From: Epinephelus fuscoguttatus | Lineage: Eukaryota > Chordata > Actinopteri > Perciformes > Serranidae | Assembly: GCF_011397635.1 (NCBI RefSeq) | Contig: NC_064765.1 | Coordinates: forward strand, 27,370,632-27,434,631 | Direction of reading: 5' to 3' | DNA length: 64,000 nt | Shown here: in pieces, positions 1-64,000 of the stretch | Layout: the number at the start of each line of letters is the position of its first letter | Numbering within the stretch: position 1 is the stretch's first letter | Translations under genes and position numbers: made by a program | Notes under the pieces: generated by a model | What the model was told of the DNA's origin: nothing | What the model saw: only the letters and a program-made list of their open reading frames with translations | The model's database searches: none

Positions 1-1
1 A

Positions 2-589
2 GCCTTTCTCCTTGCTGTCACATCAGCAAAGCGGGTTGGGGAGCTGCATGCTCTCCGTCAGTGAGTCCTGCCTGCGTTGGGGGCGGATGGTTCGTGGGTG
101 ACTCTCTGGCCGAACGTTGCGTTCCTGCCAAAGGTGCTGCCACGCACCCATCTCAACCGGCCGATTCATCTGGCTCGGTTCGACCCCCCGTCGGCCGACT
201 GTGGAGCACAGTTGTTGTGTCCTGTACGGACCCTGGCTGCTTACCTCAATGCCACTGCGCCTGTGCGACTGACAGACCAATTGTTTGTGTGCTATGGGGG
301 TCATAACAGAGGTTGTGCCCTCTCTAAACAGCGCCTGTCACATTGGATTGTGGATACCATCTCCTATGCTTACAGGGTCACTGGCCGTCCGTTGCCAGCC
401 GGGGTCAGGTGCCATTCGACGCGGGGGGTCTCCACGTCCTGGGCTGCTCTGAGGGGTGTTTCACTGGAAGACATCTGTGCTGCAGCTTCTTGGGCGTCAC
501 CTTCCACGTTCCATCGCTTGTATCGCCTCAATGTTGCTGCTCCCCACCCGTTGGGCGTGGTCCTCCGCCACAGGACTTCTGATCAGTGA
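2..589 (+). pseudogene. DIRS tyrosine recombinase, frameshifted 3' fragment
   Basis: The conceptual translation resembles the C-terminal catalytic half of DIRS tyrosine recombinases. The first conserved arginine sits in 'SAKRVGEL', the H-x-x-R box is 'CHSTRGVSTSW' and the nucleophile region is 'FHRLYRLN'. The block 'LSKQRLSHWIVDTISYAY' is also typical of fish DIRS copies. The copy is decayed: the frame starting at base 2 meets a stop at 62-64, and two one-base deletions between about 55 and 85 are needed to follow the family sequence. From about 77 the frame is open to the stop at 587-589. It was probably inactive long ago, and its N-terminus is outside the window. Confidence 0.75.
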
Positions 590-631
590 GGTAGGTCTGG
601 GGGATTCTTCGTGACGTTGTTGGTATGTGTC

Positions 632-959
632 ATCCAGTGCTTATGCACCGCCTCTGGCGGTCAGTAGGGACGAGATAGAACGAAAGTTACAATGGTAACT
701 ACGGTTCTATGAGTCCTGGATGACCGCCAGAGTGTCTGGTCACTCTGAATCCTCGCGCGCTCGCGAGCAAATTTTAGGAACAGATCACCTGCTGACACCG
801 GAAGATATAGCCTCCCGGAGTTCACGCAGGGGTCACGGGTGACATTGTTGATATTCGTACTCGACATGCGCTAGCGTGGGCGGAGTTATCCAGTGCTTAT
901 GCACCGCCTCTGGCGGTCATCCAGGACTCATAGAACCGTAGTTACCATTGTAACTTTCG
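632..959. repeat. DIRS terminal repeat block (direct plus inverted)
   Basis: A 32-bp direct repeat starting ATCCAGTGCTTATGC is present at 632-663 and again at 888-919. A near-perfect inverted repeat of about 50 bp pairs 681-731 with 909-959. The two repeat types overlap, so the second copy is a hybrid of the direct and inverted units. This layout fits the inverted terminal repeats and internal complementary region of DIRS elements. Confidence 0.8.
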
Positions 960-960
960 T

Positions 961-2540
961 TACAGAGACAGGATTTGTGCACTCATTTGAAGACAGGGTG
1001 CATCTTTACATTCATACCCTTTTCATTAGATATTCTTTACAAATGTTTGTAAGCTGGTGAGCAGTATGCCACAGGGTGATGTGAGGCACCTCAGATCAAT
1101 TGCCAAGGTTATCAGAGATCAAATACTAGCCTACATATTTCACAATGTTCTACAGCATTATGTGAGTTACCTTTTGATTGAAGTGCCTCTACACCATCAA
1201 GACTTCTGCTGTGCCTCCAAGTGGCAGCTCATGGTAAGACCCCAGGTGAAATCAGCAGGAGACCTCGGAGTATCAGTGGTCAGACTGCTGATTGTCTGTG
1301 TCACATTGTTCAGGAGTTGAAGAACGACTGAGTTCAGATGATGGAGTTTGACTGGGAAAGAGTGGTGTGGAAATGGTGCCTGGTGATGCACTCCCCACCC
1401 TGGAGCCACAAAATATTTCATTTCAGTCAAAATAAGAGATGCACAAGTGTCCCCTTCTGTTGCCCAAGATCTGTCTTTAGCCCTTTTGTATGTGGTCAGC
1501 ATGTTACCCAGTTTTTTCCTTACTTTTTCATTTGTGAAGGTACATCCTTTGGCACAAAAGGCTTCTTCCAGTCTCTTGTAAAATCTTGTTTTGTTCCAGT
1601 TGTACAGGTTTGATACGTCCTGGTCAGCTCAAGTAGTAATAATGTTGTCTTGTTTTGGCATTCTGTAAAAAACATTGCAGTATTACTAAAAAAAAGGACA
1701 CATTTATTCTAATATTTCGATTATAAACCAACAGTCACTGTACCTGTGTGGGATTTGTGGCATTCTGGCTGTTAGGATGGAAATGGGAGCAAACCATCTG
1801 AGGAGGATGACTTTGGTAAAATGTTTGTTTCAGGAATGGTGCACCAGGTGAATGTAGCTGCTGGCTGGTTAGTTTGAATGTGACTGGGGGTGGTGGGAAC
1901 TCTGGGCCGGGGAGTGTGGCTCTGGGTGAGGACAGGAGGTTGGGTGACAGCACTGATAGATTGTGGGTTTACTGCAGAGAAGAGAGCCAGAAAATTGCAA
2001 AGACTTTTTCACATGTATTTAAATATTCAAGTTTGGCATAATCAAAAGAGAATTTACCCTGAAAGTTTCCTTACTTGTTCCAGTATGTCAGAGGCGTACT
2101 GGTTATCTGGAAAAACAGATCTCATTAAATAATTGCCATCCAAATTTGTAATGGTATTAATGTGTCAGACTTTTCTTTTTACTCACCAGTTGCCAGTTTG
2201 TCAGCAGTTTCTCTGCTTTCTCATACGCTGATAGCACCTCTGTCATCTTTTAGGATAACTATAACTTCATCCTTGGTTGCTGGTCAAAACCAGGTTCTGC
2301 AGGTACCTTATACCCAATCACCCAATCACACCTGTTTGAAATGGAGCGGATTTATTCTGTGGAAACCCATGACAACTGACAATTGTGCCCCATCACAGTG
2401 ATTGCACCATGTTTTGATGTAATTGAAGAATGTGTTCCTTATGCTTTACAGCAATTGTTAAAAAAATAACCAATAAATGTATCTGAACTCTGACTCTGTG
2501 ATGATTCTGTTTAGTGATTTTTATGTGTTCTCCTTTCCCC
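961..2540. other. No recognisable gene
   Basis: Short open frames occur on both strands, but none has recognisable domain content, splice-linked neighbours or codon bias. I see nothing definite in this stretch. Confidence 0.5.
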
Positions 2541-2940
2541 CTTCCCTTTCTGTTTCTGATCCTGGCAGGGGGCGTGGCTGGTTCTTTCTACTGCATCTGA
2601 CGAGGCACACCTGTGTCCACTCAGCTCATCAACCTGCCTACATTTACCTGGTCTTCACTCCGCTACTCTGCCAGATAATTCTGTCCATTTTTGGTAAAGC
2701 CAAGTGTACTCTTTTCCAGTGTTGCTTCGTAGTGATTTTTTGCATTTGTGTGCTCACTTATGTTTTTGCCCTGTTTTCCATGTGCTCAGCCTTCGTGTTG
2801 TCTCCAGAGATCCAGCTCTCTAAGCTGGTAAAAAACCTTCTAGCCAGCCAGCACCCTGCCTCCACTAAATAAACTCTTGTTTTCATACACCTGCGTCTGT
2901 CTCTGCTTTGGGGTCCAGCCAGAAACCAAAACTTCACAGA
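2541..2940 (+). repeat. Putative LTR- or SINE-like interspersed repeat
   Basis: A segment with a GGGGGCGTGG start, an AATAAA at 2868-2873 and a following CTCTGCTTTGGGGTCC-type tail resembles the 3' portion of fish retroelement LTRs. No matching second LTR or tRNA-like box is visible in the window, so the class is uncertain. Confidence 0.3.
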
Positions 2941-3375
2941 CTACGTGTGAATAATTATTATAATTAGCAGTTTCTGTTGCATGTTACGTAGCCAGAGAAT
3001 AATGGCTACATTGCACATAAATTCCACTGTATTTATCGTCTTAATGGGTTTATGAGATGTTGTGATATTTAATATTTAATCTAACATTTGTAATGGATAG
3101 AAAAACAAATTTGTGCCAATTGGTGATACTTTTTAGGTTCAATGTTTTGATAAAAAGTGGATTTTTCTAAAACAACATATCTACTTTATGCAGTTTGTTT
3201 ATCATAACTTTTGATTTGTTTAATGATGCAACCGTTACAATTAAGGAGAGAATAAGAGAAAAATTGGGCAGATTGTAGGCTTTGGAGGTCATATTTGTCA
3301 TATGACCCTAAATTTAAGACGATGAACTACTTAATCAACGGCCCAAACATTCTCATAGCTACATGCAAAAAAAAG

Positions 3376-3942
3376 TTTTCCAAAATGAAGTTAGTACAAT
3401 TGAACAAAATCCGCAGTAACAGTAAATGATAACCTCATAAGCTACGGCAGGTTTAATGAGTTAGCTTCCGAAGTAGGTTGGCTACACTAAGCTTGCCCAT
3501 AGACTAGAATATTAGAGCGTAAGCTTGCTAACTAGGAAGGCTATGCTAACGAGTAAGCTTGCCAATAAGCAAAAATATTGTTCCCAAACGAAGAGTGTGG
3601 ATAATATAATTTTTCAGTTGCTAATACCTACAATTAACACATTTCCCTCCTTTTTTATAGCCTATTAAAAACTAAATATTACTATTGCCTACTGGCAACC
3701 CTACTCGTTAGCATAGCCTACCTATTTAGCGAGCTAACTCAATAATATTCTAGCCTATTGGCAAGCTTACTTGTTAGCATAACCTTGCGAGTTAGCATCT
3801 AACTTGCTAATATTTTAGGGCAAGCTTACTTCGTAGTTAAACCAACCTCCTGAGCAAGCTAGTTCACTAACCCCGCAGTAGCTTATAAAGTTTTAGTTGT
3901 TGCCAGGGATTTTGTTCAATTGTACGAACTTTAATTTGAAAA
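3376..3942. repeat. Foldback element / long imperfect palindrome
   Basis: Two arms of roughly 220-250 bp are inverted copies of each other: about 3376-3595 and 3690-3942. The outer ends pair well: TACAATTGAACAAAATCC at about 3396 is mirrored by GGATTTTGTTCAATTGTA at about 3907. Inner portions consist of degenerate units built around GTAAGCTTGC and GTTAGCATAGCC. The loop is AT-rich (about 3600-3690). No coding capacity is seen. It is best read as a non-autonomous foldback or MITE-type transposon of unknown family. Confidence 0.7.
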
Positions 3943-6838
3943 ATTAGCTTAGCTGAAAAGCAGACATCATACTTGGGACTGGGAGAACACACTAGAATAG
4001 GACTTGCCACAATCTATTAATGATGTCATGACTACCCCTATCCCTGATTATAGATTTATCTATAGATTGCCTTATCAATTATAATCCTGACAAACTAAAT
4101 CAAATGACGACAAAAGTCACACAGAATTTGACACTTTTTATGAACCAATGTTTCAGAATGGCACAATGCTTTGCCTCGCTATCAAGCACAGAAATAAGAT
4201 GAATTTTTAATACTTGATGGCAATACAGCATTTTGTGCGTTACAATAAAACATCTGACCATCTTTGAACCTGTTCTTTCTTTACAATCTTCAAATATGAG
4301 CCTCAGACAGCAGTGATAATATTCAGACAGTATTATTTAATTTGAACCAGCAGCGGTGACAGTGTGTTACAGTATGTTGTTTAAAGACATTCACCTACAT
4401 GTACAGAACTCTCTGTTTGGATAATGCTAATGGAAAGCAATCAGTCAACATGGAGAATGCTGAGCAAAGAGCACTGAAGACATCCATCAGCTTTAGATGT
4501 GGGCTGGTCTGATTTGTCGTGCTTATAACTCATTTACACTGTAAAAATACATGTGATATAAAACAAAAGCATGGGGCAAAGGTCAGTTGGCCTCCATGAC
4601 AAAATATCGTAACAGCGAAAACAACAGATCCAAGTAGCAATTAGCACATTACAACACACATGATGTTACCACATTGTAATGTGGGTAGTGGAGTCCTTAT
4701 TACCACAAAACAAAGAACAAATGGTAATATTTCCATTAAACCTCAACTTAACAACTTATATCTATATTTAATTTTCTGGTCATGATTGTTGTTTTTTAAA
4801 GAGAACCAAATTATGATCCAAGATTTGATGAAATGACAGTCACTGATGTCACATGGATATTATAAAATGTATAGGCATTAAAGTTCAGTATGTCCAGACA
4901 TGTTATCTCTTATAAGCAGTGTGACGTGGTTGAGCAGCAACCCCATGGACCAAACATGTGTTCCATAATTTATCAATGTCTTCAGACACAGGGACTATCT
5001 AAATGCCAATTTAGGAACAATCCACTCAACATCAAAGATCCATTACAGCTGTTCTCTGAAACACCTTTGACTTTGAATGAATGGCTGGATGAATAAAAAC
5101 ATGATTACCACTGCTGACACAGTGGTAAATATCTCAGACACATCGTCATAATACTTGTTTGTAACTGTGTGTATGGCCAACAAAAATCATACTTTACCAT
5201 AAACCATATATATAATTAGTTATAATACAGGAAACCTAAAAGTATGGAGCTGCAACAGTGACAGTATCTCAGAAATTTTGGCATTCAAAAAGTAAACACC
5301 AGCACTGAAAAATGAATTCACAGAGCGTGATTTATCTGCATACTAAGTAGAGAATGTCTCTTCTAGACTCGGACTGTCATTAAAAACCACATCAGAGCAC
5401 AATAAAATAAAATAAAATAAAATCATTTTTAATGCGCCATTTTTCTTCCTGTGGAACTTTTTCAACACTAATGTTTCTTTTATCAATATTGTATTTGCAA
5501 TGGCAAAACCTACTGTCACTGTTCTGGCTCCATATGAAAGAGTTAGGAAAAGTATTGTGGTGGAACTTTAAGTCATCTGCTGCCTATCCAAATTATCCCA
5601 ATTCCATGTTTTATATTTGGGAACAAAGTGGAAGAGAAAAACTAAAAGAGGAGACATGATATTGGCACGGTCAGAAAGAGGTTTTAAAAAAGTCTTTACC
5701 TCTAGAGGGAATAGATGAAGGTATATGAGGGAACCCTGGAGGAAAAGAAGTTGCTGGGAGGAAAATAAGGCCACACAGGATGAAGAACATAAAAGGGGAC
5801 AACAATATCAGATAACTAGATAATAATAAAATAATAAAAGATGAGAGGCACTGTGAGTCTCCTCTGTTATAACAAGAAGGGTTACACTGATATACAGTAC
5901 ACTGGTTTAACAACATATCAAATCTGATATTGGCTTTTACTGGAAGGCCCAACGTCAACCAGCCAGTGTCATCCACCTCCAATGTGATGATGCAGTTTGT
6001 AAAACTACACATTCAATGTTTCATTTATCAAAACTACACTGGATGTCTGTGGGAAGTGCTTCACTTGAACCTTTTAAAGAAGTTTTGTGCAGCTATGCAT
6101 GAATACGCCACACTGTCATATTACAAAACCTGCTCAAACTGTCATAGTCTGTGAAATTTATAAGCAACCCTTAAATACCAGTATCAGCCTTTAAAACACA
6201 TACTGTACAAGTAAATACTTTTCATATTGCAATGTGCTGATGCGACGAAGGGTAACAACGATAAAACTGCACATTTAAACCCCTCAATGAACAAATATGG
6301 ATGTAAACTCTCCTCGTCTCCATCAGCACCGACTGTTCTCACACGCAGTTTGCTGCTCACACCAGTCTAGTACCGCAGAAGTCTGTGTCTGAAATAAAAA
6401 AGTTCATCTGACAGTCTCGGCATGGACCATTACTGACAGCAAATAAACCTACCACATGTGATAAATGATGGGCAGAAATATCACTCTGTTGTGACAGGAT
6501 GAGAAAAGAAGACCTGGTTTACGATGTACTCTTTAACACTCCCTTTATCATATATTAGACTATCAGATGTTTGTAAACTCATTGTGCAGTTATGTGGGGA
6601 GGGGATGGATGGCCAATACAGTGATAACACACTTTGAATGTTCTTGAAATTGGTCTCTCACTGTGACAAAGTGCCCTTGATTGTGTCTTTGTTCTGTCTC
6701 CCCCGTTTTAAAGACCTGTTGGCCTCCGTCTAAATGACTGATGGGCGTACGTACAGCTGTAATTCACTGTGAACCGTTCGGCATCGCAGGAGGTTTCTGT
6801 TGCAGAGAAAGCAGGGTGTGAAAAAGCAGAGCTCTACA
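3943..6838 (-). other. Probable zmym4 3' UTR and flanking sequence
   Basis: This lies immediately downstream of the zmym4 stop codon (minus strand). It is AT-rich, without recognisable genes or clear transposon ends. I did not find a canonical AATAAA on the minus strand between 3000 and 6838; several ATTAAA variants exist (for example near 4207 and 5428). The UTR end is therefore not fixed. A short (AAAAT)n run lies at 5401-5422. Confidence 0.4.
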
Positions 6839-9800
6839 TCACTGTAAACTGTCATCACCACCGGCGGCTGAGGACTGAAGTTGAGTTTTTTCGAGTTCCT
6901 GGTGAACCTCTCTGACGGCCATGATGCGTGAGAGCATGCTCTGTAGAGTGGTGCTCTCTAATGGTTGAGAGGTGTACCAGTGGGAACTGTTGAGGTCAGA
7001 AACAGAAATTAGACAAAAAAAATTTAGAAAAATATGTAAGACTTGCATGTTGCTGTCTATAAACAGCACAGGCGGTAATATGTTTTTCTTATTTTATTTG
7101 AATTCATGCATTCTCTTGATAGTGAGGAAGAGAGGGAGACATGGAAAAGGTAAGAGAGAGAGGTGGTATGACATGTAGCAAAAGGCCTGGGACAAACTCG
7201 GACCCAAGCGGCTGCAGTGAAGACTCAGCCTTGATGGTACATGCTCTAACATTTAAGCTAGCGACGTGCTCTGGGAGGTTTTATTTAAATGTCCATTTAA
7301 TCTGGACTCTGTGTCTCTTTAACACTGGACAAGTGACTGACCTGTGAGTGTGCACATTCTGTTCAGGCTGCAGGAAAAACAGGTCAGTTCTCTTCTTCAC
7401 CGACTCAGGGCTGGTAGAGAGAAAGATGAATGAGAATAAAAAGTGTTTGTTCAGTTTCATATATGTGACTTTAAGTGCTGTCGTCTTCATCTGTTAGTTT
7501 GCCTATGTGCATGTGCATATGTCTCACCATCTGGAGAGGTAGAACTCGTAGAGTCTGACAGGACAGTGTAGAGGGTTGGCGACATTTTCCAGCATCTCCA
7601 GGTCTACCTCTTCCTCTCCCTGCTTTTTTCTCAATCGCTCTGTAAACCAGAACTCACTTATTCACTACTTGCAAACACATAATCCGTTTTGGGACAATTT
7701 ATGAAACCGGTTTTGATGTTTAGAAACAGAGTGAGTATATAAAAACATTTTTAGGTGATGTGAAGCTATTGATACCTGATATTTTGTATAGTTGTACAGC
7801 TGCACAGACACATTACTATCACTGCTACTTTAATCTTTTAAAAAAAGACATTAATGTATTATTTCAAAACACCCACCTGCATGGGGCGTGCCAGCACTGC
7901 TTCTCTGGTATCGGAGGTAGTGGACTTTGCCGGCTCGGCTGCAGGGTTTAGAGTGTAGAGTGAAGTTGGTAAAGGAGAGGCTTTGGTGCTGTGCCAGCGT
8001 GGTGAAGCCGAAGGTCTTGGTGCAAAAGAAGAGCAGCGTGTTGAGCAGCACTATGGGGGAGTAGGCGCCCAGCTGCTTACACTCCCACAGGTAGGACTCC
8101 ACAACACGGGAGGAAACAGCACCACCTTCAGGAAGAAAGAAGAAGTAGGGAAAGAGCTGAGTCAGTCAGATACTCAAAGTGCCTTAAAGGAGCTATATGT
8201 AAGAAATATAAAGCAAATAGTCATAAAATCCTCCAAATATGTCACAGAGACTAAGGAATAATGTTCATATAACATACTCATCTCACAGACAACAATAGTA
8301 CAGCCAGAATATTCGCATTTAAAAAAAAATTTACGGTCCGCAAATCATGTTTATGTTTTGAATCTGTGTTTTGGCCTGTTGCGCCACCCACCGCCGTCTA
8401 CCAGTCCCGCAGCCAGTAGAGTCTCAGCATCAGTTACGGTTACGACTGAGCTACAGCAGCACGGCAAGCAGCATTAGCAGTGTCCCGGTACATAGCATTA
8501 GCAACTGGTCCTCCTCAGCTGTATCCCGGCAGCAGCGTTAGCAGCAGAGAAGCTGGACTTGCTCGAACGGTCCGCTGGAAAACCGAAGATCAAGGACGCG
8601 GTGACGCAGCCCTGCCATGGCAGCCGCCCGTGGGCAAACAAATCAGTCTCCAGCGCGCCGCTATCCAGCAACCTTGAATCTGTAGGGGAGGGGGGGTGGA
8701 CACAACTCGCGGCAGTATTTTGAATTTGAGTGCAGTAACCATTTTGGCCACATTCTTACATACAGCGCCTTTATCCGGTTCTGGGTGCCTCAATGCCTTT
8801 CATCTCACTGCATGCTATGATTGAGAATGAAGAAATAATGGATTATTAAGAGAACTGGATTTGATGTTAATGAATATTGGCAAATAAATATTTTAAAATC
8901 AACACTACAAAATTGAAACGGTAAAATTAAACTGAGTTTTATGGTGTCAACCAGGCATAAAAACAGTTGAAATTAATTCTTAAAGATTAACCACAGTAAG
9001 GGTTGAGACAACCTGTGATATTAAAGCAGCATTAATATATTTTTTGGCCACTTGGGGGCAGCAGAACAACCTGTTAATACAACATTGAAATGTCAACAAC
9101 TTATAAAGCTGACAAGGTCAATCTGTCAGCAAAGTGTTGCCTACTTACACATCTATATAGAATTTAGCCATTGTTAATATAAGAAGATTGATTAGATTAA
9201 TCTCACTCAGTCAGAGGGATGGCAGACTCCGCCACTACCAATGAAAATGGTATGTAAAGACACAGTGGTGTAATGGCATCCTGAGCAGATTGAAGTCACT
9301 CTACATCTGTGTGTTGTTATCCAAGTTTCTCCTGTCCTGACCCACAGTGGTGGAACAGCGCCATCGCAAAAGCACAGTACACACACTCCAGTTCCTGCCA
9401 CGTTAACACCATTAGCTCTGCTAGCACTATTACTGTTGTTAGCATTTGTCACAGTCAGTACGTTTACATGGACAATTCCACTTTTAATCGGAATGAACGG
9501 CCATTCCGATTAAAAGTGGTCATGTAAATGGTCATTCCGATTGAAAATTAAATCCGATTAAAGGGGGTGGTTTATTCCGTTTGTCATTCCAAATGAAAGA
9601 GTTTTGTGTGCATGTATACACTCATTCCTCTTTGAGTTCATTCCGGTCTTTCTGCGCATGCTCGTTTCCTTGCCCTTCTGGTGCGATGACGTATATAGCG
9701 CACATAGCAACGGGCTGCATAGCAACGGGCTGAGCTAGAGCAGTCGGACTCACACTCACCGGTTTCCATTCGCCACAGCACGGTCTTCTGCCTCCCTTCT

Positions 9801-12800
9801 CCTGCTCAACAGATGAAGCATTAGCAGAACAAGGTTGTTGTCGTCCTGCTGCTTTAAGAATATCAGCAAAACACGCCCAAAAAAGGCACTAATAACAGCA
9901 TTGTCAAGCATCTTGTTATCCGGAGCGAGGACTACAGTGTTTTCTTCCGGTAAACGTAAACACGTAACATCCGCCCCACCCCCTATCCAATCAGAAACCT
10001 TCCCTGCCCCAAACCTTGCGCAGACCTGAATAAAGGCGATTGAACTGATCTCCCGTGTAAACCCTCATTCGGAATTAATATTTCCCATGTAAACTACCTG
10101 GAAACACTTTAATCCCGAATGATTTCATTCAGATTCATTTCATTCCGAATGAGAAGCCATCATGTAACCGTAGCCACTGTTAGCACTGCTAGCACCACTG
10201 GCTGCTAGCCACCTCCATTTTGAGAGCCGTGTGAAGGCAATTCCCATTCAGGCTCTGAATCAGAGATAACCTCTAAATGTTGTATTCAGCTCATTTAATA
10301 TAAATACATTAAAAAAGTTATTTCAGAAAACCCCAAGCCCCAAGGATTATGGCTTTATGTCACTGATCATACCACTAGTCTGCGGTTTCGGTTTCCAGAG
10401 TCGCAGCATCCCACTGATGTTGGTGGCAAACTGACTGTACAGCGCATCGGTAAAGATGTTCTCTATGCGGCCCTTCATGAACAGGTACTGTCCAAACAAA
10501 GGGAGACAGAAAATAAGGACTCAATAAAAAACCCAAAAAATAAATCCAGATGGACAGCAGTGACACAGTATGTGTGTGTGTACCTGCTGTATCCCCAGAC
10601 AGAGGTAGAAGATGCTGTCTGGGCTGTAGGTCTCTCCATTAGGCCGTCTTACTTCTCTGATGAAGCAGGACAGAGCAAAGCTCAGCTCAGCGGAGTCACA
10701 CTGAAGGACGTCTTCTTTAATATCCACGATATTGGCTGCAGGGGAGGAGACCATGAAACATAGTTAGTATAGAATAAAACAGGTTACAATGGGACCAATC
10801 AATAGAATCGCAGGAAGAGATATGCTAAAATAATAGTAGAATATAAGATAACTGAGGCTCACATTCTTTCTGGTGTTTGTTTCGTTGTTGGACCCAGCTC
10901 CTCCAGGCTTTAACTCCATACAGGTGGTTCAGTTTGGCGGGGGCTGGAGTCACCACTGCAGTGCGGTTCAACACGGTTCGCCTTCGACTCTGGATGGATT
11001 GAAATGCAATGAAAAGTGGGTAGTGTGGAAAATGGTCGACATGGCTAAAAGCTTGACTTTGATTAGACAATTAAATACATGTAATATTCAAGAACATCAC
11101 AACATCCAAAGACAGTGCAGTAGTGTATGTTAGAAAGATGTCAACATCCACAGATTCCTACAGCACTTGAATGCACCATGTAACTACACCAAGTGTCACC
11201 CTGCAGGAAAACAGCTTATAACTAAAGTCAGTGGAGAAAAATGTTTTAAATCAGAGGCTGATCAAATCAACCTGAGTTTACCAAAAGACAGCTGATCTAT
11301 CAGGGGAGTCATACCCGTTTTCGGCTGGAGAAAACATCCCTGGGTCTCTTCACTCCTCGCTGTGGTGCAGGTGGCTTCTGATCTAACGGTTCTGCAAAAA
11401 CAAATACAAAAGACCTGTGAGTGACTGTCAGTGTGCATGCATGTGTTGTTGAGTAGTTTTCATCTCTGCTTGTAGCAACTACATGCCATCCAGTTTTTTT
11501 TGTTTTTTTTTTTCATTTTACAGATTTATTTTTGTGTTCACTTTAAGTTATATGATGTCTCACCGGACGGGAAGTCAGTCTCCAAGTCCATCATGGGAGA
11601 GGAGGGAGGTTGATCCTCAGCACTGGTGGTAGGTGGGTCACTTGTCGTGGTGGTCTCCTCTGGCTTCGTATCAAGTTGAGGATCAGCTGACTCTGTGCTC
11701 CTCTCTGAGCTGACAGTAAGCGGCAGGTCGGCTTGTACTGCTTTTTGAGTCTCCTCATTTTCACAGCTTATGGGAGTGACCACCTCTGACTTCATGTCTC
11801 CACTGTTAGAACTACTCTGGTCTGCAAAAGACAGAGCAAACATTTGTCAAGCTTTATATGACTTAAATATATAAAAATCAGGACAGAAACTTTCCTCACC
11901 TGTGCTGGAAACAGGCCCATCTTTTTGTTTTTCTTCCTCTAACGCCAAAGGCTCTGATTGGACTGCTGCATCTATCATGTCCTTGCTCTGTGGTGGTACG
12001 ATCATGGGTACTGGAACCTGTACAATAAAAACCATGAAAAACAAATTATCATTTGATTTTCTGCAGCAAATACTCCAAAAAGTACATGAATCATTCTGGA
12101 TTCACTGGATTACTAATGTAATGGGACGTACAGGCAAAGGCATAGCCATCGGAACAGGTGTGTGCTGGGAGTACATGTTCATAGGCACTGGAATGAAGAC
12201 TGGTACTGGAACTGGCACCATTATCACCTTCACTTTCTCCTCTCCTGCTGAAGAGCTAACTGAGGGCAGAGGCTGAGCTGGAAGACAGAGGGAGGAGGAA
12301 AGATCATGAAGAAGAGACAGTCAAAAATGTTTATCAGGAGGATACGCAAGAATTTTTACATTTTTGAATTGAAACATTTAGTTGCAATTTAATTTAAAAG
12401 ATAAGATTAGACACAGACATCCTACTGTCGCACATAAAGTCATAATAAAATGTATATAAAAAGGGTAAAACTGATAATTTAGTGACAGCTTAGTATATTG
12501 AATATACTACTTTTATTAAATAAAATGTATTACGCTACTACATGCAGTCTCTATATGCAGCTGCAATTTTCTAGAATGCAGACATGACAGCAAGTGACCA
12601 AAAAACTGGGTAAGTATTGTCCTTGTTAAGGAGGGACAAAATATTTTAGTGCAGTTTTATTTGTGCTGCTTAAAGGTCACTTTATATTTATCATTGAGAT
12701 GCTCTGTCAGTCATAAATCACCGTACACCATAAATCACCATAAATATGAGACCATGGTTAAGAATACTGATAACCTCTGGTAATTTAATATGTAACAAAT

Positions 12801-15800
12801 GCACCACTCAGCTCTCTGCCAACATCTCATAATCAAATGAGTGTAGTGTGGCTAAAATGTTTCATACAGAACCTTTGTGTTGTAGCAATTTCTGATAATG
12901 TAGACACTTTTTCACAGAGCAGGTGCAACACTCCCCTGACTGAACCTGTTCAAAAGAGTGTGCACTCAGATGCATTAACAGTTTCACTTTACAGGGCATC
13001 TTTTGTTTAGGGAACACATGACCTCAGGCTTGAAAAGTAAACCTGCTATTACATCATGTTGACATTTCTGCAGATTCCAGCAGTTGCTTTACTGTCTCAA
13101 GGCAGGCGGCAGCATTTCATGTCTCTGGAAAACACTTCTGCTTGTGTCAGTGGAAAATTATCCTCATATTTATTTGACCATCATCAGCCCTGACACAGTG
13201 TCTGATTTCAGACACCTGTGGAATGATTTCCCTCTCACTAATCAACTTTTTATCTACACTTCATTTGTTTATGTATTGAATTTATTATTACTTTCAGGTC
13301 TGTTTGCATCCTCACACTGCTGTCTACAAGTAACTCAGTGTCTGCTGGGAGTTACCTTTTGTCTTTTGTTCTTGTGGCATTCATGTCTTGAGTACAGCCT
13401 GAGGATTACGGAAGCAGCTTTTGCAGCATACTACAACAAACATCTTAAAATGACTGTAGCCTTCTTTTTAAAAACAGGGTCAAATGATTTCAGGTGAGAG
13501 TTACTAAATAATCACTGCTCGATAAGTTTTATTTGGACTGATGTGTGCAACCTTAATATGTGGGCCCGTGTGAACAGTTTTACATTCACAATCTTAACAA
13601 ACTTGTGTTTTTGAGGCAGGTGAAATCTGAGAAATGTCACTCACACACACATACACCAACAAAACTTTACTCACAAATTAAATTTATTGACACATTTTTT
13701 GCATTTAACAAAACCATGACAATATTCTTTTAAACAAACAAGAGGCAGAAATGCAACATGAGTCCATGTCAGTGTTATAACGACAATGAAAAACTAAAAA
13801 CATGCAGTTAAAGTGAACTTATTAAAGCTTACAACAGACAGTAGGTTGTACAGGAAGTAAAAAAAGTTAACCATTTATGAAACGTGTAATACAGGGCTAG
13901 AAAATGTCAGCCAAGGCAAAGCTGACTCGCTTTGACAGCAGGTGGATGAACTGAAGTCAAGACTGCATCAGTAGTGAGGTACAGCAGGGAATCCAACCAT
14001 CAGCTCTTATACATCACACATTCATAATAGACATTAAAATGGTGCGCACCAGTACAAATAAGATAACTGCACATCCAAATGAATTCTGTTTTCATCTCTC
14101 AGACACATAGAGTTAATTGCAGATTTGTATCCTCATGTAATCCTGACAGCTGTATTTAAAATGATGGCGCACCAGGCAGAGAATCTCTTTTATAATGTTT
14201 ATTGAGAATGTTACACTTCATTTCCTAGTTTGGGCAGCTCGTCCTCATTTCATTATGGCAGTGACAGTGAACCCAAACTAAATGTCCTTCACCTAAGATC
14301 ATCTATCAGCTCTGACTGCCCCTTTGAGGGAAAACTGTTCATTTAGACAAGAACTTGACGGCTCTTGTCATTTCCTATGACACCTTCTTTAAGGTCATCT
14401 CCTTCACAGACCAGCAGCTGATTTTATGTAACTAACCAGCATCTTTAATTCCAGCTGAATTATGATGGGTCTTTTTGAAAGAATTCAACGTGCCCTATCT
14501 AGACTAAAGTTACATACTTTATCTACAGTGGGATGAAAATCCTGTAAAAGCAAGCCACTGTTTTACAAGAGATTCCAATAACACAAACATGATTTAAAGG
14601 TATAGTGTGTAGGATTTAGTGGCATCTAGTGGCTGAGGTTGCAGATTGAAATGCACATAATTTGAGTCAGTGTTTAGTTTGTCCATGCTGAGCTACTGTA
14701 GGAACAACATGCGCTGTGGAAGAGAACCCCTTAAATCCTACACACTAGACTTTTAATACTTACGCTCAAGTATTTTATTCAAAGTAGAAGCACATTTAGC
14801 AGCACAGTTGCCTGAATCCAGCTCCATGAACCTGCATTACTGTTGCCCTGTTGCATATACGTATGGAACAATTGACAGTGGCGTTTTTTTCATGGGCTGC
14901 ATCTGGGCAAGCAGGTAGGCACAAGTGACCCTAATAAATGTAAGGATCAGGTTACATACTGTATGACAGGTATCATTACTGCTTGTGAAACAGTGAATGA
15001 CTTTTCAGCCTGTAATGTAAACTGGTATCACATCATGATGATGTGGCGGTAGTGAAACAGAACCCTCCAGAAATAAAGTGGCAGCACAGTCCATTTATAC
15101 AACAAACACATACACAAGTAAACAAGTTAAAGAAACACTAGATTCATACATTTTAACCTTTTGACAAATGTACCATGATCAGGATCAGCTTTAATGACAC
15201 GTTAATAAACTGTGACATAGATTCAATAATGAGGTAAGATTTTTTTGTTTTTTTTTTACTAACATGTTACAGTACGGTCAGTGAAGCACTTAAGGAAGTC
15301 CCTTAACCTTGTGTAAACTGTTAGCCCATCAGTTACAGACCACTTACAGTAATACCCCCTCACAAAATAAATACGCTTTCTGGGAAGATACAGACAGCCA
15401 TGAAAAGCTGTTCTGCACAAATACTGCTATCTTTACTGGATTATAAAAATACCGAAACACCCCTGTAAGTGCATAACTTTACTGCACTACCACTTTGCGA
15501 GTACACATTCATGCAACTACTGTGAACTAATGGGTGTTCTGCTTCTGCTGTCACTAAGGTTTTGGGTTTGACTTCGACATACAAGCACAGAAAAGGAAGA
15601 GAAGGTCACTAAAGTAGTGTAGGCGTGAAGACAACTGGTTAACCCTGTAGCTGTTTGATCTTTGTCCCAGGTCAGCGCAGAAGACAACTTCTAATGCCAG
15701 CAGGTCAGGAGGCTGTGGAGAGAAAAACTCGGGTGATACACTCGACCCTCTTAAGAAGTCAGTTCAATTGACTTGGAAAAAGCAGATCACATCAGTGCAT

Positions 15801-18800
15801 CTGAATGTAATAGCATTAACAAAACACAAAATGGGGCTCCTTGAATAGGGGATACAGCTGTGGTTTAAAACTTTTAGTTTTACTATTTCAAGGGAAAATT
15901 CATCATCTTTCATGTGGATGTCCAGTGAAGCAATAAAATCCTATGTGTGTGCACTATACAGACAGAGAGCTGAGTTCAGCAGCTGCAAAATCTGTTCTTC
16001 CTTCATCCAGTGGCATCATTAGATGCACCAGTGACGTAGTCGGAAGGAGGAAGAACTACAGGTTATTTCGGCTTTGACAGGGGCATGTTCTAGATGCTGC
16101 TTAAAAGAGGACCTCCCTCTTTTTCTTTGAAAACTAGCTATGTTTCCAAAAGCAAATATGGCCTCCAAAAATAGGAGCACAGAACCTCACGCACAGAAGA
16201 TTTAATGGTACATTTTACTTTTATTTTTTATTTATAGTTTTTGGCTGACTTGGATATTCAGTCGTATTTATGTAAGCCACAGTACGCAACAGAAAAAATG
16301 CAGCAGAGTGAGGCCGGGGCTGTCGTACACAAGGATATGGCCAGCAGAGTCCTTCCAGAACCTGAGCTGCCAAGAGCCGACTGGTGGTGCCTTTGCTCAT
16401 ACTCCCCTCAAGTGCCAATAGAAACTGAATCATTCTGCTGTAATGACTTCCAGCATGGACATTTTATATTGGATGCTGTCACCCACACCAAGAGAACAGT
16501 ATAATAACGTGAGCCACCAAGTGAAAGAGCCTGCGTGTGCATTACTATGCATAAAAGTTTTACTCCTCACATGGACAGGCATTTGCTGAAGATCTTCTTC
16601 AGGGTCATGAAGATAAACTAGAAAAGACAACCTGCAGGGCCAAAGTGGCAGATGACTGCTGAGTGAGTATTTTTGTCATCTAATGCGAGTGTAAGTTACT
16701 TTGTTGAGTTGAGCCTTAGTAGTAGAGTAAATTTAAGTTGGCCTTTTATTGTGAAGGGAAAAAGCGAAAGGATTGAAGCAGTAATGTCCTGCCGCTGACA
16801 GTCTGAAAAATACAGAATGGCTGCTGTCTTGGTTCAAGCTGGCTTAGAATACGGAGCCTCCATTTTTTTTGTTACCTGCATAAGCAGGCTGCACTATGTT
16901 TTGGCTGGGTGTCTGTAGCTCACACAACGCATGCTGGTACTTGTAGGCACTGCAGGCACGGCTCCATGAGCAGGCAGACTCCGCTTTGTCGGTCAATATA
17001 GCATGCACTGAGAACATAATTGCTTCTACATTTACCATCAAACATGACTGGACATCCACATAGAGGTGGAAAATTTTCCCTTTAATGGTGTTATTATATA
17101 TTTAAAGTGTGACTACATTAGTTTTTGTTGTGTGAGTCTGAGGGCTCACCTTATGTTTCCAGTTCAGGAACTGTTTTGTAGATCAGTCTGGTGTGGTAGA
17201 GCTCAAAACAGGGCACAGGACAGAGGCTGGGCTCTCCTGAACACGTCTTACAGTAATACGATGTCTGCCTCCTCAATGTCTTGCTCTTCTGCTCACAATG
17301 CTTCATTTCTGTGTGCTCCCCCTCTTTTCTCTCCCCATCATTCTCATCATGGGAGTTTACTCCCTTGACTTCCTCGGCGTCTTCTTCCATTTTCCTCTGT
17401 GGCTCCTCATCCTCATCCATCTTCTGCTTCTTCTCCTCCTGCTGCTGATCTTCTTCCTCCTCCCTCTTCCTCTTGTGTTGTGAGCAGACCTTGCAGTCGG
17501 AGTCAGTGTCTCTCTTGCCCAGGAAATGGCGTCCGGTTAGGCGTGCTGGCACGCCATTACAGGGCTGAGTTTCTCCCTGAGGTTTCGGCGACGGCGGCAG
17601 AGACGGAGACGTAGATGTGGATGCTTCAGCAGATGACTGGTCAGGTTGCGAGGAGCTATCTAGCAGAGCTGGTGCAATTATTGAAACAGCTAGTTGTGAA
17701 CAATGAACAATTGAGTGAACCAAAAAGATGAATGAAAATGAATTAGATGGTGTGTAGCGTTGTGACAAACACCCTACAAAAGGCACACCAGCCAGACTGG
17801 ATCCTTCTATCAGCGCTACTTTAACTAGATACTACATTATCATTGTTAATGTTTGCTGTGGGTATTAGCATTGACTGATGTATATCAATTATTTTAGATT
17901 TAAATAGCGAAAAAAAGTCAACAAAATTTTAGTACCAAAACCATTTGTTTTTAAAACCAGTGAGAATGACAAAGCTTAAGCAAACTTCAATGTTATATTC
18001 TGCAAAGCATTAAGTTCAAAGTTGTTTTAGTTTCGGTGACAATTCAACTTTCAACAATTTCAATTCACCTCACCTGATTTGTGTCATAAGAAAATATTTA
18101 ATCACAGCAACTGCCTCAGAGTGAAACCTAACCCTGCACTACCATGAGCTGTTTGGATTGGTCAATAAACACAAAGAGATGTCTGGGAGAAATTTCTCCT
18201 CACATCAAGCAGGACTGAAGGTTCCATCACCATCAGAGTGTGTACAGGGATAACATACAAAATGTAAACAGTCGTGGTAGAAAAAGATTAAAATCAAATC
18301 AGATTTTAAATACTTAATGCTTGATGTTTCAAATGTCTGTAGGAACAATGTGCAGTAAGTACACTTGGTATTTGGACACTCCGTGGTGCATTTTACTGGC
18401 AGGAAGCTGCTAATGTCACACAGTCCAGATGAAATTTGCATATTTAAATCCTGCTGTACAGCTGATCTGTGTCCACTGTTAACAACATGCAACAAAGTTG
18501 AACTTATTTAAGTGATTTTTGTAGTTACCTGCTGTTTCAGTGGAAGATGTGGATATCTGGCACATGCTCTCTTGGTCCATAGTGAAGGGCCGACACAGAA
18601 CTGACTTGTTCTTCATTTGACGTCGACGGGGGACAGGCACTCGCATGGCATCAGTCTGGGTACTGGCCTGGAAACAGACATTACATAAATAAACAAATGA
18701 ACAAAAGGGAAAACAGAAGATCTCATGTAGTTCTTAATCATAAATACACTGCAAAGGACAGTGTCTTATTTCTGACCAGATCTAAGTCTAGACCCACAGT

Positions 18801-21800
18801 TGTATGTAAGGTCTAACCTGAAACAAACACACACACAGAGAGTACATACATGGTCTAGGTTCTTGCCATCAGTGGTCGGAAGTGCTCCTACAAAAGAGGC
18901 ATAAAGGTAAAACAACATTTCATAAACCCCACTGTGAGAAATGTATTTCATAAATGTATAAAAACAATGAACTGATATGATTATATAACTAGTGATATAA
19001 CTAACCAGTAAAAGCAGTATCTGCTGTTACACTGGGTTGAGTGGCAGAGCCATTGGCCAGTGACACGACATCAGCTATGACAGGGTTCATCTTTGAGGAG
19101 TGGTGGGGCTGTGTTGGAGCTGAAGGAAGAGAGGCACATACTGAAGTTATAACATTTGGGGTCATTTTATATGTGAGAATAATGCTTTTCTTTTTAATTC
19201 TCCTTTTTCTTCTCACTGGGAGCACTCTAAAACCTGACTAACACAGTGCTGGTTTGTGCTGATCGGGTGTGGTTTTCACTTCATTTAAATTTGACAAACA
19301 AAATTGCATCTGCCCCTTAGGCTAACATGAGACAAAGCTCTGTGCAGCACGCAAACGTAACACCGCCTAACCAACAGCTTTGCAATAATACAGACTAATG
19401 AGAATGTTTTTCATGTGGCTGAATATTAATACAAGAAGTTCTGTACTGTCTTAAAAGCTGTAAAATGATACATTAAAGTTAATCACAGCATATCTGCCAC
19501 ATGCTGCTGATTAATTATCAGCTGACAGAGATTGAGCCGAGATTGTTAAATTCTTCATAAATATTCACCAAACGTTTTTTATTAAACTGTGATTGTTGCT
19601 TAGTTAATCATGAACATTTAAGGGTTTACAGGAATACTCAAAGACAAGTTTTAAGGAGATTTTGCAACAGTCAAACCCAAAAAGCAGGTAAAACATGTTC
19701 TTGCAGCAAAACAACTCCCACATACTGTGGGAACTAACCAGGTCTACTTTTCTGTAAGCTGGCACTTGTGATAAAGGTGTCTTATTTTAACAAGCCTGAG
19801 CTTTTTGGCATGTTGACTCAACATCATTCTGTATCACGCTGATGAGATGACACAATTTACCATATGGTGTTTGTGGGGCCGTTCCAGTACCATTACTGCT
19901 GCTGTGTTGGCTTGTCTCAAAATGCACGTTGCAGTACTGCAGCAGACAGGTCATGTTGCAGAAATTACGGACTGAGCCCAAACATTGCAGCTTCTCAGTC
20001 ATGTAGCCCTGTTTCCTACAACTGTCACATCGACCCATCTGGACAGGAGAGAAGGAGGAGGAGGAGGGAGGAAAAGACAGGAGGGCAGAGAAGATGGAGG
20101 AAGATTAAATAAAAAAGAAACATAACCACACTGAGCATACAGTAGCACACTCCCCCTGATTCAATAGCATACAGTGTTATAGTGTGGTGGGACATTTGTC
20201 TCCTTACCCCATAGTAGAGTACAGTGTACTGGGACATGCAGTGGGGTCTACAGAACTCCTCCATCCTGCCTCCATAGTGACTGTGGAGCATCTTCTGGCC
20301 GATGCCAGAGCAGTAGGTGCAGGGACGCCAAGGATGATCCTTGTTACGAGATGTCAGGTCATGTTTGAAAAGCAGCTTACAGCCTGGAACACAGGATAAG
20401 TGAGGTATTACATTACTTTAATCAGAGTATCACAAACATGCATCAAAAAGAGAGAGCTGTAGTTCGTTTTGTCAAGATTGTGACTGGACAGAGTTGACCA
20501 GGTAAACTAGCATTAATCGGACAATGTAGGAGAGGATAAAGGGGAAAAGCCACTTCTGGGTTAACTCACTTTCACTGCAGAAGACCAGGTCCTGTTGGTT
20601 GTAGCTGATGGTGTCAAAGTGCACTTTCTCCTGTTTACAGCACTCACATTGAATCAGAATATTCTTCTGGGTTTTATAGTGCTCACAGCACTTCCTACCA
20701 CAGAACATAGAAATACGACCCTGTAGGAAAAAAGGCATCACTGTTACCATCATTATTGTTAGCTGATGAGGGTTACACTCGTCATGCAACTTGCTATAAT
20801 GCTATGTTCACAATGAATGTAAAGCAAATTTTTGTCTCACGTTACTTGAACAAATTTGGCTACTGAAGTGTATTCCACGACTGGAAAATGTGAGCTGTGC
20901 TCCTTACTTGGTGACTGAATAGCAGCGGCTTCATGCTGAACTGATTGCTGCACTGATGGCAGGTCAGCTTGGAGTTATCACTGGTTCCGCCCTCTGCAGG
21001 TTTCTGGGGCTTATCAGCAGGTGCTCTGGCCTGGGCCTGCCCTGGGACAGAGGGGGAGGATATGGCTGGGTAGGGAGGCACCAGTGGGGGCACTGAACTA
21101 TGACTGGGATGGTGGCCTGGGTAGGGGACTGAAGATGGGTAGTCCTGAGGGATGGGAGGGACTGAGCTGGCTCCAGCTGAGGGTCCCTGTTTAGGGGCGT
21201 CTCTGTGGGAGGAGTCCTTTAAAGCGGAGGTTCCATTGGTCATGTCTGGCTGAGAGGTGTTTCCAGATTTCTGTAAAGAGAAGGTGGGAAAGTAACAGCA
21301 ACGTCACATCTTGGTATAGGCAAACAGATCCTCCATCAACTACTTTAGTTAGATACAAAACAACTCTTATGCTATTGGTGAATTTACCCTGTATATAGTA
21401 ACGCAGTCATAGGAGCAGAAGTTACGAATGGTGCCGTCCACCATGGCCAGATGATACTGAGGAACAGCCGACACCCTGCACTGGCAGCAGGGGAATGCAG
21501 CACCTACGGAAAAAGGGCATCAGTTAGTACGTGAGCTTGCACCATGTATATTAATTAATGGTAAAACAGCTTCACTGGCTCTGGCTGTGATAGAGGCTGC
21601 AGTGATATAAAGTTAGGTGCCACGTTTAACGTTTTAAATTCAGTGAATCCCTGCAATGAATGTATTTATATAAACCAGTAAAAAAATTACGGTCGTCACT
21701 GAGAAGATCTGAAGCCTCTTTCAATTTCTGCATTTAAGATCACATATACCAGCCAACCTTGGCACATGAGTGTGTGTCTCTGTGGTGGGTCCTACCCATA

Positions 21801-24800
21801 AGAACGTGTCGAGGTGGTCGACTCTGTTCCACACAAGCAGATGAACAGTAAAGCTGGACTTTGCCCCTTTGGTCTCGCTCCATGATGGTGGAGGACGCTA
21901 TTGCCATTTTGTGACAGCAGGCACAGGAAACCAACTTTCTGCAGGTCTGTGCAAAAACACAATTAGTATTGACGAGGTTTTGCTACATTCGCTTGCTAAA
22001 CATGGGGGGCTGTGCATGATTTGTCTGATGTCACACGATTTCATGGTAGTCAATTTAACTTTAACGTGCCTGAAACCTTGGTCGAGACATCCCTAAAAGG
22101 AACCAAACAAGATTAAAAAAAAAATAAATGATCTTTTCGATAACACATACCTGTTTGTAAGTGTTAATACAGGTGGGGCCACAGAAGTTGAGCTGAGATC
22201 TTTCAATTGTGAGCGTGTGACAGGAGCCTGAGTTGCTATTACAGTAAAGTCCGCAGCCTTCACAGCAGTTCATGGCTAACTGCCGCATCTTGCGCCATGT
22301 TACAAAACAAGCGTTACTACAGAGTCTGTGCAGACGACCTTGATGGGTGACCTCGTGCTCAATCTGCTGCAGAGATGAAACAATCAAACACAAAGACCAT
22401 AAAGAGATTTAGACTGCAGAGTGGAGACGCAGAGGGCCTGGGACAATACTGCTGATTTGACTTATCGGGCATCTTGACCAAAATTTGTCTTTATCTTAAA
22501 AGCTTGCCTTATATGTCTCTTACCCTGTTAGACACTCTGCAGACACTGCAAAAGGGCTTTTCAGGAGCTTGTCGCTCCACTTGTTTCTCAGGCGGCTTCT
22601 CAGGTTTCTTCTCCAGTCGTTTGTCAGTCCATTTATCAGGACCCTTATCAGTCTGTTTCTTCTTGTGTCGAAATACGGACAGACAGAACTGGCCACAGAA
22701 GTTAACGTAGGTGCCCTCTTCTGGAATCGTGATCATGTCCCTGGGCTGAAGAATCTCCCTGCAGAGAGAACAGCACAAGAAATAAATTTAGTTGTAAAAA
22801 ACATACCATGACGGCAGGATAGGGGTTGGAACATACAAAGTGGCAAAAGGGACGAAAAGTTAAACTCTGAATTCAAATTGACAGACGTGGGTTTGCAGAG
22901 TTATACAGCCTGGCACTTAGACAAATCTGTGAGCTCATGTTTTATTTCCTGTGGCAGATGTATTTAGTCTCCCTCCTGTTCAGATACATTTCCAGCAACT
23001 TGAGATTTGATAGGTCAGTCACAACTGTTTATCTAATATGGGGCATGTTTGAGATGATGACTTAAAAAGAGAAAAGGCGTTGAGAATTTCTTTAACATTT
23101 GTCCACCAGTAGAGATTTGGCGATAACATTTCTACCACAGGAGCTATTCAGGGTGGGCCATGTACTGTAGCCAATCAGCGCTGGATTCTTGCGTGATCTT
23201 GTGATTCTCACATGATCTCGCGAATCCAGCTGCCTCGCAGGGGACATGATTTGTGCAGACATGGGGGAGGAAGGTGAAGTTGTAAATACAGAAAACTTTA
23301 ACACTAGAAAAGAATTTTAGTTTTAGTGTTTTGAGACTTTTGTTTTTATCAAGTGTTGTCTCATGTCAGACAGTTGTTTTTGTTTTCTTTGTATGGTAGT
23401 TTCAAATAAAAAAAAGAAAATAATCAAATGTGATGATGTATGGTTATTTTAAACCATTTCATAACCAAATCTAAAGAATAAATACTGTATCTTGGTGCAT
23501 ATCATTAGCATGATATAAAACTACATGTACAGTACCATGATAGATGATTTTAGCCCACGCCTAAATTTGCATTTGCAATTTGTCCTGGTAATGTGAGGCT
23601 ACGAGTTACAGCGCTAAGTATCAACTTTAAAACCCCACCCCCCCACGGGACCAATTGAGACCAGCACTTGTCACTTTATAGAAAAATAATAATATTTATC
23701 CTGAAATAATGGCACATACACACATATATCATTCTGATGAGGAAAAATAGCTTTTTATAGGTATACTGGATTTAAATTCTGATGTGGGCCACTGAAAAGA
23801 CACTTTTTCCAACAATAGAATTAAAGGTCATACAGTAAATTACAAAAGGTGCTGTTATCTACGAAGGCATTCTATTAAAAACTTAACCAAAGGCTTTTGC
23901 TGTCAGCAATAGGGTGGAAACATCTGGCTGCCTTGAGGCACCTGTTACATTCCCATTCATCTATCCAACTTAAAATTTAGAAATAGCAAGCACCCTAAAA
24001 CAAATATCATTTTGCTTATAGTGCTTTTTATGTGGTAAATAAATACACCTTATAGAAGCCCAATGCCAGCTTATTGCAGCTAAATGAAACCCTGATTTAA
24101 GTTCATAGTGATGTCATGTGGAAACAAAGATGTACCTGTTGCACTGGAAACAAGATCGGTTCTTGTTGGCTGGAGGCAGATGGCCAGTAAGACAGACCGT
24201 GGAGCAGAAGAGCTGCGTCGAACCTTTTCTTTGGAATGCCGTTTGGCCTTTCAGCAGAACCTATGACCATTTACAGAACCATGAGACATGAAAATAAGAA
24301 ATTAGAAAAGAAATAAACCCCTACATCACTGCGCAAAGACCAACACGTTAAACATTATCATTTCCGCTTATAATGTCATCAGTATAACTGATAAATGTAA
24401 CAAATATCTATTTTTCTGTCAATACTCCACATTAAAATTCAGAGTTTATGTAAACATCTGTCATCAGCAATAACAGTTTTTCCTAAATAATTTGCACATC
24501 TATGCAGATGCAGCACAAAGTGACAGCAGTACCTTAGAGCAGCCACTGCAGCGAACACTACCGGGAACTGCGGGTGGAGGCGGGCGTGGGGGCGCTGGTA
24601 TCAGAGCTGGTAGAGTACTTGGGATTGGAGCTGGTGGTCTGAGAGGGAGGGGAGTCATGGCTTGTAGGACAGCTCCTCTACCTGGGATGAAAATGGCTGC
24701 TGGAGGGGGAGCTGGGACTGCTGCTGGCACTTTAACGAATAAGAGGTGAAAGTTTGGTAAAGAAGAAGAAAGTTAATATCAAACACAGTAATGTAATGTA

Positions 24801-26870
24801 TTGTAACAAAACACAAGCCTGCACTGGCTTCCATTAAAGTTACTTAATGTCAGAGTTTAAATAGTGAAAAGTGATCAGTGAATTCATCCTTGTGGTGCAT
24901 TCCCACATGCCTAAAGGGATACTTTGCTGATCATCAACCAGCGTTTCATCATATCAATTTGGGTAGTATGTGTTAATGGACTATATTAAACTTTTCTCTG
25001 TCTTGCCAGCGCTCAGACACAACAACAAAAAGAGGCAGATCGAGAGACAGAGAGCCCCCTTCCAGGTAAACCCACTAAAAATAGGCTACAGACTCCTTTT
25101 CAATTTCCAGTGGACACGGCTCTACAGTAGACAAGTATACCTTTCTGTATTTGTATTTTTTTTCTAGTGTTGTCACACTTGAGGTCATGGACAGGCTGGA
25201 AAACTGGTAAGTAAACAGCAGAAAGCAGCATGAAGGCCAGTACGAATGTTACACTGATTATTTCTTTATATATATGTATATATATATATCTCACTTATTC
25301 AGTCTCTTTTCAAACTGGGTGCACAACTAATTTTGAACAATGTGCAAGCCCTGTCTGGGTGGAGAAGAGAGGCAGCAATGAAGTGGATGAACCTACATGT
25401 GTGACAAGCCGCCCTCATTTCAGCTTTCTCCTGCAGGTTTTCAGTAAAGTTGACAAAGTTGTTCATCCCTCCAAGCAGGATATTTATCCTGCCAACTGAT
25501 CCAACTAAACAGAAGCAATGTTAGTGCCAGGATCACAAGTTTGCATACACCGATGATTCATGCTGCCTTTTGCAGTTACACTTGTTCACCCAATTTCCCC
25601 TGGGGATCAATAAAATATTTCTGATTCTGAAAAAGACTGTTTTATGAGCAAAAGCATACTTAGCCTAGTTATAAATGTGGTCAAGTGCTTTTTAGGCAGG
25701 TGACGCACTAAACAATTAACTTACACAATTTGTCAAAATATTACAAAAGCTAAAATGTGGCTTGCTTTCCACGTTTTGGGAAATGACTAACACTAATGGA
25801 AGGTGAAAGCAAAGAGTATTTATTTGGTCAGTGTAGCCAAACTAATCCAAAAGCTCTTGGGGGCAATAACCAAACTGCCCACAGCATATCCTGTGCACTC
25901 TGCTTTATAGCCACAGACTTTAAACAATCACCCACATAAACTTCCTGTCTCCATCTTAACTTACAGACATGAAGAGAACGCAATATGAGCACTACAACCT
26001 GATGTCAAAATGAGAAAAGCATTTCACAGACAAAAAATAAATGAACTCACTGGTAGGGGGTGCAAACGCGTTTCCTCCACCTACAGAGTAGACAGAGCTG
26101 ATCCTCAGCTCTTCCTGAAATGAGCACACATTAGAAATTCAGATTTGGCTTAAGTGGTTAAATATGCCCTTCAGGCAGTACTGTTGTAAGTTAAAGAAAA
26201 AAGTTATCATATTATTGATTTAAAGATAATGGGTCTCATTCATGAAACATGAGCAGAACGAATTTGTTTGTAAACTGTTCACAGAAGGAAATTTACATGT
26301 ATTTTTCCATTCATTAATACGTTAGTAGCTCTGATCTTTTCATAGGCACTAACAAAATCTACACCTGCTTCTCACGCCTCGTAGTGCTTGTGTAAATAAG
26401 GAATGCACATAAATATTGTTTGTCATTATTAGAAATTACAATTTTAATGTGTGTTGTGCTCTGTTATGTTCACAATACGCTGATGCAATTGATGCATCTG
26501 TTTGAGTGGTGAGACTGCGAGACCCACAGTACTGACCAAACACTAAGGGTCCGTCCCAAGTCTCTTAAATTACTGCTAGTGCTACTGCTAGCCGACTTTG
26601 CTAGCTGTTTAGCCCCTCCCACCTAGGAAAAAAATGTGAGGAACTAGTGCTAGGAACGATGAGCGAGCATTGTCAGTTTAAGAGACATGAGACGTCCTTT
26701 CCACTGTAGCGTCACGTGAAGCGACGTCCATTTCTGATGACGGCGGCACAGCTGGATCTGCTGCTATATTTGCTGATCAAAGCCATCAAAGCCAGACAGA
26801 CGTGCAATAGATGTCGTACAGAACAGATCAACATGATAAATTAACAGTAATCCGTATGACACAATGAGAC

Positions 26871-26901
<31 letters not shown>

Positions 26902-29900
26902 GAGAGACAAAGAGAGAGACAGAGAGAGAGACAGAGAGAGAGATGCAGGACAGACGGTAATGACAGTAGCTTACAACAACATTAATGAAAGTAATAATAT
27001 TAATTAATATTAATAATTAATATTACCTACAGGCTATTAACCATTACTCCACTCACATGACATGCAGGACAATTAATGACGGGCAAATGTGTGTGTGTGT
27101 GTGTGTGTGGGGGGGGGGGTTCTGGACATGAGCAGCTGCACATTCAACAGCCACACATCACAGACAGTCCGCTGAACAACGCAACGGGTTGTGAATGAAA
27201 TAAACTTAATTACAACATGACAGTCTTGCAGGAAATATCATTAACGTTACTCTTTGTAGTCACGTAGGCATGTGAATTACAGCGTTTCATTGCAAAGAAT
27301 GCATGTAACGGGTAAACTTGCGCTGTTTCTCCCCATCGCGTTCAAATGAGCCAGACATAGAGGGCGGGTATTTATACGTCATGGCCTCAAGCTGAAAAAG
27401 ACTTCCTGTTAGGAACCTCTCGACCATCCTAGCTCATAGCTGCTTAAAGCTTGCTGCTAGCTCCTAGCGCTAGCTCCTCGCTGCACAAATAAGAGACTTG
27501 GGACTGCCTAGAAGATGGCGGACCTCGAACGACTTCCGGTTCAAGCGAGGAGCTAGCAGTAGCACTATAAAAATAAGAGACTTGGGACGCACCCTCAGCT
27601 ATCAGTGATGGCTGTCAGAACGTACAGCAATTTAACACGTCATACAACATGTACATCACCATACCTTCTGGTTTTGCTATTGACTGCTCCAGTGGAGGCA
27701 TGTCACTGTCTCCATCAGGAATAATTCCTGACAGAAGTCTCTCCGATAATGCAAGCAATGAGCTCATCTGCATCTCAAACCATTTTCCTTTAATTTCTTG
27801 GATAATTCTTTCAACAGATTACACAGAGTTAACAGCATCCGTTACCTCCTTCCAGGCTGGCAGGATGCACCTATCCACAATGATTATCACCTCCATATAT
27901 GGTGGTCACTGGATATTCATGGGCGGGCATGTATGCTAATTGCTGAGTAGCGGAAGCATGCTGTCAGTTTACAATTGATTGGCATTCATGAACATAAACA
28001 CGTGCCTACGATCAAATCCGAGTTTTCCGCAGCGTTTATGAATCTGGTGAGACCAAATGTGTCTAGTTTCTGTGATGCTATAAAACATTATACTATTATT
28101 AACAATAAGCACACAGTATGAGCTGTCTGCAGCTTCAACCCAAACACATCATTATTGTCTTCTTGAACCCCCTCCCGATATTCAATATGAAACTTGAACA
28201 TAAACAGCAAATGCATACTGATAACTTTACCTCCTGATGCTCCAGCTCCTCTTTGATCTGTCTGATGGAGCTCTGAGGCAGTAAAGCAGCATCATAACCC
28301 TCATCAATGGGCTCATCTTTAATATTGATACTAGCAGGCAGTGGGGGATTACTGTCCTCCGTTGGAGCTGCCTCCGACCTCTGAAATAATAAAGAGTATT
28401 CATGATTACTTGTTGAAGGTTCAAAGTTTTTATGACTGCAGTTATTTGACAGTCTTTCCAATCGTTTCCTACCTCTCCCTGTTGGCTGTCTTCTGTCTCC
28501 TCTGTCTGGGTCAGGGTGCCTCCATCTGACAGAAAGGTAGGAAAGAAAACACAGTATAGACGTCATCCAAGAGTTTCCAACTACACATGCTCTGCCCAGG
28601 CCACCATAAACGCCAGGAAATGAACACACTGTTGCAAATAATTCCAGTGCAAACTATTATTTTAAGCATTTTAAAGCTTCTTTTTTCTTTCTGTGGTGAA
28701 ATAGTCCCTGCGTGGTCACCTCATGTTTTGTTCTGATAAATGAAAGCCATATATATGAAAGGTATATTCTAAGCCTCCCGGACTGCTTATTTTTTATTGG
28801 ACTGAGTTGACATTTGTACTGAACATTCAAGATAAGGATGATTTGCAACAATTTGACAGACAATTTTATAATTTGCATAAATAAATATATATCACTACTA
28901 CATCTAAAAGTTATCAGGTCCTGCATAAAAAATTTAGCGCCACAGATCTTGTGAAATACAGCTCCTGAGGTCAAATTTGACTGTAGCCTATATTATGCAG
29001 AACAGCATGTCAGTCGCTCTCTCTTGGTTCAGTTGTGTCCACTGCCAATCCAACATAATGTATTGCTTTTGGCTGCTGATGAAGTTCAACCAGAGCCAAT
29101 GGTGCACAAACTACATATGACGATTAGCCACCGTCACTACAGCCATTTAGTACTGCACGCCAGTGAACTTGAAAGACTAACAAGAGATATAAAAAAGAAT
29201 GGTCAAAACCAAACCAGCAGAGGCAAATATATCACAACTTTTTATCTCAAGTATAGGTCAAGCCCCCAAAATATGGGATCCTACATTTCCCATAATACAA
29301 CTCAACAGTGTCTTTTGTTAGACCCTCCCTGCCTGGTAAATACCCATTTTTCTGAAAGCCCTCATTACCCTGAAGACATCACTATGACATCGTAACGGTT
29401 ATTTTCTGACTTCAGGAAGCTTCCTCCAGAGACACAGAGGACATTATACAACTGTTTTCACAGACTGAAAGGTACTCTCTGGCACAAGTGAAGTGAACCT
29501 GATGTGTAGAATTGGTGATGTGACAGCCCAAAAGACAATTTTCTTGTCTTTAGATACTACGATACAGATGATAGAAACTTGCAATAAAGCAATGGAAATC
29601 AATCTTGTCTTTTACAACAGTCTAAACTGTCATGTGTGCATGCTGCTTTACCTCGGCTGTTTTCAGGTGTGTGGTCCTGTGAGGAGTGGGAGGTGTTAGC
29701 GGACCCACTGCTCGCTTCCCTCTCTTCCTCCTGAGGAAAGGGCTCCTCTCGAGTTGTGTTGTTCCCTGCTCCTGGTAGGCCTGTTTTTCCTTTTGTCTTA
29801 CCCACACTAACATCCTCCAGGGTGCCCATCGGCAGGGCGAAGTGCCAGTCTTCCTCTTCTTCTTCTTCTGGCCCATACGAAGGAAGGCCATCCAACGCAT

Positions 29901-31831
29901 CATCAAATGCTGCCCCTCCACTTCCTCCCCCTCCTCCTCCTTCAGTTGTACTCATGGTAAACGAGGAGCGTCGGACAGATGCAGGGGAGGAAATGGGAGG
30001 AAGGGATGACTCTCCAATCTCCTCATCCATCTTCTCTTCTTGTCTGCTGCCGTTGCTGTCCTCTTCTTCTACCGGTTGGTTCTCCCCTTGTCCTGAGGTT
30101 TCGTCTACTCCCTTTGTCTCGTCCTGACCTCCACTCCTGGTAGAGCTGGCAGAGCCCCTAGAGGAGTCAGCAAATTCTCCAAGCCCCATTACTTCATCAA
30201 AAACTCTGGACAGGTGCTCCTCATGCTGTAGGGGAGAAAAAGGTTGGGGATTTTATGGGGCAATAACAAGTTTGGCACTTAAGGAATGATGCACTTTAAT
30301 CTTCTGTTGCTCAATGTTAAACCTAATAACTGTTTAAAACATCATAATGTCAAATGTCCATTACTGGTTACTGTGTACCCTAACTATTAATACCATAAAT
30401 TAAGCTTCAAATTTTCAAAAATTTAAACATTGTTTTACTCGAATTCATTTGAGGAATAAAGACAACTGATCACCTGTGACTTAAGCGTTTCAATTCAGAT
30501 GTCCAATAAACCCACTTAGAATCCAGTCCACAGTTATCTATAGTTCTCCCCTTAGTACATGGCCCCTCAACAGAGTGAAGTTGATCCAAGTTACACTCAA
30601 AAATAGACCTTTATCTTCTTTCTTATCTTTTTACTTTTCTGTCATAGCAGGAAAAGCACAGGTGGCTCTAATAACATAAATGATGGTTCTAGACCAGTTA
30701 AAAGCCATGTTAATGAGACAGTGTGTACAATACCAGGGCCCTGTGGGTGGGTCATCTAAATGGAGTGCAGCCACTTTCAATTGACATTAGACAAATCTTT
30801 GCTTTCCTGGTTATAACGTGTCCAAATGCTTGCCTCGAAGAAAGGTCTACTGGTCCAACTGAACACATTGCACCTCTGTCTTTCTCCAATACAGACTTGA
30901 CTTGCCAAGAAGATGCCCACAGTGCACAAATCTGTCTCCAGCAACAAGCCCATTTACAATACAAGGGGATGGAGAGCCAACTTTACCCATCACCGTCACA
31001 TAAGCACAACAACCACCATCTGTCAGTGGGCAGTGTAAATCACTTTGGTTAAATTGAGAAATATGATTTTGTGTCCATCTCATCAAATAACGCCCTACTC
31101 TCATTGAACATATCTTCTTGGTGTCCACGTCTTAGGGAACTGGCTGTATGAGGCTTTATGTTATCAATGTCTCACTACTATAGGTTATGATGGCTACAGG
31201 CCCCATGCTGTCCGACCAGTGGTATGGAGGGGGCGTCCCACCAAACTCCATTTAAAATTGGTCAATATCTCGCCTCCTGGCACAATTGTAAACTTGTACA
31301 GACACACACATCAAACAACCCAACAGGACATTGTGGTGGGTGATTGAACCCTCGAGTCAAAATAACATTCAAGTGACTCGCATTTAAAATTCAGTGAAAT
31401 CACTTTTTTATTGTTCGCAGCAGCCCTCCGCGATGCAAAGGCTTTGTGGAGCCAGCAATCAACTGCAACACACAGTCCAGCTGCAGTGCTGGATTAATCA
31501 ACTCTCTTGAGGTTCATAAAAAGACCTGCGCCATATTCTGTTAAACATACCCGTTTGGCGTCTAATGCATTGTCAGGCTGTTAAACGGAGCTTGGCGTGG
31601 TGGCATGCATCAGTGCCGAATAGCAGCAAGCTACTGGGTCGACTGCTAGCTAGCTAATGTTAGCTTAAATGTGCACATCTCGACCGGAAGCTAGCCCACA
31701 ATAACTTAATGTCTTATTGTGTGGCTGTTTCAGCTAATCCATTTAGCTTGTAGTACAAGTGTTGCTACATATTCTAGCTTTGTGTTTCTTACCTTTAATC
31801 GTTTAAGTCTAAATTCCTCCGAGTCCGCCAT
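6839..31831 (-). CDS. zmym4: Zinc finger MYM-type protein 4 (29 coding exons)
   Basis: Nuclear MYM-type zinc-finger protein of the ZMYM2/3/4 family. Exons in transcript order: 31793-31831, 29649-30225, 28473-28525, 28231-28380, 26051-26114, 24533-24729, 24136-24260, 22524-22758, 22151-22366, 21796-21946, 21388-21503, 20908-21270, 20570-20720, 20208-20383, 19861-20038, 19006-19119, 18850-18887, 18529-18667, 12132-12277, 11900-12017, 11564-11821, 11315-11391, 10863-10989, 10584-10735, 10376-10487, 7877-8125, 7528-7639, 7342-7410, 6839-6986. All junctions use GT/AG and keep phase, giving 1549 residues, close to human ZMYM4. In order: acidic Ser-rich N-terminus, a SUMO-like 'IKDEP' motif, a Pro-rich segment, MYM fingers (about 350-930), the ZMYM4-like 'VIADVVSLANG' stretch, a 'VPVPVPVFIPVP' repeat, and a C-terminal DUF3504-type domain (1228-1549) with 'ECKQLGAYSPIVLLNTLLFF'. 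That domain is held to derive from a Crypton tyrosine recombinase. The start ATG is in exon 1 (MADSEEFRLK). Fish can carry more than one zmym4 copy; which one this is cannot be told here. Confidence 0.95.
8184..8774. mobile_element. MITE with TTAA-type ends
   Basis: Inverted ends: AAAGGAGCTATATGTAAGAA on the left and, on the right, the reverse complement of a close variant (AAAGGCGCTGTATGTAAGAA). TTAA flanks the left end and TTAT the right, as for piggyBac-type insertions with one decayed site. It sits in zmym4 intron 25, just upstream of exon 26. It is GC-rich in the middle with no transposase. Confidence 0.6.
9452..10179. mobile_element. Non-autonomous DNA transposon with CAGT ends
   Basis: Left end CAGTCAGTACGTTTACATG; the right end read in reverse is CAGTGGCTACGGTTACATG. 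Subterminal units built on ATTCCGATTAAA and CATGTAAA recur in both orientations. No coding sequence. It lies in zmym4 intron 25. A target duplication is not clear. Confidence 0.55.
11120..11314. other. zmym4 intron 22, nothing notable
   Basis: Short intron between exons 22 and 23, with normal donor and acceptor and no repeat identified. Confidence 0.5.
13683..13688 (-). terminator. AATAAA on the minus strand, candidate polyadenylation signal
   Basis: TTTATT on the plus strand reads AATAAA on the minus strand, about 3.5 kb downstream of the stop of the piggyBac-domain exon and upstream of zmym4 exon 19. It would suit an alternative short zmym4 transcript. It is a hexamer only, with no transcript support. 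Confidence 0.25.
14594..14756. mobile_element. Short piggyBac-type MITE with TTAA duplication
   Basis: A 163-bp element bounded by TTAA at 14594-14597 and 14753-14756. The inverted ends are AGGTATAGTGTGTAGGATTT and the reverse complement of AAATCCTACACACTAGACTT. TTAA target duplications are diagnostic for piggyBac-mobilised elements. No coding sequence. Confidence 0.75.
17151..17689 (-). CDS. piggyBac-type Cys-rich domain exon, candidate alternative last exon of zmym4
   Basis: Inside zmym4 intron 18, on the same strand, an open frame ends at 17151. It carries 'ARLTGRHFLGKR', 'DCKVCSQHKRKR' and 'RRQTSYYCKTC...SLCPVPCFELYHT', the C-terminal zinc-binding domain of piggyBac transposases (PGBD4-like). 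A Lys/Glu-rich insert of about 65 residues splits the two Cys clusters. Two AG acceptors (exon beginning at 17689 or 17668) both join zmym4 exon 18 in the correct phase (1) and run open to the stop, giving a fusion of about 1200-1206 residues with all MYM fingers but no DUF3504 domain. The acceptor at 17689 has the better pyrimidine tract. No DDE catalytic domain is nearby. It could instead be an unspliced transposon remnant that has simply stayed open. Confidence 0.5.
19861..24729 (-). other. zmym4: MYM zinc-finger exon cluster of zmym4
   Basis: Ten consecutive exons (exons 6-15) encode repeated Cys-rich MYM/TRASH-type fingers. Each has a C-x2-C start, a hydrophobic 'FC' core and a second Cys pair. 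Examples are 'CSGCSK' into 'STQLFCSTVCLTGH', 'NCCEGCGLYC' into 'LNFCGPTCINTYKQ', 'CEYC'-like 'CECCKQEKVHFD', and 'RCDSCRKQGYM' into 'RNFCNMTCLLQYC'. Exon 12 also holds a Pro/Ser-rich linker (about residues 642-730) before 'CHQCSNQFSMKP'. In this family these fingers mediate protein and SUMO interactions, not sequence-specific DNA binding. Confidence 0.9.
25575..25632 (+). repeat. LINE 3' tail-like fragment
   Basis: A short 'CCCAATTTCCCCTGGGGATCAATAAAAT' type tail followed by TTCTGATTCTGA, as at the 3' ends of several fish LINE/SINE families. It is short and sits in zmym4 intron 5. Confidence 0.35.
26867..26943. repeat. (AG)n microsatellite
   Basis: Interrupted AG/ACAG tract of about 77 bp inside the inner transposon. 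Confidence 0.9.
27089..27119. repeat. (GT)n followed by poly-G
   Basis: TG dinucleotide run running into about ten Gs. Confidence 0.9.
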
Positions 31832-33049
31832 GTTTTAATTATGCTGCAGACGCCGCGCTTCCAAACATCCACCCACCACTGAGGGTTATGGGTTATGTAT
31901 GCAAGCTACTAACAAAAAAGATGCAGCTATAAACTCAATAAAGCACAATGCTAACGCCGGTAAGGCAGGTTGTTACAAATCTAAGCACAAGGACACCACC
32001 TAATATTTTGGGGTATACTTTCTGAAGATAAGAAACACTTTTACATATTAAATGACCATTAAATGTACGTTAAAGGCGACGACGAAGAAGAAACAGTTCG
32101 GTGTGGAAGATTCAGCGTTACCGTAAATTTGACTGGCTTTTCTTCATCTTTTACTCCTGACATCGTAGGTAGTTCAAAGTGATGATATCTTCCTCCAGTT
32201 AGAAGTATAATCGCGTTGCACCAGCGTAGTCCGCTGTTCTAAATACGTAATTATACTTTCCAAGTCCACACATGCAGCCCGCACGCCTAACCCGGTTTTT
32301 TCAAATGCCCTCTCCAGCGTCACTGTGCTGTATTCAAGTCAATACGGTAATTCCAGCTTTTATTGACCACGAAACACTGCACACTGCATTCAGTGCATTT
32401 TGACGCACAGCCACGTCTATGCGCACAGCAAATAAAATCCATATCCTCCATATTCTTTCCCCGTAATCTAACACCATGCATAATGGATGTCACAAAACTA
32501 AACATATTTTCTTTAAATATAGCACATGGTCTTTGTAAATATGTTTGATCGACAAACTGAAACATTACAATATGTGGTAATTCAAAGGGGTATATATACA
32601 GGACAAAGGGCCTAGTTTATCTCGAATTGTATTATGTAAAAATATGTAAAATACCACCTGCCAAAAGTCATCTCCCTCACATGCCAGAAGATATACCCAA
32701 TTACTTACATTTGAGGGTAGGTGTAACCTTATTATTCAGATATTTGTAATGGGTTGCAGACATTTTTTAGATATAATTTTGAGTGGAAGTGATTAAAAAA
32801 GACCTGCAGTTACATTACTTAGTTAATTCATTCTTGACCAGTGGGCTAGCTAAACCCTTGAGGTCTGACAATTAGTTCTGTCAGAATCAAACCCCTTTAT
32901 TGCCGTGTAGGTTTTCACATAAAATAAATTTCCTTTAGTGTTTTGTTGCATAGAAAAAAATTACAAGCCACCCAGCCACACAGAAGATCTGTACAATCAG
33001 CACAGTTTCAAGTTGGGCACCCAAGATTAGAGTCACCAATTCAGTATCT

Positions 33050-33380
33050 GACCAAATGCAGCATCTTCTGTTCCTGAGTTATGGCATTGAGTAATGGCCA
33101 GAAAAGTGTTTTTCCAAACATTATGATCTTACAGTGAAGTTGACCTCCGACCTTTTGGATATAAAATGTAATCACTTCATCATTTATTCCTAAACATTAG
33201 TGTGGAGTTTTGTCATAATAACCATATGGATTCTTGAGTTATGGCCAAATGTTTTTTGACGTCACAGTGACCTTGAACGTTGACCTTCATCCACAAATTC
33301 TAATCAGTTCATTCTTTAGTGCAAGTGGACGTTTGTGCCAAATTCTTATTCATGAGAATGAGATGGATGTAAGGTCAGAC
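33050..33380. repeat. Teleost interspersed repeat fragment
   Basis: Contains 'GAGTTATGGCCAAATG', 'CACAGTGACCTTGAACGTTG' and 'AAGTGGACGTTTGTGCCAAA', phrases that recur in a very common fish dispersed repeat. A degenerate direct duplication is visible: 'CTGAGTTATGGCATTGAG' at about 33077 against 'TTGAGTTATGGCCAAATG' at about 33235. Family not assigned. Confidence 0.45.
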
Positions 33381-34291
33381 AGGAGGTCTGTAATCCAGTC
33401 TGACATGTTCAGCTGTGGGAGCTTGTCCTGCAACAGAGCAGAGAAGTGCACAGACAGGACCCTGGTGTAGGTTTCTGAGGATTCTAAAAAATTAAATGGA
33501 GGGCCATGTTGACTGTGTCCTCTACAGATCTGCAGGGGATCCAGGCATGGGTTGATGATAATTTTGAGGTGGAACAGGACAAGCCACTCAAAAGACCTCA
33601 TAACCTATACATGACACAAGTTCTCCTAAAATATGTTATTCTGGACAACAAAGTGGGTTTCCTTTGTTTGACTTAGTGTAAGTGAAAAAATGTACAAAGT
33701 GTGATATAATATAGATACTATATGATGTTGTTAACATATGTCTTTGTACAAGTTAAACATTACAAATCAAAAAATAAGACTTCCTGAATATAGAGGTCAG
33801 GGCGACAGGTATGTAGTCATTTATCCTGCCGTCTTTGTGTTTTGGGAGACGAGGATAAGGCTGGAAGTCTTGAAACAGGCTGGTACTTGTGCCTCCAGTG
33901 ACGTGTTGAAAATGCATGTGAGCATTCACCGAAGTGAACACCATTTGGACAAAATGCTTAAAGTGCAATTTGGAATAAGGCCCAGACAATAAGAAGAGAA
34001 GACACTGCCCTCTAAGCTGTCTTCAGTTTCACCATTCTACATTCTGGATCCATCTCATCAATGACTGCCATATCAAAATCAGTGGTAAAACACGCATCTC
34101 ATCCTGTCAGGGCCACAGCTCCTATTCAGCAGAAGGTGATCTTAGCAAATGTGTGGCTATAGACCATTTCAAACTTGACAACATAAACATCACATCTACT
34201 GAGGTCGCACTTAAAGCTTTAATAATCTTGCACCCCATCAGCTATCGGTCTGTTGAAATTTTAACATCTTTTTATAGAGATTACCAAAGAA

Positions 34292-34917
34292 GACCAACCT
34301 TCGCTGTATGTTCTACTGTAGCCTTTGGCAGCATGGGCCTGTTTGTCCCCAGATAATCTACTCACAACAACCAATGGAGATGACACAGTGGACAAGGGTG
34401 TTAAGGCCAAGTGACAGCTGTTACAGCAGTGACCAAAGGGTTGGCATAAACGCTGAGACCAACCTTAAATGTATAAGGAGACCATGTTACAGTAGCCTTT
34501 GCCAGCATGAAAGCAGCATGTGCCTGTGGTGCTGCCTCAGATATAGGTGGACTGGGCTGGGTTGGCTGGGTCTGTTGGATCCCTACTAATCTGCTCTCAG
34601 TAGCCAGTGGAGATGACACTGTGGAGGAAGGAAATGCTATAACATAGTAGTGACACTGATGATCAGGACTAGGTAATTCAGTGTGGGAAGAAAGAGGAAA
34701 TAAGAGATGGTCTGTCCATTTAGTTTTGCTACTCAGTTTTTGGTGATCACTCTACATACACAGAGCATGTAGACTTGTTTTTTTTTTAACCTGTATTCAT
34801 AGGGGATAGGCTGCAGCGTACCACATGCATGAATCTGACATTAAACGTTGACCAGCCTTTACCGTATGAGGAGAGCATGCTACAGTAGCCTTTAGCAGCA
34901 TGAAAGCAGAATCTGCT
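34292..34917. repeat. Degenerate local repeat, three copies
   Basis: Three spaced copies of a unit of about 50-70 bp, each with 'ACCA(A/G)CCTT' followed by 'CTACAGTAGCCTTTGGCAGC'-like sequence, lie near 34292-34340, 34456-34530 and 34849-34917. Spacing is irregular and no function is apparent. Confidence 0.55.
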
Positions 34918-35103
34918 GGTGATAGACACAAATATCTGCATGTATGAATACAGATCAATTTTTTAAAAAGCTAATAACAACATAAATCTTTGTCAGACGA
35001 CAGTTCAGGGGTTCCGTGATTGTGTCACATTCAATGCGTTCCGCCTCCTTTGCTCTCCACACGGACTGTTTACTTGCATGCACCCAAAGCCCGCTCAAAT
35101 GTG

Positions 35104-35296
35104 ATTGGTTAAATCAACACGGACTACAAATGGACTACAAATGGAAACCAGAACGCTTTCAATATCAATGACGCACGACCCGCCTACTCTGCCTCTGATT
35201 GGCTAGTACTAGTTGTCTTCGCTGTTTTGATTGGTTAGATCGGTCAGCAGCAGTGGGATTGGTTAGAGTTAAGGGAGAATATCAGGGTAATCCAAT
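35104..35296 (+). promoter_or_regulatory. Cluster of five CCAAT/ATTGG motifs upstream of adprs
   Basis: ATTGG occurs at 35104, 35198, 35230 and 35258, and CCAAT at 35292, all within 200 bp and about 460-650 bp upstream of the adprs start codon. Such clusters are typical of NF-Y-dependent promoters. The transcription start itself was not located, so the role is inferred. Confidence 0.4.
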
Positions 35297-35754
35297 CAGA
35301 GACAGAGTAAGGAAAAGTAGGGCGGGTCATGCCCTCGCCAGCATAGAAAAAAAATACTAGCCTTCCGCTACCGTCAGATCTGCATTCATACGCAGATATC
35401 TGCTCATTCTCAGGCACCAGCAGTGACCTGTTTTCATAACGTTGGTCGCATTAATTGTATCCATTACGGTATTTAACGGATGACTTCGAAACAGATTAAC
35501 CAGAGCAGACTGTAGGCTGTCTTTCAGTGAAAGTCCACTCTATGTAAATGTATTTCTATGTGCGCTCAGCCGAACTTGTCATCGGGGTCAAACAGCCGTC
35601 ATAACGTTTTCAGGAAGCAGCAGAGAGGGGGAGTCCACCAGACAATTGTTGTTCTTGTCGCTTCCTGCGTATCCTCTCCTTGTCTGACAGTCTGGTCAGC
35701 CGACCAGCGGAGCGTTTTTTCGGCGTAGGTTGAAGTCTCTTCACCGGCGGATGA

Positions 35755-37195
35755 ATGGCAATGACTGCAGCGAGAGCGGTGGCAGCGGGGGGCCCGGCGT
35801 CTTTGTCCCGGTTTAGGGGAGCGCTGGTCGCCGCTGTGCTGGGAGATTGTGTCGGGGGAGAGTTTGAAGGAGCGGAGGAGGTTCCCATGGAGAGTGTGCT
35901 GCAGCATCTGAGCAGCCTGGACGACGAGACCAAAGGGAATGGTTAGTGAGAGGATGAGATTTCATATCAGTCCACAATAAAGGAAATGCATATTACAGGA
36001 TGGCTCTGATGGCAGTGGGGGAGACACATGGCTCCCTGCTGACCCCAGACCTACTGTGCACCTTACCCATACCAACACCTATTCACTAGGACTGTGAATT
36101 CACTACTAGTCTGCCATTACTTAGATCTTGATATTAAATTGGAGCAAGAGTGTGGGACAGTGAAGTGTTGCATAGGGGGGTTACCAACACTTAAAGATCA
36201 TACATTCATCCTGAATGAATGACATGCATTTATCCTAACATAATGTACAGTAAAACCCTCAGTCATGGACATGGGAGACGTTAACCTTCATGGCATTCTG
36301 CCAAAGAGGCCTTTCTGGCAGAATTTCCTGCATTTTTCTTAAACCCAACCATGAAAAGGTATCATGGCAGAGGGCAAACTTCTCCCAGCAGCATCAGTGA
36401 CTGATACCCAGAACAGTGGCGTCACACCAAACTCTGGACCCTATGCAAAAGCAGTCTCTGTGGACCTCCACCCACCAATCCATGTGTCTCTCTCATGCAC
36501 CTTATTGAATTTTTCCCTTTCTTTTTTATTTTTTTACACACCATACAACTTGTGTTTAGTGATGGAGCCTAGTGCAGGGGCAAACTAAAGCATTTTGCAC
36601 TTTTTGAAAGGCATGAAAGGGTCCTTCGAGAGCCTCCACATTTTTAAAAAAGTTCAGTCTCTCAACTGACTTATCTGGACAATTTTAAAATTTAAATTTT
36701 TTTTAAAATTTAGTTATGGCATTAATTACTTAGAAATAAAAAAATGCATACAAACTATGACGCCCCTGACTCAGAATGATGTCCACAAACTCAAAATACT
36801 CCATTTAAAAAGGAGAAAATCGAGCTTCACTTTCCATTTGAGAAAATGTGTCCAACACACTTTATTTTAAAGTCACCAAAAATGGATGGATTGTTGGGTT
36901 TTTTTTTAAGTTTATAGTCAGGGCTGAAATTATAGTAATGCTGATATGAGATGCAAAATGTTCTTGTGCATCATACAGTGTTTATGTGTGTGTGTTAGGT
37001 ATTCTCGAGTACAGTGACGACACGGCAATGGCGCGTTGTGTGGTCCAGTCTCTACTCACCCGAACCGGCTTTGACGAGCAGGACATGGCTCGCAGGTATA
37101 CGAATGCACACTGCTGCTGACACTAATATCTTTCATGTTGAGTTTAAGTGTATTATTGCTGTGTAAATATTGTCCAAAAAAACTGAAGGTAGCAC

Positions 37196-37264
<69 letters not shown>

Positions 37265-40200
37265 TTGAAGCCCTGGTGTCACACCCCTGTAGGTTTGCCA
37301 AGGAGTACAGTACGTCCCCAGGTCGTGGTTATGGTTCTGGAGTGATCCAGGTGTTGAAGAAGCTGTCCTCTCCTCAGCTCAGTGATGTGTTCCAGCCAGC
37401 CAGGGACCAGTTCAATGGTCGAGGCTCCTTTGGGAACGGAGGAGCCATGAGGGCGGCCCCCTTCGCACTGGCTTTTCCCGATCCTGTTGATGTTAAAAGG
37501 GTGAGCAGAGGGCAGCATTTTGGGCAAAAATCACATTTTTGGTGATGCGCACATTGAGACATAGCATATTTTATGAACTGATTTATCTTAAACTTCTAAC
37601 TCTGTAGTGTGCCTGAGCTAGTTTCATTAAAGTTTCATCTGTTGTGTAACCAAGTAAACTACACTAGAGTCCTTACTTGCCATTTGACACATGTCTCAAG
37701 TAAAGTCTCGAGTTTAAGTTAAAAAACTTTTGCACAAGTGAGAAACATCCTCTAAATTCTGTGCTTATTTTCATGAAGTTAAAAGACAAAAAATCTCTAA
37801 TACTTGCACAAAAATACTGTAGTCAAGTTGAAATTAACATGAAGGTTTGGTCTAAATCAAGTCTCAGAACAGAGATTTCCAAATCAAGTACAGATTTGAA
37901 TTAATTCTCTTCATAAATCAAGTCTCAAATAAATAAAGTGATGGAGGTCAGATTTAAGTTCAAGTTATGTGACTTGAGTCTTAAAGGGACAGTTCACTTC
38001 AAAATCTAAAGTGCAAATTTTGTGAGTTGCTGAGTGGTGGAGATATTGGCTGTAGAGATGTCTGCCCTTTCTCAAATATAAGAAAACTAGATGGCACTTT
38101 GCTTGTAGTGCTTAAATAAATAAAAAAGATATTAAAAAAACTCACAGCAATGTCTCTTTCCAGAAATCATGACCCGGTTACTCAATATAATCCACAGACC
38201 TTGTTGTGAGCAGTTTCTTGTAGGAACTATTTCCTTTCTACCAAAGTACACCTGCCAACCGTATCACCATCCAGAAGGGAGCATGCATCTACTCATGGAC
38301 GAGAGGCTTGTGACAGCACGATATGTTAACACTGATGGCATCCTCCTTGGCTGAGCTGTAATGCTCGCTAGCTCAGTGATGCTAGGTGAGCTTGCGCAGC
38401 ATCTAGTTCCATTATATTTGAGAGAAGGCAGACATCTCCACGGCAGATATCTCCAAAAACTTGGCTAGTCACACCAAAGCAATCTAAATTGACAAATAGC
38501 AATACAGGTAAGAGGAAAAATATGCATTTTAAATTTTGGGGTGAACCCTTCCTTAAATCTCTGCAGTAAATGGTCTTTTCTTTAATTTTAATCTTTGACT
38601 TTGAGATATAGCTTATGAAGAAGCAACTCAGTGAATTCAGTCAATGTATTCAGTCTGCGGACTTTGAGTAATGTATGTAGCAGTGTTTATATACAGAACA
38701 AGACTGACACTGTGGTTAGCTTACTAAATGTCATGGGTGTTATTGTGGTTTGTCTGTGATCAGCTACCAACCAGACAAGTGTCTAAAGATGAGGTTGACT
38801 GAATTTATTTGTTAACTCATCACAAAAAACAGCAAAGTAATGCTTATTTTGCTGGAAACCGTGTTCACCTGCACCTTCTGTGTATTTTGTCCTAATTATG
38901 ACTGACAATGAAACACACAGGGTCACACTGCAATCTTGTTGGTGCAGAGTTGGTCTGATTTCATTCTCTTTCTTTCTCTGCAGTTCGCCCGTCTGGGTGC
39001 CATGCTGACCCACTCCTGCTCTCTGGGTTATAATGGGGCAGTGCTGCAGGCATTAGCTGTGCACCTCTCCCTGCAAGGGGCGTTAGACCTGCCCCAGCAG
39101 TTCATCAGCAGGCTAATTACAGAGATGGAGGAAGTTGAGGGCGACGAGGCTGCACGCAACGATGCCAGAATGTGAGTACTACATGATTCAATTCTCCTCC
39201 TCTACGGCTGCTTTAGCACAGATCTGAACTAGTGATGTCTATCTGAGGAGGTCAGAGCTGCAGTGTGATATCTGGGGTTCACTGCAGGAAATATGGAAGA
39301 TTTTTAGAGGTATAAAGAAGAATATAAAATGTGCTGTATTTTAGTGTCAATCTTCCTTTAACATGTCGTTTCTCTCCAGCCTAAAGGAAGCAGAGAAACC
39401 GTTCTGTGAGCGCCTCCATAGAGTGAGAGACCTGATGGACAGGAGCAAGGTCAGCATAGAGGAAGTCATTTCTGAACTGGGTCAGTATCTGTTTACCTTT
39501 GACTTTATCTTGACTTTACATTGAGGTTTTTACAAAGGTTTTTATCATCCTTCTATCCTTTTCAATTCATCCTCTGACCGTTTCCAAAATATATTTTTAA
39601 TACACACAGTGTTCTATTTTCATTATTCTTTATGGCCGCAAGCAGTGGGAATTTAATCATGTTATAATCTTTTCTTGATTAATGTTTTGCCTGACGTTAA
39701 TGGAAAAATGCCCATCACAGTTTCCCAAAGCCAAAGTTGACTTTTTCAGATTGCGTGTTTTGTCCAAGCAACAGTCCAAGACCACAAAATATTCAGTCTT
39801 CTATCATAGCAGGTCAAGAAAACCACCAAATGATCACATTCAAGAAGCTAGAACAAGTCAATTAGTGCTCACTTCAACGATAATTATAAGTTTCTGATGG
39901 CTGAATAATTCACTAACTCACTTATAATTTTACCTATATACAACAGTAGGCTGGAATTCCATGTCCTCCTAAGAGATCTTGAAAAAAATATTTTGATATT
40001 TACCTCTTGCTGCTCTCATTGAATTAAAGATTTTATTTTTTGAACATTTAGGCTTCACATTTGGACACAGAACATATAAGGGGTGATAGATCTGTCCTCT
40101 GTGTTCCAGCCTCACTGAACTCCACTATATTAATTTAACATTTTTGTACGGTGGCCATGAGAGCTTAACACATTGCATATTATGAAAATACATGCAAATA

Positions 40201-40956
40201 AACACACCACAAACAAATCAAGAAACATCTTCACCAATTTGACGACACATATCTGCAAAGATATCTGAATCATGCCATTATGTTGTGAGCCTCTTGCGGT
40301 GCTTTTTTAAAATGCTGCATGTCGTCGAACTGATGCTTTCGGATGTTGTTAAGTTGGTGATGTTCTCTAAATGCTCCACATGTTTTGTCAAATTTGTGAA
40401 GATGTTTCTTCATTTGCTTATGTCGATATATTTGCACATGCTTTCTTAATTTCTGCATCGTGCTCTGAGGGCCACTGTATTTTTGTCTCATTTTGCCTCT
40501 ACCAGATTCTACTCCAGTTTGTTTTCCTGACTTCTTATCACTCAACATTTCCTGTCTTTCCATCCAGGTAATGGCATTGCGGCGCTCCACTCAGTCCCCA
40601 CTGCCATCTTCTGCGTCCTCCACTGCCTGCAGCCCAGAGAATGTCTTCCAGAGAGCTACGGCGGCCTGGAGAGGACAATAGCATACAGCCTGGCCCTGGG
40701 AGGGGACACAGACACCATAGCCTGCATGGCAGGGGCCATCGCTGGGGCCCACTATGGCATCGAGGCTATTCCTCAGATGTGGATAAAGTGCTGCGAGGGT
40801 GCAGAGGATGCAGACATGAACGCAGAGCGGCTTCACATGCTGTACCACCAGTCATCACAGGGAGGCAGCAGTGGGACAGGGGAGCAGAGCAGCGAAGACG
40901 CATCTGAAAAGCGGTCAAATGCTTCTAACGGCACAGAGAAGAAAACTGGGGATTAG
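35755..40956 (+). CDS. adprs: ADP-ribosylserine hydrolase ARH3 (six exons)
   Basis: ARH3 removes mono-ADP-ribose from serine and degrades poly(ADP-ribose), mainly after DNA damage, in nucleus and mitochondria, using two Mg2+ ions. Exons: 35755-35941, 36999-37095, 37293-37500, 38984-39171, 39380-39480, 40568-40956, all GT/AG and in phase, 389 residues (human ADPRS 363). 'RFRGALVAAVLGDCVGG' is followed by the gating Glu in 'EFEG' (E38). The metal site is present as 'YSDDTAMAR' (residues 67-75) and 'LGGDTDTIA' (304-312). 'SLGYNGAVLQALAVHL' and 'FNGRGSFGNGGAMR' are further family blocks. The start is fixed by a TGA immediately upstream in frame. The extra length is a Ser/Gly/Glu-rich C-terminal tail ending 'TEKKTGD'. 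All catalytic residues expected for the family are present. Old symbol adprhl2. Confidence 0.95.
37198..37261. repeat. (AC)n microsatellite in adprs intron 2
   Basis: Uninterrupted AC dinucleotide run of about 64 bp, ending about 30 bp before the exon 3 acceptor. Length variation here could affect splicing, but that is only a possibility. Confidence 0.95.
37981..38556. mobile_element. piggyBac-type MITE with TTAA duplication in adprs intron 3
   Basis: TTAA at 37981-37984 and 38553-38556. The ends are AGGGACAGTTCACTTCAAAA and, in reverse complement on the right, AGGAAGGGTTCACCCCAAAA. A long internal inverted repeat pairs 'AGATGTCTGCCCTTTCTCAA' near 38056 with its mirror near 38418, so much of the element can fold on itself. 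No coding sequence. Confidence 0.75.
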
Positions 40957-41380
40957 CGAGTCTTCAACTGGAGTTTGGCGAAAGGACTCTTGAATACACA
41001 CACATACAAATTACACACTTGCACCAAGTAAATACCGTTTTGTTTTTCGGGCTGTATCTGAGAAGCTATTTCAACACTGCAACATTATTGTACTCGTCAA
41101 AACAGCTCATTATTTTCTGAGACCCTCCAAGCAAAAACATAAAAAAGCTGAATTTGTTAGGTGACAGAAAAATGAAGCGGAATGAACCAGAGGCACCAAG
41201 TGTAATGAGACAGATTATATTGACTGTGTGATAAATTTGGTCTGTGTATTCGTACACACACACACCTCTCTCCCCTCTCCGCTCTTTCCAATTTTGTGTT
41301 GAACAATCCTTTGTCATGTGAAAGCTGCACTATGAATTGGCCATGTCTTGTTTTATCCTTTTGGTGGATAAAAATTATTT

Positions 41381-41386
41381 AATAAA
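41381..41386 (+). terminator. adprs polyadenylation signal
   Basis: AATAAA about 425 bp after the adprs stop codon, followed directly by a T-rich tract; this is the first good signal after the gene. Confidence 0.65.
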
Positions 41387-41499
41387 CTTTTTTTTTTTAA
41401 AATTCATAACCTGTATGAGTGTTTATTTTGAATTTAAGATTTAAGGATTTGTTTCAGTAGGATCAGCTGCATCGAAATGTCATTACTAATCGAGACTAC

Positions 41500-41890
41500 T
41501 AGTATTAGATAAACAAGCAAGTCTACAGTCATAGCCACAGCGGCACACTAAGCTAAATGCTATTGTTGACACACTAACATGCATACAGCAGCTACACTAA
41601 CATGCTGATGTTCACAGGTTTAATGTGTACCATGTCCACCTTCTTAGCTTTGTGGGTTAGCATGCTAACATTCGCTAACTAGCACTGAGCAGCTGAGGCA
41701 TATGAAACCAAAATATTTGAAATAAAACTGTTCAATTATAACAGTTAATTTGGAGGGAGATAATAATGGCTATATAGACACAGTATGTCCCAAAAATGTC
41801 AACCTCCTGGTGATCACCAAAGTCTTAACCCTGACCATAAATGTCTGTACAAACTGATGACCATCCATCCAGTAGCTGCTGAAAGATTAT
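41500..41890. repeat. Teleost dispersed repeat
   Basis: The order 'CACACTAACATGC', 'GGTTAGCATGCTAACATTCGC', 'AACTAGCACTGAGCAG' (read with small changes), 'AAAATGTCAACCTCCTGGTG', 'GATCACCAAAGTC' and 'AAATGTCTGTAC' follows a widely dispersed fish repeat. Family name not assigned. It lies in the gap between the convergent adprs and SLC7 genes. Confidence 0.5.
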
Positions 41891-42910
41891 TGTTTTATAC
41901 ACTGTGCATTCAAATATCCATACTGCTATACTATATAGTATGCCAGAAAAATATTTAATATGTCCCAATACATAGTTTGTCACATGCAGTATGCCAAAAT
42001 ACCAGGATGCGCCCCTGCATTTGGTTGCATTTTGCCATATGCAAGCCAGCATGCTTATTCTGACCCACAGTTCTCTGCAGTAGAAGATGTGTCACATGGA
42101 CTGAGCCGCAGACAGATGACAACTTGCTGACAGCTCAAAAGCTGCAATGACCAATGAGTGCATTCATTTGACTGATGACCAGCCAGAAGTAATAAGAATA
42201 TTAATTGTCTAAGTAAACAAAATATTCAGAGATTACCAACAACAAAAGGACACAACTATAAAAAATAAAGAAATGCAAGTGCAATTTTACTGTTGTGAAA
42301 ATATGATAGAATCTACAGTGTATGCAGTTGTAATTTAAAAGTTAAAACTACATTGCAAAGTAACAACTGCAGAGCTCTCCAGGTTGACCTCTGTCTCTGG
42401 TGAGCTCGGTGAATGGTGCTTTGTTTTATCTCTGAGGTCACAGATATGTGTGCAAGAAGGTCAAAGTTCAGGGCGTAATGTTAAGTCAAACCAGTATGTC
42501 CTGATTGTGTGCATACTGCATGCAACAGTATGTATTTCTTAAGGGCAGCTGCAGCACCTACTAAAAGTAAAAAGAAAAAGTATGAGATGCGGAATGCAGC
42601 TACGCCATTTTCCAGAGCAAAGTTGTTGATGTATCATGTTAAAATCACATATAGTTCTTTAAAACTATGACGAATGACAAAGGATGCTGCCGTTTGATTC
42701 TTTCGTTGTTTTTGTTTCATGCACCTCAGAGCTGCGATGTTGTGACTAACCTCACTGCAGCATTTAGTTTATGGTGCGCTTTCTCACTCTGGTATCAGTT
42801 TGTTTGGAGAACAGCCAGTATTTATATCTTGTGCAGGTGTCTGTCAGTGACAACTCCTCTTACTCCCCAAAATCAAAATATTGTATCATTTAAGAAAAGA
42901 TATTAGGTTA
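41891..42910. other. Intergenic spacer, convergent genes
   Basis: No gene recognised. 'ATACTATATAGTATGCC' and later 'CAGTATG...GCATACTG' phrases near 41935, 41994 and 42490-42530 suggest remnants of a DNA transposon with subterminal repeats, not well enough preserved to delimit. Confidence 0.35.
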
Positions 42911-42920
42911 AAAAAAAAAG

Positions 42921-42926
42921 TTTATT
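42921..42926 (-). terminator. Polyadenylation signal of the SLC7 transporter gene
   Basis: TTTATT on the plus strand gives AATAAA on the minus strand, about 460 bp past the stop codon at 43383. Confidence 0.55.
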
Positions 42927-43382
42927 CATGTAAAATATTTTTTGTATGCATCTTTCATCTGGAACAGTTTGCAAATAAACATTTATTATAAACTGAAATG
43001 GAAATTACAGGAATCTTCAGTCGTACAAGTGCATAGTCTGTCCAGCCACCTACTGTTGCACAGCAAACATAAATTAAAGATTTATAAAATAGTCATATTA
43101 CATTTTTGGCAATATATTGACATGACAGATTTACTTCTCAATTATATTTCTTTTCAAATGTGCTCTCTAAAACGACTATGAACATCAGCAAATAAAACAG
43201 TGTGTATCCAATGGCTAAAATTCAAAGAGTCAAAAGTGCTGACCAACTGGGAGGTAACACAAAATGGCTACTGAATGTAAACTGAAAATTTTCATTTGTG
43301 TCACTGGCAAAAAAAAGTGGGTGCAGTTAAAAAGCACAAGCAAACAAACAAACTGGAAGCACAACTTTTCCTTCTGCCCAAA

Positions 43383-46300
43383 TCACAGGTTTTTCTCTGC
43401 AGGGGCGACCTCTAAGAACAGCTGCAGGAACACTGTTAACTTGGTCAGCAGTCCTGGGCAGAGCTTGTAATGGATGAAGGGGACGTAGACAATTGCTCCA
43501 CTTAAGATAAATAAAGTCACATAGAGATATTCAATCTGAGGATCGTCTATGATGGGTGCCAGCACGAGGAATATGGCCACAATGATGACCAGTATGGGGA
43601 GGATAATGGGAACCTGTAGACAGAGGGAGAGACAGGGACATGGTGATTCTCATGCTGTGTTAACAAAAAGACAAATGTTGGTGTTTCAAGAGTGGCTGTG
43701 TGTGTGACACTGACCTTGTACGGCCTGGGGAGCTCCGGCTTCTTAATCTTAAGATAAAGAAGTCCAGACAGGGTGATGCCATAGAAGAACCAGGCAGTGA
43801 AACTGGCAACAGCAGTGAAGAAGACAGTGAGACAAACACAAGCATTCTTTATACATGTATTAAGGAAGAAATGTCAACATTAAAAACATGCAAAGCAGAC
43901 ACATATTTCACCTGAAGAAGTTGACAATACTTTGGAAGTCTCCAGGGATCAGCACCAGCAGAGAGACGACAGTGGTGAAGATCAGAGCTGGAGATGGAGT
44001 CAGCCTGTGGACGTGAGCCATGGCCAGAATATCTGGCTACAAAGCAAGCACAAGTCTGTGAGTAAGCCTTCCAACATGCGTCTAATGCTGAACATGCTAA
44101 GTAAAGATTCTCACCATGTGTCCTTCCCTGGCAGCCACAAAGCACACACGGCCACCACTGAAGAATGTCCCGTTCAGTGAACCAAAAGCAGACAATGCTG
44201 CAGCCACAGACATGATCCATCCCCAGCTTCCTAACACTTTATTCCTGTGGAAAAAAGGTTGGTGTTCTCACAAAAGCAACAGCAACCCTCCCAAGTTTCA
44301 AAAGCCACCTGCTATACATAGAAAGTACAACACAGAGCATAGATACAGTAGAGATTTTTCAAAATTCTAAATTTCTCATTGATTTCTGAACTCCCCTGTG
44401 TTCAAGTAAAGTACATGTCATTTTTGTCTAATATATGAATGGTAAGCTCTGCTGACGTGCTTTTCCACCAGGTTGATGACAGAGTTAATTAAAAGCCAGG
44501 GTAATAAAGGGGAACTCCACTGATTTGACACATCAAAGTCTGTTTACAGCTCTCTACAGCATATATAAAAGAGGTTGTATGTTGCTATTTGTGGCTCCAG
44601 AGGGAGCTGTGTGAAATCTGTTCTCCTAATCTCTGTTTCAGGCTAGAGGCTACATTAGCCACTACTAACATTACACACTCAATTCCCCAACCAAACTGTG
44701 GGGTGCAAGGTTCTGACGTGAGAAATAAAAAAGACCATCTCTGGTTCAGGTGAATGGATTTAGATTTTTTTTTTCCAAACAAAATTGTGAGTCCGGCAGG
44801 TGCTGTCTTACCCCCAGGTTACTGCTACAGCGCTGGAGGACATGAGCTCTTTTGGCGTCATTACCGTCAGGTAGCTCACATTCACCAGCAGATATAAGCC
44901 AGTCACCAGAGAAATGGCTATCACAACCGCCCTGGGGAGATTCACCTGGAAGAAGGAAAAAAGGCAATATAATTTTTATGTTCAGGTCAATGTGTACCAG
45001 CTTGCATGATGGATAGCTTTAATACTGACTCTGGTATAATGGACTGAGCCAGGAGTCACTCCAAAGTACAACCCTGATTCCAAAAATGTTGAGACACTTT
45101 GTAAAACATGAATAAAATCAGACTGCAATGATTTGTAAGTCCTTTGTGACCTTTATTCAACTGAATACAGTACAAAGATAATATATATGATGTTCCAACT
45201 GTTAAAATTTATTGTTTTTGTAAATGTGCACTCATTCTGAATTTGATGCCTGCAATACTTTCCAATCAAATTGGAACAGGAACATATTTGGATGCTGATT
45301 GTTGAAGTTTTGAAAGTAAATTTCTTTCCCATTTGTGCTTGATATACAACTTCAGTTGCTCAACGGTCCGGGACTCTCCATTATAACGTGCAGAATGTGG
45401 CTTGCCAGTGTCTTGCTGGAATACGCAGGGACTTCCCCGGAAAATATGTCATCTGGATGGCAGCATATGTTGCTCCAAAACCTGTATGTACCTTTCAGCA
45501 TTCACGGTGCCTTCACAGATGTAAAAGTTACCCATGATGCAACACACCCCCATACCATCTCAGATGCTGGCTTTGAACTTTGCACTGGTAACAATCTGGA
45601 TAGTCCTTTTCCTCTTTAGCCCAGAGCACACAACGTCCATGATTTTCCAAAAACAATCTGAAATGTGGACTCGTCAGACCACAGCACACTTTTCTTCTTT
45701 GTGTCTGTCCATCTCAGATGAGCTCAGGCCCAGTGAAGTCAGCACCATTTCTGGATGTTGTTGATATGCGGGCCTATTTAGGTGGTCTAAAGCGGATGGC
45801 GGAGGGCGCATAATCCATGTCGCAAGTGTCATTGCTATTTAGATGCAGGCGCAGTTGTCATTTTCACGCCCTGCGCCCTCGTCGTCTAACTAGCTAATGA
45901 ACTTGCGCTTCTCTGGGTGTGTTGGTCTAAAAATGAGGAGTGGTCAGGCGCAGTCATGGCGTGTTGCTAGTTAGATGACGTAAAAAGCAAATGCGCCAGT
46001 GACGAACAAAAACCTGGTCTAAAGTCAACGGTGCAGTATTTCGCTGTTAAACAAGTTAGTAATATGCGTCTCTAGGTGGGTGCACAACGCGCGTGCACTC
46101 TGCTCAGACACACACGGAGCAGCCACATATATGCAAAAGATAACAAATAAAAATATGATTACAATGTGAAAGGTTAGTATTGTGCACATTAAAATATTTA
46201 TCAGAAACACGTCTTAATGGTCAGTCATTAATCAGAATGATCTAATCGCAGTAATAATGATCATCATAATCCGGGAGGTCCAAGCTGCAGTGTCCAAATA

Positions 46301-49300
46301 TATGGAACTGCGAGCAGACCTCCACGGGCTGATGATGCATAGCCTGTAAAATGAACTTGTCTTTCCCAAATGAATTGTGATCATTTTGGCATGTAGGCTA
46401 AATCACAAAATCAAAGATGTGAAAATGTTTGATAAACTTTATTATGACATAAACACAACAATAACCAGCTTCTGTGAACTAAAAACGTAAACTTACAGCC
46501 CCACAAGTACAAATGTATATGTAAAAAAAAGCTTTTAGAACGTAAAACTGAAGATCATCTTGTCAGGAGGAGGAGGAGGAGGAGGATGACCCCCTCTCCG
46601 CAGCCAGCGCGCAGCCAGACCAGGCGGCCCGGGTGCAGCCACGGGACCAGCCCTTCCTGGACCTTCAGGCGGGGGGGTTCAGGATGCTGGAGAGGGAGCT
46701 GGGCTCTCTAACCTCCTGGGTTAAAATAAAATTGAATAACAATTTGTTGACAGCGTTTCTCTCGTGCGCGTGTGCGCTCTCTCTTTCTCTCTCGCAGTCT
46801 CACTCTGTTTCTTTTCTTTTGACTTTTCTAAGATGACAGATGCTGAATATATACTCCTTCTCTGATGCTGTGGCTGTTTGTGGTTGGCTGAGAGGGATGT
46901 GAACTCATTAGTTTGCAGCTGTGTTAATCAAATCAGGTTGGGTTTCCATTACGCGTGCCAATCTCCTTTGATCTGACATCAGATGTGACGGGACAGTTGA
47001 TACAGAGATACATTTATCGTCTCCTCAGCTGTAAAACGCTCACTCTTTCCAGTTGGTAGGTCCGTCATCTAACTAGCTCTCTACCGTGCACTCCAATCGC
47101 GCCTCTTTTAAAGGGAATGAGAGGTGACACTCTGATTGGCTTATTGAATGATACACCCAAAACACACCCATGACTAATTCACAGAATAAGTCCAACCATA
47201 GACATAATAAAGAGTAGACACCGCATTGGCTGCTGGGGCGCAAGAAATGCGGCCGCCATCTTGAACCAGTCATCCTACCCAGAAGATACAAGATGCCTGA
47301 GCACTGTGCGGCGTATTCCTGTTCAAATCGGCGGACTATTGAAAACAGGGCTCAGGGGATTACTTTTCACAAGTAAGATTGAACATTGTTATTGGTTGTA
47401 TTTTGTGAATAGAATATTACTGTACTGTATTTATGTCCACCAGCGAAATTGTAGCCAGCTAACATTAGCTAGGCTATGTTTAGTGGTGTTAACCCGGCTA
47501 TGAAGGCTAACTGAGACTTTATAAATCATATATTCCATAACACTGACTTAGATTACAACTGACACAAGAATGCTATTGTAGAAATTAAACAACTATTACT
47601 GGTATAACATTGACCAGCAAATTTTACACAGGTGGCACAGACTGTATTATTCACATGTAATTCTTTCACCCCAACAAAAGTAAGATACCTCTCATGTCTC
47701 ATACCCACCCCACTTACTTAAAAATACAGACAACAGAACATCTGACTGTAGAATAGTTTGCAAACAAGCTTACTCACAATTTCAGCAGCTTTGGTTCATT
47801 ATCAACAGATATGCATCAAAATAGGAGTTTTGTTGAAGAAAGGTTCTGTGAAATTTGAAGGAAGAAGAAGTAAATAGGAAAATAGGAAATAGGAAATAGG
47901 AAGATAGAAAGTAGAGAAATAGGAAGAAAATAGGAAGAAGAAGGAAGAAAATAAGCTTGACCTCCTTTGTAAAATGTTTTTGTGTAGACTCTCCCAAATC
48001 TCCAGTTTTCATTTTGAAGGTTTCCCAAAGTCAAAGATGTGAGGAAGAAGTGGGAAATGGCTTTGAGGAGGGAAGGATTCACTGCAAGTGATTCATCCGT
48101 GCTTTGCAGTGAGCATTTTAAGCAGGACGATTTTGATAGGACAGGTCAGATTGTCCGACTCAGAGATGGTGTTATTCCATCCATCTTCAGCTTACTGGTT
48201 CACCTCCAAAGGGTAGGTGTATCATCATAAGGCTATTAGCATTCATAAATGTAAATATTCTATTATCAATCACAGGGCAGGGTGAAATACTTATCCCTGT
48301 ATACTATATTCTTTTCAAGTATTCTGCTTCTTCATTTTAGCCGGAAAAGGGCAGGACTACATCTACCTCCAGAAGAGCTGAAGACAGCCTGTCCGTGGCC
48401 TCTCAGGATGCCCCACAAACTGCAACCTCACACTCACAACCTCAGCCTAATGATGTGAGTATTTCTACTTTAAACATCATATCATAATGGTCCTGGACAT
48501 ATCAAAATCTCACTTGTTTGCTGCCACTCATATTAAACACACTCACAAATAAACCCATACACACACAATTGAAGACATGCTGAACATGCATTCCTGTGCG
48601 CCAGGAAGGAGACCCCAGTACAACAGCTCAGTACATCATCGTGGCAAAGAATGACAAAGTCGCCATCCCACTTCAAGATGAGGGTTTGACATGCACCATA
48701 GACAAGTTGTTCAAAATTTTATGGGTTTGCAATGTGGCATACCCTGTCCAACTTGATTCAATCTATTGTTTCTTTGAGCATGTTTATGAAATGCCCATCT
48801 CAGGTGGAAGAGATCAAAAGTTGTGGAGCTTATTGCCAAGCTTCAGGCAGTGGCGTAAGTTGTGCTAGTGTCACCATTTGTTCAAGATTCTTTATCCAGA
48901 CAGGCCGCTCACCCCAAAACATCATTTTATGACTCACTATTGGCGCATGATGATAAAGTTTGGCCCACTTTTGAAGTTATGGTGTATGAGATTTGAGAGT
49001 AAGCATGGTCCTCTGAAACGACACGCTCATGTTGTATGTAATTTCATTAATATTTCTAAGACTTTGGCTTATAAGAATCAAGTTCAAAGTATGTATAATT
49101 GGAAATTTAGTGATCCACTGACAAAAAAAGACTGTTTCAAATGCCTTTCCAGTCATGGTTGGATCTTTGGAAATAAGTGATCTGGTCATTGAAAATTTGA
49201 AAGCACTTCGGTGTGATATCAGCACTTGCAGCACAATTCATGTAGTTCACTCTGTCTGTTGGCTTGATCAGACATATAAAACTGGTTGCGTACTTGCTTT

Positions 49301-50347
49301 AAACTGTGACTTAAGAGGGGAGTGTCTCTTTGGAGAGACTGATTGTTTAAATTTGCATTACTGTAAAGTGCTTTACCTTTGACATACCTGAGCCAGTCGC
49401 TTACTCGTAACAATTAGTAGAGGCTAATGAATGGTGCCGCCAGTCTTGTGATCGTGCAGTTAATGACAGTGTGGCCTGATGTCCCCTGCAGCGATCATTA
49501 GCAGGTTAGCGCATTGTTCTGGAATTATTACAGTTGAACTTCTGTGAATGTTTGCCCTGAAATGTTTTGGTCAACCCAGATTTTAAGAGGTTAAAAATGA
49601 ATCCAGTTTGGGGATTTTTTTGGTTTGTTTGGTTATCTTGGGAGGGAAAATTCAAGTGACCTTGCCTTTTGACTGCAGTTTGCGCAATTTTTTGTGAATA
49701 TTGTATAATTGTATCTGCATGTTTTTATGCATGTATTGTGATCTCATTCACTGGCATTGAGAATGAAATGGAGTGTTGCAATTATTTCAAAAATCTGCAA
49801 TGATTGAAGTATTTTAATAAATGTTACCTGAATTCAATGAAATTGTTTATTTTGGGAGCATTTTAGTGGATTGCAAGCATACAAATTCCATTTTAGGATG
49901 ATTTTAGCAAAAAAGTATAAACAACATCTCTGTGTTGTTTTTAACACAACTTTGTGTTTGAAATATTTAACACACAATATATGTTAAAAACAGCACATCT
50001 CTGTGTTGTCTTTAACACAGTTTTGTGTTTGAAATATTTAACACACACAATATGTGTTAAAAACAGCACATCTCTGTGTTGTTTTTAACAGTTTTATGTT
50101 TGAAATATTTAACACACTATGTGTTAAATGTGCTAACACACTGATTGTGTTGAAAGCAACACAAGATGTGTTGTCCTTAACTAGACACACTGATGTGTTA
50201 ATTTTTTTTTTAATAAATTATTTTTAATATATCTGTTTTGAGAGTGTATATATTAATTATATTGATTCTCTCTCTCTCTCTCTCTCTATATATAGCTGAG
50301 AAGTACTTTACTGCCACTATCTGCTTCTGCTTCTCTATCATATATTA

Positions 50348-50403
<56 letters not shown>

Positions 50404-53400
50404 GTATTGTGTGTGTTTTGCAGAATACCTATCATACATCACATATATCATATATCAGAATATTCTATTACTGTTAAGCCCACTATGAATATTAAAATAC
50501 GCCGAACCATGTGACCTGTATCATAGCTACATGTATGACGTTTGCAGCAAAAAAAAAATGCATGAAAATCAGTTTAGTATTCAGTGAGTTATGATTGATT
50601 AAATGTGCTGACACTTCATTGCGCCTGCCAAACAGATTACACTGAGTGGAGCGGGTGACCGGTCCAAGATGGTGGCCCCACAGCTCGTCAGCGCCAATGG
50701 GCAGTAGCGGTCGATGCGGCGTCTACTCTTTATTATGTCTATGAGTCCAACGCTTTTAGACTCTCCACCATGACGCACAGTCTGAAAATGCGCTGTCTAA
50801 CTAGCAAGTGACTAGGACACGCCCATGTGCCGCACGCTGGCGCTTTGTGTTTTAGACTATCTAAGTAGGGCAAATGGTCTTCACTTTACCTATGATGGTT
50901 TTCGAAATTGTTCCTGAGCCCATGTAGTAATATCCTGTATCATGTCAGTTTTTAATGCAGGACCGTCTGAGGGATCAAAGGTCATGGGCTTTTGATACTG
51001 GTTTTCAGCCTTGATTTTTTTATCAAAATTACTACACATTCTGACTAAACCATTTAACATTTGACATGATGGTAGTTTATTAGTGCCCACATATTACAAA
51101 AAGTATTTATCTATCTTCTGTCCTTTCATATCCGTAGCCATGTTTTTTATCGACAAGTGATCAATCATTGTAGGTGAACCAGAGATATTGGTTAAAGCGA
51201 GATACCCCACTCAGCTCACTTCCTGATTCAGTGACGTCAGTGCCACGCCCCCGTAGGAGACTTGCGGCAGCTCTGAATGTATTGTCGTCAATGAGGAAAA
51301 TGAACGTGATTACGTGATTTATAGTCAATCCTTTTGCCCTGTAGTCACTACAGTAAATACTGGGTTCATTTTCCACAAGCCACACATCTTACCAACATTC
51401 TGACACTAAATCTGCATTTTTCATCCGGACAGATCAAGAGAAAGTTAACTTTGTTTGAGCCCAGTCCGTCTCAGAAAACAAGTTCTCGCGAGATCTCGTG
51501 ATCTTGATAAACAGGCAGTAAAATCAGGCGCAAAATCACAGTTAGCTTATAAACAGTTATTTACCGCTAGTAATAAATAAAAAATGCCCAAGCTTTGTGC
51601 AGCAATAGGCTGCAATAATAGGAAGAATGTATTTTCATTCCCAAAGGAAGCAGACAGGTAAGCTAGTGTCACTTTCAGTCAGCACTGTGGGTGGGCCAGC
51701 TGTCACGTCAGAGATACTGGATGAGAACAGAGATATTGGAAAAAGCAGGCTCTGATTGGAGGGAGAGCTAACCTCGCCCACTTAGGAGACAGGAAGAGTA
51801 ACCGTTTTCTTAACATTGGATAAGCCTACGGTGGGGTATCTCCTTTATCCAATATCTCTGGGTGAACTAACAACATCTAATGTTCAAATTAAGAAGTGCA
51901 ACGACAGGGCTCGCTAGCAGTAGTATTTCAACATGACAGCGACATTATGTTTAAACTTGGGTGTACAATGTACATACAGTGCAATTTATGAGAAATATGC
52001 TCAAGCCATTTTGTAATTTCTTTCTAAAAATCCCTGTGGGCCATTTATAAACAGGTAACAGGCCTCAGTTGACCCGCAGGCCGTAGTTTGGCCTCCCCTA
52101 CCATACATGAAGTGTTGTAAACATCTGGAGCCAAACTGCGTTTGCAGGTTGTATACATTTACTGACACTGACACTATTTTCTGCTTTCCTCACCAACATT
52201 TTTATTTTTTATTTTTTTGGCCCCTAATATTTTCAAATGAGGCAACAGTATAAGAAATTAAGTTTGTAAAGCCACAACAAAAGTGATTTAAATGAGCTCT
52301 ATTAAGGTTCTGCAGCCTCTTAGTAATTGTCTACACATGCCTGTTGCTCTTCTTTTCTCCTGCCGGCTCAACTGAAGCCAGTGACTCTGTTTGAACTACC
52401 ACAGGGTTTACATCTAAGTGTTATCTTGCAAAAAATTCAACAATCATAAAAAAGGGAAATGATTTACAAGACATTCCTTTTGGAGACCCAAATTCCCACC
52501 ATAACCACAAGGTTATGGTGACATTGCATGTCACGACTTAGTATAACTGGCTAGTGCACTGCAGCGTGTTGATGCATAACCATTCACATGTTCTATGACA
52601 AAGGATGTTTACAATTAAATGTCTTCTTGGAAAATGATTGCCTTAACTTTTAGCAGGTGTAGACCACCTACTGGCCTTTAGCCCGAAACAATCAGCGTAG
52701 TATTAAGTTATCCATTAGAATTTTTGGTCATAAAAAACACAGTCCAGATCTACAAACATCTAGTGAATAAAAAATAACTACCTAACATCCATCTACAAAA
52801 GTCTGCAGCGATTGAAAACCTAGGTGGCCCGCTTTTTCTCCATAAAAATACACACATGCACATGATAACATCACTGACAAGCACACAGCTTTGTCAGTTA
52901 GATAAGAACACCACTGCAGCAAACAATCACACCTTGAGGCAGCTTTGTCCTGCATAATCTTTAACAAGGTATCATTGGTCTGGTGACGTGAGAGACTATT
53001 GTATTTGGGGAAAAAGATAATGCTATCTTTTACTCAGTAAAGCGCACATGGACAATCCAGCTCTTTATAGTTTCACCTCTGGTGTCTTCAGCTCCTCAGT
53101 GACAAATTGTCACAGCTAAGTCCTTGATCACAAGTCATCCCCTGAGTTCTCAAAGAGCGCTGAGTGCACTTGAATGCATTCTCGACTTTCAAATTAAATG
53201 ACTGTCCCAATCTCGTTACTGGACAGCGCTACAAACATATCTACATCTACTGAGAGAGAGCAGATCACCGTACTTTCTCCATGGCTTTCCACATAGGCCA
53301 ATGCAAACTGGGGACATGAAAATACCAGATCTGACCCTTGTTCCTGATTCTAGTGCTACACTGGTGTTCAACCCAATTTCCCACCAAGATATTCAGGGCT

Positions 53401-54714
53401 TCAGGTTCTTCGTCCACCACAGTCACGTGACTCAGAGAGATGGTGATAAAAACACTGTCACTGTTATCACCCTCACAGATGGAACAACCAGATAAAGAAC
53501 CTGTAGACTGTAATTTACACATCTCAGACAGATTGCCATCCTGGTTAAGAGACAATAAATATTGGTCAATGTGTTACTTAATGTCTATATCAGATTCATT
53601 GTAGCAGTAAACAGTATATCCCGCTTTTGATTCCAAACGCAAATCTTATCTTGTGCAATCCCTTATCAGACATGATTACTGGTGTATCAAACAGTCATGA
53701 CAGCTTTGCGAAATTCAACGTCAAGCCTTTTTTTATTTATGTGACTTGCTAATGCTGGTTAATATTAAATTTCTGTTCTAAGGAAAAGATGCGGCCAGGG
53801 TGCACCTGGCAAAAGTGAATTTCTTGTTTTGTTTAATGAATAATTGTATGCCTAAAAAAAATCAATAAACAATGAATGACAAAAAAAGTATTTTCTTGAT
53901 TGTAGATGTACAATCTTAGTAGATCACACAATTGATTGCATAAGTATAATCTCTCGATTTCTGACAGCATGATTGTATTTTTAGAACTCATCAATAAAAA
54001 CAGTGAAACTCTTACCTCTGGATGTTTCAGCTCCTCAGTTAGATAATTCAGAGTGTTCCAACCATCATAGGACCACAAGCCTTGATAGAAAGCAATGCCA
54101 ATGGAGCTGACATCAGCATTTGTTCCCTCGAAAAAGTTATCAAAGTTCTCGGTGTGTCCTTGGAAAAGCTTCACAACACCTCCCAATATGATCACTGCCA
54201 GTACCAGCAATTTTATTACCATGGTGCCCACCTGGATGGCGGTGGCCAAGCGTACACTCAGACAGTTAACTATGGCCAGCACCATGATAGCTCCTGCTGC
54301 CACCAACTTCAACACCACTTGTGGAGTCGTGCAGCCACTGTAAAAGGGTGCCACGACATATTCGGCAAAACTCAGAGCAATTCCTGTAGCACTGGCGGGC
54401 CTCATTACAATGACAAAGCTGGTGACGAACATAAATGCCACCACTTTTCCTACCGTCCGCAGAATGTAGATATATTCTGCTCCAGACTCTGGTACGACTG
54501 TGCCCAGTTCACTGTAGCAGAGACCCCCCAGCATGGCTATCAATCCACAGCAAGTCCATATGATAAAGCTGGCCCCGGGGCTGCCAATAGTAGACAGCAC
54601 ATACTGGGGGGATATGAAAATCCCAGATCCCATCATGGTTCCAGCAATGAATGATACAGCCCCTATAATCCCCACTTCCCTCTTCAGATTCAGTCTCTGT
54701 GTGTCACTCTCCAT
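43383..54714 (-). CDS. SLC7 light-chain amino-acid transporter, b0,+AT/AGT1-like (six exons)
   Basis: A twelve-TM APC-superfamily exchanger that would pair by disulfide with an SLC3 heavy chain. Exons in transcript order: 54016-54714, 44812-44945, 44115-44244, 43912-44036, 43715-43802, 43383-43613; phases agree, 468 residues. TM1 has the substrate-binding 'GSGIF' (29-33). '[13 protein letters not shown]' and '[21 protein letters not shown]' are family hallmarks. C128 in 'APFYSGC' matches the heavy-chain-linking cysteine. The C-terminus '[17 protein letters not shown]' to 'LFLEVAP' is close to SLC7A9. One 699-bp exon encodes TM1 to about TM6, unlike the many small exons of mammalian SLC7A9 and more like SLC7A13, so the orthologue is left open. 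Intron 1 (9 kb) is packed with transposons. Copies of exon 1 lie upstream (56-62.8 kb). Confidence 0.88.
44500..44750. repeat. MITE-like fragment in SLC7 intron 2
   Basis: Phrases 'GGGGAACTCCACTGATTTGA' and 'GTGGCTCCAGAGGGAGCTGTG' match a common non-autonomous fish repeat. A matching inverted right end was not identified. Confidence 0.35.
47293..49180 (+). CDS. THAP-domain protein of the P-like element (four exons, one in-frame stop)
   Basis: Exons 47293-47372, 48020-48212, 48341-48454 and 48605-49180 join in phase with GT/AG borders (321 codons). Exons 1-2 give a complete C2CH THAP DNA-binding domain: '[11 protein letters not shown]', 'FHKFPK', the invariant Trp in '[10 protein letters not shown]', 'VLCSEHF', and 'DGVIPSIF' in place of the AVPTIF box. 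Exon 3 is a Ser/Thr-rich linker. Exon 4 encodes '[18 protein letters not shown]' and '[11 protein letters not shown]...FGPL...[14 protein letters not shown]', a conserved block I associate with uncharacterised fish proteins and not with P transposase. A TAG at 48866-48868 interrupts exon 4 in an otherwise continuous frame. Function of the C-terminal block unknown. Confidence 0.6.
47861..47955. repeat. Imperfect GGAAATA-type minisatellite
   Basis: AGGAAATAGGAAGA-like units within intron 1 of the THAP gene. Confidence 0.7.
49915..50130. repeat. Three-copy 70-bp tandem repeat
   Basis: Three tandem units of about 65-72 bp, each containing CATCTCTGTGTTGT, TTTAACAC, GTTTGAAATATTTAACACAC and a TGTTAAAAAC-type end. 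Within each unit GTGTTAAA/TTTAACAC inverted words can pair. Confidence 0.8.
50268..50410. repeat. (TC)n, (GT)n and (TA)n microsatellites
   Basis: A TC run near 50268-50288, then a GT run followed by a TA run near 50348-50404, inside the P-like element. Confidence 0.9.
51180..51860 (+). mobile_element. Second THAP-associated TIR element (deletion derivative)
   Basis: Terminal inverted repeats begin CAGAGATATTGG and continue to GAGATACCCCAC on both ends with small differences. They are flanked by GGTGAAC at 51173-51179 and 51861-51867 (7 bp, or 8 bp with one mismatch). Length 681 bp. It holds a THAP first exon (51584-51657) and nothing more of a transposase. CA- ends plus THAP suggest the P superfamily, but its TIR differs from that of the 47197-50743 element, so it is a separate family. 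Confidence 0.65.
51584..51657 (+). pseudogene. Orphan THAP-domain first exon
   Basis: ATG-initiated '[19 protein letters not shown]' then 'PKEADR', with a GTAAGC donor right after. This is the N-terminal half of a THAP domain (first two Cys, 'FP' motif). No following exon with the Trp or the Cys-His pair is found before the element ends, so the gene is truncated. Confidence 0.6.
51868..54015. other. SLC7 intron 1, proximal part
   Basis: No gene recognised. A short phrase near 53307 (ACTGGGGACATGAAAATACC) resembles the start of the SLC7 exon 1 copies, but the similarity does not extend. Otherwise unremarkable AT-rich sequence. Confidence 0.4.
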
Positions 54715-55990
54715 TGTTTGAGACCTGCTGCTTCCTCAAAGGCATTCACAGTGGATACTGGACACGCACATACCCAGAACTGGCTGTAGATTAACTGCAC
54801 TGGTCAAAACAACAGATGAAAGTACCCTGGTCTTCAACAGCCACTAAACCAAGGCGTGGTGTGGCCGTTTGTCTTTGACTTTGCTCATTACTTCCAGTTG
54901 CATTCTCTTTAAAGACAATTATTTTTTCCCTTTATACACCAAAGTTTATTTGATATAAGTTTGTGTTCAAACCACTGGTAAGAACATTTTTAGGGGTCCG
55001 TGTAAACAAGTAGGTTGAATTTGCAAACCTAATGCAAGAAATCCTGAAAATACTGCTTGCAAGATTATATTGCTTGTCCTTAGTATTAACAGGGCAAGGA
55101 CAATCTTAAAATATGTTCCTGTTGATTTCAGTTCTCACAGTCTGATTATTTGGAATGGTTTGTCAGACTTGAAATATAACCCAAATGCCTGTTTTTGCTT
55201 AGGAATTTTAATGCTCCTTCTTCCTTTCAAATGCGAGAGGTCTGGTTTGGACCTCCATTTTTAGGGAAAGAAATAAATACATGTATGTGACAAATACTAA
55301 TACATAAATAATAAACAAGGAATGACTAACATATTACTTAAGGCCTCTAGTGAAAAATTAATTATAATGAATTGCCATATTATAGTACTGTAAATTCTAT
55401 GCTGATATGTTTATGACACCAGGAGATCTGCTGTTATTCATTAGTTTGTGACACATATGAAAAATACTATTCTACTGGCTCCCCTCAGAGGGATGGAGCA
55501 ATGGTTCTACTTCAACTTCCCTCTGGATGCAAAGTTCCTTACACTACCAAGACTGTGAGACCAACCACTCTGTGAGGGAAATGTTATTGTAGCCTCTGGT
55601 ATCTGTGTATCTCTGGTTAATTCTCTGCTGGCCTCACCTAATTCTACCATCCCGCTCTTGTCCACTAAAATGATATCTGGTCTGCTGTCTACCGTGTGCC
55701 TGATTCCATGTGAATGCAGCATAACACCTGCATCACTGCCAACAAAATTAAATAGAAAAGCCGGTTAAAATTAAGGTTGAGCAGCACTATGCCCGCATGG
55801 GCAAGCACAGCTTCCATGGTCAGTGTAGCAGCTTCACTTGATAATAATGGATGCACTCTGCTGCATGCATGTTGCAGCAGACTTGTCACACTGCAACCGT
55901 GTCCCATGTATCTTAGATGTAAGACATCAAGTCCCAACCTCCAGAGAGCTCATAAAAACACCTCTGAGAATGATTTGTAGCCAAAGAGTG
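54715..55990. other. Upstream region of the SLC7 gene
   Basis: Contains the 5' flank of exon 1. From about 55640 to 55990 it shares sequence with the spacer of the tandem units to the right (phrases 'CTCTTGTCCACTAAAATGATATC' shortened here, and 'GTGTCCCATGTAT'), so the repeated unit begins here. A minus-strand translation 'RHTVDSRPDIILVDKSGM' near 55640-55710 hints at an old LINE fragment. Confidence 0.4.
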
Positions 55991-56558
55991 ACTGATTAAC
56001 AGGCCGTAGTCAGCAGTGACCACCCCAGACGTTTTTCCTTGTGTTGGCCAGATAGGGCCACTGAAAATCTTGGGCTGGCACACCAAAACCAAAAGCCATA
56101 ACTGAATTTAAGGAATTTGATTTTGCTGTTAAAGTATATATAGGTTAGTTTAAAACTTTGCCAATAAATAATAGTTGTTCCCTTACCCAAATTAAGCCTA
56201 ACTTTAAAGTGTTCCTAACAAGTTTTGCCAAGACAACTAACTAACTGTCTGATTACACAAGAGGGGGCGCCACTGGAGGCAATCTTTTATCTGTACACAG
56301 TTCCTCTCCCAAGATTCTAATCACCTTACAATATATAATTCTGATATCTTACTGTGACTGGTAAATTGGTAGCCTCTGTCATTTAAACTGACCCATTCTG
56401 TAAGACTGCATTGCTTATTGCCCAAGTATATTATCTCTCAACTTTTCATTTGTCACAGTTGATCATTAGATCTTTGTAAGTTATGGTAAACCATAAAGTA
56501 ATTTAAGGAACTTGTTGAGCATACAAGGTAATTGTGTAAACAACAAACAGTGAAACTC

Positions 56559-56855
56559 TTACTCCTGGAACATAAAGGCCACCACTTGTCCTGCCGTCCG
56601 CAGAAAGTAGATAAACTCTCCTCCAGACTCTGGTATGACTGTGCCCAGTTCAGCATAGCAGAGTCCCGCCAGCATGGTTATCAACCCACAGCAAGTCCAT
56701 ATAACAAAGGTGGCCCCTGGGCTGCCACTAGCGGACATCACAAACTGGGGGGATATGAAAATCCCAGATCCTATACTGACACCAGCAATGAATGATACAG
56801 CTCCTATAATCCCCACTTCCCTCTTCAGATTGAGTCTCTGCGTGTCTCTCTCCAT
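56559..56855 (-). pseudogene. SLC7 exon 1 copy 1, internally deleted
   Basis: The ATG at 56855 opens a 98-residue frame '[18 protein letters not shown]' to 'RTAGQVVAFMFQE' and stop. It keeps TM1, 'GSGIF', TM2 and the 'ELGTVIPESGGEF' loop. A deletion of about 400 bp (with a few filler bases, TCCTGGA) removes the coding sequence from about residue 97 to the original splice donor, and the frame ends in a stop formed from the donor remnant. It could not make a transporter. Confidence 0.85.
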
Positions 56856-57987
56856 TGATTGACTGCTAGTGTCTCCGTAAGTGACTCCGTAAGTCAGTTG
56901 ATACAAGACATGTACTGCGCAATATTGTGCTGGCTGTAGATTAACAGCTTTCCACCAGGTACCTGAAATTACCCTGTCACACTTGAGCAAGGTCTGGCAA
57001 ACCTGTTTTATGATATGATATGGCTTAATTGACATGATGATGATCATAAGAACAACAAATACATAGGCTTTTCCACTCTGCTTCCGCTTTTACATCTATC
57101 TTTTTAAAAACCTTTTGCTAAGATTTTTGCAGCATTGCTTTAAGCCGGACTCAACTAATTCTACCATCCTGCTCTTGTCCACTAAAATGATATCCAGTTT
57201 GCTGTCTACCGTGTCCCTGATTCCGCACAGGCAAGCACAACTTCCATGGTCAGTGTAGCAGCTTCACTTGATTATAATGGATGCACTCTGCTGCAGGCAT
57301 GCTGCGGCAGACTTGTCACACTGCAACCGTGTCCCATGCATTTTAGACGTAAGACATCAAGTCCTAAACTCCAGGGAGCTCATAAAAGCACCTCCGAGAA
57401 TGATTTGTAGCCAAACAGTGACTGATTAAGAGGCCGTAGTCAGCAGTGACCACCCCAGACGTTTTTCCTTGTGTTGGCCAGATAGGGCCACTGAAAATCT
57501 TGGGCTGGCACACCAAAACCAAAAGCCATAACTGAATTTAAGGAATTTGATTTTGCTGTTAAAGTATATATAGGTTAGTTTAAAACTTTGCCAATAAATA
57601 ATAGTTGTTCCCTTACCCAAATTAAGCCTAACTTTAAAGTGTTCCTGACAAGTTATGCCAAGACAGCAAACTAACTGTCTGATTACACAAGAGGGAGGCC
57701 ACTGGAAGCAATCTTTTATCTGTACACAGTTCCTCTCCCAAGATTCTAATCACTTTACGATATATAATTCTGATATCTTACTGTGACTGGTAAATTGGTA
57801 GCCTCTGTCATTTAAACTGACCCATTCTGTAAGACTGCATTGCTTATTGCCCAAGTATATTATCTCTCAACTTTTCATTTGTCACAGTTGATCATTAGAT
57901 CTTTGTAATTTATGGTAAACTATAAAGTAATTTAAGGAACTTGTTGAGCATACAAGGTAACTGTGTAAACAACAAACAGTGAAACTC

Positions 57988-58284
57988 TTACTCCTGGAAC
58001 ATAAAGGCCACCACTTGTCCTGCCATCCGCAGAAAGTAGATAAACTCTCCTCCAGACTCTGGTATGACTGTGCCCAGTTCAGCATAGCAGAGTCCCGCCA
58101 GCATGGTTATCAACCCACAGCAAGTCCACATGACAAAGGTGGCCCTTGGGCTGCCACTAGCGGACATCACAAACTGGGGGGATATGAAAATCCCAGATCC
58201 TATACTGACACCAGCAATGAATGATACAGCTCCTATAATCCCCACTTCCCTCTTCAGATTGACTCTCTGCGTGTCCCTCTCCAT
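57988..58284 (-). pseudogene. SLC7 exon 1 copy 2, internally deleted
   Basis: Same deletion junction and stop as copy 1. Differs by a few substitutions (for example 'GSPRATFVMW' for 'GSPGATFVIW', 'RMAGQ' for 'RTAGQ'). The shared breakpoint shows that the deletion preceded the duplication. Confidence 0.85.
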
Positions 58285-59414
58285 TGATTGACTGCTAGTG
58301 TCTCCGTGAGTGACTCTGTAAGTCAGTGGATACAGGACATGTACTGCGCAACATTGTGCCGGCTGTAGATTAACAGCTTTCCACCAGGTACCTGAAATTA
58401 CCCTGTCACACTTGAGCAAGGTCTGGCAAACCTGTTTTATGATATGATATGGCTTAATTGACATGATGATGATCATAAGAACAACAAATACATAGGCTTT
58501 TCCACTCCGCCTCGCTTTACATCTATCTTTTTAAAAACCTTTTGCTAAGATTTTTGCAGCATTGCTTAAAGCCGGACTCAACTAATTCTACCATCCTGCT
58601 CTTGTCCACTAAAATGATATCCAGTTTGCTGTCTACCGTGTCCCTGATTCCGCACAGGCAAGCACAACTTCCATGGTCAGTGTAGCAGCTTCACTTGATT
58701 ATAATGGATGCACTCTGCTGCAGGCATGCTGCGGCAGACTTGTCACACTGCAACCGTGTCCCATGCATTTTAGACGTAAGACATCACGTCCTAAACTCCA
58801 GGGAGCTCATAAAAGCACCTCCGAGAATGATTTGTAGCCAAACAGTGACTGATTAAGAGGCCGTAGTCAGCAGTGACCACCCCAGACGTTTTTCCTTGTG
58901 TTGGCCAGATAGGGCCACTGAAAATCTTGGGCTGGCACACCAAAACCAAAAGCCATAACTGAATTTAAGGAATTTGATTTTGCTGTTAAAGTATATATAG
59001 GTTAGTTTAAAACTTTGCCAATAAATAATAGTTGTTCCCTTACCCAAATTAAGCCTAACTTTAAAGTGTTCCTGACAAGTTATGCCAAGACAGCAAACTA
59101 ACTGTCTGATTACACAAGAGGGAGGCCACTGGAAGCAATCTTTTATCTGTACACAGTTCCTCTCCCAAGATTCTAATCACTTTACGATATATAATTCTGA
59201 TATCTTACTGTGACTGGTAAATTGGTAGCCTCTGTCATTTAAACTGACCCATTCTGTAAGACTGCATTGCTTATTGCCCAAGTATATTATCTCTCAACTT
59301 TTCATTTGTCACAGTTGATCATTAGATCTTTGTAATTTATGGTAAACTATAAAGTAATTTAAGGAACTTGTTGAGCATACAAGGTAACTGTGTAAACAAC
59401 AAACAGTGAAACTC

Positions 59415-59709
59415 TTACTCCTGGAACATAAAGGCCACCACTTGTCCTGCCATCCGCAGAATGTAGATAAACTCTCCTCCAGACTCTGGTATGACTGTGC
59501 CCAGTTCAGCATAGCAGAGTCCCGCCAGCATGGTTATCAACCCACAGCAAGTCCACATGACAAAGGTGGCCCTTGGGCTGCCACTAGCGGACATCACAAA
59601 CTGGGGATATGAAAATCCCAGATCCTATACTGACACCAGCAATGAATGATACAGCTCCTATAATCCCCACTTCCCTCTTCAGATTGACTCTCTGCGTGTC
59701 CCTCTCCAT
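59415..59709 (-). pseudogene. SLC7 exon 1 copy 3, deleted and frameshifted
   Basis: Nearly identical to copy 2 but with two Gs missing from the run after CT near 59602 (four Gs against six), which shifts the frame after 'GSGIFISP'. It carries the same internal deletion. Confidence 0.85.
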
Positions 59710-60845
59710 TGATTGACTGCTAGTGTCTCCGTGAGTGACTCTGTAAGTCAGTGGATACAGGACATGTACTGCGCAACATTGTGCCGGCTGTAGATTAACA
59801 GCTTTCCACCAGGTACCTGAAATTACCCTGTCACACTTGAGCAAGGTCTGGCAAACCTGTTTTATGATATGATATGGCTTAATTGACATGATGATGATCA
59901 TAAGAACAACAAATACATAGGCTTTTCCACTCCGCTTCCGCTTTTACATCTATCTTTTTAAAAACCTTTTGCTAAGATTTTTGCAGCATTGCTTAAAGCC
60001 GGACTCAACTAATTCTACCATCCTGCTCTTGTCCACTAAAATGATATCCAGTTTGCTGTCTACCGTGTCCCTGATTCCGCACAGGCAAGCACAGCTTCCA
60101 TGGTCAGTGTAGCAGCTTCACTTGATTATAATGGATGCACTCTGCTGCAGGCATGCTGCGGCAGACTTGTCACACTGCAACTGTGTCCCGTGTAATTTAG
60201 ACGTAAGACATCACGTCCTAAACTCCAGGGAGCTCATAAAAGCACTTCCGAGAATGATTTGTAGCCAAATAGTGACTGATTAACAGGCCGTAGTCAGCAG
60301 TGACCACCCCAGACATTTTTCCTTGTGTTGGCCAGATAGGGCCACTGAAAATCTTGGGCTGGCACACCAAAACCAAAAGCCATAACTGAATTTAAGGAAT
60401 TTGATTTTGCTGTTAAAGTATATATAGGTTAGTTTAAAACTTTGCCAATAAATAATAGTTGTTCCCTCGCCCAAATTAAGCCTAACTTTAAAGTGTTCCT
60501 GACAAGCTATGCCAAGACAACTAACTAACTGTCTGATTACACAAGAGGGGGCGCCACTGGAGGCAATCTTTTATCTGTACACAGTTCCTCTCCCAAGATT
60601 CTAATCACCTTACAATATATAATTCTGGTATCTTACTGTGACTGGTAAATTGGTAGCCTCTGTCATTTAAACTGACCCATTCTGTAAGACTGCATTGCTT
60701 ATTGCCCAAGTATATTATCTCTCAACTTTTCATTTGTCACAGTTGATCATTAGATCTTTGTAATTTATGGTAAACCATAAAGTAATTTAAGGAACTTGTT
60801 GACCACACAAGGTAATTGTGTAAACAACAAACAGTGAAACTCTTA

Positions 60846-61543
60846 CCTCTGGATGTTTCAGCTCCTCGGTTAGATAATTCAGTGTTCCACCCACTATAGG
60901 ACCACAAGCCTTGATAGAAAGCAATGCCAATGGAGCTGACATCAGTATTTGTTCCCTCAAAAGCGTTATCAAAGTTCTCGGTGTGACCTTGGAAAAGCTT
61001 CACAACACCTCCCAATGTGATCACTGTCAGTGCCAGTACTTTGACAACCAGGGTAACCATCTGGATGGTGGTAGCCAAGCGTACACTCAGACAGTTAACT
61101 ATAGTCAGCACGATGATAGCTCCTGCTGCCACCAACTTCAACACCAGTTGTGGAGGGCTACAGCCACTGTAAAAAGGGGCCAAGATGCATTCAGCAAAAT
61201 TCAGGGCAATTCCTGTTCCAGCGGCAGGCTTCATAACAATGACAAAGCTGATGACAAACATAAAGGCCACCACTTTTCCTACCGTCTGCAGAATGTAGAT
61301 AAACTCTCCTCCAGACTCTGGTATGACTGTGCCCAGTTCAGCATAGCAGAGTCCCGCCAGCATGGTTATCAACCCACAGCAAGTCCATATAACAAAGGTG
61401 GCCCCTGGGCTGCCACTAGCGGACATCACAAACTGGGGAGATATGAAAATCCCAGATCCTATACTGACACCAGCAATGAATGATACAGCTCCTATAATCC
61501 CCACTTCCCTCGTCAGATTTAGTCTCTGTGTGTCTCTCTCCAT
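60846..61543 (-). pseudogene. SLC7 exon 1 copy 4, near full length, frameshifted
   Basis: Retains the whole exon, 'MERDTQRLNL' through the TM6 region, with 'APFYSGC' and the GTAAGAG donor at its end. A 2-bp deletion after 'GLWSYSGWNT' (near 60882) shifts the last 12 codons, so splicing into downstream exons would be out of frame. It is the closest relative of the functional exon at 54016-54714 and the likely parent of the deleted copies. Confidence 0.8.
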
Positions 61544-61945
61544 TGTTTGACTGCTAGTGTCTCCGTAAGTCAGTGGATACAGGACATGTACTGCGCAATA
61601 TTGTGCTGGCTGTAGATTAACAGCTGTCCACCAGGTACCTGAAATTACCCTGTCACACTTGAGCAAGGTCTGGCAAACCTATTTTTATGATATGATATGG
61701 CTTGATTGACATGATGATGATCATAAGAACAACAAATACATAGGCTTTTCTGCTCTAAATAGGCTTTTACATCTATCTTTTTAAAAACCTTTTGCTAAGA
61801 TTTTCGCAGAATTGCTTTAAGCCGGACTCAACTAATTCTACCATCCTGCTCTTGTCCACTAAAATGATATCCAGTTTGCTGTCTACCGTGTCCCTGATTC
61901 CGCACAGGCAAGCACAGCTTCCATGGTCAGTGTAGCAACTTCACT

Positions 61946-62008
61946 TGGCCCCTGGGCTGCCACTAGCCATATCATATAAAAACGGGTTTGCCAGACCTTG
62001 CTCAAGCA
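61946..62008. other. Patchwork templated insertion in the array
   Basis: About 13 bp of unit sequence is replaced by a patchwork: 'GGCCCCTGGGCTGCCACTAG' copied in the same orientation from the copy 4 exon (near 61400), then about 40 bp matching in reverse orientation the sequence near 61660-61700. This is the signature of template switching during repair. Confidence 0.7.
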
Positions 62009-62710
62009 CTCTGCTGCAGGCATGCTGCGGCAGACTTGTCACACTGCAACCGTGTCCCATGTATTTTAGATGTAAGACATCAATTACAAAGGGAGCTCAT
62101 AAAAGCACCTCTGAGAATGATTTGTAGCCAAATAGTCACTGATTAGGAGGCTGTAGTCAGCAGTGACCACCCCAGACGTTTTTCCTTGTGTTGGCCAGAT
62201 AGGGCCACTGAAAATCTTGGGCTGGCACACCAAAACCAAAAGCCATAACTGAATTTAAGGAATTTGATTTTGCTGTTAATATATATATAGGTTAGTTTAA
62301 AACTTTGCCAATAAATAATAGTTGTTCCCTCGCCCAAATTAAGCCTAACTTTAAAGTGTTTCTGACAAGCTATGCCAAGACAACTAACTAACTGTCTGAT
62401 AACACAAGAGGGGGGCCACTGGAAGCAATATTTTATCTGTACACAGTTCCTCTCCCAAGATTCTAATCACTTTATTTAATATATAATTCTGATATATTAC
62501 TGTGATTGGTAAATTGGTAGCCTCTGTCATTTAAACTGACCCATTCTGTAAGACTGCATTGCTTATTGCCCAAGTATATTATCTCTCAACTTTTCATTTG
62601 TCACAGTTGATCATTAGATCTTTGTAAGTTATGGTAAACCATAAAGTAATTTAAGGAACTTGTTGAGCATACAAGGTAATTGTAAAAACAACAAACAGTG
62701 AAACTCTTAC

Positions 62711-62835
62711 CTCTGGATGTTTCAGCTCCTCGGTTAGATAATTCAGAGTGTTTCATCCACCATAGGACCACAAGCCCTGATAGAAAGCAATGCCAGTGGA
62801 GCTGACATCAGCATTTGTTCCCTCGAAAGAGTTAT
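62711..62835 (-). pseudogene. SLC7 exon 1 copy 5, cut by a LINE
   Basis: Only the last 125 bp of the exon remain, with an intact donor (GTAAGAG) and a Trp codon changed to TGA in '[13 protein letters not shown]'. The rest is separated or lost at the 3' tail of the LINE at 62836. Confidence 0.8.
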
Positions 62836-64000
62836 AGTAGTAGTAGTAGTAGTAGTTTTATTCAGTCATGACAACACCAAACATTGTACACAGTATTGAC
62901 ATTTCACACAAAATCACAAAATCAAGAATCATGTGTTGAATATTGACTGAAAAGGCATAGGCAGAAGCAGACTGCTTATAAGAGCCTATCCTATATTATC
63001 AACTTTTTAGCCTACCAACCTCCAAAAAACAAAGAAACCACAACAACAGATAATTAATCGCACTTATAAGCTTCAAAAATAGCTTTACAAACCATTTTCT
63101 TAAAAACCAAAAGAGAATGACATGTTTTTAAATTTATGTTGGCATCATTCCAGAATTTAACGCCAATAATGGAGACCCATCTCCTTTTCATACCTTTTTT
63201 AGCTTTTTGTACAGTAAACTTGCAAGCACCTCTAAGATTATAAGGACTGTCCTGAATTGAAAAGAACCTCTGTATTGAGTCAGGGAGCATTTTTGATTTT
63301 GCTCTAAACATAATTTGCATTATTTTATAATAAAACAGATCATTAAATTTCATAACATGGGAATTTAGAAAAAGTATTTCTGTGTGAGCATAATAATCAG
63401 CCTTATTGATAATACGTATAACTCGTTTTTGCAGTTTTATTATTGAATTTATGGTGGTTTTAAAGGTGGATCCCCACAATTCCACACAGTAAGATATATA
63501 GGGAACAATCAATGAGTAGTAGATCAAATGTAAAGCCATGGAATTCAATACATTTCTGGATTTATACAGGATTGCAAGTGATTTTGAGATTTCCCTTTAA
63601 TATATTCAATGTGTTGTTTCCATGTTAGCTTTTGATCAATGACAACCCCAAGGAATTTAGTCTCAGAAACTCTTTCGATGTCAACATTACAGATTTTTAA
63701 TTTAACATTACAATCACTTTCATTTGGATTCCCAAAAACCATAAATTTTGTTTTCTTAATATTTAAAGATAATTTATTGACATCAAACCAAGTCTTGAGA
63801 TATTCCAGCTCCATTTCTACACAACACAAAAGTTCCTTTAAATTCTTACCAGAGCAAAACAAATTGGTATCATCTGCAAATATTACATATCTAAAAATCT
63901 GTTACATTGCAGATGTCATTGATATAAAGAATGAACAGTATTGGACCAATCACTGATCCTTGTGGTACGCCACATGTAATCTTTCTCAGTGCTGACATAG
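62836..64000 (-). mobile_element. Non-LTR retrotransposon (LINE), 3' part
   Basis: Read on the minus strand from the window edge: the reverse-transcriptase blocks '[20 protein letters not shown]' and 'FADDTNLFCSG', then 'NKLSLNIKKTKFMVFG', 'ETKFLGVVIDQKLTWKQHI', a 'SLIVPYISYCVELWG' block, and a (CTA)n microsatellite tail at 62836-62857. This is the layout of jockey-superfamily (CR1/L2/Rex1-like) LINEs. The 5' portion lies outside the window. It is inserted in SLC7 exon-1 copy 5. Confidence 0.85.
63054..64000 (-). pseudogene. LINE reverse transcriptase C-terminal region, frameshifted
   Basis: Three frame segments cover the RT end: about 63900-64000, 63545-63890 and 63054-63548. Frameshifts are needed between '[11 protein letters not shown]' and 'IFADDT' and again near 63545. 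The catalytic FADD box is intact near 63870. The stop is at 63054, followed by about 200 bp of 3' UTR and the trinucleotide tail. Confidence 0.75.

Follow-up and report, generated by a model that had tools for sequence, protein, structure and literature searches.

A piggyBac-derived zinc-domain frame in a ZMYM intron of Epinephelus fuscoguttatus as a candidate alternative last exon

Results

The window, a 64,000-nt stretch of the Epinephelus fuscoguttatus genome, carries on its minus strand a gene of the ZMYM2/3/4 family, as judged from its zf-FCS match and its DUF3504 end; its numbering as member 4 is that of the original prediction. Ten pieces of the gene were scanned for zf-FCS, giving one ORF above the cut-off and two below it. 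An open frame of 226 codons sits within a 6.25-kb intron of this gene, between the exons that end at 18529 and start at 12277 (Table 1), and had been put forward as part of an alternative last exon that would fuse zmym4 to piggyBac sequence. The ordinary splice route is present alongside, in the form of acceptor 12277 and the DUF3504 exon. Elsewhere in the window, tandem amino-acid permease ORFs (53833–61678, minus strand), four of them with a similar start, form a local gene cluster, and the two that were scanned match PF13520 AA_permease_2. Two further long open frames, at 65–589 (plus strand) and 63054–63596 (minus strand), have by eye the look of mobile-element remnants and gave no Pfam match at E 0.001.

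Table 1. Features of the ZMYM intron and its flanking exons, in window coordinates
Feature	Position	Strand	Evidence
ZMYM exon upstream of the insert ("exon 18" of the original prediction), donor CAG/GTAACT at 18529, phase 1	18529..18667	-	acceptor 8.1 bits, donor 8.5 bits; similar peptide in three paralogues
Open frame, 226 codons, stop TAA at 17153–17151	17151..17831	-	translation of window
Best in-phase acceptor CTGGTGTGCCTTTTGTAG, first exon base 17773	17774..17791	-	8.8 bits, rank 4 of 415 intron AGs
Two acceptors named in the original prediction, first exon bases 17689 and 17668	17669..17707	-	in phase; 2.2 and 1.3 bits, ranks 60 and 87 of 415
Zinc domain, first half: RLTGRHF, x10 after His, then CxxC	17484..17543	-	motif and position; layout compared with PMC8086355
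Spacer of 77 residues separating the Cys pairs; about 65 form an additional acidic insert	17253..17483	-	translation
Zinc domain, second half: CxxC-x6-C-x3-C-x4-H	17193..17252	-	PF13842, 26.5 bits for last 42 residues
TAA, then G/GTGAGC; near-consensus donor AAG/GTGAGC, last exon base 17150	17144..17153	-	11.1 bits, rank 2 of 408 intron GTs; exon end one base past stop
Old DNA element, non-autonomous; its 37-nt inverted ends are 73% complementary	15890..17085	.	inverted repeat; starts 65 nt after stop
Best acceptor of the intron, candidate 3′UTR exon start, first base 15712	15713..15730	-	10.3 bits, rank 1 of 415; use presumed
AATAAA (13688–13683) with GT-rich stretch downstream, candidate poly(A) site	13636..13688	-	sequence; not covered by any scored repeat match (40 of 1039 candidates)
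Next ordinary ZMYM exon, start; acceptor 12277, phase compatible	12228..12277	-	12.6 bits; peptide common to paralogues; 3′ end probably further on
First exon of the Crypton-derived DUF3504 part, missing from the proposed short form	7878..8117	-	PF12012, 96 bits

The frame had been described as a same-strand intron frame that ends in the piggyBac Cys-rich zinc domain, and this description holds. The tail of the frame (178 residues) matches Pfam PF13842 (zf-Tnp_2) with 26.7 bits and an E-value of 8.5e-6 against a cut-off of 24, and its 226 codons are open, as had also been stated, from 17831 down to the TAA. Since the final 42 residues by themselves give 26.5 bits, the match is not driven by the acidic stretch that precedes them. 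PF13842 is the zinc finger found at the C-terminus of piggyBac-type transposases, and long piggyBac-like frames of the same genome end in it.

Eight zinc ligands can be assigned in the tail, in the arrangement H-x10-CxxC-x77-CxxC-x6-C-x3-C-x4-H, provided that a long insert is allowed. The two Cys pairs are separated by 77 residues, compared with 12–13 in this genome's other piggyBac tails, so that about 65 residues are extra; these are acidic and Glu-rich, and they split the zinc domain in two. The first half contains RLTGRHF, which we take to be a piggyBac motif. Analyzed alone, this half matched nothing in Pfam or the PDB, and its assignment thus rests on motif and position. In the MAFFT alignment, a Cys further along the tail is paired with the first Cys pair in the other copies, a parse that costs one ligand; we prefer the upstream CxxC as the first pair because its spacing and the upstream His fit. 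In a PDB search with the last 42 residues, the piggyBat transposase 9c0f appeared at E 1.6, behind UBR-type fingers at 0.33–0.95. A UBR finger was considered and not adopted (zf-UBR, 16.2 bits against a cut-off of 25.2). With the ligand set as assigned, the tail would form a two-zinc piggyBac cysteine-rich domain.

According to PMC8086355, the cysteine-rich domain of PiggyMac has a variant layout (upstream His, CxxC, CxxC, C, CxxxH), and a similar arrangement occurs in PgmL, Tpb2, PGBD2–4 and two active transposases. The window tail shares with the PiggyMac/PgmL/Tpb2 and PGBD2–4 domains the ligand order His, CxxC, CxxC, Cys, Cys, His, whereas its last spacing is C-x4-H, as in this genome's other tails, instead of the CxxxH of PiggyMac (PMC8086355). 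It differs from the PiggyMac-type proteins further in the 77 residues between its Cys pairs, in the lack of a transposase core and in having a ZMYM protein as its carrier.

An open run of this length is rarely obtained by chance. In first-order Markov resamplings of the intron, a run of at least 226 codons was seen in 1 of 1000 trials, the mean longest run being 103 codons, and resampling with the composition of the ORF itself gave an equally long run in 0 of 5000. The GC fraction per 60-nt step is 0.22–0.52 over 18528–17689 and 0.42–0.60 over 17688–17149. The tail has a codon score of 41.3 bits, compared with a maximum of −33.4 among 4,562 other same-strand intron windows of the same length, although the score charges 5 bits per stop and the contrast partly repeats the openness of the frame. 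The acidic segment supplies 31.1 of the 41.3 bits, and Glu codons give most of the rest of the contrast with the other windows; the zinc part alone scores −1.7. The 27–28 codons directly 3′ of acceptor 17773 have an intron-like, non-coding look (GC3 0.25; codon score −16.2 for 27 codons). A chance origin is unlikely, and we conclude that the intron holds what appears to be a piggyBac-derived coding stretch with plausible exon boundaries.

Sequences resembling exons 18 and 19 were found in all three paralogous regions examined (C17:13.61, C13:35.36 and C17:13.55 Mb), where 378, 366 and 270 nt separate the matched exon ends, compared with 6.25 kb in the window. The three paralogue stretches contained no tail-like sequence (best E 0.9); the multi-exon DUF3504 loci at C1:26.26 and C7:29.88 Mb lie outside this comparison. 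The short paralogue introns and the lack of a tail-like sequence indicate that none of the three paralogues compared carries the insertion. A NOPS-domain gene, which we take to be sfpq-like from features of its sequence, is found at most about 70 kb from the C17:13.6 copy, and this proximity suggests that the ZMYM copy in the window arose as a zmym4 duplicate. For zebrafish, both ZMYM4a and ZMYM4b are listed (PMC3212892).

The tail is single-copy in the 1.05-Gb genome. A DNA search returned the tail itself and three matches of 64–76 nt (79–82% identity) at the start of the acidic part. A protein search returned the tail and three weak matches (45% over 58 residues at E 0.002, and two at E about 0.1); these were rejected as relatives, a matching Cys/His pattern being absent on reading. 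Counting the window, PF13842 matches the genome 18 times; 13 of these matches are above the cut-off by score and one more with its neighbours. The other PF13842 tails read differ in type from the window tail, L020 and L022 yielding no tail. One of the piggyBac-like loci, L019 (C6:21003045–21006182), has a 676-aa open frame whose tail is unlike those of the other piggyBac copies read, and could be a domesticated PGBD gene. The back-translated RLTGRHF pattern matched the genome 15 times, against 20 for a reversed control; the window's is the one hit with a CxxC downstream in a frame that stays open, whereas at L073 the CxxC comes after a stop. Among other collections, viral_contigs gave 10 pattern matches and genome_contigs 109, none of which was confirmed, plasmids gave none, as fish DNA would be no more than stray in these sets, and the PDB gave no relatives of use. 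The lack of any other family copy by DNA or protein, together with the lone RLTGRHF–CxxC frame, indicates that the piece is old or was never amplified.

Searches for the remainder of a transposon were likewise negative. When 11 piggyBac ORFs from the same genome were compared with the whole window by tblastn, no transposase core was detected below E 0.15, and the DDE_Tnp_1_7 catalytic core had no Pfam match in the four other, longer intron ORFs scanned. The 879 nt that precede the tail occur nowhere else in the genome. The intron has many TTAA sites, and none of the 14 inverted-repeat pairs listed in it was recognized as piggyBac ends; nor is there a recognizable piggyBac end in the 65 nt between the stop and the neighbouring mobile element.

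This element (15890–17085) has at least 81 matches including itself (40 of 319 candidates scored), and the ten best non-self matches are 66–76% identical. If the element family expanded once, a pairwise identity of ∼70% corresponds to ∼0.19 substitutions per site in each copy, which gives a rough clock. The lack of other copies of the tail, the missing core and the absence of a recognizable piggyBac end in the 65 nt before the element suggest that the piggyBac piece may be at least as old as the element. We simulated neutral decay starting from today's sequence, with an assumed 0.1 indels per substitution, and scored a sequence as kept when it was free of stops and frameshifts and retained the eight ligands. 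Frame and ligands were kept in 18.5% of runs at 0.02 substitutions per site, 1.55% at 0.05 and 0.045% at 0.10, and in 0 of 20,000 at each of 0.15, 0.19 and 0.25. Frameshifts cause much of this loss: with substitutions alone at 0.19, 2.7% of sequences remain without a stop and 2.5% keep the ligands.

These data bear on the possibility that the frame is a neutral relic, that is, a 3′ piggyBac fragment in an intron that is still open through youth or luck and from which no protein is made. Such insertions do happen, as the other piggyBac elements with long open frames in this genome illustrate, the intron resamplings did produce an open run of this length once in 1000, and the codon score of the zinc part is neutral. 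A recent arrival is nevertheless opposed by the lack of a similar copy, of a transposase core in the sequence scanned and of a repeated upstream flank. In the simulated decay, moreover, frame and ligands hardly ever survive together once 0.10 substitutions per site are reached. Good splice sites also flank the frame. We consider a neutral relic unlikely, while granting it a real share of the probability.

For the alternative last exon, the splice sites around the frame were scored with a simple frequency matrix and ranked among the 415 AGs and 408 GTs of the intron. As a reference we used 13 acceptors chosen by hand from the 25 exons of a gene model (median 11.2 bits, minimum 7.4). The model, a simple DP model with human codon usage and general splice frequencies and without terminal exons, set a donor within the tail (17297) and probably misplaced the end of the next ordinary exon, and was therefore used only for exon starts and scores. 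The original prediction named two AG acceptors that fit the phase-1 donor of exon 18. Both, at 17689 and 17668, are indeed in phase, but they are weak (2.2 and 1.3 bits) and 17773 is the better site. Between 17831 and 17640, nine AGs are in phase with donor 18529, including these three and one at 17659 (3.7 bits); the remaining five score below 0.

The near-consensus donor that directly follows the stop was absent from the originally predicted model. Three outcomes may follow from donor 17150: a terminal exon with a 3′UTR intron to 15712, an unspliced 3′ end, or a decay-causing cassette. By the 50-nt rule, a stop close to the last exon junction escapes nonsense-mediated decay, and since splicing from 17150 to 15712 would place the stop one base before the last junction, no decay would be expected in the first case. 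The AATAAA at 13688–13683 that had been said to follow is present and has a GT-rich stretch downstream, the context for which it was picked; it lies 3.46 kb from the stop, and several AATAAA/ATTAAA motifs are closer, for example at 17086, 16750, 16232, 14779 and 14203. Within the putative 3′UTR exon lies a short inverted-repeat element (14594–14756), ∼58 nt of which, at one end, are 87–96% identical in many dispersed copies. The strongest donor of the intron is a different one, CAGGTGAGG (CAG/GTGAGG) at 18074 on the minus strand (12.2 bits, rank 1 of 408), with an acceptor upstream at 18336 (7.4 bits). The stretch 18336–18074, when joined to exon 18, meets a stop at the second full codon.

The third outcome would make the frame a regulatory cassette, an exon from 17773 or nearby to 17150 that is included between exon 18 and the next ordinary exon and whose stop sends the transcript to nonsense-mediated decay, so that the protein end is irrelevant. 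The strong donor immediately past the stop and the presence of ordinary downstream exons are consistent with such a cassette, as is the rule that decay is triggered when several exon junctions lie downstream of a stop. A cassette of this kind would, however, leave the survival of eight zinc ligands and of a 168-codon frame without a reason, and a well-formed poly(A) site and the strongest acceptor of the intron (15712) intervene before the next ordinary exon. We regard it as quite improbable. It is more improbable still that the tail is the last exon of a separate nested gene, transcribed from a promoter of its own and with a first exon located either in the intron or outside it: the second strong donor CAGGTGAGG at 18074 and the unique 879 nt upstream of the tail would suit such a gene, but no domain was found in the four other intron ORFs scanned, and the frame has no start codon before the zinc domain, its first ATG falling inside the acidic insert.

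Discussion

The reading that we favour is that the frame belongs to an alternative last exon, which would give a ZMYM form with a piggyBac zinc tail; we judge it to be evenly balanced between right and wrong. One fish ZMYM copy would have taken up the 3′ part of a piggyBac transposase gene into an intron, most likely by exon trapping of the transposase 3′ end as in CSB-PGBD3, after which the catalytic part would have been lost and the zinc domain retained. Donor 18529 would be spliced to an acceptor ahead of the captured stretch, most likely 17773 or else 17689, 17668 or 17659, and translation would end at the TAA at 17153–17151. Beyond the stop, the transcript would either use donor 17150 to reach a UTR exon near 15712 or continue unspliced, with cleavage near 13665. 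The resulting short protein would consist of the upstream-encoded ZMYM part and a piggyBac zinc domain with a long acidic loop, in place of the Crypton-derived DUF3504 end. The zinc domain would most likely serve as a chromatin or DNA contact module, and chromatin contact is our preferred guess because of the PiggyMac-like ligand order and the acidic loop. The splicing, 3′ end, translation and function of this alternative end, and its maintenance by selection, would all be read from sequence features.

Several lines of evidence argue for the alternative end. The zf-Tnp_2 match is above the curated cut-off, the eight ligands are in order and the frame exceeds what chance gives. An in-phase acceptor ranks fourth of 415, a donor one base past the stop ranks second of 408, and a poly(A) signal is well placed. 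The codon score of the tail is above that of all other windows, the tail is single-copy and its simulated neutral survival at 0.19 substitutions per site is near zero. Counting against it are the intron-like codons after 17773 and a codon score that stems mostly from the acidic segment, with −1.7 for the zinc part; a domain split by ∼65 residues, whose first half has no match and from which the MAFFT parse loses a ligand; and the 3.46 kb between stop and poly(A) site, the indel assumption of the simulation and the indirect dating of the piece.

The original prediction held that the fusion arose in just the way of the primate CSB-PGBD3. The parallel is a partial one: it extends to strand, phase, acceptor and poly(A) signal, but here no catalytic core was found in the sequence scanned, nor any repeated copies. 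As described in PMC2268245 and PMC3459987, CSB-PGBD3 is likewise a same-strand intronic piggyBac sequence that is in frame with an upstream donor and has its own acceptor and poly(A) signal. Its product joins an N-terminal host part to a piggyBac end, as is proposed here. It differs in comprising a whole transposase, in its TTAA and inverted ends, in its many dispersed MER85 relatives and in having been proven by mRNA and protein (PMC2268245, PMC3459987). In the window only the C-terminal zinc domain is found, with no relatives and no recognized ends.

The host gene itself belongs to a family of transposon descent. The ZMYM2/3/4 genes derive from a domesticated Crypton and, like the window gene, combine zf-FCS fingers with a DUF3504 end (PMC3212892). 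The window gene would differ from them in having an added end from a second, unrelated transposon, a stretch that is absent in the three paralogue introns examined. That one fish ZMYM gene may encode two proteins whose ends come from two transposons, one the Crypton end and the other a stand-alone piggyBac zinc domain without a catalytic core, is a bolder claim that we put forward tentatively, judging it possible but on the doubtful side. No zmym4-piggyBac isoform was found in the open-licence literature searched, and such an isoform may be new; vertebrate transposase captures have reportedly been surveyed by Cosby et al. in 2021.

Most described transposase captures, to our knowledge, bring in a DNA-binding domain or a whole transposase domain. 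If the present reading is true, a host gene can capture the piggyBac cysteine-rich domain on its own, and this domain is useful without the rest of the transposase. In the T. ni enzyme this domain contacts DNA, which it binds as a dimer (PMC7351741), whereas in ciliates it contacts histone H3, the PiggyMac domain showing weak binding to the H3 tail and none to DNA (PMC8086355). A gene family that itself stems from a Crypton would then have gained an end from another transposon as well, and through the short form ZMYM complexes would acquire a new module for reading chromatin or DNA.
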